IMG/VR virus record: IMGVR_UViG_3300025138_000171
Location: 1 to 33,595 of that record
Length of the DNA: 33,595 nucleotides
Reading direction: 5' to 3' (one strand)
Origin: a virus
Within the stretch, counting starts at the first letter, position 1, and each line of letters opens with the position of its first letter. The position numbers and the translations under genes were made by a program. The notes under the pieces were generated by a model. The model did no database searches. It had not been told where the DNA came from and saw only the letters and a list, made by a program, of their open reading frames with translations. Positions 1-33,595 of this stretch are shown in pieces.

Positions 1-156
1 TGCAATATCTTTTGGGAATATTATGTAGCGTGTTGACTTGCCTGTGTGTCCACGATCTCTAGTTAGATAGCCGTGATCTTCCAGCCAGTGCAGCTTGCGC
101 GTTACTGTAGCTACAGACATAGCAGTACGTTGTGATAGTCGGCTGAGACTAGGCCA
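1..156. repeat. Left copy of terminal redundancy
   Basis: These 156 bases recur as a direct repeat at 33440-33595. I find two differences: position 28 is G here and T at 33467, and position 142 is G here and T at 33581. The repeat lies inside a coding sequence, and the frame stays open across the join. This is what a circular assembly with unremoved end overlap looks like. A true short direct terminal repeat of a T7-like genome is also possible, but T7-type repeats usually do not cut an essential gene in two. Confidence 0.93.
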
Positions 157-267
157 GCATAGGTGCTTGTCTTCATCTGCATGATCTGCAAGCACAACCA
201 TTAGCCATTTTGCATAGCAGTCAGGTATCTCTGACTTGATTGCCCTCGCCATTAATAGGAATGCCAT
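1..267 (-). CDS. O-like helix-turn-helix replication protein, N-terminal part (continues at right end)
   Basis: This is the 5' part of a gene that continues, across the circular join, to 33044. Joined, the product is about 220 residues. The start at 267 is chosen because an AAGGAGAACTA ribosome site lies just upstream; an in-frame ATG also occurs at 252. The N-terminal 75 or so residues form a winged helix-turn-helix of the HTH_36 type: a LADHADEDKH stretch, then CWPSLSRLSQRTAMSVATV and an RKLHWLEDHGYLTRDR wing. Such domains head phage replication initiators (lambda O-like proteins) and some regulators. It overlaps the resolvase-like gene upstream by 47 bases. Seen: the helix-turn-helix and its position in the recombination and replication operon. 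Inferred: origin binding and recruitment of host replication proteins. Confidence 0.75.
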   Translation of the reverse strand, partial: MAFLLMARAIKSEIPDCYAKWLMVVLADHADEDKHLCWPSLSRLSQRTAMSVATVTRKLHWLEDHGYLTRDRGHTGKSTRYIIFPKDIA

Positions 268-592
268 CGTAGTTCTCCTTCAGTAATGGTACTATCTTTT
301 CTTCAAAGACATCACCATCAAAGATGATTAGTGTTTTGGGTTTACCTTCCCTGCGCTTGTAGAACAGCACATCTCTAACTACAGTAAAGGGATTAGGAAA
401 GTTTGATTTGTCTCGGTACTTTACTTCAACCACCAAGGCGTTTTGTCCGACTTGCCAGATGATGTCTCCGCTATACTCGCCTCCCAACGCTCCGCTGAGA
501 GGTTGCCTCTTCGCTTTGAACCCGAGCTTTTGTAACCACTTGACGAATGTTCGCTCATGGTAGTCTCCTTTTGCGCGACTCTTGCTTGCCAT
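221..592 (-). CDS. Holliday-junction-resolvase-like PD-(D/E)XK nuclease
   Basis: A 123-residue protein with the layout of small phage and archaeal-type resolvases. RAKGDYHERTFVKWL at 6-20 supplies an early acidic residue (E13), GGEYSGDIIW at 37-46 supplies D43, and VVEVKYR at 54-60 supplies the E56-x-K58 of a PD-(D/E)XK active site. It would cut branched DNA made during recombination-dependent replication, which fits neighbours such as the YqaJ exonuclease and ERF protein in the same operon. The start at 592 has GAGG eight bases upstream and begins at the conserved domain edge. The gene overlaps the zinc-ribbon gene before it by 172 bases and the replication gene after it by 47. It could instead be a VRR-NUC-like nuclease; the nuclease fold is surer than the exact substrate. 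Confidence 0.7.
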   Translation of the reverse strand: MASKSRAKGDYHERTFVKWLQKLGFKAKRQPLSGALGGEYSGDIIWQVGQNALVVEVKYRDKSNFPNPFTVVRDVLFYKRREGKPKTLIIFDGDVFEEKIVPLLKENYDGIPINGEGNQVRDT

Positions 593-765
593 GTGTCTGC
601 CTCATAACAATCAATACAGATTGTGTGATAGGTTGGTGGTTTTTCTGTAGCTAATATGCATACAAACCAAGGGGTCTTATCATTGCAAGCATCGCATGGG
701 TATGCTTCACCTACTTTATCGTAGAGTCTTTTTTTTATGGACTTTGATCGTAAGGCCAAGTGCAT
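421..765 (-). CDS. Small zinc-ribbon protein with serine-rich tail
   Basis: A 114-residue protein of unknown role. Two CxxC pairs, CDAC at 24-27 and CIDC at 50-53, should bind one zinc ion. Residues 1-60 look like an ordered small domain; the rest (from about 70) is rich in Ser, Lys and Gly and is read from the same DNA as the start of the resolvase gene in another frame. The start at 765 lies inside the end of the HTH gene before it, has no clear ribosome site, and probably depends on translational coupling. I recognise no family. The zinc ribbon is well supported; the tail is simply what the frame encodes up to its only stop. Confidence 0.6.
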   Translation of the reverse strand: MHLALRSKSIKKRLYDKVGEAYPCDACNDKTPWFVCILATEKPPTYHTICIDCYEADTWQARVAQKETTMSEHSSSGYKSSGSKRRGNLSAERWEASIAETSSGKSDKTPWWLK

Positions 766-979
766 CTAACCAACATGTAAACAAGAATCCAGATGGTACT
801 CGTTTGTGTTGTTCCCATTTGTGTATTAAAGATTCAGCGCATCCAATCTTGTAAGCTAAATTTTTCTGAGTCAACTTTTGTTTTGTTCGATGAGCAATGA
901 GTTCACCGATAACATACTGATATGTATCAGTAACTTCAGTCTCTACTTTGTAGTGCTGAAAGTTTTTCAATAGCTTCAC
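716..979 (-). CDS. XRE/Cro-type helix-turn-helix protein
   Basis: An 87-residue DNA-binding protein. Residues 25-75 form a Cro/C1-type helix-turn-helix: IGELIAHRTKQKLTQ, then KNLAYKIGCAESLIHKWEQ as the two key helices. It starts with GTG at 979, inside the end of the 64-residue gene before it, again suggesting coupled translation. Sitting in the middle of the leftward operon, with no divergent partner repressor and no integrase in the genome, it is more likely a regulator of phage or host promoters than a lysogeny repressor. The gene ends at an A8 run (725-732) where the following zinc-ribbon frame is +1. Confidence 0.8.
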   Translation of the reverse strand: MKLLKNFQHYKVETEVTDTYQYVIGELIAHRTKQKLTQKNLAYKIGCAESLIHKWEQHKRVPSGFLFTCWLDALGLTIKVHKKKTLR

Positions 980-1130
980 TAACTTTGTTGGCTGTATCGT
1001 AGCGTAAATCTTTGCCTAATCTTGCACGATAAAAGGTAGAGTCAGGCACTCCGGCACAAGCAAAAGCATCCTTGAGTTTGATATGTAAGTGCGCTGACTT
1101 GTCTACTAATTGTTCCATGTATGTAATCAT
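936..1130 (-). CDS. Small helix-turn-helix-like protein
   Basis: A 64-residue protein. AFACAGVPDSTFYRARLGKD followed by LRYDTANKVSEAIEKL has the look of a short regulatory helix-turn-helix, in which a residue after the turn (the STFYRAR helix) reads DNA. The start could be 1130 or the second Met at 1118; neither has a good ribosome site. A promoter-like sequence directly upstream would place the transcript start at or next to the ATG at 1130. It overlaps the XRE gene by 44 bases. No named family is recognised. Confidence 0.65.
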   Translation of the reverse strand: MITYMEQLVDKSAHLHIKLKDAFACAGVPDSTFYRARLGKDLRYDTANKVSEAIEKLSALQSRD

Positions 1131-1136
1131 GCAGCC

Positions 1137-1166
1137 AATATGCTTGCAAGATTGCAGTCATGTCAA
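1137..1166 (-). promoter_or_regulatory. Possible leftward sigma70-like promoter
   Basis: On the minus strand TTGACA (1166-1161) is followed after 18 bases by CATATT (1142-1137), matching 6 of 6 and 4 of 6 consensus positions. A start about 7 bases on would fall at 1130, the ATG of the next gene, so a message made here would have almost no leader. The site lies in the 39-base gap between two leftward genes, just before the pair of helix-turn-helix genes. Confidence 0.35.
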
Positions 1167-1169
1167 TGG

Positions 1170-1418
1170 TCAAAATTCTGTAGACCCTTTCTCGTATTCA
1201 CCAAGGCTTGACCAGCCACCAACTACATGTGTTTCTCTGGGATAATATTGACCAGTGTCTTCTTCAGTTACATCATCAGCGAATGCATTGTCAGGAAGCA
1301 TTGCGTTGTTTAATTGCCAACCTTTTTTGTTACGTTCAAGTTCTATGTTGTGTCCATAGTTGATGCTTGATAGTGGCTTGTCTTCTTCGCGTTGGTATCT
1401 ACCGTTTCTAGGCATCAT
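1170..1418 (-). CDS. Hypothetical protein, 82 residues
   Basis: A small hydrophilic protein, acidic in its second half (ADDVTEEDTG), with no membrane segment, no cysteine motif and no recognised family. Two adjacent ATG codons (1418 and 1415) follow an AAGGA five or eight bases upstream. It overlaps the end of the winged-helix gene by 11 bases, so it is likely co-translated with it. It is the last gene before the possible internal promoter at 1137-1166. Confidence 0.6.
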   Translation of the reverse strand: MMPRNGRYQREEDKPLSSINYGHNIELERNKKGWQLNNAMLPDNAFADDVTEEDTGQYYPRETHVVGGWSSLGEYEKGSTEF

Positions 1419-1767
1419 CTTCTTCCTTGTAAAAATCTTTGCCCCACATTATAAGCTGGCCTCTACCAGACTTACCTTTTCTTTTGCGATGATCAACAAC
1501 TATCAACCCTTTTTCTTTTAATGATTTAAACCTAGCTGTAACTGTGCTGTATCTAAGGTGATCCAACCTATCTAATACGTCATCCATAATGCAGCCACTG
1601 TCAGTGAATGTGCAAATAGCATAGTAAACTTTTTTCTCCATGCGAGTGACATCAAGTGAATCAGCAGCATCATGGCTAGTGCTTGGGTCACGGCTGCGGG
1701 CTAGCTTGAACGCTGGTGTGTCAAACAAATCGTCAGCTATTTTTTGTCCTTGTTCTATGACATTCAT
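1408..1767 (-). CDS. Phage winged-helix DNA-binding protein
   Basis: A 119-residue protein. The core reads RSRDPSTSHDAADSLDVTRM and then a winged helix: KVYYAICTFTDSGCIMDDVL, LRYSTVTARFKSLKEKGLI and a KRKGKSGRGQLIMW wing. The DPxTSxxAA opening followed by a winged helix with a ...SVTARFKSLKEKGLI... recognition helix is a familiar layout among phage proteins thought to bind DNA in the early region. The start at 1767 is set by AGGAGAACTAAG directly before it; its ATGA overlaps the stop of the preceding gene. A transcriptional or replication role is inferred from family resemblance only. Confidence 0.75.
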   Translation of the reverse strand: MNVIEQGQKIADDLFDTPAFKLARSRDPSTSHDAADSLDVTRMEKKVYYAICTFTDSGCIMDDVLDRLDHLRYSTVTARFKSLKEKGLIVVDHRKRKGKSGRGQLIMWGKDFYKEEDDA

Positions 1768-2072
1768 CTTAGTTCTCCTATAAATTTGCCAGTATCTATG
1801 ACAGGTGTTTTGCAATCTTGTTCTTGTTCAATAACAATCTTGCCACTTGCTGTTTCAAAATCAGTCATCATATCTAATGCTGTTTCGATAGCATCATCTG
1901 CATCTTCAGCGTACACAACTTTGTAAACTGTGTACTGTGTCATCCATTTGAGATCATCACCCTTGCAATGAGTGCAAGTATCTCGTTCAGAAAACATTTG
2001 ATTGTAGCATTCTCTGCACTCAAGGAACTCCTCGACTGTGCGTCTGCCAGTTATATCAGTACGGAATATCAT
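1764..2072 (-). CDS. Zinc-ribbon hypothetical protein
   Basis: A 102-residue protein with two CxxC knuckles near the start, CREC at 19-22 and CTHC at 33-36, followed by an acidic helical half (VVYAEDADDAIETALDMMTDFE). The knuckles probably hold one zinc ion. The start has AGGA nine to ten bases upstream and overlaps the preceding gene by 17 bases. The gene's last codons are read through the ribosome-binding sequence of the next gene, so the two are tightly coupled. No family name is recognised. Confidence 0.65.
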   Translation of the reverse strand: MIFRTDITGRRTVEEFLECRECYNQMFSERDTCTHCKGDDLKWMTQYTVYKVVYAEDADDAIETALDMMTDFETASGKIVIEQEQDCKTPVIDTGKFIGELR

Positions 2073-2262
2073 CGTTCAAATCCTGTGGTGGGTGGGCTGC
2101 TTCCCATGCTGCTGTCGCACGTTCAATAAACTTTTGCTTTTTGAATCGTGGATTTGTAGCTGCAAGATCATCAGCCATAGTTAAGATTGCAGTAGGCCAA
2201 GGTAGCAGTGGTGCTACCTTGTCTGCGAGATACTCAAAGTGTCTCTGTTGCATCAGTGGCAT
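2056..2262 (-). CDS. Small conserved-looking phage protein
   Basis: A 68-residue protein. The sequence opens MPLMQQRHFEYLADKVAP and later has FKKQKFIERATAAWEAAH, a pattern I associate with small early proteins of marine and enteric phages that have no known function. Two in-frame ATGs exist (2268, 2262); 2262 is preferred because GGGAGG lies seven bases before it, whereas it would abut 2268. The preceding gene's stop lies directly upstream. Confidence 0.65.
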   Translation of the reverse strand: MPLMQQRHFEYLADKVAPLLPWPTAILTMADDLAATNPRFKKQKFIERATAAWEAAHPPQDLNDDIPY

Positions 2263-2264
2263 TG

Positions 2265-2474
2265 TCATACCTCCCTTAGTGTTGGACGATAGGATGCGTC
2301 TTCGTTTGAGTCACGATGAAGCACCTCTTCGTATGTGTTGACGACTCTGTTTATATTCCAGACAGCTTGCTGTATTCCGTACAGAAACTGAGAGTCATCT
2401 TCTTTTGCTCGTTCAAGCAGAGATTCCAAGTTGCGTTGGATGTCTCTAGCTTGTGTGATGAATGCCATTTCCAT
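2265..2474 (-). CDS. Small helical hypothetical protein
   Basis: A 69-residue, mostly helical and charged protein (ITQARDIQRNLESLLERAKE, then IQQAVWNINRVVNTYEEVL). It has no membrane segment or metal motif. The start at 2474 has the operon's AAGGAGAACTAA sequence directly upstream. It sits between the DUF932 gene and the 68-residue gene, all read leftward with almost no gaps. No family recognised. Confidence 0.6.
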   Translation of the reverse strand: MEMAFITQARDIQRNLESLLERAKEDDSQFLYGIQQAVWNINRVVNTYEEVLHRDSNEDASYRPTLREV

Positions 2475-2491
2475 GTTAGTTCTCCTTGTTG

Positions 2492-3364
2492 TTAAGCTGC
2501 TACATGCCAGCTAGTTAGTTTGAATATCTTGGCTAATTGATTCTGACGCAAGCGTTGCGTGTTAGCTGGTGAATTAGATTCGTCTGTGTGACTAGCCCAG
2601 TAAGTGCATGCATTGTACAATGCCCACTTGTTACCGCCTAGCTTGGCTTTATCTGCATACCAGTAGCCCATCAGTCGTTCAAGCTGACGCTCATTCCATT
2701 TGAATGTGCTTGTCTTGTTGGGTGTGCGGCAAATGGCATGCTTGAAGAATCGTTCAGCCATATCATTATCTACGTTGGTTGACATCCAAGATTTGTATAC
2801 ATCTTTTGTATTTAGAAATGCCTCAAGCCCTGCTTGTATCTTGGCTGCGCTGCCTTCTACATTGACATTGGTTGTATGCTTTGCCCATGTATTAGCTACA
2901 GTGTCAGCGTGTGTCATGCCATTGAGACACCAAAGACGTAAGCCGAATGCTGATTGTTGGAATGCCCAGCTACTGTCGTATGAGTTAAAGAACTGGACAC
3001 GAAACCTTACATAGTCACCGACTGCTGGCTCCATTACCAAATCACTGAAGTCAATAGTGCCGCGCATCTTTGCGCCATTGTCGAACACTTCAATTTTTGT
3101 ATCGTAATCTTTAGATACATTTGATTTACTGACAGCATCCATAACTGAGTTGACTACATCATCATGCTTGATTGCTTTGTACTTAGAGCCGTGAACACCA
3201 AGCACTTCATTGGTATCAGTACGCATGATGGCTCGTGCCATTGATTGAGGCACGTCATATAAATTGCAGTCATTATCTTTGCTTGCTGTAAGATTGACAG
3301 TCTCCACTGGGAATGACCAGCAATCTTCTACTAGGCTTTTGCCTATAACTGTTACTCCATCCAT
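2492..3364 (-). CDS. DUF932 family protein
   Basis: A 290-residue protein of the DUF932 (phage/plasmid-like) family. The recognisable core is MRTDTNEVLGVHGSKYKAIKHDDVV at about 48-72, then a stretch ending in GAKMRGTIDF and an FNSYDSSWAFQQSAFGLRLWCLNGM segment. Such genes are common on plasmids and phages near single-strand annealing proteins, and their biochemical function is not established. The start at 3364 is preferred over an upstream in-frame ATG at 3436 because AAGGAGAACTAA lies just before it and a 38-residue reading frame ends at that site. Family assignment is firm; role is unknown. Confidence 0.87.
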   Translation of the reverse strand: MDGVTVIGKSLVEDCWSFPVETVNLTASKDNDCNLYDVPQSMARAIMRTDTNEVLGVHGSKYKAIKHDDVVNSVMDAVSKSNVSKDYDTKIEVFDNGAKMRGTIDFSDLVMEPAVGDYVRFRVQFFNSYDSSWAFQQSAFGLRLWCLNGMTHADTVANTWAKHTTNVNVEGSAAKIQAGLEAFLNTKDVYKSWMSTNVDNDMAERFFKHAICRTPNKTSTFKWNERQLERLMGYWYADKAKLGGNKWALYNACTYWASHTDESNSPANTQRLRQNQLAKIFKLTSWHVAA

Positions 3365-3377
3365 AGTTAGTTCTCCT

Positions 3378-3494
3378 TTAGAATTTTGAGTTGCGATAGT
3401 GTAAGACAAGGCCCAGCCATTTAATGGTGAACCCACGATCAGTACCGAAATAGCGTGGTACTAAATAGAATTTTCTATATGTTGTGATACGCAT
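3378..3494 (-). CDS. 38-residue basic peptide
   Basis: A very short gene missed by length cut-offs. It has an excellent AAGGAGAACTAAC ribosome site before the ATG at 3494, and its TAA (3378-3380) falls within the ribosome site of the DUF932 gene, as expected of a genuine operon member. The product is basic and aromatic (ITTYRKFYLVPRYF, then KWLGLVLHYRNSKF). No family recognised. A promoter-like sequence lies just upstream at 3521-3548. Confidence 0.6.
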   Translation of the reverse strand: MRITTYRKFYLVPRYFGTDRGFTIKWLGLVLHYRNSKF

Positions 3495-3520
3495 GTTAGT
3501 TCTCCTTACTGCATACTTGC

Positions 3521-3548
3521 AGTGTACACTAGGTGTATCTGATTGCAA
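3521..3548 (-). promoter_or_regulatory. Possible leftward promoter before the 38-residue gene
   Basis: On the minus strand TTGCAA (3548-3543) and TACACT (3526-3521) are separated by 16 bases, each matching 4 of 6 consensus positions. The predicted start near 3514 would give a leader of about 20 bases with the AAGGAGAACTAA site. The same segment holds a short inverted repeat, TAGGTGT and ACACCTA, that could be an operator. Confidence 0.35.
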
Positions 3549-3551
3549 CAC

Positions 3552-3722
3552 CTAATCTTCAGATAGGTTGCAGATGTGAGGCCACCATATGATGAAGACA
3601 CCTGCTCCAAATAATAAGAACGACCAGTAGGGTGAGTATTCTTGTCTTATGTTGTCAAACCCTGCGAGTATTAGTAAAACTCCTAGCGTTGTGATTAGAG
3701 TAATATCGATAATGGATTTCAT
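3552..3722 (-). CDS. Small two-span membrane protein
   Basis: A 56-residue protein with two hydrophobic segments, about 7-22 (ITLITTLGVLLILAGF) and 33-48 (WSFLLFGAGVFIIWWP), joined by a short charged loop. The start at 3722 has AAGGAGAA ten bases upstream; a longer upstream frame is not needed and runs through the terminator. The role is unknown. Its place in the early leftward arm, away from the lysis genes, argues against a holin and fits a membrane-acting early protein, which is inference only. Confidence 0.65.
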   Translation of the reverse strand: MKSIIDITLITTLGVLLILAGFDNIRQEYSPYWSFLLFGAGVFIIWWPHICNLSED

Positions 3723-3832
3723 TTTCAAATTCTCCTTGTGACATTTCAGTTTGCAGCTACTGCTTATATCTTCCGGCCCCCCCTGCGGGGCTGGGTGCTG
3801 CTGCTGCCTTGTGTGTGCCATGTGATGAGCAT

Positions 3833-3863
3833 AAAAAAAGCCCCGCTGCCGAAGCAGCGAGGC
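3833..3863 (-). terminator. Rho-independent terminator, leftward
   Basis: Read on the minus strand this is GCCTCGCTGC, loop TTCG, GCAGCGGGGC, then T7. The stem has ten pairs including one G-U, closed by a UUCG tetraloop. It lies 14 bases past the stop of the first leftward gene and so would end or attenuate transcription before the rest of the arm. A second G/C-rich stem (GCCCC and GGGGC, about 3778-3792) lies further downstream. Confidence 0.88.
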
Positions 3864-3876
3864 TAGTTGGGAGAGA

Positions 3877-4290
3877 TTATGAAGCTTGTTTCTTAGCTTG
3901 GTAAGCTGCCTCAAGCTTGTCAATGGTCTTTGCGTCAGGCTCATTGTTAGCATGTGTCTCAGGGAATAGCTGTTGAGAAGCTTGTGTGAGATTTGTCTTG
4001 AGTAACTCGTTGCACTCAAGCTGTGACTGCTGCCATTCAATGTCACGATTGCGTTGTAGTATCTTGTCGTTATCGAGTATTACACCGTGTTCTTTGTGTT
4101 CGATGTAGTCGTTCAAGTTCTGATCCTCAAGCTCTTGAATCTTAGAGAGTTTGCTGTTTGTGTTCCAGTCAATGTCGTTAAGAAACTTATTGATGAAATA
4201 CTGAAGTGTTGATTTGTGTGTCCGATCAGAAAGTGTGAAGACACGATTGAGGTCTTGTGCGAAACCGTTTTTGTTTGATTGCTTAGTCAT
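3877..4290 (-). CDS. First leftward gene, unknown helical protein
   Basis: A 137-residue hydrophilic, Gln/Asn-rich, mostly helical protein without membrane segments, cysteine motifs or a family I recognise. The middle reads KLSKIQELEDQNLNDYIEHK and the C-terminus KTIDKLEAAYQAKKQAS. The start at 4290 is fixed by AAGGAGAACTAAG immediately upstream. Position is its most telling feature: it is the first gene leaving the origin-like region, its leader would contain the large branched hairpin (4307-4473), and a strong terminator follows its stop. It may therefore be made at different levels or times from the rest of the arm. Confidence 0.7.
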   Translation of the reverse strand: MTKQSNKNGFAQDLNRVFTLSDRTHKSTLQYFINKFLNDIDWNTNSKLSKIQELEDQNLNDYIEHKEHGVILDNDKILQRNRDIEWQQSQLECNELLKTNLTQASQQLFPETHANNEPDAKTIDKLEAAYQAKKQAS

Positions 4291-4306
4291 CTTAGTTCTC
4301 CTTTGT

Positions 4307-4473
4307 GATACCGAGACCCTTCTCGGCTTATGCCCCATCCAGATCATGGCTGGAATAGAAAAGCAAGGGCGAGGCAAGGCCGAGTGCATTTACCCTTGCT
4401 ACTCGCTAACAGCGAGGGTTTCTATTCCAGTTATGATGTGGATAATGGGGCTTGCCGAGAGGGGATTGGTATC
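4307..4473. other. Large branched inverted repeat, candidate origin or structured leader
   Basis: Two arms of about 55 bases pair imperfectly over some 40 positions: GATACC/GGTATC (4307, 4468), TCTCGGC/GCCGAGA (4321, 4454), GCCCCAT/ATGGGGC (4332, 4445), ATCAT/ATGAT (4343, 4433) and a perfect 12-pair CTGGAATAGAAA helix (4350, 4419). Two further stems fill the apex: GCAAGGG/CCCTTGC (4363, 4393) and CTCGCT-AAC-AGCGAG (4402-4416), making a multi-branched fold. A competing hairpin, CCGAGA-CCCT-TCTCGG (4311-4326), would open part of the outer stem. A perfect DnaA box lies in the right arm. The function, as DNA origin, leader RNA or RNase III target, is inference. Confidence 0.75.
4437..4445 (-). 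other. DnaA box, perfect consensus
   Basis: TTATCCACA on the minus strand matches the bacterial DnaA consensus exactly. It lies in the right arm of the large inverted repeat, in the only long non-coding gap of the genome. With no phage polymerase or helicase seen, use of host DnaA is plausible. A nine-base match alone can occur by chance. Confidence 0.5.
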
Positions 4474-4798
4474 TCTGCAACAAAGGAGGACTGTAGATGA
4501 CTAGCAATCAAGTACAAAAGCGAGTGTAGTGCGAGGCATCAAGCGTGGCTTCACACTTGCTGATTGTTGTTTATTGGTGCTGTGTATTTCGTGAAAATAC
4601 CCCCGTGTCTTGCGCGTGTTTCACTGCCCGATGTAACGTCCGTCAGTGATGGGATCATCAGATCACATCGCTGTCGCAACGGCCATCTAGGGCGTGAGTA
4701 TGCCACGCGCATTGCCTTGTTGCTGCGATATGTTGCAACGAGACAGTCGATGCTACCCCTAGCAATCGACAAGCTTGTGGTTAATGACAAGGTGTGTA

Positions 4799-4811
4799 AA
4801 TTGTGCGGTTG
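4799..4811 (+). promoter_or_regulatory. TTGTGCG motif, copy 1 (before small terminase)
   Basis: TAAATTGTGCGGTTG lies 62 bases before the small terminase start. The same core recurs before the gp7.3/portal genes, before the major capsid gene and before the tail fibre gene. Here it runs directly into the TTGACA of a promoter-like sequence. Confidence 0.4.
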
Positions 4812-4838
4812 ACAAGCCGAGAGAAAGTGGCTGATAGT
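4809..4838 (+). promoter_or_regulatory. Possible rightward promoter for the structural arm
   Basis: TTGACA (4809-4814) is followed after 18 bases by GATAGT (4833-4838), matching 6 of 6 and 4 of 6 consensus positions. A start near 4846 would leave a leader of about 17 bases with a G-rich ribosome site before the small terminase gene. It is the first plausible promoter for the whole rightward arm. Confidence 0.4.
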
Positions 4839-4862
4839 GGGGGGGAACACAAGGGGGGGCAG

Positions 4863-5234
4863 ATGACCGAGATTGTGAAGCTTACCGATAAACAGACTGC
4901 ATTGGTGGATACACTTGTAGCAACAGGCTGTAGCATAACAGAAGCAGCAAAGCTTGCCGGATATGCTGAAGGTGAATCCGGTAGAGTAAGTGCCAGCAAG
5001 GCTTTGCGGACAGGACATGTCCAGCAGTACATGATGCAACGGATAGGTGAGAGTATGGGCCTCAATGCTACGGTGGCTGCGGCTAAGATGGTGAGGTTAG
5101 CATCGGGAGCTAAGAGTGAGTATGTACAGCTTGAAGCTAGCAAAGACATCTTGGACAGGGCTGGCTTCAAGGCTCCCGACAAGCATATGCACTTGCATGC
5201 TGGCGATATTAGCGTGTCCATAGACCTTGCGTAA
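4863..5234 (+). CDS. terS: Terminase small subunit
   Basis: A 123-residue protein with the typical opening of small terminases: LTDKQTALVDTLVATGCSIT, EAAKLAGYAEG and later ASKALRTGHVQQYM. This N-terminal helix-turn-helix binds phage DNA at packaging start and hands it to the large subunit. The C-terminus (KHMHLHAGDISVSIDLA) is where oligomer and large-subunit contacts lie in relatives. The start at 4863 is chosen over an in-frame upstream codon (4803) because a G7 run sits just before it and the domain begins there. It is the first gene of the rightward arm; the large subunit lies 1.7 kb downstream, beyond a run of small genes, which is an unusual separation. Confidence 0.78.
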   Translation: MTEIVKLTDKQTALVDTLVATGCSITEAAKLAGYAEGESGRVSASKALRTGHVQQYMMQRIGESMGLNATVAAAKMVRLASGAKSEYVQLEASKDILDRAGFKAPDKHMHLHAGDISVSIDLA

Positions 5235-5272
5235 TGTGGTGGGGGGTTGAAAATCGGATGTGTCCACTGTCA

Positions 5273-5288
5273 CTGTGGTCTACCACAG
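5273..5288 (+). other. Short perfect hairpin
   Basis: CTGTGG, loop TCTA, CCACAG in the 119-base gap after the small terminase gene. It has no T run behind it, so it is not a classic terminator; it may shape or protect the transcript. Nothing else recognisable lies in this gap apart from an AT-rich stretch (TTTGATAATATTTTTTT) near 5321-5337. Confidence 0.4.
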
Positions 5289-5353
5289 ACGTTAGAGGTC
5301 AAAAAGGTTCGCACCCTAGTTTGATAATATTTTTTTAGTGAGAGGTTCGTCTT

Positions 5354-5611
5354 ATGTGTTTAGGTGGTGGAGCTAGTTATCCTGATCTTGGGCCGAGGGA
5401 TACCAGCAACGAGCTTATTGTTAGCAAGTACGAGCTTAGTGAAGAGAACAAGGCCAAGAACTTGAAGCGTTCTAAGTCTCTTGTTACCTTTAGTGACAAT
5501 GGCAATGGCGGTGGTGATGGTAGCGATGGTTTAGGTGCTGGCACTTCTGTTGGTGGCACTGAAGGTCTTGGAAGCATTGGCGATGCAAGCGGTGGGATGG
5601 CAAGAGTGTAA
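5354..5611 (+). CDS. MCLGGG protein A (gp7.3-like)
   Basis: An 85-residue protein beginning MCLGGGASYPDLGPRD. Its first six residues are identical to those of the protein at 8503, and its middle NLKRSKSLVTFSDNGNGGG resembles the basic, Ser/Gly-rich C-terminus of T7 gp7.3-type tail-assembly proteins. The C-terminal third is Gly-rich and probably disordered. GAGAGG lies before the start. It ends at the ATG of the DUF6321-like gene. A minor virion role is inferred from the resemblance to the second MCLGGG gene next to the portal. Confidence 0.6.
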   Translation: MCLGGGASYPDLGPRDTSNELIVSKYELSEENKAKNLKRSKSLVTFSDNGNGGGDGSDGLGAGTSVGGTEGLGSIGDASGGMARV

Positions 5612-5919
5612 TGGCACCTAGGACACCAGCATGGACAAGAAAAGAGGGAAAGAACCCAGCAGGTGGACTCAACGCTGCCGGACGCGCCTCTTACAAAGGC
5701 GGCACCCTCAAGGCCCCAGTAAAATCGGGGGACAACCCAAGAAGATCAAGCTTCCTATCGCGGATGGCGGGCAATAGCGGGCCGGAACGCGACTCGAAGG
5801 GCAAGCCCACACGCCTGTTACTCTCCCTGCGGGCGTGGGGTGCGTCATCTAAGTCTGATGCAAGGGCTAAAGCAAGGGCGATAAGCAAACGAAACAAAGC
5901 AAAGAAAGCGAGGGCGTGA
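5611..5919 (+). CDS. DUF6321-like small basic protein
   Basis: A 102-residue, very basic protein. AWTRKEGKNPAGGLNAAGRASY at 7-28 followed by GGTLKAPVKSGD, RRSSFLSRMAGNSGPERDSK and GKPTRLLLSLRAW is the pattern I associate with DUF6321, small phage proteins of unknown function. The C-terminus is a Lys/Arg/Ala tail. It overlaps both neighbours by a base or so (stop-start junctions), so the small genes from 5354 to 6930 are translated as a chain. Binding to DNA or to the packaging machinery is a guess from charge and place. Confidence 0.78.
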   Translation: MAPRTPAWTRKEGKNPAGGLNAAGRASYKGGTLKAPVKSGDNPRRSSFLSRMAGNSGPERDSKGKPTRLLLSLRAWGASSKSDARAKARAISKRNKAKKARA

Positions 5920-6044
5920 TGCCTAATGTAGCTGGTAAGAAGTTCCCATACACTAAGGCTGGTATGGCTGCTGCCAAGAAGATGGCAGAGAAAAACAAAG
6001 ACAAAAAGAAAAAGAAAAGCTTAATTGAAATCAAAAAGAGTTAG
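5919..6044 (+). CDS. 41-residue basic phage peptide
   Basis: A short gene below usual length limits. Its ATG overlaps the TGA of the gene before (ATGA-like junction). The product MPNVAGKKFPYTKAGMAAAK continues into a lysine-rich tail (KNKDKKKKK). The GKKFPYTKAGMAAAKK pattern recurs as a small protein in many phages. Function unknown; the charge suggests nucleic-acid contact. Confidence 0.72.
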   Translation: MPNVAGKKFPYTKAGMAAAKKMAEKNKDKKKKKSLIEIKKS

Positions 6045-6046
6045 TT

Positions 6047-6337
6047 ATGCCTTATCAATTCAATGATGGTGAGGTTTATGATGGGCCTATCATTACCCTG
6101 CCAGATGGACGTGTTGTTTCTGGTGCGACCTTTACGCCTGAGTCTAGGCGGCTTTATGAGGTTGAGGTTGTTCCCGAGCCTGTAGTTGTGGCTCAAGTAA
6201 CTGAGGCTGTAAGAGCAAGAGATGACAATGGAAGACTTGTTGGAGATGACAAGGCCACGCCCGAAGTCAATGAAGCTTGGGTTGGCGGCAAGGCCCCTAA
6301 GAAAAAAGCAGTAAGGAAAAAGAAAAGTGGCAGTTAA
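6047..6337 (+). CDS. Small hypothetical protein with basic tail
   Basis: A 96-residue protein. The first 40 residues (QFNDGEVYDGPIITLPDGRV) look like a small beta-rich fold; an acidic middle leads to a basic tail (KKKAVRKKKSG). It starts two bases after the stop of the 41-residue gene. No named family is recognised. It belongs to the chain of small proteins between the two terminase genes. Confidence 0.62.
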   Translation: MPYQFNDGEVYDGPIITLPDGRVVSGATFTPESRRLYEVEVVPEPVVVAQVTEAVRARDDNGRLVGDDKATPEVNEAWVGGKAPKKKAVRKKKSGS

Positions 6338-6494
6338 CGCAGCGGGTAATTACACCAAGCCAACTATGCGTAAGTCTTTATTCAATCGCATTAAGGCTGG
6401 GTCAAAAGGTGGTGGTGCTGGTCAGTGGTCAGCGCGTAAGGCGCAAATGCTTGCCAAGGCTTACAAAGCTAGAGGCGGGGGATATACGTCTTGA
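6327..6494 (+). CDS. 55-residue Gly/Lys-rich phage protein
   Basis: A short gene starting with GTG at 6327, overlapping the end of the gene before by 11 bases and the next by 4. The product contains NAAGNYTKPTMRKSLFNRIK, then GAGQWSARKAQMLAKAYKAR and GGGYTS. AGNYTKP..R..LF..IKAGSKGG..GQWSARKAQ is a well-conserved signature among small phage and bacterial proteins of unknown role. Conservation of the pattern makes this a real gene in spite of its size. Confidence 0.78.
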   Translation: MAVNAAGNYTKPTMRKSLFNRIKAGSKGGGAGQWSARKAQMLAKAYKARGGGYTS

Positions 6495-6739
6495 AGAAGC
6501 CGCAAAAGTCTTTAGTCAACTGGACTAATCAAAAGTGGAGAACCAAGAGTGGAAAGCCATCTACTCAAGGGCCAAAAGCCACAGGCGAAAGGTATCTTCC
6601 TGCCAGAGCCATCAAAGCGTTATCGGCGCAGGAATATGCAAAGACCACTGCTGCTAAAAGAAAAGGACGTGCGGCTGGTAAGCAGTTCGTCAGCCAGCCT
6701 AAAAAGGTACGAGATAAAGTGAAGACATACCGCACATGA
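6491..6739 (+). CDS. DUF5872-like protein
   Basis: An 82-residue protein with a TTG start that overlaps the previous stop. WTNQKWRTKSGKPSTQGPKA and TGERYLPARAIKALSAQEYA and KRKGRAAGKQFVSQPKKV match the layout of DUF5872. Proteins of this family and the preceding GNYTKP type are often side by side in phage genomes. Function unknown; very basic. It joins the next gene through an ATGA junction. Confidence 0.78.
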   Translation: MKKPQKSLVNWTNQKWRTKSGKPSTQGPKATGERYLPARAIKALSAQEYAKTTAAKRKGRAAGKQFVSQPKKVRDKVKTYRT

Positions 6740-6930
6740 GTTTTATGCACACCCTTAAAAAAGAAGAGCGTGACGCATTACGCATTGTCGTAAAGAAGGT
6801 TCACCTAGCTCATCATCCAAAAGAATTTTGCACTGACCGAGAAGCTGACAAGGTTATTGCTGTTATAGGCCCAGAGATTGTTGAGCGAATGATTAAGTTT
6901 GGCAAGGATCACAAGGTTGACCAACTTTAA
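6736..6930 (+). CDS. Small hypothetical protein before large terminase
   Basis: A 64-residue helical protein with HLAHHPKEFCTDREADKVIA and VIGPEIVERMIKFGKD. It starts at an ATGA junction (a second ATG four codons in is possible) and overlaps the large terminase gene by 32 bases. I do not recognise a named family, though the HPKEFCTDREAD..IA..GPE motif looks conserved rather than random. Its coupling to the terminase suggests a packaging-related or merely co-expressed role. Confidence 0.65.
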   Translation: MSFMHTLKKEERDALRIVVKKVHLAHHPKEFCTDREADKVIAVIGPEIVERMIKFGKDHKVDQL

Positions 6931-8437
6931 ATACAAGCCTGATGGCGAAGTCTTAAAATCATTTATGAAAGATAGTAACTTCTTTCGTGGTATTCGCGGC
7001 CCTGTTGGTTCTGGCAAATCTGTTGCTTGTTGCGTTGAGGTGTTCCGCAGAGCGTTGCAGCAAGAGCCAAACAAAGATGGCATCAGGCGTAGCAGGTGGG
7101 CAATTATTCGTAATACCAACCCGCAGCTTAGAACCACTACAATAAAAACTTGGCTGGATTGGTTCCCCGAAGATGATTGGGGCAGGTTCCACTGGTCAGT
7201 TCCATATACTCATCACATAAAGAAAGCAGACTTAGAGCTTGAGGTTATCTTCCTAGCCCTTGATAGGCCAGAAGATGTAAAGAAACTTCTGTCTCTTGAG
7301 CTTACTGGCATCTGGATTAACGAGGCTAGGGAAATACCTAAGTCAATTATTGATGCATGTACTATGCGTGTTGGTCGATTCCCTTCTATGCGTGAGGGTG
7401 GGCCTAGCTGGTCTGGTGTTATAGCAGATACCAATGCGCCAGAAGAAGATCACTGGTGGCCTATTATGTCTGGTGAGGTTCCTGTGCCTGACCATATTCC
7501 TATTGAGCAAGCAAGAATGCTAGTTAAGCCTGACAATTGGAACTTCTATACCCAGCCCTCTGGAATGGATGAAGTAAAAGATGAGCAGGGTAATGTTATT
7601 GACTACAAGTCAAATGCAAAAGCTGAAAATCACAGCAACATGTTAAAGACCTACTATACAAATTTAGTAAGGGGTAAGACAAAAAGCTGGATTGATGTCT
7701 ATGTAATGAATAGATTAGGTGCAATCCAAGAAGGAAAGCCTGTATACGGAATGTTTGCTGCTGATATGCACATAGCTAAAGAGCCTGTACCCATTGCAGA
7801 TGGTGTGCCTTTGTACATTGGTATTGACTTTGGACTTACCCCTGCTGCTGTGTTTGGTCAGAAGGTGCGTGGACGCTGGCTTATACAGTCAGAGATTGTA
7901 GCGATTGACATGGGCATAGTTAGGTTTGCAGAACTGCTACGCCAAGAGATAGCCACACGATTTGCACACTTAGATGTACACATTTACGGCGATCCGGCTG
8001 GAGATTTCCGCGCACAGACTGACGAAGACACACCATTCCGCATACTTAGAGGTGCTGGTTTGAGGGCAACACCTGCCCCAAGCAATTCTGTTGATCTTAG
8101 ATTAGAAGCTGTATCGTCTTACTTAAATAAAATGGCAGACGGAAAGCCAGCATTTATGATTGATAGACGCTGCCCTACACTTATTAAAGGATTTGAGGGC
8201 GGGTATTCTTACAAACGCATACAGGTTTCTGGCGAAAGATATGATGACAAGCCAGATAAGAACATGTATTCGCATATACATGACGCTCTTCAGTACCTAA
8301 TGTTAGGGGCTGGTGAAGGCCGACAGCTTATATCAGGGCAGAAACCAGCGGTTGCTTTTAATGCAAAGGTTGATTTTGATGTCTTTAGAAAGAAACCAAA
8401 GGGTAGACAACGACAGGGTTTGTGGGCAAGGATGTAA
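6899..8437 (+). CDS. terL: Terminase large subunit
   Basis: A 512-residue T7 gp19-like packaging motor. The ATPase half has a Walker A motif GPVGSGKS at 34-41 and a Walker B segment GIWINEARE at 137-145 with the catalytic Glu at 142. The RNase H-like nuclease half begins IGIDFGLTP (D310), then YGDPAGDFR (D365), and HIHDALQYLM near 456-465 supplies the late Asp. It pumps DNA into the prohead and cuts the concatemer. The start is TTG at 6899, inside the end of the preceding gene; another TTG lies six codons downstream (6917), and the conserved sequence begins about there. Full length for the family. Confidence 0.96.
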   Translation: MARITRLTNFKYKPDGEVLKSFMKDSNFFRGIRGPVGSGKSVACCVEVFRRALQQEPNKDGIRRSRWAIIRNTNPQLRTTTIKTWLDWFPEDDWGRFHWSVPYTHHIKKADLELEVIFLALDRPEDVKKLLSLELTGIWINEAREIPKSIIDACTMRVGRFPSMREGGPSWSGVIADTNAPEEDHWWPIMSGEVPVPDHIPIEQARMLVKPDNWNFYTQPSGMDEVKDEQGNVIDYKSNAKAENHSNMLKTYYTNLVRGKTKSWIDVYVMNRLGAIQEGKPVYGMFAADMHIAKEPVPIADGVPLYIGIDFGLTPAAVFGQKVRGRWLIQSEIVAIDMGIVRFAELLRQEIATRFAHLDVHIYGDPAGDFRAQTDEDTPFRILRGAGLRATPAPSNSVDLRLEAVSSYLNKMADGKPAFMIDRRCPTLIKGFEGGYSYKRIQVSGERYDDKPDKNMYSHIHDALQYLMLGAGEGRQLISGQKPAVAFNAKVDFDVFRKKPKGRQRQGLWARM

Positions 8438-8448
8438 ATTGTGCGTTG
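8438..8448 (+). promoter_or_regulatory. TTGTGCGTTG motif, copy 2 (before gp7.3/portal)
   Basis: ATTGTGCGTTGCGTT begins right after the large terminase stop, 65 bases before the next start. TTGTGCGTTGCGTT is shared letter for letter with the copy at 11751. A TATATT (8474-8479) downstream could serve as a -10 element, but no good -35 is in register with it. Confidence 0.4.
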
Positions 8449-8502
8449 CGTTCTTGTTTGTTTTGTGAGTATTTATATTAAATCATTATAAGGAGACTTG
8501 CT

Positions 8503-8718
8503 ATGTGTTTAGGAGGAGGCAGTAAGCCACCACCACCTGATAAAGCTGCTGAAGCTGAACAGGAACAAAAAAGAGAAGAAGCTATTGCTGATAAAAAAGA
8601 AATTAAGCAAGATGCTTTAGAGGAAACAGTAGCCAGACGCAAAGGCGGCACAGGTAGACGCTCCCTTATTAAAGGTTCTGGCGGTGGAATGGGTTTTTAT
8701 AATAAGTATCTTTCATGA
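8503..8718 (+). CDS. T7 gp7.3-like small virion or tail-assembly protein
   Basis: A 71-residue protein starting MCLGGGSKPPPPDK, with a charged helical middle and the C-terminus RRKGGTGRRSLIKGSGGGMG. That ending mirrors the basic Lys/Arg-Ser-Leu then SGGG ending of T7 gp7.3, and the gene sits directly before the portal just as in T7, so both sequence and order support the call. In T7 gp7.3 is a minor virion component needed for adsorption or tail assembly. An AAGGAG site lies seven bases before the ATG; the stop overlaps the portal start. It shares its first six residues with the protein at 5354. Confidence 0.68.
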   Translation: MCLGGGSKPPPPDKAAEAEQEQKREEAIADKKEIKQDALEETVARRKGGTGRRSLIKGSGGGMGFYNKYLS

Positions 8719-10298
8719 TTTCATCTATCGGAAATGACTCTAGCTCTTATAGCGATGACAAAATTGCTACCTTGTACTTAAAAAAGTATGAGACAGCAAA
8801 AACTTTGCGTGAGAATTTTGTGCCTTTGTTTGAAGAGTGTTACGAATACTCACTACCACAGAGGGAATCTTTCTATGCGGAAAGCGTTGGTCAACGTAGA
8901 GATGATAAAATCTTCGATGAAACGGCTGTGGTGGGAGTGCAAGAATTTGCCTCGCGTTTGCAGCAGGGCTTGGTTCCTAATTTTGCTAGATGGGCAGATT
9001 TTACTGCGGGTTCTGAAGTCCCGAAAGAACAAAAAGATGAAATCAATAATGAGCTTGATGAAGTCACAGAGTATGTATTTGAAGTTATCCAAAACTCTAA
9101 CTTTGGTCAGGAAGTCCACGAATCGTTTATGGACTTGGCGGTAGGCACAGGCGTTCTTGCTGTGTCTGAGGGTGACGCTATACACCCTGTAATGTTTTCC
9201 GCAATACCACTGCCTCATGTTGTACTCGATACAGGGCCAGATGACGCTATAGATCATGTGTATCGTGAGCGTCAGGCTAGGTTTTCTGACATTGAACACA
9301 TGTACCCTCAAGCAACATTAAGTCAAAAGATTCTTGAAAAGGTCAGCAAGACCCCTGACGAGAAAACAAAAATCCTTGAGATAGTATGCAAAGATTATAC
9401 TGTAAAAAATGAAGACGCTTATTTATTTTATGCCATTGAAATGTCTACAAAACAAATAATTAAATCAGATACTTATAGAGGCGTAGGTTCAAATCCATTT
9501 ATATGTTTTCGCTGGTCTAAGTGTAGTGGAGAAGTTTATGGGCGTGGCCCTTTAATCAACGCTCTTAGTGCAATTAAAACCACTAATCTCACTATTGAGT
9601 TAATCCTTGAGAATGCACAAATGGCAATCTCAGGCATTTATCAAATGGATGATGACGGTGTTATTAACCCAGATACTATTAATCTTGTTCCCGGAACGGT
9701 CATACCAAAAGCCCCGAACTCTATGGGTTTGCAGCCCATTAAAGCTGCTGGCTCTTTTGATGTTGCTAATCTTGTTTTATCTGATATGCGCTTAAACATT
9801 AAACGAGCTTTGTACAATGACATGCTTGGTAATCCTGACAGAACCCCTGCTAGTGCAACAGAAGTTACAGAGCGTATGGCAGATTTGTCACGACGTATTG
9901 GTTCTGCTTTTGGACGATTACAAGCTGAGTTAGTACAACCTGTACTACAGCGCGTAGTTTACATACTTAAAAAACAAGGACGCATTGAACTTCCTACTAT
10001 TAATGGCAGAGAAGTTAAGGTTCGTTCTGTATCACCACTTGCACAGGCTCAAGCGAACCAAGACATTTCCTCCGTTGCACGTTTCCTAGAGCTTGTGCAG
10101 GGAAGATTCGGGCCTGAGTTAACTAACATACTTATCAACTCTGAAGAAACTGCGGCATATCTTGCTAACAAGTTTGGTGTTCCTGACAACTTAGTGCGAG
10201 ATTTAGAAGAGAGAAAGCAGCTTGTAGCTATGGCACAGCAGATGGCACAGCAGCAACAACAGCAGCAAATGATGGGACAAGCCCCACCACAGGAGTAA
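8715..10298 (+). CDS. Portal protein (head-tail connector)
   Basis: A 527-residue T7 gp8-like connector. Typical segments are YSLPQRESFY and DETAVVGVQEFASRLQQGLV near the N-terminus, FICFRWSKCSGEVYGRGPLI in the stem and wing region, and the long C-terminal helical part with NPDRTPASATEVTERMADLS. Twelve copies form the ring through which DNA enters and leaves. The C-terminus ends in a Gln tract (MAQQMAQQQQQQQ), probably flexible. The length is normal for podovirus portals. It begins at an ATGA junction with the gp7.3-like gene. Confidence 0.95.
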   Translation: MISSIGNDSSSYSDDKIATLYLKKYETAKTLRENFVPLFEECYEYSLPQRESFYAESVGQRRDDKIFDETAVVGVQEFASRLQQGLVPNFARWADFTAGSEVPKEQKDEINNELDEVTEYVFEVIQNSNFGQEVHESFMDLAVGTGVLAVSEGDAIHPVMFSAIPLPHVVLDTGPDDAIDHVYRERQARFSDIEHMYPQATLSQKILEKVSKTPDEKTKILEIVCKDYTVKNEDAYLFYAIEMSTKQIIKSDTYRGVGSNPFICFRWSKCSGEVYGRGPLINALSAIKTTNLTIELILENAQMAISGIYQMDDDGVINPDTINLVPGTVIPKAPNSMGLQPIKAAGSFDVANLVLSDMRLNIKRALYNDMLGNPDRTPASATEVTERMADLSRRIGSAFGRLQAELVQPVLQRVVYILKKQGRIELPTINGREVKVRSVSPLAQAQANQDISSVARFLELVQGRFGPELTNILINSEETAAYLANKFGVPDNLVRDLEERKQLVAMAQQMAQQQQQQQMMGQAPPQE

Positions 10299-10301
10299 TG
10301 A

Positions 10302-10571
10302 TTGGCGAAAAACAATAATGCCTTTATAGGTGTTGACGGATTTCATCGTAATCAGAGTGAAGACGCAAAAATAAGCATAAACACAGCAGCATTATTTGGA
10401 ACTGAACTTGGTCAAGAGGTTCTTAAATATTTGCGTTCCATAACAATAGAGTTAGTCAATGGCCCAGCAGTAACTGATGGTGAGCTAAGACATGTAGAAG
10501 GCCAAAGATATTTGATTGGCCTAATAGAAACTCGTATCAAACATGCACACAAGGTGAAAAACAATGTCTGA
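10302..10571 (+). CDS. Bbp19-like small structural protein
   Basis: An 89-residue protein with a TTG start, chosen because AGGAG precedes it by six bases and the frame continues into a conserved-looking body. AALFGTELGQEVLKYLRSIT and later VEGQRYLIGLIETRIKHAH resemble Bbp19-type proteins, small helical proteins encoded between portal and scaffold in many podoviruses. Function not established; a part in head assembly is inferred from place. It overlaps the scaffold gene by eight bases. Confidence 0.6.
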   Translation: MAKNNNAFIGVDGFHRNQSEDAKISINTAALFGTELGQEVLKYLRSITIELVNGPAVTDGELRHVEGQRYLIGLIETRIKHAHKVKNNV

Positions 10572-11301
10572 AGAACAGCAAGCTGAAGCACCAGCAGAAT
10601 CCGAAGTAGTTACCGAAGGTGGCGACCCTTTACTTGCAGATGCTACTCCTAGTGAGCGTCCTGCTTGGTTGCCAGAAAAGTTTGCAACACCAGAAGCTAT
10701 GGTTGAGTCCTACTCAAATCTTGAATCTAGTCTTGGAAACAAAGAAGAAAGCGTAAAAGCAAACCTTATAGAAGAGCTTGAGAAAGAGGCTTACGCTAAT
10801 CGTCCTAATGAAGTAGGCGATTATGTTTTGCCAGAAGTTATAGACGAATCTCAAGCAGCAGAAAATCCTTTACTTAGCTGGTGGGCTAATCACGCATTTG
10901 AAAATGGATTTAGCCAAGACGAGTTTGCCGAAGGCATTAAGATGTATGCAGACGCTGTAGGCTCTGATGGGCCTGACTATGATACAGAAGTAGCAAGGCT
11001 TGGAGACAACTCCGCTGCAAGAACAGAAGCTGTAGGATTGTTTGCAGAGCGATTCTTTTCTAAGGCTGAGTTGCCAGCTATAGAACGGATGTGTGAAACA
11101 GCAGATGGCGTTATGGCTATCGAACGTATCATGGAAAGCATGAAGCAGTCAGGGCCAGCAAGCACATCTCAACCTGTTGCACAAGTAAACGAGGCAGAAC
11201 TAAAGTCTATGATGCTTGACCCTAGATGGCACGATCCATCTAAGCGTGATCCAGCTTTTGTTAAAAAAGTAGAAGATGGGTTTAAGACTCTTTATGGATA
11301 A
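10564..11301 (+). CDS. Capsid scaffolding protein
   Basis: A 245-residue, strongly acidic protein. The disordered acidic N-terminus leads to RPAWLPEKFATPEAMVESYS and NLESSLG, the hallmark of T7 gp9-type scaffolds (P-WLP-KF, then a Y-x-LE segment), with a helical, basic C-terminus (HDPSKRDPAFVKKVEDGFK) of the kind that contacts the coat protein. It guides capsid assembly and leaves before DNA is packaged. Its place between portal and capsid genes is canonical. Confidence 0.85.
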   Translation: MSEEQQAEAPAESEVVTEGGDPLLADATPSERPAWLPEKFATPEAMVESYSNLESSLGNKEESVKANLIEELEKEAYANRPNEVGDYVLPEVIDESQAAENPLLSWWANHAFENGFSQDEFAEGIKMYADAVGSDGPDYDTEVARLGDNSAARTEAVGLFAERFFSKAELPAIERMCETADGVMAIERIMESMKQSGPASTSQPVAQVNEAELKSMMLDPRWHDPSKRDPAFVKKVEDGFKTLYG

Positions 11302-11308
11302 GGAGCTT

Positions 11309-11815
11309 ATGCGTATTGGTAGGCTTTCGTTAGTTAATAGTGTGCCAGAACATGCTGAAAGAATCTGTGACTATCTAAGGTTTAATGACCGCAGAGAGTG
11401 TATGATATATGGCGCAACACCACTAGAGGCTCTTACTGAGCCTTTAGTTATTAGTGGAGCAAAAACATTTACACTAAAATTAGACAATGAGCCTATTGCT
11501 ATGACAGGCAATGTGCCGATTGAAGATGGCTGTGGGCGTATATGGATGCTTGGAACTGGTGCTATTAATAATAACTTTCGTCCATTTCTAAGAGGATGCC
11601 GAGGTGTAATTAATCTACTGCAAGAAGGTTATCACTCATTGGAAAATTATGTTCCTGTAGATCATCATGAGACAATAATGTGGCTTGCTTGGTGCGGATT
11701 TACTTTTGACGATGACACCCATGAGGTGTGCGGTCATAAGATGATGCGTTTTGTGCGTTGCGTTAATGAAAAAAATAATGTCTATTATCTTGATAAACGG
11801 CCTGTAATACACTGA
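11309..11815 (+). CDS. gp13-like / DUF2833 GNAT-fold protein
   Basis: A 168-residue protein resembling T7 gp13 and its DUF2833 relatives, which have an acetyltransferase-like fold. Visible cues are GCGRIWMLGT, FRPFLRGCRGVINLL and ENYVPVDHHETIMWLAWCGF, the last matching the neutral 'aligned residue then WL-x-x-CGF' ending of such folds. The start at 11309 begins the conserved part, but its AAGGAG is only three bases upstream; in-frame ATGs at 11294 and 11276 are alternatives that overlap the scaffold gene. In T7 gp13 helps assemble the internal core. Enzymatic activity is not implied. Confidence 0.65.
   Translation: MRIGRLSLVNSVPEHAERICDYLRFNDRRECMIYGATPLEALTEPLVISGAKTFTLKLDNEPIAMTGNVPIEDGCGRIWMLGTGAINNNFRPFLRGCRGVINLLQEGYHSLENYVPVDHHETIMWLAWCGFTFDDDTHEVCGHKMMRFVRCVNEKNNVYYLDKRPVIH
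11751..11764 (+). promoter_or_regulatory. TTGTGCGTTG motif, copy 3 (inside gp13-like gene)
   Basis: TTGTGCGTTGCGTT is identical over 14 bases to the copy at 8439-8452. It lies within the end of the gp13-like gene, 140 bases before the capsid start. A TATTAT (11783-11788) follows TTGCGT by 19 bases, giving a weak sigma70-like arrangement. Confidence 0.35.
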
Positions 11816-11833
11816 GCGACCCGCAAGGACAAT

Positions 11834-11842
11834 TGCTATGAT
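11834..11842 (+). promoter_or_regulatory. Possible extended -10 promoter before major capsid gene
   Basis: TGCTATGAT is an extended -10 element (TGn followed by TATGAT, 5 of 6). No convincing -35 lies upstream, which extended -10 promoters can do without. A start near 11849 gives a leader of about 55 bases with an AAGGA site before the capsid ATG. Extra expression of the capsid gene would make sense. Confidence 0.35.
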
Positions 11843-11903
11843 GCTGTTAAGCAGATAACCGCAGAGAATGTAACTCAACAACCTTAAAGAGAAGGACTGT
11901 AAA

Positions 11904-12716
11904 ATGGCGAATACAATTGACACCGCCTTTATTAAACAGTTTGAATCAGAGGTTCACATGGCTTATCAGCGCATGGGTTCTAAATTGCGGAACACTGTAC
12001 GCACAGTAAGCAATGTGGCTGGATCAGTAGTACGATTCCAAAAAATCGGTGCTGGCTCTGCTTCAACTAAATCACGCAACGGTATGGTAACTCCTATGGA
12101 GTTGGCGCATACAACCGTAGAAGCAACAATGTCTGACTTCTATGCTGCCGAGTATATCGACAAGCTAGACGAACTGAAGACAAACATTGATGAGCGTCAA
12201 GCTGTAGCTAAGTCTGCTGCTGCTGCTCTAGGTCGTAAGACTGATGAAATCCTTATTACAGCAATGGACGCTGGTGCTAACTCAACACAGATTAGTGCAA
12301 CTGGTGCAGCCGTTACTAAGGCAAATCTTCTGACTGTCTTTGAGACTTTTGGTTCCGCTAACATCCCAGAAGATGGTGGACGCTACATTGCAATGCATCC
12401 AGCAGGTTATGCTGACTTGTTTGCAATCAATGAGTTTGCATCTTCAGACTTTGTTGGTGAGCAAAATCTACCATTCGCTGGTGGAATGACCATGAAAGAA
12501 TTTCTTGGCTTCAAGATTTTCTCTACATCTGCTGTAACTGGTGGCAAAAACATGTGCTACCACACATCTGCTGTAGGACTTGGCATTACTGCTGATGTTT
12601 CAACTGAGCTAAACTACGTTCCTGAGAAGGTAGCGCACCTAGCGACATCAATGATGTCTATGGGTTCTGCTGTCATTGATGCCAACGGAGTTTATGAACT
12701 GCTAGATAATAACTAG
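11904..12716 (+). CDS. Major capsid protein
   Basis: A 270-residue protein placed directly after the scaffold and gp13-like genes. It has the long helix and E-loop-like opening (EVHMAYQRMGSKLRNTVRTV), ATMSDFYAAEYIDKLDELKT, a run of helical spine (RQAVAKSAAAALGRKTDEIL) and the P-domain-like IPEDGGRYIAMHPAGYADL segment seen in coat proteins of T7-like marine phages. It is shorter than the T7 coat protein (345 residues). It starts after an AAGGA site, in a 90-base gap that holds a possible promoter. The position and these segments make the call firm, although I cannot show the HK97 fold directly. Confidence 0.87.
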   Translation: MANTIDTAFIKQFESEVHMAYQRMGSKLRNTVRTVSNVAGSVVRFQKIGAGSASTKSRNGMVTPMELAHTTVEATMSDFYAAEYIDKLDELKTNIDERQAVAKSAAAALGRKTDEILITAMDAGANSTQISATGAAVTKANLLTVFETFGSANIPEDGGRYIAMHPAGYADLFAINEFASSDFVGEQNLPFAGGMTMKEFLGFKIFSTSAVTGGKNMCYHTSAVGLGITADVSTELNYVPEKVAHLATSMMSMGSAVIDANGVYELLDNN

Positions 12717-12730
12717 AAAGGGGATTAGAA

Positions 12731-12994
12731 ATGGCATACGCAGCATCTGGTCTTACTCGTCTTGCAGGGGCATCCAATGGCAACTTGTGGTTTTACACTA
12801 CCGCAGATGCTATTGCCGCTGTAAACTCAGAAGGTTATTTTAATACCGCAGCAAACATGCTTAATGTTCGTGATGTTATTATGGTAGCCGATACAAACAC
12901 ACCAACAACAAGTTTTGTTAGTGTGCTTTCTAATACTGGTTCCGTTGTAGATGTATCTAATGGTACAGCTATAGCTGAAACAGATTCAGACTAA
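12731..12994 (+). CDS. Probable capsid decoration protein
   Basis: An 87-residue protein immediately after the capsid gene. LTRLAGASNGNLWFYTTADA then NSEGYFNTAANMLNVRDVIM is a pattern shared with small proteins next to capsid genes in several marine podoviruses (a WFYTT-DA-x-x-V-x-x-EGYF motif). A surface decoration or head-fibre role is the usual guess. AAAGGGG stands before the ATG. Its stop overlaps the ribosome site that, through a hairpin, appears to serve the next gene. Confidence 0.55.
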   Translation: MAYAASGLTRLAGASNGNLWFYTTADAIAAVNSEGYFNTAANMLNVRDVIMVADTNTPTTSFVSVLSNTGSVVDVSNGTAIAETDSD

Positions 12995-13040
12995 AGGAGT
13001 AGGGGAGGTCAAGGTATTAACTTACCTCCCCTAACCACAC
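12994..13040 (+). promoter_or_regulatory. Hairpin-bridged ribosome-binding site of the gp11-like gene
   Basis: AAGGAG (12994-12999) lies 41 bases before the ATG at 13041, too far to work directly. Between them is a perfect ten-pair hairpin, TAGGGGAGGT (13000-13009) and ACCTCCCCTA (13024-13033), with a 14-base loop. Folded, it leaves only seven bases (13034-13040) between the Shine-Dalgarno and the ATG, a normal spacing. No other ribosome site lies in the last 15 bases. The stem also buries a stronger-looking GGGGAGG. A bridging hairpin of this kind is known for phage T4 gene 38. The stem has no T run, so it is not a classic terminator. Confidence 0.7.
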
Positions 13041-13634
13041 ATGGCATTAGTTAGTACCACTGCTGATTCAGCAATCGACATATCAAGCCGTGCTTTAATT
13101 CTTATTGGCGCGAACCCGATTACTTCATTTGAAGAGTCAAGTACTGAAGCTTTGGTAGCTGTTAACATGTATGAAGACGTAGCAAGGGCTGCTTTAGTTA
13201 ACTCTCGCTGGCGGTTTGCTACTAATCAATCTATATTAAACCTTCTAACTGACAAGCCAACTGGTAGATATACCAATGCTTATCAGCTTCCTGATGATTG
13301 TTTAATGGTTCATGCAGTTACATCAGGAACATTGCAAATTGAATATCAAATATATGGATCAAAGATATTTGCAGATACATCAGATGCTGATGTAATTATT
13401 GCAGATTATTCTTTTAGAGCAAATGAAGAGACTTGGCCTTCTTATTTTACTTTAGCTGTTGAGTATTCATTAGCTGTGGTTTTTGCAACATCTATTGCTA
13501 GAGATGCAACGCTTGCTAGTTTGATGCAGGGGCAAGCAGCGCAAGCAATGGCAAAGGCTCGTAGCTTAGACTCGCAGCAACAAACCGCAAGGAAGCTTGT
13601 GACATCGAGGTTCCGTACTGAAAGGCTTAGTTAA
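13041..13634 (+). CDS. Tail tubular protein A (gp11-like, adaptor)
   Basis: A 197-residue T7 gp11-type head-to-tail adaptor that binds the portal and the nozzle. Cues are DISSRALILIGANPITSFEE, YEDVARAALVNSRWRFATNQ, TNAYQLPDDCLMVH and the C-terminal helix ending ARKLVTSRFRTERLS. The length matches the family (196 in T7). Translation probably depends on the hairpin-bridged ribosome site upstream. It ends one base before the ATG of the gp12-like gene. Confidence 0.9.
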   Translation: MALVSTTADSAIDISSRALILIGANPITSFEESSTEALVAVNMYEDVARAALVNSRWRFATNQSILNLLTDKPTGRYTNAYQLPDDCLMVHAVTSGTLQIEYQIYGSKIFADTSDADVIIADYSFRANEETWPSYFTLAVEYSLAVVFATSIARDATLASLMQGQAAQAMAKARSLDSQQQTARKLVTSRFRTERLS

Positions 13635-16201
13635 TGCCTAGAATCCGTGTGCCGTTAGCAAACTTTCAGTTTGGTGAAGTCAGCCCTTCCTTAACATCAA
13701 GAACTGATACTAAGATATATAATGCCGCAGCAAAGAAAGTAGAAAACTTTTTCTTGCGTAATGAGGGCGGCTTGCTTAGACGCTTTGGCACTGAGCGTAT
13801 CTATGAGTTTGATACAACTGTAGACCCGACAACATGTACAATTACAGTTAGCGATTATGCTAACATTGCTACTGGCTCTACTATTGTTTTGAACACAGGT
13901 GACACTGAAATAACTCTTGAGTTTGAGGCAGCGGGTGCATCAAGTCCATCAAGCGCATCTGGCAACACTCATTTTGTTCGCGCACATCAAAACAATAATA
14001 CAACGGCTGATAATATATTTACTGCACTAAACGCTGTATCAGGCTTTACTGTAGCTAATCCCGCTGCCGCTGTAGTCACAGTTAAAAGAGACAGCTATAA
14101 CTCTGTTGATAATTTAACTGTAACTTCATCTGATACAACTAGGCTTACTGCAACTAATTTTACTGGCGGCACAAAGAGACAGCATAGATTAGTTCCGTTT
14201 ATATTTTCTGATGATGAGCGATACATAATATCTCTTGAAGATGTTAAAATCAGAATATTTCAAATCAGTCCTACTACTGGCGCAGTATCTTTAATACAAA
14301 CAATTACTGCTGACACTAGCTCTGCGGCTTTGCCTTTTGGAGATGATATACTAGAAGAGCTTACCTATGCTCAATCTGGTGATATTATGTTTATTGCTCA
14401 TCAAACTTTTATGGTTAGGCAATTAGTAAGAACAGGACTAACTGCCTTTGAAGTTAGCACTTTTAATTTTGATACAAGAATAGATCAGTTTGGAATTAAT
14501 CAACCTTATTATCCATTTCATCCAACTAATGTTACTCTTGATGTTAATGCTACATCTGGCACAGGAAAAACACTTACAACAAGTGCAGCATATTTTAATG
14601 CGGCCCATGTAGGCACAAGGTTACGATACCATAAAAGTGAGATATTAATTACTGCTGTAGCATCAGCCACATCTGCTACTGGTAATATAATTGATTCTTT
14701 AACTGCTAGACTTGCAGCAGATGCAATAGAAACTACTGATGGTGTTGCTGATGTAGAGGTTACATTTGCCCTTCATGGTTTAAAAGTTAACGACTCTATT
14801 ACAATAAGTAATGCTGGTGCAGTTGGCGGTATTGCCGCTAATCAAATTAACGGCACAAGAGCTATACAAGAAGTAGTTGATGAGAATGTTTTTGTAGTTA
14901 CCTGTGGCGCAAATGCAAATGCGTCTTCTGTAGGCGGTGGTAGTATTAAGATAACTACTCATGCGCCAACGACTCAGTGGGAAGAACAGTCTTATAGTTC
15001 TTATAGAGGATTCCCTGCTGCCGTAGCCTTTCACGAAAATAGACTTTGGTTTGCTGGTACAATAGCGCAGCCAGATGGAATATGGGCAAGTCAATCTGCA
15101 TCTTATTTTAATTTTGATGTAGGCGATGGTGCTGATAATGATGCTCTTGATTTGACTGCTAGTATTGGTGAAATAAATACTATACGCCACATCGTATCTA
15201 ATCGTGATCTGCAAATATTTAGTAGCACTAACGAGTTTTATATACCTGCATTTACTGACAAACCAATTACGCCTACTAATGCACAGATTAAAAGGCAGAC
15301 TCCTTATGGTTCTAGCTCTGTAAAGCCGCAGCCATTTGATGGAGCAACTTTGTTTGTGCAAAAAACAGGATCGGTTATAAGAGAATATATATACTCAGAT
15401 GCTGAAGGGGCTTATGTATCCACAGGTATAAGTACACTTTCGCCTCATCTAATTACTGATCCAGTTCAAATGGGTATTCTTACTGGCGCAATAAATAGAC
15501 CAGAGTCTTATGCATTTCTTGTAAACAGGAATGGTAAGATGGCAATCTTTACATCTAATAGATCAGAAGAACGTGCTGGCTGGTCAGAGTTTACAACACA
15601 AGGCAAGTTTCATTCTGTGTGTGTAATTGATGATCGTGTGTTCTTTGTAATGCAACATGACAAAGGCGGTAATACTGAGAAGTTTATTCTTTCTGAAATG
15701 GATAATGAATACAATTTAGATTTTTCAGATAAGTTTACAGGTACTGCTGGCGTGTTTGGAGTGTCTAGTCATTTTGTAAATGGTGCTGTAGTAGACGTAG
15801 TAAATGGCACAGACTACCTTGGCTTGTTTACAGTAGCTGGCGGGAATGTGGATGTGTCAGCAGTTCAAGAAATAACATCTGCCGAGATTGGCTACTCATT
15901 TAACGTAGAGGCAGAAACACTACCTGTAGATGCCCAAGTAGTTGGAGGGCCACTCACAGGGCAACCTAGAGCGATTAACAGGGTAATATTAGACTTAAAC
16001 TCTACGTTATCTGTTTCAGTTAATGGTACTGCGCTTGTTATTAGGCAAGTAACAAGCAACTTTAGTACAGCTAGAGTGCCTGTTACTGGCAAAGAAGAGT
16101 TTAGATTGCTTGGTTACAGCACTGATCCAACAGTTAAGATTACACAAATATCGCCATTAGCATTACAGATTAATGGTTTAGTAGCAGAGGTAGCATTCTA
16201 A
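13634..16201 (+). CDS. Tail tubular protein B (gp12-like nozzle) with inserted domains
   Basis: An 855-residue nozzle protein. Its start FQFGEVSPSLTSRTDTKIYN then FLRNEGGLLRRFGTERIYEF, a middle RGFPAAVAFHENRLWFAGT and a late NRNGKMAIFTSNRSEERAGW belong to the T7 gp12 family. Two extra beta-rich stretches look inserted: about 61-180 (between YEFD and QHRLVPF, ending RLTATNFTGGT) and about 298-450, which includes a VTFALHGLKVNDSITISNAG module. Both are rich in Thr, Ser and Ala, like adhesin-type modules on marine phage tails. The nozzle forms the tail tube end; surface modules could aid host contact. Confidence 0.9.
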   Translation: MPRIRVPLANFQFGEVSPSLTSRTDTKIYNAAAKKVENFFLRNEGGLLRRFGTERIYEFDTTVDPTTCTITVSDYANIATGSTIVLNTGDTEITLEFEAAGASSPSSASGNTHFVRAHQNNNTTADNIFTALNAVSGFTVANPAAAVVTVKRDSYNSVDNLTVTSSDTTRLTATNFTGGTKRQHRLVPFIFSDDERYIISLEDVKIRIFQISPTTGAVSLIQTITADTSSAALPFGDDILEELTYAQSGDIMFIAHQTFMVRQLVRTGLTAFEVSTFNFDTRIDQFGINQPYYPFHPTNVTLDVNATSGTGKTLTTSAAYFNAAHVGTRLRYHKSEILITAVASATSATGNIIDSLTARLAADAIETTDGVADVEVTFALHGLKVNDSITISNAGAVGGIAANQINGTRAIQEVVDENVFVVTCGANANASSVGGGSIKITTHAPTTQWEEQSYSSYRGFPAAVAFHENRLWFAGTIAQPDGIWASQSASYFNFDVGDGADNDALDLTASIGEINTIRHIVSNRDLQIFSSTNEFYIPAFTDKPITPTNAQIKRQTPYGSSSVKPQPFDGATLFVQKTGSVIREYIYSDAEGAYVSTGISTLSPHLITDPVQMGILTGAINRPESYAFLVNRNGKMAIFTSNRSEERAGWSEFTTQGKFHSVCVIDDRVFFVMQHDKGGNTEKFILSEMDNEYNLDFSDKFTGTAGVFGVSSHFVNGAVVDVVNGTDYLGLFTVAGGNVDVSAVQEITSAEIGYSFNVEAETLPVDAQVVGGPLTGQPRAINRVILDLNSTLSVSVNGTALVIRQVTSNFSTARVPVTGKEEFRLLGYSTDPTVKITQISPLALQINGLVAEVAF

Positions 16202-16635
16202 TGTTTCAGTATATAGGAGCAGCATTATCAGCAGTATCTTCTATTCAAGAAGGTAGAGCCAAAGCCAATGAAGCTGCGTTTGATAAGTATCAAATGCAGT
16301 TAAATGCAAGGCAGACTAAGATTGAGGCGTTTCAAAAGTCTAACGCAAGACTGCGTGACTTTCAGCAAGCAGAAGCTAACAACCTTGCATACTTTGCTTT
16401 TCTTAATCGTGATCCTAATGATAGGTCTTTAAGAAACTTTATGACAGCACAAGAAGACATAGCTACTAAAGATGCGGCTCAGATAACTTCTAGTGGTGTA
16501 ATGAAAGCATCACAACAAATACAAGAAGCTAACATGGCTCAAGCTAGAGGCAGAAATGCATTGATGGCTGGGTATCTTGGGGCTGGCAGTGCCATTGTTG
16601 GCGGCTTTTATAAAAGTCAACAAACTAAAATATAG
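16201..16635 (+). CDS. Internal virion protein (gp14-like)
   Basis: A 144-residue, Ala/Gln-rich helical protein in the place of T7 gp14. It has a hydrophobic N-terminal stretch (YIGAALSAVSSI), a long helix, and a Gly-rich C-terminal segment (GYLGAGSAIVGGFY) able to enter a membrane. T7 gp14 is ejected and forms a pore in the outer membrane. The assignment rests on gene order and composition more than on sequence motifs. Confidence 0.7.
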   Translation: MFQYIGAALSAVSSIQEGRAKANEAAFDKYQMQLNARQTKIEAFQKSNARLRDFQQAEANNLAYFAFLNRDPNDRSLRNFMTAQEDIATKDAAQITSSGVMKASQQIQEANMAQARGRNALMAGYLGAGSAIVGGFYKSQQTKI

Positions 16636-16644
16636 GAGATTAAG

Positions 16645-19422
16645 TTGGCTGTAATTAAACAACAAAGAACAACCTTTGCTTCTCCTATTGGTGTTGTTAG
16701 AGCAAACACTGGCGCGGGTGCTGTATTCCGTGGGGTCAACAAAATTGCTGACCAGATGATTGAAGAGTCTTTTAGAAGCGCAAAAGAAAAAGCACTTGAG
16801 GCTGGAGAAGACTTAGCTCGTTCTAAAGAGTTAGGATCATTGCGATCTATTAACCCAGCAACAGGTTTGCCAGAAATGAGCTTAATGAGTACGCTTGCTC
16901 CTCCACAGGAGTTTGGCTCTATTGCTCAAAAAGCTTACAAGAGAGTTATTGAATCAAGATATGTTAGCCAGATAGAACAAGACTTTAAGCTCAAAGCTCA
17001 AGAACTTTATAACGAACATAAAGATAATCCAAACGCTGAAAAATTATTTTCTGACTCGTTAGGTAATTTTATTGATGAGTCTGTGCAGCATGTAGACCCT
17101 AGATTTCAAGGTGTAATTTCTTCTATTGGGGCTAGTTTGCTTGCTTCTAATAAAGTTAATTTATTAGAGCAAGAGGCAGTAAGAAAAAAAGAAAATATAC
17201 TTGTTGACTTTGATAGTCATTTTGAAAGTGGATTAGGGGATTTAGTTAATTTGTGGGGTGCTGGTAATGAAGCATCTAGTCAAGCCGCTAAAGAAAATGA
17301 ACAAAGATTATTAAAAAGAATAGAAGATTTAAGACTTTCTGATCCAAAAGGAATGAATCCAAAGCTTTATAAAGAATATAAACAAGAAATATTTAAAGCT
17401 AGAATAAGCGGAACAGTATCAAGAATATCAAGCTTGGTTGAGGGAACAAAAGAGTTAGAAGCTGTTGATGTTAACAATCTTAGAAGTGTTCTTAGCAGAA
17501 ACGGAGTAGGACTTGAAAGCTTGCCAAAGCCTTTGCAAGACCTTGCTTCTGAAATTATTACTTCAGAAATAATAGAGTTTTCAGATGGTGAATCTCCTGT
17601 TACCACAAAAATATTCAATCAGGTTAAGAAATTTGCAGATACGCAGCTTGCATCTGTACAAGCAAGAATTATTAATAGACAAAATGCTGGATTAGCATCT
17701 GAAAGCAGACTTGAAAAAGAACAAAAAGAACGAGATTTAATTTTTAGAGATGAATCTCTTTCTGGTTTAACTGAGTCAAGACAAACAGTTGATAGAGATA
17801 TTGCTGCAAGATTGTTAGATCAAGATGTTGATGGGGCGATTGCTGCATTTGAATCTTACTCAAGAGAAACCTCTGCATTAAGTGACCCATCTTTAGGTGA
17901 CGCTGCAATTAGTGTGACTGCAACAGAGTCTTCTATTAAGAACTTGCGTCAATCTCTCCTTACTTCTCTTCTTGATGTTGTTACTTCTAGTTTAACAGCA
18001 AAGCAGTCTGTAGATTTAACGCAATACATAGACACTGTTGGGAAATATGGCAGGGTTCCAGATAGTTTAAAACCATTAGCCGACAAAATTATTGATACAA
18101 TGGATATTGGTGTTGATGCTGCTAAAATGGCTAGGTATGGAAACGCTATCAATGTTGATAAAGCTAGGGTAGAGGCTGCTAACGCTGCAACTAATTCAAC
18201 TATAAAAGCGGGAAAAGAAATTGGTAATGGGCAAGGCCATAGCACAAACGCTAAGCATGCAGAGGTTATGGACGATGCTATTATTGATACAATAGGTCAG
18301 GGAAACGAACAATTTTTCCTTACATCTGAGGCTGTTAACACTAGAAACACTTGGGGCAAAAGCGTAATAAACTCAAATGTTTTGCCTGATTCTTTGCAAA
18401 GCTATATGAAAAATCTTTATGCTGGAATGCCTATGCCTCCAGAAGCTCAGCAAAACTTAATGGCTCTTTATGACCAGTTTAGTCGTGTTTTGTCTACAGA
18501 TGGCAGTAAAGCCGCTACAAACATGTGGGCTAATTCTAAACTAACTTCATCAGAAGTAGGGTTTTTTAATGCTGTGTTAGGTGTAGCTAGATTCCAAGGC
18601 TATGATAATTTACCGCAAATTATGGATGATGTGCGTCAACAGCATCAAGACAAAGCGGCTCAAAGCATAAAAATGGCAGCAATGTTTCCAGATGGGCTTA
18701 ATGATTTTCTTGTTAAACAAACAACAGATGTTCCGTTCTTTGGCAGCGATACAGTTAATCCTAACATTGCCAAAGATTTGCTACCATATGTCGAGTATTT
18801 AGTGGCAGGTAATGCTAGTAAAGAAACGATTGAAGGTTTAACAAAGTCATTCTTTAAAGACTTGTATCCAGAAACAGAAGGGGTTGTGCAAGATTTTGAA
18901 TTTGGAAACGTAAACAGATCGCGCCAAGCATTGTCTGCTATATTTCCTAATAGAGATGACAGATTACAAGTTGTTAGTTTTTTAAACAGATTAGTAGCTG
19001 ACAAATATGGAATGCCTAATAAGCGTTTTAATCTAACAAAATATGATTCTGAAATTATAGAAGGTCAAGGGCTTGTTGATTTACCACCACAAAATAGATT
19101 AGTTCTAATGCCATTACAGGGCAGTGGAACTCCTACTGACAGCATGAGGTACATGGTTGTAGAACGTAGGTCTAACGGCATGATGGTTCCTTTTATAGCG
19201 GCTGCAAGAGGTGGCTCTCCAAACGAAGTAAATGTTCCAGAACAAGTTATAGTTGATGTAGCACAGTTAAAAAGTGCTGTAGATGTAGACTTGCCAGAGC
19301 CTATTGACCCAAAGAAATTAGCTCAGTTAGAAGAACAAAGAAGAACAGGTAAAGTAAAGTTTGAACCTTCTATTGGCGGCAGTTTTGCTGGTCAATTATA
19401 TGATGCTGTTAGGTCGTTTTAA
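16645..19422 (+). CDS. Internal virion protein (gp15-like)
   Basis: A 925-residue, largely helical soluble protein, starting with TTG at 16645 behind an AGGAG site. No enzyme motif or membrane span is evident; the body is a string of charged helices (NEQRLLKRIEDLRLS, SESRLEKEQKERDLIF), with a C-terminus LAQLEEQRRTGKVKFEPSIG. Position between the gp14-like and gp16-like genes and size (T7 gp15 has 747 residues) support it as the second ejected core protein, which in T7 lines the periplasmic channel with gp16. Confidence 0.78.
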   Translation: MAVIKQQRTTFASPIGVVRANTGAGAVFRGVNKIADQMIEESFRSAKEKALEAGEDLARSKELGSLRSINPATGLPEMSLMSTLAPPQEFGSIAQKAYKRVIESRYVSQIEQDFKLKAQELYNEHKDNPNAEKLFSDSLGNFIDESVQHVDPRFQGVISSIGASLLASNKVNLLEQEAVRKKENILVDFDSHFESGLGDLVNLWGAGNEASSQAAKENEQRLLKRIEDLRLSDPKGMNPKLYKEYKQEIFKARISGTVSRISSLVEGTKELEAVDVNNLRSVLSRNGVGLESLPKPLQDLASEIITSEIIEFSDGESPVTTKIFNQVKKFADTQLASVQARIINRQNAGLASESRLEKEQKERDLIFRDESLSGLTESRQTVDRDIAARLLDQDVDGAIAAFESYSRETSALSDPSLGDAAISVTATESSIKNLRQSLLTSLLDVVTSSLTAKQSVDLTQYIDTVGKYGRVPDSLKPLADKIIDTMDIGVDAAKMARYGNAINVDKARVEAANAATNSTIKAGKEIGNGQGHSTNAKHAEVMDDAIIDTIGQGNEQFFLTSEAVNTRNTWGKSVINSNVLPDSLQSYMKNLYAGMPMPPEAQQNLMALYDQFSRVLSTDGSKAATNMWANSKLTSSEVGFFNAVLGVARFQGYDNLPQIMDDVRQQHQDKAAQSIKMAAMFPDGLNDFLVKQTTDVPFFGSDTVNPNIAKDLLPYVEYLVAGNASKETIEGLTKSFFKDLYPETEGVVQDFEFGNVNRSRQALSAIFPNRDDRLQVVSFLNRLVADKYGMPNKRFNLTKYDSEIIEGQGLVDLPPQNRLVLMPLQGSGTPTDSMRYMVVERRSNGMMVPFIAAARGGSPNEVNVPEQVIVDVAQLKSAVDVDLPEPIDPKKLAQLEEQRRTGKVKFEPSIGGSFAGQLYDAVRSF

Positions 19423-19425
19423 TAA

Positions 19426-22400
19426 ATGACAAATATATATAACAATGCTGGAAACATTCGTGCTGGTGAAGAATACGCTGGTGAAACAGGTGAGTTTTAC
19501 TATGATGCTAATGGTAAGCCATATGTAATATTTGACTCTCCAGAGATGGGTTTAAGAGCGTTACACGTTGATTTAAGATCAAAGATAAATGAGTTTAATG
19601 GTGACATTACTCAAATGTTTATGAAGTATGCGCCACCATCAGACAACAATCCTACAAACAGTTACATTGATTTTATTAAAAACGATTTAAACAAAGATAA
19701 ACTTACACTAAATGATTTACCTGCGCTTGTTAGGTCTGTAATTAAATTTGAAAACACGCCAGAAACAGCAAGCTATTATTTAAAACCACAGTTATTGCAA
19801 ACAGCTTTAAAACTTTCTGCTGTTGATATGCCGCAATCAACTAGGCTTTTTCAAGCTTATGATCTTGCTGGTATATCAAAGCCAGTTAAATCACCATTAA
19901 ACGAGTTATCTAATCAAGAGCTTGTAAGTGTGGCTCAAAAAAAGATTGATAAGTTTGATGTGCCTGATGCCCCTGTTGAGCCTAGCTTAAATGATTTATC
20001 TAATGAACAGCTTGTTAATTTAGCTCAAGATAATATTAATAAGTTTGATTTGCCTAATGCTCCAGAGCCTGAACCGCAACCATTAAGCGTAAGACCACCT
20101 TCTCAAACATCAAGAGATGAAAGAGTTGCAAAATTAACTGCCGCTACAATAGATACAGAACAAACAGACTTTGATGCCCCTGCTTCAGTTGTTTCTGAAG
20201 AAGACGATATGGACGAGCGTGAGCCAGTTATTAGCGCAGTAACACCAGAGCCAACTAAATCTGAATCAGCAACAGTTAAAGAAGTTAGACCTAACGGCCC
20301 ATTAAAAAGAACTCCAGACCAAATCTACATGGAAGCTGCTGCAAAAACTATTGACCCATTTACGCACAACATTAGATTTTATGGAGAAGCTAAAGCAAAA
20401 GATAACGATCCATCTCTAGGAGAATCTTTCGCTGCTTCTATTGGTTATACTTATGATCCTGTTATTGAGCATATAAAAAATAAAATTAACTATGGGGATG
20501 TTGTAGATAAAGATTACAATCCCTTAGAAGATATGAAGGGCTATGAAGAGTTTGGTAACGACTTGGTTCTAGCTCAAAACGCATTGCACATGCAGGATTT
20601 AAAAAGAGGCATTGATGAAAATCTTGCGCGTAGGCGCACACTTTCTAACACAGGTTTCTTTACTCATCTGTTTGTTGGGTTGGCTGATCCTATTAACCTT
20701 GTTGCGTTACCCTTTGGTGGCCCTGCTGTTGGTGTTCTTCGTTCTGGTTTAAGAGTTGGTTCTGGTGTAGCTGCTTTACAGGTTGGGCAAGAGGCTCTTC
20801 GCGCACCATTTGACCCTCTTAATACCGCTACTGAATCAGCTATTAATATTGGCACAGCTTTTGTTGCTGGCAACTTGTTGGGTGGTGCTTTTGCAGTACC
20901 AGCTACACGCAGAGCTAAAGCTTATAGGGCAACAGAAGAAGCTGCTGGTAATCAACAACTTAGCCTAGCACCTAGCATTGATTCCAGAAAACTAGAACCA
21001 ACGCCAGAGCGTCCATTTTCCCAAGTAACAGATCAAGATGTGCAAGCTGTAGTAAATGATGGCCCTAGAACAATACTAAGACTAAGGCAGATGGCTGACG
21101 AAGCTGAGTCTAAGCTTAATGCAGAAAGACCTAATCTTTCTGAGTCTGAAATTGCTGATCTTGAAAACATTATAAAAAACAACAGAGATGCTGCTAACAA
21201 AGCAGATAACGATTACAATTTATTAAAAACGGAACAAGAAAAAAGACTAGAGTTAGGTGAAAGAAATTTTACAAGCGAAGATCAGAGCCTGCCTAAAAAT
21301 TTATTTACAGACAGTTGGGCTTTTAAATTTGTAACAACGCCTATGAAACGTGTTTTGCAAAATCCAAATGCTCCAGCACTAGCTAAAGAAGTAATACTAG
21401 GTATAGCTGGTGACTCAGGCATACTGCTTAATTTGCACAAGAGGGGCTTAACTCTTGGCCCATCTGTTTATCAAAAGGCTGCTATGCGTGATGGTGAGTG
21501 GGTATCTGTCTATGACGATCTAAGAGGTTTGTATGGCGAAGAATACGGCACAGGCAAACAAACTATACTTGATTACAATACTGGAGATGTAGCAGCAAAA
21601 ATTGGCGCAAAGATTACAGAAGACACTACAAATGTTAGCGGTGTTACTAACAAGATTGCTGCTAAAATTAAAGCGCAGCCAGCACAAAAAACATTTGTTG
21701 AGTGGATGACTGATGTAAACATTAAACGTATGAAAGGCGAAGCCCCAGCTTCTAAAGCTGAAGCCACAGCTATGAGTCGCATTGATGAATACTACGCTCA
21801 ATGGGAAAAAAGATTAAAAGGCAGCGGTGTTATTGGTAGCACAGAATATTACAAAGGTCACTTGCCAAGGCTTGAGGCTGACTTGCTTTCTGTTGAGAAT
21901 GCTATAGCCAAGCTTGAAGGGAAAACTGTTTCAGAATTAAAGATAAGAGAAATTAATTTATTAAAATTAAAAGCTAACAAATTAAAAGATCAAATAGATG
22001 ATGCTAATTTTCACATAGAGAACACAAGCAAAGCTTTGAGTATGCCAGCTAATGAAGATGTATTTAATCCTCGTTACTGGAATCAAGCTTATATTTTAAA
22101 AGATGGAAACAGAGACAGATTAAAAGCTATTTTGTCTTCTTGGTATCAAGCAAACCCATATATATACAAAGCTAAAATTAATTCTGTAACAGGAAAACAA
22201 GCTGGATGGGAGCGAGTAGAGTTAGACTCTAGCATTACAGCTACAAACAAACGTGCTGATGATACTATTGATGAGATACTAGGGATTAAAGACCCAACAG
22301 ATGTTAATGCTCAATACTTTGGTCATGGCAGATCAAAACATTTTAAGCATCGTGGAATAGATATTCCAAACAAACTTGTTGTTGAGTTTATTGAAACTAA

Positions 22401-24231
22401 TCCTGTTAATGTTATGAAGACATACACAGCTAAAGTTGCGCCTCAATATGAGTTTATGAACAAATTTAACAAAAGCATTGATGACCTGCTTGATGATGTA
22501 GAGCTTGGTATGCTTGCTGATGGCAATATGAGTGGGCGTGAAATCAATGCTACGTTAAGAGACATACGTCATCTAAATGATAGAGTGCATGGCACAGTTA
22601 TTCGTGATCCAGATGCCTTAAACTATAAATCAGCTATAATATTAAAAGATTTAGCCATGTTAAATTACCTTGGTTCTGCTGGATTTTCTACGCTTCCAGA
22701 CTTTGCTAAGATAATGATGGAACATGAGATGGGTACAGTGTGGAAGTCTCTGTTTGGTGTTATGAGCGACAACAGAGTGCGTATGAGTGCTGCTGAAGGA
22801 CGCATTGCTGGTGAGATTATCGACATCCTAAAGGGTGACGCTCACATGCGCTTTACCGAGAACATGAAAAACAATCCATTAAATGATGGTTACATGTCTA
22901 AGATTCGCACTGGATTCTTTATGCTTAATGGTGTTGCGCCAATGACTACCATCTTTAAAAAGATGGATGCCATTGCTAGAGGGCATACGTTAATTGATTA
23001 CTCTATAAAATTAACTCAAGGCAAAGCAAGCCCAATGGAAGTAGCTTATTTAGCTAGATACAACATTGGTCTAGCTGAAGCTACTGCTATATCTAAAGCA
23101 CCTTGGGAGCGTACAGAAGCTGGATTAATACTACCTAACTCAAGAGCGTGGGAAAATGCTATTGAGTTGCCAGAAACAACAGCAGTCATAACTATAGGCG
23201 AAGGCAAAAAAATTGGAGACAGATATGTCCCAGCTTTCTTTAATGAAAAAAGCAATACAATTACTATAGATAAAGCTTTTATATTAGATGACTTTAAGAA
23301 CAAGCCTTGGACATCTCCAAAGCTTGATGGTGTAAAAGCACTGCCAGAAAATCAATTTAAGAACCCAGAAGAATGGTATAATTTTGTTTTAACCCATGAA
23401 ATTATGCACACAAAATTTAGGCCAAAAAAGAATGAGCCTACATCTGCATACGAAAACAGAATCAATCAGCTTGCTTTGTCTGAATTATCAAAACGCAAAC
23501 AAATAAGCATGGATACTGTAGAAAATTTCCGTACCGCTATGAACTCAGGCATTATGAATACTGTTTTGATGGGTACACCAGCAGATAAACCTATTGCAGT
23601 TGATGGTGTATTTTACGTTCCTATTCATGTAGCTAGAAAAGTATTTCCAAATATAGAACCAGACCCTAAATTTAAAGGATATTATAGAATTGAGAATGGT
23701 TTGTTAGGTATGCCATTCCAGTTTATGTCTTACAGTTTTGCAGCAGCAAACAAAATTACAGCGTCATTAGCGCAAGGTCAGATAAAAAACAGAACAATAG
23801 CTATAACTGCGTCTATGGGATTAGGCTACATGGGTATGGAACTTAAATATAAAGATTGGCAAATGGAACAAATGTCTTGGCCTGATGTTATAGCTCGTTC
23901 TTTTGATGCATCTGGTGTTGCTGCATTACATTCTGATTTATTTTATACAGCTATGAATATAAGTCAGGCATTAGATGGGCCTAATCTTAGTGGTGGTCTT
24001 ATTAATCCTAAATTTAAACAAGAAAAAAATGGATATGATGCTGCATTAGCAGTTGGTGGCGCTGCACCCTCTTATGCTTTTGATGTAGGTAGGGGCATTA
24101 AAGAGCTTTTTGACGGCAACTATGGTCAAGGTGCTAATGAATTGGTAAGAAGATTGCCAACAGCGCAGCTTTGGTTTCTTAAAGATGAGATTAATGGAAT
24201 GGGTAGAGCCTTTGCTGGAGGGCGTTACTAA
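19426..24231 (+). CDS. Internal virion protein (gp16-like) with muramidase-like and HEXXH regions
   Basis: A 1601-residue protein in the place of T7 gp16 (1318 residues), the main ejected channel protein. Residues 6-12 read NNAGNIR, followed by FDSPEMGLRALHVDL and KYAPPSDNN at 68-76, the look of a P5-type peptidoglycan-cutting domain rather than the transglycosylase of T7. A 30-residue unit is repeated at 156-216 (LNELSNQELV, then LNDLSNEQLV), giving an acidic Pro-rich linker. Gly/Ala-rich hydrophobic stretches at about 411-490 could insert in membrane. At 1324-1328 HEIMH is a zinc-peptidase motif, with E1343 a possible third ligand. The C-terminal part is helical. Three activities, cell-wall opening, channel formation and perhaps proteolysis, seem joined in one chain. 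Confidence 0.86.
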   Translation: MTNIYNNAGNIRAGEEYAGETGEFYYDANGKPYVIFDSPEMGLRALHVDLRSKINEFNGDITQMFMKYAPPSDNNPTNSYIDFIKNDLNKDKLTLNDLPALVRSVIKFENTPETASYYLKPQLLQTALKLSAVDMPQSTRLFQAYDLAGISKPVKSPLNELSNQELVSVAQKKIDKFDVPDAPVEPSLNDLSNEQLVNLAQDNINKFDLPNAPEPEPQPLSVRPPSQTSRDERVAKLTAATIDTEQTDFDAPASVVSEEDDMDEREPVISAVTPEPTKSESATVKEVRPNGPLKRTPDQIYMEAAAKTIDPFTHNIRFYGEAKAKDNDPSLGESFAASIGYTYDPVIEHIKNKINYGDVVDKDYNPLEDMKGYEEFGNDLVLAQNALHMQDLKRGIDENLARRRTLSNTGFFTHLFVGLADPINLVALPFGGPAVGVLRSGLRVGSGVAALQVGQEALRAPFDPLNTATESAINIGTAFVAGNLLGGAFAVPATRRAKAYRATEEAAGNQQLSLAPSIDSRKLEPTPERPFSQVTDQDVQAVVNDGPRTILRLRQMADEAESKLNAERPNLSESEIADLENIIKNNRDAANKADNDYNLLKTEQEKRLELGERNFTSEDQSLPKNLFTDSWAFKFVTTPMKRVLQNPNAPALAKEVILGIAGDSGILLNLHKRGLTLGPSVYQKAAMRDGEWVSVYDDLRGLYGEEYGTGKQTILDYNTGDVAAKIGAKITEDTTNVSGVTNKIAAKIKAQPAQKTFVEWMTDVNIKRMKGEAPASKAEATAMSRIDEYYAQWEKRLKGSGVIGSTEYYKGHLPRLEADLLSVENAIAKLEGKTVSELKIREINLLKLKANKLKDQIDDANFHIENTSKALSMPANEDVFNPRYWNQAYILKDGNRDRLKAILSSWYQANPYIYKAKINSVTGKQAGWERVELDSSITATNKRADDTIDEILGIKDPTDVNAQYFGHGRSKHFKHRGIDIPNKLVVEFIETNPVNVMKTYTAKVAPQYEFMNKFNKSIDDLLDDVELGMLADGNMSGREINATLRDIRHLNDRVHGTVIRDPDALNYKSAIILKDLAMLNYLGSAGFSTLPDFAKIMMEHEMGTVWKSLFGVMSDNRVRMSAAEGRIAGEIIDILKGDAHMRFTENMKNNPLNDGYMSKIRTGFFMLNGVAPMTTIFKKMDAIARGHTLIDYSIKLTQGKASPMEVAYLARYNIGLAEATAISKAPWERTEAGLILPNSRAWENAIELPETTAVITIGEGKKIGDRYVPAFFNEKSNTITIDKAFILDDFKNKPWTSPKLDGVKALPENQFKNPEEWYNFVLTHEIMHTKFRPKKNEPTSAYENRINQLALSELSKRKQISMDTVENFRTAMNSGIMNTVLMGTPADKPIAVDGVFYVPIHVARKVFPNIEPDPKFKGYYRIENGLLGMPFQFMSYSFAAANKITASLAQGQIKNRTIAITASMGLGYMGMELKYKDWQMEQMSWPDVIARSFDASGVAALHSDLFYTAMNISQALDGPNLSGGLINPKFKQEKNGYDAALAVGGAAPSYAFDVGRGIKELFDGNYGQGANELVRRLPTAQLWFLKDEINGMGRAFAGGRY

Positions 24232-24241
24232 TTGTGCGTTG
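24231..24241 (+). promoter_or_regulatory. TTGTGCGTTG motif, copy 4 (before tail fibre)
   Basis: ATTGTGCGTTG begins in the stop codon of the internal virion gene, 43 bases before the tail fibre start, in the same relation to stop and next start as copy 2. No clear -10 follows, so a role other than sigma70 promoter is possible. Confidence 0.4.
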
Positions 24242-24273
24242 AGCATTTTGTTAAATAGGAGTAGGGTTTTGGC

Positions 24274-25518
24274 ATGACTATAAACATAGCTGATAACACA
24301 CCGAGAGTATCGTACACAGTTTCGGCTGGCGCAACGCAAACTTCTTTTACAGTTTCGTTTGAGTTTTTTGCTAGTGCTGATCTAAACGTATACGTTGATG
24401 GAACTAAAAAAAGCATTAGCACTCATTACACTGTAAGTGGTGGTAATGGGTCTACTGGTGCGGTTGCTATATCTGTAACTGGAGCGTCTGGTGGTAGTAC
24501 AGTTGTTATAACTAGAAGCATTGCGCTTGAAAGAACTACTGATTTTCCATCTCAAGGCGCATTTCAGATAACAACATTAAATACAGAGCTTGACAGAATC
24601 ACAGCAATTCAAGCTGACCTTGATGATGAAACACAAAGATCGCTTAGACTTTCAGATGAAGATGCTGCTGTAACAATGACATTGCCGCTTAAAGCGACAA
24701 GAGTTGGTACTGTTCTTGGCTTTAATGCATCAACAGGTGCGCCAGAAGCAGGGCCAACAATAGCAAGTGTTGGCACACTGGCTGCAAATTCAGCTAACAT
24801 TAATACTGTAGCTGGTATTTCAGCCAATGTAACAACGGTAGCTGGAATTTCTGCTAATACAACAACAGTAGCTGGCATATCAGGAAACGTAACTACAGTA
24901 GCAGGTATTTCAAGTGCCGTTACTACAGTAGCAAATAACGCTAGCGCAGTTAGTGGGGCTAGTGCTAACGCAACTTTAGCTGCAAACTACGCAACAAAAA
25001 TAGATGGTGCTGTACCTGCTACATCAGATTTTTCTGCAAAAGCACAAGCTGTTGGTGGTACTGGCGTTACTAGCGTCACTGGTTCAGCTAGAGAATGGGC
25101 ATTAGGTGGCGGGAGCAGCCCTAATGCAACAGTTCATGTTGATACTGGCGATGAGTATTCAGCTAAAGGTTATGCTGTTGGTGCATTAGATCGTGGTCAA
25201 TCTACTGGCAAACATTCAGCAAAAGATTGGGCAACCTATACCAGCGGTACGGTAGATGGTTCTGGTTATTCGGCTAAATATTGGGCTGAACAAGCAGCGG
25301 CATCAGCGGATTCTTTTGACGATAGATACCTTGGCCCAAAATCTAGCGATCCAACTGTAGATAATGATGGTGATGCCTTAAATGCTGGTGATTTATATTA
25401 TTCTACAAGCTCGTCAATTATGAAAGTCTACAATGGCACTGCTTGGGAAGCAGTGGCAACAAGCACAACTGGACTTGCAACGGCAGGGTTTAGTATAGCC
25501 ATGAGTATTGCGCTTTAA
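24274..25518 (+). CDS. Tail fibre protein (gp17-like N-terminus)
   Basis: A 414-residue fibre. The first 150 residues form the tail-attachment domain of T7 gp17-type fibres: VSYTVSAGATQTSFTVSFEF, VYVDGTKKSISTHYTVSGGN and RTTDFPSQGAFQITTLNTEL, DRITAIQADL. Next comes a shaft of five ten-residue repeats (xNVTTVAGIS at 175-220) and collagen-like or coiled shaft motifs (EYSAKGYAVG, HSAKDWATY, GYSAKYWAEQAAAS). The C-terminus LNAGDLYYSTSSSIMKVYNG and TAWEAVA is a module common at fibre ends. It anchors the receptor-binding apparatus; the next five genes probably add the adhesins. Confidence 0.88.
   Translation: MTINIADNTPRVSYTVSAGATQTSFTVSFEFFASADLNVYVDGTKKSISTHYTVSGGNGSTGAVAISVTGASGGSTVVITRSIALERTTDFPSQGAFQITTLNTELDRITAIQADLDDETQRSLRLSDEDAAVTMTLPLKATRVGTVLGFNASTGAPEAGPTIASVGTLAANSANINTVAGISANVTTVAGISANTTTVAGISGNVTTVAGISSAVTTVANNASAVSGASANATLAANYATKIDGAVPATSDFSAKAQAVGGTGVTSVTGSAREWALGGGSSPNATVHVDTGDEYSAKGYAVGALDRGQSTGKHSAKDWATYTSGTVDGSGYSAKYWAEQAAASADSFDDRYLGPKSSDPTVDNDGDALNAGDLYYSTSSSIMKVYNGTAWEAVATSTTGLATAGFSIAMSIAL
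24796..24933 (+). repeat. 30-base tandem repeat encoding fibre shaft
   Basis: Five in-frame units of 30 bases encode INTVAGISAN, VTTVAGISAN, TTTVAGISGN, VTTVAGISSA and VTTVANNASA. The protein repeat is tighter than the DNA repeat, which varies at third positions. It is the shaft of the fibre and could vary in copy number between strains. Confidence 0.85.
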
Positions 25519-25542
25519 CCAATTAAAACAAGGACTTAACCA

Positions 25543-26217
25543 ATGGCACAGAATTTTAGAAGATACAGAGTAACAGGGGTCGGAACAACTGCTGCTGATA
25601 TTCCAGACGGTTCAGACTTTGACAGTTACGATACGCTAGTTGGCATACACATGGCTAACACATCTGCAAATGCGATAACGGCATCTGCTTTTATGACTAG
25701 CGATACTTCGGCTGGTGACAACATTGGGGCTGATTATGAATTTGCAGTTACGGTGGCTGGTGGTGCTTTTGTTTTAGACACAGTAAGCAAGCCAGCAATT
25801 ACAATATACAAAGGATTTACATATACTTTTGATGTTAGTAACGCTAGTAACGCCACCCATGTTTTGCGCTTTGCAACTCAAGCTGATGGGGCAAATTCAA
25901 GCGGATACACAACTGGTGTAACAGCAACAGGAACTGCGGGTCAAGCTGGTGCAAAGGTTGTAATTGTAACCACAAGCGCAACTCCAACAACTTTGTATTA
26001 TTATTGCACAGCCCACACTGGAATGGGCAATACAGCTACCGTTTCTGATGTTCATTATCTTATTAAAGACGCAAGCATACCTTCTGGATCGGCTCTCCAA
26101 ATTTTAGATGGCGGTGCAAAGATTGTGGTGCAATCTGGTGATAGGTTGTTTGTTCAGTCAAGCGTGGCTGGCTCACTTGATTGTTGGGTTTCAGCAGTAG
26201 ATGCAATTAGTAGTTAG
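25543..26217 (+). CDS. Virion protein with inserted cupredoxin-like domain
   Basis: A 224-residue protein in two layers. The outer parts, 1-60 (NFRRYRVTGVGTTAADIPDG ... LVGIHMANTS) and 169-224 (VHYLIKDASIPSGSALQILD ... GAKIVVQSGDRLFVQSS), together make a small protein type common in tail clusters of marine phages. Between them, about 80-168, is a cupredoxin-like domain: KPAITIYKGFTYTFDVSN, THVLRF with H106, and LYYYCTAHTGMGNT with C155, H158 and M161. H...C-x2-H-x2-M is the type 1 copper ligand set as spaced in amicyanin. Whether it binds copper, or serves only as a beta-sandwich adhesin, is open. Its place next to the fibre gene argues for a particle component. Confidence 0.8.
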   Translation: MAQNFRRYRVTGVGTTAADIPDGSDFDSYDTLVGIHMANTSANAITASAFMTSDTSAGDNIGADYEFAVTVAGGAFVLDTVSKPAITIYKGFTYTFDVSNASNATHVLRFATQADGANSSGYTTGVTATGTAGQAGAKVVIVTTSATPTTLYYYCTAHTGMGNTATVSDVHYLIKDASIPSGSALQILDGGAKIVVQSGDRLFVQSSVAGSLDCWVSAVDAISS

Positions 26218-26224
26218 GTGACAC

Positions 26225-27049
26225 ATGGGATATGTAGGTAATCCACAAGCAACGGCATTTAGCAGCAAGCCAGCTAAACAAGATTTAACTGGTGCGTCTG
26301 GCACTAGCTTGACGCTTTCTCACGCTGTTGCAAATGCGGAAAGCATTGACTTGTTTATTAACAACGTGAGGCAAGAGCCTACTACTGCATACTCTGTTGG
26401 GGGCGATGATGTCACAGTGACGCTTACTGGTTCTGTAGTATCATCAGATGATATTTATGTAGTGTATAATTCATTGGCTTTGCAAACGACAGTACCACCG
26501 GATGGGTCTGTTAGCACAGCCAAGATCATTGATGGCAATGTAACCGCCGCTAAGTTAGCTGCAAGCTTAGACTTGTCTACCAAATCATTAACAATGCCAA
26601 CTGGTTCTTTGTTGCAGTTTGTGCATGACCAATCTGCAATCGGTGGTTCTACAGCAACAATTCCTCAGGATAATACATCACCGACAATAACAGAAGGTGT
26701 AGAAGTATTTTCTTGTGCAATTACACCAACAGCAGCAAATAGCAGTCTTTTAATACAAATGACTTGCCAAATGTCTGGTGCTGGAAATGGTCATTATGTA
26801 GTGTGGGATTTGTTTGAAGGTAACACTCTTGTTGGCGCATGGTCTAATTATTTAACTGCTAGTAATGGTGGAGTTATAGCTAGTTTTAATATTGTTAGGG
26901 CAGCTTCAACAACAAATGCAAGGACATACAGTGTAAGAGCAGGGTTTGCAAGTGGAACGGCAGGGACACTTTATTATGGTTATGTTTCTGGTAACTCCTA
27001 CGGTCAGTTAAATCAAAACTACATGACCATACAAGAAATAGCAGGATAG
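26225..27049 (+). CDS. Modular tail fibre protein 1 (A-type N-terminus, EIAG-type C-terminus)
   Basis: A 274-residue protein. N-terminal module A, about 1-115: MGYVGNPQATAFSSKPAKQD, SLTLSHAVANAESIDLFINN, VRQEPTTAYSVGG, DDIYVVYNSLALQT and GSVSTAKIIDGNVTAAKLAA. This beta-rich adaptor occurs again at 27599. The C-terminal module (from about 125) is a beta-sandwich-like receptor domain that ends YMTIQEIAG; the same ending closes the protein at 28475. It is probably one of several small adhesins that attach to the tail. Confidence 0.75.
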   Translation: MGYVGNPQATAFSSKPAKQDLTGASGTSLTLSHAVANAESIDLFINNVRQEPTTAYSVGGDDVTVTLTGSVVSSDDIYVVYNSLALQTTVPPDGSVSTAKIIDGNVTAAKLAASLDLSTKSLTMPTGSLLQFVHDQSAIGGSTATIPQDNTSPTITEGVEVFSCAITPTAANSSLLIQMTCQMSGAGNGHYVVWDLFEGNTLVGAWSNYLTASNGGVIASFNIVRAASTTNARTYSVRAGFASGTAGTLYYGYVSGNSYGQLNQNYMTIQEIAG

Positions 27050-27058
27050 GAGGCAGAC

Positions 27059-27550
27059 ATGGCTTTATCTAAAATACAATCAGAGAGCGTCAACCTAGCC
27101 GATGACTTTGCGTTCACAGGCACAATCACTGGGGCTAGTCCAAGTCTTGTAGCGTTTCATGCTGACACAATAGCAGTAACTTCAGCCGGAAATTACCTTA
27201 CATTCACAAATGAAGTTACTGATACAGCCTCTGCTTACAATGTTTCTAACGGCACATTTACTGTTCCAGCAAATGCTGGTGGAACATATCTTTTTTACGC
27301 AAGTATAAACTATGACAAACAATCTAGTAGTGACACTGATGGAAATTATGTAGTCCTTGAAATTCGTAAAAACAACGCAGAAGTTGTGTCATTTATTTCT
27401 CATTACTACGGCAGAGGTGATTATGATTATGTTGCGGGGCAATTGGTAATTACATTAGCTGCTGCTGATACCATACGTATTTTTAATAATGGAAACGCAA
27501 CAACAATTGGAGGTACTTACAGTCACTTCAATGGATTTAGGATTGGTTAA
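27059..27550 (+). CDS. Modular tail fibre protein 2 (B-type N-terminus, C1q-like C-terminus)
   Basis: A 163-residue protein. The short B module, MALSKIQSESVNLADDFAF, is the start also seen in the protein at 28475 and in the 14-codon remnant at 27553. The rest looks like a C1q/TNF-type jelly roll: LVAFHADTIAVTSAGNY, NGTFTVPANAGGTYLFYASI, VLEIRKNNAEVVSF, GQLVITLAAADTIRIF and the ending HFNGFRIG. Such trimeric jelly rolls are common receptor-binding heads. AGGAGG lies before the start. Confidence 0.75.
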   Translation: MALSKIQSESVNLADDFAFTGTITGASPSLVAFHADTIAVTSAGNYLTFTNEVTDTASAYNVSNGTFTVPANAGGTYLFYASINYDKQSSSDTDGNYVVLEIRKNNAEVVSFISHYYGRGDYDYVAGQLVITLAAADTIRIFNNGNATTIGGTYSHFNGFRIG

Positions 27551-27552
27551 TT

Positions 27553-27597
27553 ATGGCATTATCTAAGATAAAATCAGACAAAGCCGTAAGGAGATAA
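27553..27597 (+). pseudogene. 14-codon remnant of a MALSKI-type fibre gene
   Basis: After the preceding stop a frame reads MALSKIKSDKAVRR and stops. Its first eight codons encode nearly the same residues as the gene at 27059 (MALSKIQS). It sits exactly where a B-type gene would begin and ends in the AAGGAGAT ribosome site of the next gene. A truncated copy left by recombination between modules is the simplest reading; a short leader peptide is the alternative. Confidence 0.55.
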
Positions 27598-27598
27598 T

Positions 27599-28465
27599 AT
27601 GCCCTACATTGGAACTCAACCAACCACAGGTGTGTTTACTGAGCTAGATGCTCTGACTGCATCAGCCACGGCTGACTATGCTCTTACCCTTGGTGGCGCA
27701 GCTTACAACCCAGCAACAGTTAACAACCTTTTGGTTAGCATTAATGGTGTTATCCAAGCTGGATCTACGATGAGCTTGTCAGGTAGCACACTGACGGTGG
27801 GTGCTACGCTTTCATCATCTGATGTTATAGATTTTGTTAGAGTGTTTGGTTCTGTCGGCACTGTGTCTACGCCTACTGATGGCTCAGTGACTACAGCCAA
27901 GCTAGGTAATGGTTCTGTTACTGCCGCCAAGTTAGCAGCGGGTGTGCAAGGTGTGGCTGGCATTACTACTGCCAGCACTAGCGGTACAGCTATGAGCATT
28001 GATAGTTCCAACCGTATTCTTACACCAGCTAGACCAGCGTTTTCAGTGCGGGGTTCTGGTAGTTGGGTTGATGTAGCTAATGGTTCTGAAGTTACTATCG
28101 TAATGGCTTCGGCTGACGTAAATATCGGAAGCTACTATTCTACAAGCACATACAAATTTACCGCCCCGATAGCAGGTGCGTATTGGTTTTCGGCAAATGT
28201 CTATTTGCGAAACAATGGTGGCAGTTCATCAGATAGTGGGACTTACGGATACTCAAGAATAAAAAAGAATGGTTCTGTCATTTCGGGTTTGGAATCTATC
28301 CACGGTTACTTAAACAACGGTGATGCTGACCAAACAACCAGTATTAGCGGTTTGGTTCAACTTGCTGTCAATGATTATATAACGGTAAATATGCAGTCTA
28401 CTGGTGGTGGAACAAGTAGTTATCACGGTTCTAGTACGTCATTTCACGGCTACCTAATAGGATAG
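27599..28465 (+). CDS. Modular tail fibre protein 3 (A-type N-terminus, C1q-like C-terminus)
   Basis: A 288-residue protein. Module A recurs: MPYIGTQPTTGVFTELDALT, VNNLLVSINGVIQAGSTMSL, SDVIDFVRVFG and GSVTTAKLGNGSVTAAKLAA. The C-terminal half is C1q-like: PAFSVRGSGSWVDVANGSEV, YKFTAPIAGAYWFSANVYLR, RIKKNGSVISG, GLVQLAVNDYITVNM and the ending SFHGYLIG. It thus joins the adaptor of protein 1 to a head like that of protein 2. Confidence 0.77.
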   Translation: MPYIGTQPTTGVFTELDALTASATADYALTLGGAAYNPATVNNLLVSINGVIQAGSTMSLSGSTLTVGATLSSSDVIDFVRVFGSVGTVSTPTDGSVTTAKLGNGSVTAAKLAAGVQGVAGITTASTSGTAMSIDSSNRILTPARPAFSVRGSGSWVDVANGSEVTIVMASADVNIGSYYSTSTYKFTAPIAGAYWFSANVYLRNNGGSSSDSGTYGYSRIKKNGSVISGLESIHGYLNNGDADQTTSISGLVQLAVNDYITVNMQSTGGGTSSYHGSSTSFHGYLIG

Positions 28466-28474
28466 GAAACAGAC

Positions 28475-29005
28475 ATGGCACTTACAAAACTAAACAATCA
28501 GTCTCTTGCCGCAGTTACGGCTGCTGGTATTCCTATTCGTAGTGGTAGTGTGCTTCAAGTTAAACAAATTGTAAATAACACAAAAATAATTAAAACCAGT
28601 GAGAGTTTTGTAGATTCTGGTTTATTTAGTGGATTTACTTTTGATAACAATTTACAAGCTAACTCAAAAGTTTTTGCAACAATTGAAGCAACTATAGGTG
28701 AACAAGGCTCACCTGCTTGGGCGTATCCATTTGTATTAACTTTATATGAAGGTTCATCTAACATTGGTAATGATGCAAATAGTGCAATATGTGGAAGTCT
28801 TGGTGCGCTTAACGGAAATAATGAGAATGATATTTACGGTATGGAGCGTGTTTATGGGAGTATTCTTTACTCACCTTCTTCGACAAACCCGTCATATAAA
28901 CTTTATGTAAAGTCTGTATCTGGTACTTTTAATAGATCAGTAGGTGGTTCTATTAATATTAATACAGGTGGCACACGAATTACCCTTATGGAAATCGCTG
29001 GCTAA
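28475..29005 (+). CDS. Modular tail fibre protein 4 (B-type N-terminus, EIAG-type C-terminus)
   Basis: A 176-residue protein. MALTKLNNQSLAAVTAAGIP is a very common opening of marine phage tail proteins and is related to the B module at 27059. The remainder (SGSVLQVKQIVNNTKIIKTS, AYPFVLTLYEGSSNIG, YKLYVKSVSGTF) is beta-rich and ends RITLMEIAG, like the protein at 26225 (YMTIQEIAG), with a matching W/F-DLxEG or LTLYEG strand. It completes the four-gene set. Receptor-binding role inferred. Confidence 0.72.
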   Translation: MALTKLNNQSLAAVTAAGIPIRSGSVLQVKQIVNNTKIIKTSESFVDSGLFSGFTFDNNLQANSKVFATIEATIGEQGSPAWAYPFVLTLYEGSSNIGNDANSAICGSLGALNGNNENDIYGMERVYGSILYSPSSTNPSYKLYVKSVSGTFNRSVGGSININTGGTRITLMEIAG

Positions 29006-29008
29006 CAA

Positions 29009-29503
29009 ATGGTAGTAGCCGAAGTTCTCACAGGTATCAGTCTTGTTAAGGCTTCAGTTGATTTTATTAAATCTAATATTAGCACTGCTCAAGACATTGG
29101 GCAGATAGCCAGCCAGATAGATGATCTGTTTGCTGGTGAAAAACAGGTGCAGCAAGCTAGAGCCAAGAAATCTGGCAGTGGTTTGGGCGATCAGTTTGGT
29201 GTTGATACTGTAGCTAAAGAAATGATTGATGCTAGGCTGGCTGCCGAGAAGCTACAAGAAGTAGCAACTATGGTTGATATGCGGTTTGGTCATGGCACTT
29301 GGGCTGGCATTATAGCTGAGAGAGCCAAGCGTATCCAAGAGGCCAAAGAAGCAGAGGCTGTAGCTAGACGCAAGAAGATACAAAAAGATAGAGAGTTTGA
29401 AGAGATGATGAAGCAAGCTGTGCTTGTTGGAACAATCATTGTTATAGCAGTAGGCTTGTTTATTTTTTTAATGGTCAGTGTAGCAAAGGCGATTGTTATA
29501 TGA
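29009..29503 (+). CDS. Membrane-anchored helical protein of the lysis region
   Basis: A 164-residue protein. The N-terminal half is helical (EVLTGISLVKASVDFIKSNI, GQIASQIDDLFAG), a conserved-looking VDMRFGHGTWAGIIAERAKR lies at 89-108, then a charged helix leads to one C-terminal membrane span at about 137-160 (VLVGTIIVIAVGLFIFLMV). I recall similar proteins in marine phage genomes at this place, without known function. It lies between the last fibre gene and the lysis genes, so either a minor particle part or a lysis helper is possible. Confidence 0.68.
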   Translation: MVVAEVLTGISLVKASVDFIKSNISTAQDIGQIASQIDDLFAGEKQVQQARAKKSGSGLGDQFGVDTVAKEMIDARLAAEKLQEVATMVDMRFGHGTWAGIIAERAKRIQEAKEAEAVARRKKIQKDREFEEMMKQAVLVGTIIVIAVGLFIFLMVSVAKAIVI

Positions 29504-29706
29504 TTAGTGTTGAGCAGTTTCTTAAATGGAAAGTTTTGCCTAGATGTATGATGCTTGCATCTACTGTTATGTCTTGGCGTTGCGCTGAATGGTTTATGGA
29601 ATTAGATGTGCCTACAGCAGCCCAGTCTGCATTTGTATCTGTAGTTATGGGTGTAATGACAGGCGTGTTTGGTATTTGGATGGGGCATGAGCATAAGGGG
29701 GAGTAA
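29500..29706 (+). CDS. Small two-span membrane protein, lysis cassette
   Basis: A 68-residue protein with two hydrophobic segments (CMMLASTVMSWRCAEWFM and SAFVSVVMGVMTGVFGIWMG) separated by the polar DVPTAAQ turn. It begins at an ATGA overlap and ends one base before the next gene. Holin or antiholin is possible from size and topology, but the next gene has the better holin match. Confidence 0.65.
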   Translation: MISVEQFLKWKVLPRCMMLASTVMSWRCAEWFMELDVPTAAQSAFVSVVMGVMTGVFGIWMGHEHKGE

Positions 29707-30072
29707 ATGATACAAGCATTAATTGGCCCGATTGCATCACTAGCTGGTAGCTGGATGGAATCAAAAGTTGAGCAGACTAAAGCTAAAGGCAAAGTTGCTT
29801 TGGCAAAGGCTGACGCTGAAGCTGAGTTGATGAAGCATGAATCTGGTTGGGAAAAGATTATGGCTAAGTCCAGCGACAATAGCTGGAAAGACGAAGCGTG
29901 GACTATTTTGTTTATAGCTATAATTGCTATGTGCTTCATTCCCTTTACCCAGCCTTATGTTGAGCGTGGCTTTGCGGCTTTAGATGGTACACCTGACTGG
30001 TTTCAGTATGCTGTTTATGCCAGCATAGCCGCGAGTTTTGGTTTAAGGTCACTAAAGGGAATAAAGAAATGA
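29707..30072 (+). CDS. Probable holin (3TM-type)
   Basis: A 121-residue protein resembling the Holin_3TM family. It has an amphipathic start (IQALIGPIASLAGSWMESKV), a charged coiled segment (AKGKVALAKADAEAELMKHE), then WKDEAWTILFIAIIAMCFIP and WFQYAVYASIAASFGLRSLK as membrane spans. It would permeabilise the inner membrane so that the endolysin, encoded next and overlapping by four bases, reaches the wall. Gene order strongly supports it. Confidence 0.75.
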   Translation: MIQALIGPIASLAGSWMESKVEQTKAKGKVALAKADAEAELMKHESGWEKIMAKSSDNSWKDEAWTILFIAIIAMCFIPFTQPYVERGFAALDGTPDWFQYAVYASIAASFGLRSLKGIKK

Positions 30073-30518
30073 AACTATCAGAGCATTTTAGCTTGGAAGA
30101 AATGACTAAGAGCCAGACAGCTTTAAGGCGTAACCTTCCTAATCAGCCCTCAGAAGCCCAGACAGAAGCGATGGTTCTTTTGTGTGAGAATGTACTAGAG
30201 CCAGTGCGGAGCCACTTCAGCATACCGTTTACGCCCAGCAGTGGCTATCGCAGTGCAGAGCTTTGTGTTGCTATAGGTAGTTCTGTGTCTAGTCAACATG
30301 CAAAGGGTGAGGCTGCTGACTTTGAGGTGCCATCTATATCTAATCTTGAGTTGTGTACTTGGATTATTAATAACCTAGATTTCGATCAGCTTATTCTTGA
30401 GTGTTATACTGGTGGTAATACAGGGTGGGTACACTGTAGCTATAAACCAGAGGGCAATCGTAAAGAAGTTCTCACATACGATAAAGAGAATGGTTATCGT
30501 AAAGGCTTGTTAACTTAA
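30069..30518 (+). CDS. Endolysin, peptidase M15 type
   Basis: A 149-residue endopeptidase with the M15 zinc ligands: SSQHAKGEAADFEV gives H77 and D84, and WVHCSY gives H122; E111 in LILECY may be the catalytic Glu. The SSGYRS at 57-62 is also characteristic. Such enzymes cut peptide crosslinks of the cell wall (L-Ala-D-Glu or D-Ala-linked). There is no signal peptide, so release depends on the holin. It is the last rightward gene, followed by opposing terminators. Confidence 0.92.
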   Translation: MKLSEHFSLEEMTKSQTALRRNLPNQPSEAQTEAMVLLCENVLEPVRSHFSIPFTPSSGYRSAELCVAIGSSVSSQHAKGEAADFEVPSISNLELCTWIINNLDFDQLILECYTGGNTGWVHCSYKPEGNRKEVLTYDKENGYRKGLLT

Positions 30519-30520
30519 AA

Positions 30521-30554
30521 TGGGCCAGCCGCAATTTGGGAAACGGCTGACCCA
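30521..30554 (-). terminator. Leftward terminator at the convergence point
   Basis: On the minus strand TGGGTCAGCCG and CGGCTGGCCCA form an eleven-pair stem with one G-U pair and a 12-base loop, followed by TTTT. It lies just past the SSB-like gene's stop and would end leftward transcripts before they enter the endolysin gene. Confidence 0.75.
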
Positions 30555-30556
30555 AT

Positions 30557-30587
30557 AACAGGCGGAGAACTAATCAACCTGTTTTAA
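30557..30587 (+). terminator. Rightward terminator candidate at the convergence point
   Basis: AACAGG (30557-30562) and CCTGTT (30578-30583) form a six-pair stem followed by TT and A-rich sequence; the run is short. The loop contains GGAGAACTAA, a fragment identical to the operon's extended ribosome sequence but on the opposite strand. Weaker than the leftward terminator beside it. Confidence 0.45.
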
Positions 30588-31000
30588 AATGGTACATCTT
30601 CTGATGGCATTGCGCTAGTGACATTCTCATCTTTGATGTTGTCACCAAACTCAGGTATCTCATCATCTATTGGCTTGGGCTTGTACTCTGATACCTGCAA
30701 AGACATGTAAGCATTGTCATCCTTCATCTCTTTCCAAGATGCAATCTTCCAATCTTGATGCAGCCCATCAAGTGGGCCACTGTAGTCAGGTGCTTTCTCA
30801 TTGCCCTTCTTGTCGTTAGGGAATAGGCATCCTATCTTTTGGAATACTTCGATGCGCTTCTTGCCATCTCTGGACTCAGCCATGATGAGTGCTACTTGTC
30901 CGTCTTCTCCCATAACATTAAGCTTGCCTTGTAGTATAAGCTGTTGCTCGGGAAAGGGTTTGAAGGCTGCGCCTCTGTTGGTGTTATCATACTCAGTCAT
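30584..31000 (-). CDS. SSB-like protein with acidic C-terminal tip
   Basis: A 138-residue protein, the last of the leftward arm. NRGAAFKPFPEQQLILQGKL then DGQVALIMAESRDGKKRIEV and DWKIASWKEMKDDNAYMSLQ look like an OB-fold-type or DUF736-like core, and the disordered acidic tail ends PSEDVPF, the partner-binding tip of bacterial SSB proteins (typically DDDIPF). It lies with the ERF and YqaJ genes, which act with single-stranded DNA. Single-strand binding is inferred from the tail and company rather than from a clear SSB signature. A diverged AAGGAGAACAAG site precedes it. Confidence 0.62.
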   Translation of the reverse strand: MTEYDNTNRGAAFKPFPEQQLILQGKLNVMGEDGQVALIMAESRDGKKRIEVFQKIGCLFPNDKKGNEKAPDYSGPLDGLHQDWKIASWKEMKDDNAYMSLQVSEYKPKPIDDEIPEFGDNIKDENVTSAMPSEDVPF

Positions 31001-31121
31001 TCTTGTTCTCCTTTTTTGTACTCTCTTGTAAGAGCCATAATATTTTTTCTACCTTATGCTCTAGGTTAGTGAGCCTTATTTTTATTTCCTCTAAATGCAA
31101 AACAAACTTTGAAGAAAACAT
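30993..31121 (-). CDS. 42-residue coiled-coil peptide
   Basis: A short gene that fills the gap between two longer ones exactly: its ATG overlaps the stop before it (TAATG) and its TGA overlaps the SSB-like start by eight bases. The product FVLHLEEIKIRLTNLEHKVE then KILWLLQESTKK has a heptad pattern of Leu/Ile/Val, so it probably forms a coiled coil. Tiny coiled-coil proteins of this kind are common in phages; no function is known. Confidence 0.65.
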   Translation of the reverse strand: MFSSKFVLHLEEIKIRLTNLEHKVEKILWLLQESTKKENKND

Positions 31122-31330
31122 TATTCAGCCCTCCATATCCTGTGATGGTTAAGGTTCTCTCTTCTTGTAGCAATCTTTATATCCCATGCTTTTGCAGCCT
31201 GTCTTAAAGCTGCAACAAAGCCAGTACCAATAACAATACTGTCTCCTTTCTTCATACGTTTTAAGATACTGTACTTTGATCCATATCCATTTGGGATGGG
31301 TATTCCTTTTTCAATTTCATATCGTTCCAT
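31121..31330 (-). CDS. Small hypothetical protein, 69 residues
   Basis: The product begins MERYEIEKGIPIPNGYGSKY and continues ILKRMKKGDSIVI and ends RRENLNHHRIWRAE. The layout 'EKGIPIP ... K-M-GDS-V ... TRRE ... R-WR' recurs among small phage proteins of unknown function. The ATG at 31330 overlaps the ERF stop (TAATG) with AGGAG eight bases upstream; a GTG two codons earlier is less likely. Confidence 0.7.
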   Translation of the reverse strand: MERYEIEKGIPIPNGYGSKYSILKRMKKGDSIVIGTGFVAALRQAAKAWDIKIATRRENLNHHRIWRAE

Positions 31331-31785
31331 TACCACTTCTCCTCTGGTAGCAATGTGCCATCGTCATCAAGCTTAACGCTCTTGACCTTTGTTACCTTGG
31401 GGTTAGGCATACTAGCTGAGTTACCATCATCATCTTCTGATGGCAGTCCGAATGCAGATTGTAAGCCATAGCGTTTAGCGTATGTGATACCGCTGCCCAT
31501 CTTCTGTGGATCAGTAGGGTCTTTGACTAGGACTGGTGTGCGTCCAGTCATTGACTCGCCTGACTCATGCATAACAACTGTAGTTACAAAGATGTGATGC
31601 TCATCAAAGTCAACAAGCTGTGTGAATGTAAGCCCACACTTGCCAGCTTCTGCCCTGACAGTCTCAATAACTTCTTCAAGACTGGCATAGTTTGATTTGA
31701 AGAATGGATTTTTTGCAGTCTTCTTAGCTGCTGCTCCAGTGTTGTGAAACTGGATGAGTGCTTTGGTTATGTTCTTTAGTTCCAT
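31330..31785 (-). CDS. erf: ERF family single-strand annealing protein
   Basis: A 151-residue recombinase of the ERF superfamily. Cues are FFKSNYASLEEVIETVRAEA, KCGLTFTQLVDF, TTVVMHESGESMTGRTPVLV and the signature DPQKMGSGITYAKRYGLQSA followed by FGLPSEDDDGN. ERF proteins pair complementary single strands, often on ends made by a 5'-3' exonuclease; the YqaJ gene directly upstream is that partner. The AAGGAGAACTAAG site fixes the start. Shorter than P22 Erf (204 residues) but complete for the core with a charged C-terminal tail. Confidence 0.92.
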   Translation of the reverse strand: MELKNITKALIQFHNTGAAAKKTAKNPFFKSNYASLEEVIETVRAEAGKCGLTFTQLVDFDEHHIFVTTVVMHESGESMTGRTPVLVKDPTDPQKMGSGITYAKRYGLQSAFGLPSEDDDGNSASMPNPKVTKVKSVKLDDDGTLLPEEKW

Positions 31786-31786
31786 C

Positions 31787-32608
31787 TTAGTTCTCCTTGA
31801 CTGTGATGCGTAATGATCCGCGCTTATCGCGTTTGATGGCTAGAAGATCACAGTATACTTCTCGCTCATCGTCACCAACCATAGCCTTGAGGTCAGACTT
31901 GGCTGACTCAAATAGCTTTGCTGATTTCTCTTGTTCGATGTAGTCATGGCATCGGCTGATAAATTCGTTGTCGGCTGATGCGTCTCGTTTGACTAGGCCA
32001 TCGACCTTGATCTTATCTATAGATACAGGTGGCACTTCGTTGTCACCGAAAGGGCGGGTGTCCTCAGTGACATGCCTCCAGAACTCGGTGATGTGTACCT
32101 TCATCTTGTTGATGTAATCCCAATCTTTCTGTACATAAACAGCAGCCCACTTGCGGTTGCCAAAGATTACAGATAGATAGCAGCCCTTGGCTTGGTGTAG
32201 CCACATGTAGAACTGCATCTGTGGCATGTACATACTCAAACAGTTTTCCATATTGTTTGTTTCGTATGTATGCTTGCACTCAATGATCTCGTCAGTAAAT
32301 TTTCTGTCCATCATAATGTGACCATCGACTTGACCCTTGAGAGGCACACCTTCCCAGTTCATCTCTGCTGTAAGGCCATTACCTGCGCCTTTGTGCATGA
32401 CATGTTGTACTGTTTCAGTGTCAGTGAACATCTGTTTATCAAACCAACGCTTGTTAAAGTGTTCAGTCTCTGAGCCTAGCTGTACTGCTAAATTATCTGA
32501 GAGATCATCAGGCTCTGACTTGCCTGTCTTCTGTTCCCACAAGGCAATCCAATCGCCTCGCATGATGCGGTTCATATCTGAGCCGCCTAGAAATCCTAGT
32601 CTGTTCAT
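31787..32608 (-). CDS. YqaJ-type viral recombinase exonuclease
   Basis: A 273-residue nuclease of the YqaJ/lambda-exonuclease fold. GFLGGSDMNRIMRGDWIALW opens the domain; GSETEHFN supplies E48; LKGQVDGHI gives D95; IIECKHTY gives the E110-x-K112 pair; and MPQMQFYMWL gives the Q-x-Q/Y helix. It should resect double-stranded ends to make single strands for the ERF protein. Start fixed by AAGGAGAACTACT. All active-site residues of a PD-(D/E)XK nuclease are present. Confidence 0.92.
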   Translation of the reverse strand: MNRLGFLGGSDMNRIMRGDWIALWEQKTGKSEPDDLSDNLAVQLGSETEHFNKRWFDKQMFTDTETVQHVMHKGAGNGLTAEMNWEGVPLKGQVDGHIMMDRKFTDEIIECKHTYETNNMENCLSMYMPQMQFYMWLHQAKGCYLSVIFGNRKWAAVYVQKDWDYINKMKVHITEFWRHVTEDTRPFGDNEVPPVSIDKIKVDGLVKRDASADNEFISRCHDYIEQEKSAKLFESAKSDLKAMVGDDEREVYCDLLAIKRDKRGSLRITVKEN

Positions 32609-32640
32609 AGTAGTTCTCCTTTTGATTTATTATACTGCAA

Positions 32641-33267
32641 CTATGCAGTTAGATCAAGCTTCTTTTGTTGTAGTGATGAGAGCATCAACTCTCTACGTCT
32701 AAGTCTCCACTTGATATGCTTGTGAAACTCTGAGTATGCAGGCCAGAAAGTGGTAGTCTCGGACACCTGCTTGATAGCGTACTTAACTATGTCGGCTGGA
32801 TAGACTGACAGTTCATTAGCTATAGCTTGTATTCGCATTGCGTGATCGTCCGATGACTCACCTGCTGGCTTCACCACCAGCGCAGCCAGCAGCGTGAGGT
32901 CATCGACTAACATTTCTTTAGGCATGGGAACCATAGCTTGCATAACTGTAGCTATACATTTGTTTACGTCATCTACTGATGTTGATTCTACTCTGTAGCC
33001 ACTGACAATAATATCTACGCCATCATCCTTGAAGCTACTGCGACTAATCTCTACTACCTTGCAGCCTGTTGTGCATTCTAGCGAAGTGAGAAGCAGACTG
33101 TCGACTCTGGCTGGATTGTTTACCTGTAGCATTCGATCCAGACCTGCCTGTATTTGATCGCCACTCAATATGATTTGAACACCAGTATCTGTAGGCTCTG
33201 TCGAAGGACGCAAATTTTTTGCCTGTTGCTTGATGGTAGTTAACGAACTTATCTGCTTGAGCGACAT
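32641..33267 (-). CDS. Phage protein with WP-x-x-x-E motif, downstream of O-like gene
   Basis: A 208-residue protein. The C-terminal half (VDDLTLLAALVVKPAGESSD, IQAIANELSVYPADIVKYAI, TTTFWPAYSEFHKHIKWRLR, RRELML) is a helical module found in many phage proteins near replication genes; the 'L-x-x-YPADIV-x-x-A ... FWP-x-x-x-EF' pattern is diagnostic of it though not of a known activity. Lambda-like order (O-like gene, then this) suggests a P-like helicase loader, but I see no sequence support for that. The start at 33267 has a strong AAGGAGG nine bases upstream, and so the first 75 codons overlap the end of the O-like gene. An internal ATG (33132) is the alternative. Confidence 0.7.
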   Translation of the reverse strand: MSLKQISSLTTIKQQAKNLRPSTEPTDTGVQIILSGDQIQAGLDRMLQVNNPARVDSLLLTSLECTTGCKVVEISRSSFKDDGVDIIVSGYRVESTSVDDVNKCIATVMQAMVPMPKEMLVDDLTLLAALVVKPAGESSDDHAMRIQAIANELSVYPADIVKYAIKQVSETTTFWPAYSEFHKHIKWRLRRRELMLSSLQQKKLDLTA

Positions 33268-33595
33268 GATCTATAGCCTCCTTGTGTTTAGCATCTATGG
33301 ATTTGCAAAGGTCATCGCTTGGAACCCATCCATCTGGAACCTGACCCTTTGTATTCTTTGTTTCCTTATTGGTTATTGATAGGTTAGTGTTGCTGTCTGC
33401 AACAGAGGTGTTGCTCTCTGCAATAGGGGTGTTGCAGTGTGCAATATCTTTTGGGAATATTATGTATCGTGTTGACTTGCCTGTGTGTCCACGATCTCTA
33501 GTTAGATAGCCGTGATCTTCCAGCCAGTGCAGCTTGCGCGTTACTGTAGCTACAGACATAGCAGTACGTTGTGATAGTCGTCTGAGACTAGGCCA
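33044..33595 (-). CDS. O-like helix-turn-helix replication protein, C-terminal part (begins at left end)
   Basis: The same gene as at 1-267, entering from the join. Within this piece are the recognition helix and wing (SVATVTRKLHWLEDHGYLTR), a variable Asn/Ser/Thr linker with an imperfect repeat (IAESNTSVADSNT), then a second domain PDGWVPSDDLCKSIDAKHKE, ADKFVNYHQATGKKFASFDR, AYRYWCSNHIEW that matches the DnaT-like C-terminal domain of phage replication proteins, where it handles single-stranded DNA and helicase loading. The last 40 residues are Ser/Gln/Arg-rich. The final 224 bases overlap the next gene in another frame. Confidence 0.78.
   Translation of the reverse strand, partial: WPSLRRLSQRTAMSVATVTRKLHWLEDHGYLTRDRGHTGKSTRYIIFPKDIAHCNTPIAESNTSVADSNTNLSITNKETKNTKGQVPDGWVPSDDLCKSIDAKHKEAIDHVAQADKFVNYHQATGKKFASFDRAYRYWCSNHIEWRSNTGRSGSNATGKQSSQSRQSASHFARMHNRLQGSRD
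33440..33595. repeat. Right copy of terminal redundancy
   Basis: Repeats bases 1-156 in the same orientation with two mismatches. In the encoded replication protein the first difference is silent (CGC versus CGA, Arg) and the second changes Ser (AGC, left) to Arg (AGA, right) next to the recognition helix. Confidence 0.93.

Follow-up and report, generated by a model that had tools for sequence, protein, structure and literature searches.

The cis-encoded antisense RNAs of phages and plasmids, such as CopA, Sok and RNA I, are short hairpins that pair with their target. Long palindromes and quasi-palindromes in bacterial DNA are substrates of SbcCD, and are unstable and transient. GOLLD and ROOL are known from phages. 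With OLE, they represent the large structured RNAs of phages and bacteria (PMC12286853). In eukaryotes, long hairpin RNAs (hpRNAs), for example those of Drosophila, arise where an inverted gene copy folds into a long, imperfect hairpin with arms matching that gene (PMC10317233).

The locus described here lies in a viral DNA of 33,595 nucleotides (IMG/VR record IMGVR_UViG_3300025138_000171; the whole stretch is referred to as the window), and it resembles each of these systems in part. Like bacterial long palindromes it is an imperfect inverted repeat of hundreds of bp but, unlike them, it is conserved over deep divergence and its pairing is strand-specific. It shares with hpRNAs the inverted gene copy forming a long hairpin with gene-matching arms; hpRNA loci, however, feed RNA interference, a pathway that bacteria lack, whereas in this locus one arm is the gene itself, tracked over long evolution by the mirror arm. 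As with CopA, Sok and RNA I, its + strand would be fully antisense to a translation start and highly folded, but in this case the antisense would be closed by a separate mirror arm as long as the gene at most, and no promoter is visible. With GOLLD, ROOL and OLE it has in common that it is a very large, conserved, structured non-coding RNA candidate, yet where those adopt ornate multi-helix folds, it forms a rod-like stem made of a gene and its mirror. Covariance models from Rfam (GOLLD, ROOL, OLE and others) matched neither the window nor any of 11 related loci, and a known RNA family was rejected on this basis. Searches of the accessible libraries and open-access papers returned no described counterpart of a hairpin with arms of up to 600 bp that stays in register with a gene over large divergence and is paired on the antisense strand only, and paper searches gave nothing relevant on the hairpin feature or on phage Hodr.

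Both terminase subunits of the window phage, TerL and TerS, are closest to those of Pelagibacter phage EXVC031P Hodr (64% identity in each case), and the phage also encodes Erf, YqaJ and an Hjc-like resolvase. The window ends (1-267 and 33044-33595) carry near-identical stretches of an HTH/O-like gene (SLSRLSQRT versus SLRRLSQRT), a sequence similarity that suggests a circular or terminally redundant genome. The genes and signals around the hairpin are as follows.

3839-3864, - strand: predicted strong intrinsic terminator directly after the leftward gene; it lies inside the arm in giant relatives
3877-4290, - strand: divergent (leftward) gene mirrored by the hairpin, 137 aa, predicted four-helix alpha-hairpin fold (model pLDDT 86)
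4297-4305, - strand: Shine-Dalgarno sequence of the leftward gene, within the left arm, from the sequence
4809-4838, + strand: sigma-70-type promoter (TTGACA-18-GATAGT) serving the rightward late genes, from the sequence and relatives
4863-5234, + strand: terminase small subunit gene (terS), immediately right of the hairpin; 64% identity to its Hodr counterpart, itself a match to PHROGs terminase small subunit families

The leftward-gene protein matched no Pfam or PHROGs family and gave no significant fold match, with T4 UvsY appearing weakly. The leftward genes of the relatives form families with no detectable similarity in sequence (hhalign probability 0.5%, alignments A5 and A6), and the two families modelled have the same predicted four-helix layout (pLDDT 86). 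Between the terS promoter and terS, at 4841-4860, lies a conserved G-rich stretch, GGGGGGGAACACAAGGGGGGG, which is found upstream of terS in most relatives and is possibly a packaging or regulatory site.

A preliminary description of the window had reported a branched inverted repeat at 4307-4473 with two apical hairpins and a small competing hairpin, and had proposed folding both strands. Folded in this way, the segment gave -103.1 kcal/mol (z -11.0) as + strand and -85.4 kcal/mol (z -10.4) as - strand, with no shuffle equally stable in either case; both apical hairpins and the competing hairpin (about 4311-4326) are present, and the repeat itself proved to be about twice the reported length. 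Strand-neutral self-alignment extended the arms outward through the Shine-Dalgarno sequence and start codon and about 22 codons into the leftward gene. The parts of the extended palindrome are listed below.

4224-4564, + strand: whole hairpin, defined by the self-alignment span; RNA fold of -202.5 kcal/mol, z -18.8
4224-4362, + strand: left arm, antisense of the leftward gene's Shine-Dalgarno sequence, start codon and first ~22 codons, from pairing (inverted-repeat pairs I1, I2 and I5)
4327-4340, + strand: conserved stem motif, left side (CTTATGCCCCATCC), from the alignment of relatives and L059
4363-4399, + strand: apical hairpin A (GCAAGGG..CCCTTGC), from the fold and relatives
4402-4416, + strand: apical hairpin B (CTCGCTAACAGCGAG), from the fold
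4419-4564, + strand: right arm, a non-coding, G/U-shifted mirror copy of the gene start, from pairing and covariation
4440-4454, + strand: conserved stem motif, right side (GGATAATGGGGCTTG), from the alignment of relatives and L059; overlapped by a DnaA-box-like 9-mer
4480-4529, + strand: mirrored Shine-Dalgarno sequence and ATG with a 10-codon open frame, from the sequence; the coding unit is not conserved

This region is by far the most stable 200-base stretch in the window, and the full span is less stable as - strand (-159.0 kcal/mol) than as + strand. Its mismatches comprise 13 G.U versus 1 A.C. A second GC-rich fold, at 4560-4860, was not beyond shuffles (z -1.8). A translated mini-gene in the right arm was rejected, since relatives lose the frame or the ATG. 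The apex (4363-4416) is exchangeable: with outer arms similar, it takes either the short two-hairpin form or that of a highly conserved branched module of ~190 nt, which replaces apical hairpin A in relatives L004-L007 and L010-L017. Arms of two types are combined in L013, possibly a recombinant or a chimera. CGAAG outnumbers CTTCG by 34 to 10 on the hairpin region's + strand (near the apex in L068, L071, L078-L080, L085, L104 and L112); this recalls the GCGAAGC DNA mini-hairpin, which is very stable, or UUCG loops on the opposite strand.

The same layout recurs widely. A scan with TerS, from which 80 loci were taken of at least 586 matching, and a scan with the second family of leftward gene (80 further loci) gave 76 non-redundant relatives, and 65 of these have a palindrome beyond shuffles at the leftward gene. 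It spans the start codon in 58 of the 65 and there complements the overlapping gene's translation start, as a cis-antisense RNA would. Sizes range from ~50 bp centred on the start codon up to ~1.2-1.3 kb. In about 20 sampled relatives, the giants, arms of ~600 bp mirror the whole gene: the left arm contains the entire gene and its terminator, the right arm mostly stops within ~70 nt of the terS promoter, and 71-86% of gene bases pair with the right arm, with no codon position favoured. One of them, L059, is an inverted gene copy forming a hairpin of 1231 nt (-750.7 kcal/mol as + strand, -514 as - strand) with the whole gene in its left arm. In Hodr, a palindrome of different sequence and the same layout lies between a small leftward gene and terS and covers ~700 bp, with the start of the gene and the terS promoter inside it. 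Hodr is exceptional in kind, since small insertions and deletions, and hardly any substitutions, distinguish its two arms; it is thus neutral on strand preference. In Hodr (L020) and in L091/L095 the right arm covers the terS promoter and enters the terS coding sequence, so that two protein-coding starts are mutually complementary. The TerL-related phages MEP301, BcepC6B and Pmp11 arrange their genes differently at terS and lack a divergent gene of this kind. An assembly artefact was rejected, given the recurrence of the layout in dozens of independent contigs and in the Hodr isolate genome.

A search for covariation in relatives, which the preliminary description had also suggested, found the fold conserved and the arms co-evolving over deep divergence. 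Among close relatives of the window, 97.2% of cells are standard pairs, and two-sided changes occur at 16 pairs, where shuffles give 7.7 and slid controls no more than 5 (40 cells with such changes against 13.5 in shuffles). Over the 18 giants compared, gene positions that differ between two genomes are Watson-Crick-paired in both in 61-65% of cells, and unchanged positions in 68-70%; the partners here come from self-alignment, which favours pairing, and tests on close pairs, with the register checked by plain DNA alignment, therefore weigh more. In the pair L160/L173 there are 39 two-sided Watson-Crick-to-Watson-Crick changes, where chance alone would give ~9.5 both-changed pairs, and 28 of the 41-45 mismatches are shared, so the palindrome is older than the split. 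In five close pairs, 94 of 134 gene substitutions (~70%) are accompanied by a matching change in the paired base, compared to ~13% if the arms were independent. Gene changes in these pairs peak at codon position 3 (38/19/77), while changes in the right arm only do not (40/50/34). The position-3 peak in the gene, together with the matched partner changes, indicates that protein and pairing are both under selection. A recent inverted duplication awaiting decay was rejected, as mismatches are common to relatives and compensations postdate the split.

Co-evolution over the whole gene would also be expected if gene conversion or template switching between arms kept a DNA palindrome similar, while selection against structure in the leftward mRNA produced the strand bias as a side effect; the pair types that are depleted are indeed those stable on the - strand. 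Yet the compensations are isolated single positions rather than conversion tracts, the mismatches are old and randomly spread (dispersion 1.08), and conversion alone predicts as many G.U as A.C, which makes this explanation quite unlikely.

Far from being equal, these two mismatches differ sharply. Over the giants, the + strand has 8303 Watson-Crick pairs, 433 G.U and 47 A.C, along with 268 G.G and T.T versus 61 A.A and C.C, and 229 A.G/G.A versus 131 C.T/T.C. Recent one-sided changes gave 63 G.U versus 6 A.C, compared to 424:367 for the same classes in flanking DNA (Fisher p 8e-11). Tolerance of G.U is thus strand-specific, as in a structured RNA and, because the G.U excess on the + strand is absent in the flanks, the folding strand is the + strand, antisense to the leftward gene. 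A genome-wide mutational strand bias behind the G.U excess was rejected by means of polarised flank substitutions. The + strand also folds better in 41 of 41 loci tested; control gene segments lean likewise, but this lean does not account for the bias at the level of pairs and substitutions. We are highly confident in a conserved + strand pairing that follows the gene.

These data bear directly on the preliminary proposal of a riboregulatory role. A conserved, covarying fold beside the ribosome site of the first gene keeps riboregulation a live option, but the version proposed, in which a leftward message would carry the fold, concerns the wrong strand, since mismatch types and substitutions favour the + strand. 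As a leader, a transcript begun to the right of the palindrome would hide its own ribosome site in the stem and be switched by a factor or RNase III. The ribosome site does lie within the stem in nearly all relatives and the - strand fold is stable too; the pairing, however, is maintained on the opposite strand, few outcomes are rarer than G.U on the - strand, and even the smallest palindromes, with the stem on the start codon, favour the + strand. We consider such a leader very unlikely.

The preserved strand could also act as DNA. A single-stranded DNA hairpin, formed when the + strand is exposed, for example as lagging-strand template of a rightward fork, might serve replication, recombination or packaging beside terS. 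What makes it the main rival is the ranking of tolerated mismatches: G.T stands about level with G.A, G.G and T.T, while A.C and C.C come last, a ranking that DNA stacking accounts for about as well as RNA does. The failure to find a promoter for a + RNA, the presence of Erf, YqaJ and the Hjc-like resolvase, and the proximity of terS are likewise in its favour. On the other hand, recent one-sided changes favour G.U beyond what DNA energies predict, and a DNA hairpin gives no reason for a stem that tracks the start codon or, in giants, the exact gene length up to the terminator. On balance a DNA hairpin appears unlikely, and the hairpin probably acts as RNA.

Another role at the DNA level, put forward in the preliminary description, was that of a replication origin recruiting host DnaA and the phage O-like protein. 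It drew on a perfect DnaA box in the right arm, which is indeed there:

4437-4445, - strand: TTATCCACA, single exact DnaA-box match, not conserved in relatives

This is the one strict box, and relaxed boxes show no excess over chance (4 versus 5.4 expected) and thus no cluster. The 9-mer belongs to the conserved stem motif, and there are relatives in which the stem is kept and the box is absent, its site reading TTTGGATGATGG in L004, L012 and L014 and CTCGGATAATGGG in L059. GC skew, which was to be checked for a switch, does change near the hairpin, but at the same point as the gene-direction switch, and so has no independent word on an origin. An origin defined by the DnaA box was rejected, the box being single and lost in relatives; even with skew and gene direction switching at the site, a coding-length stem that follows a gene is not an origin feature, and we regard origin function through host DnaA as highly improbable.

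For the hairpin as RNA, we tentatively propose (probability roughly 0.4) that a giant + strand hairpin RNA keeps an antisense closed on a built-in mimic. A rightward transcript would be made and would fold while emerging, its simplest source being late transcription that reads on through the early region, around the genome. Its left part would be the antisense of the gene's translation start, or of the whole gene, and its right part a non-coding imitation of the gene that would hold this antisense in a closed stem, where it could not pair with, and silence, the short leftward mRNA. As each G.U on the + strand is an A.C mismatch on the mRNA strand, the same sequence could give a folded antisense and a readable mRNA. 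Such a closed antisense would explain why the stem follows the gene start and, in giants, the full gene length, why there is a non-coding mirror arm, and why G.U is accepted on the + strand and not on the - strand, namely because the mRNA strand stays open. A scan of the + strand for terminators from position 28.0 kb across the junction to the hairpin gave none that was convincing. Left of the palindrome, 18 giants were searched for a rightward promoter that would belong to the antisense strand itself; no site recurred consistently among them and most scores did not exceed those of shuffles, so that the + transcript is a putative one. Against a closed antisense, a plain terminator would seem a simpler protection from antisense RNA, and the tendency of control gene segments to fold better as + strand also counts.

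Altogether, our analyses point to an undescribed kind of giant structured RNA. The chances are about even that it represents a new class of giant phage RNA, widespread in an abundant marine phage group, in which a gene and a non-coding mirror arm (up to full gene length) co-evolve and the antisense strand is always self-closed. This terS family occurs in hundreds of marine contigs, and since a cultured Pelagibacter phage belongs to it, direct testing is possible. If the hairpin is an RNA, it would give a compact genome a means of disarming antisense transcription or of making a giant double-stranded RNA, while constraining a protein gene at every codon position.
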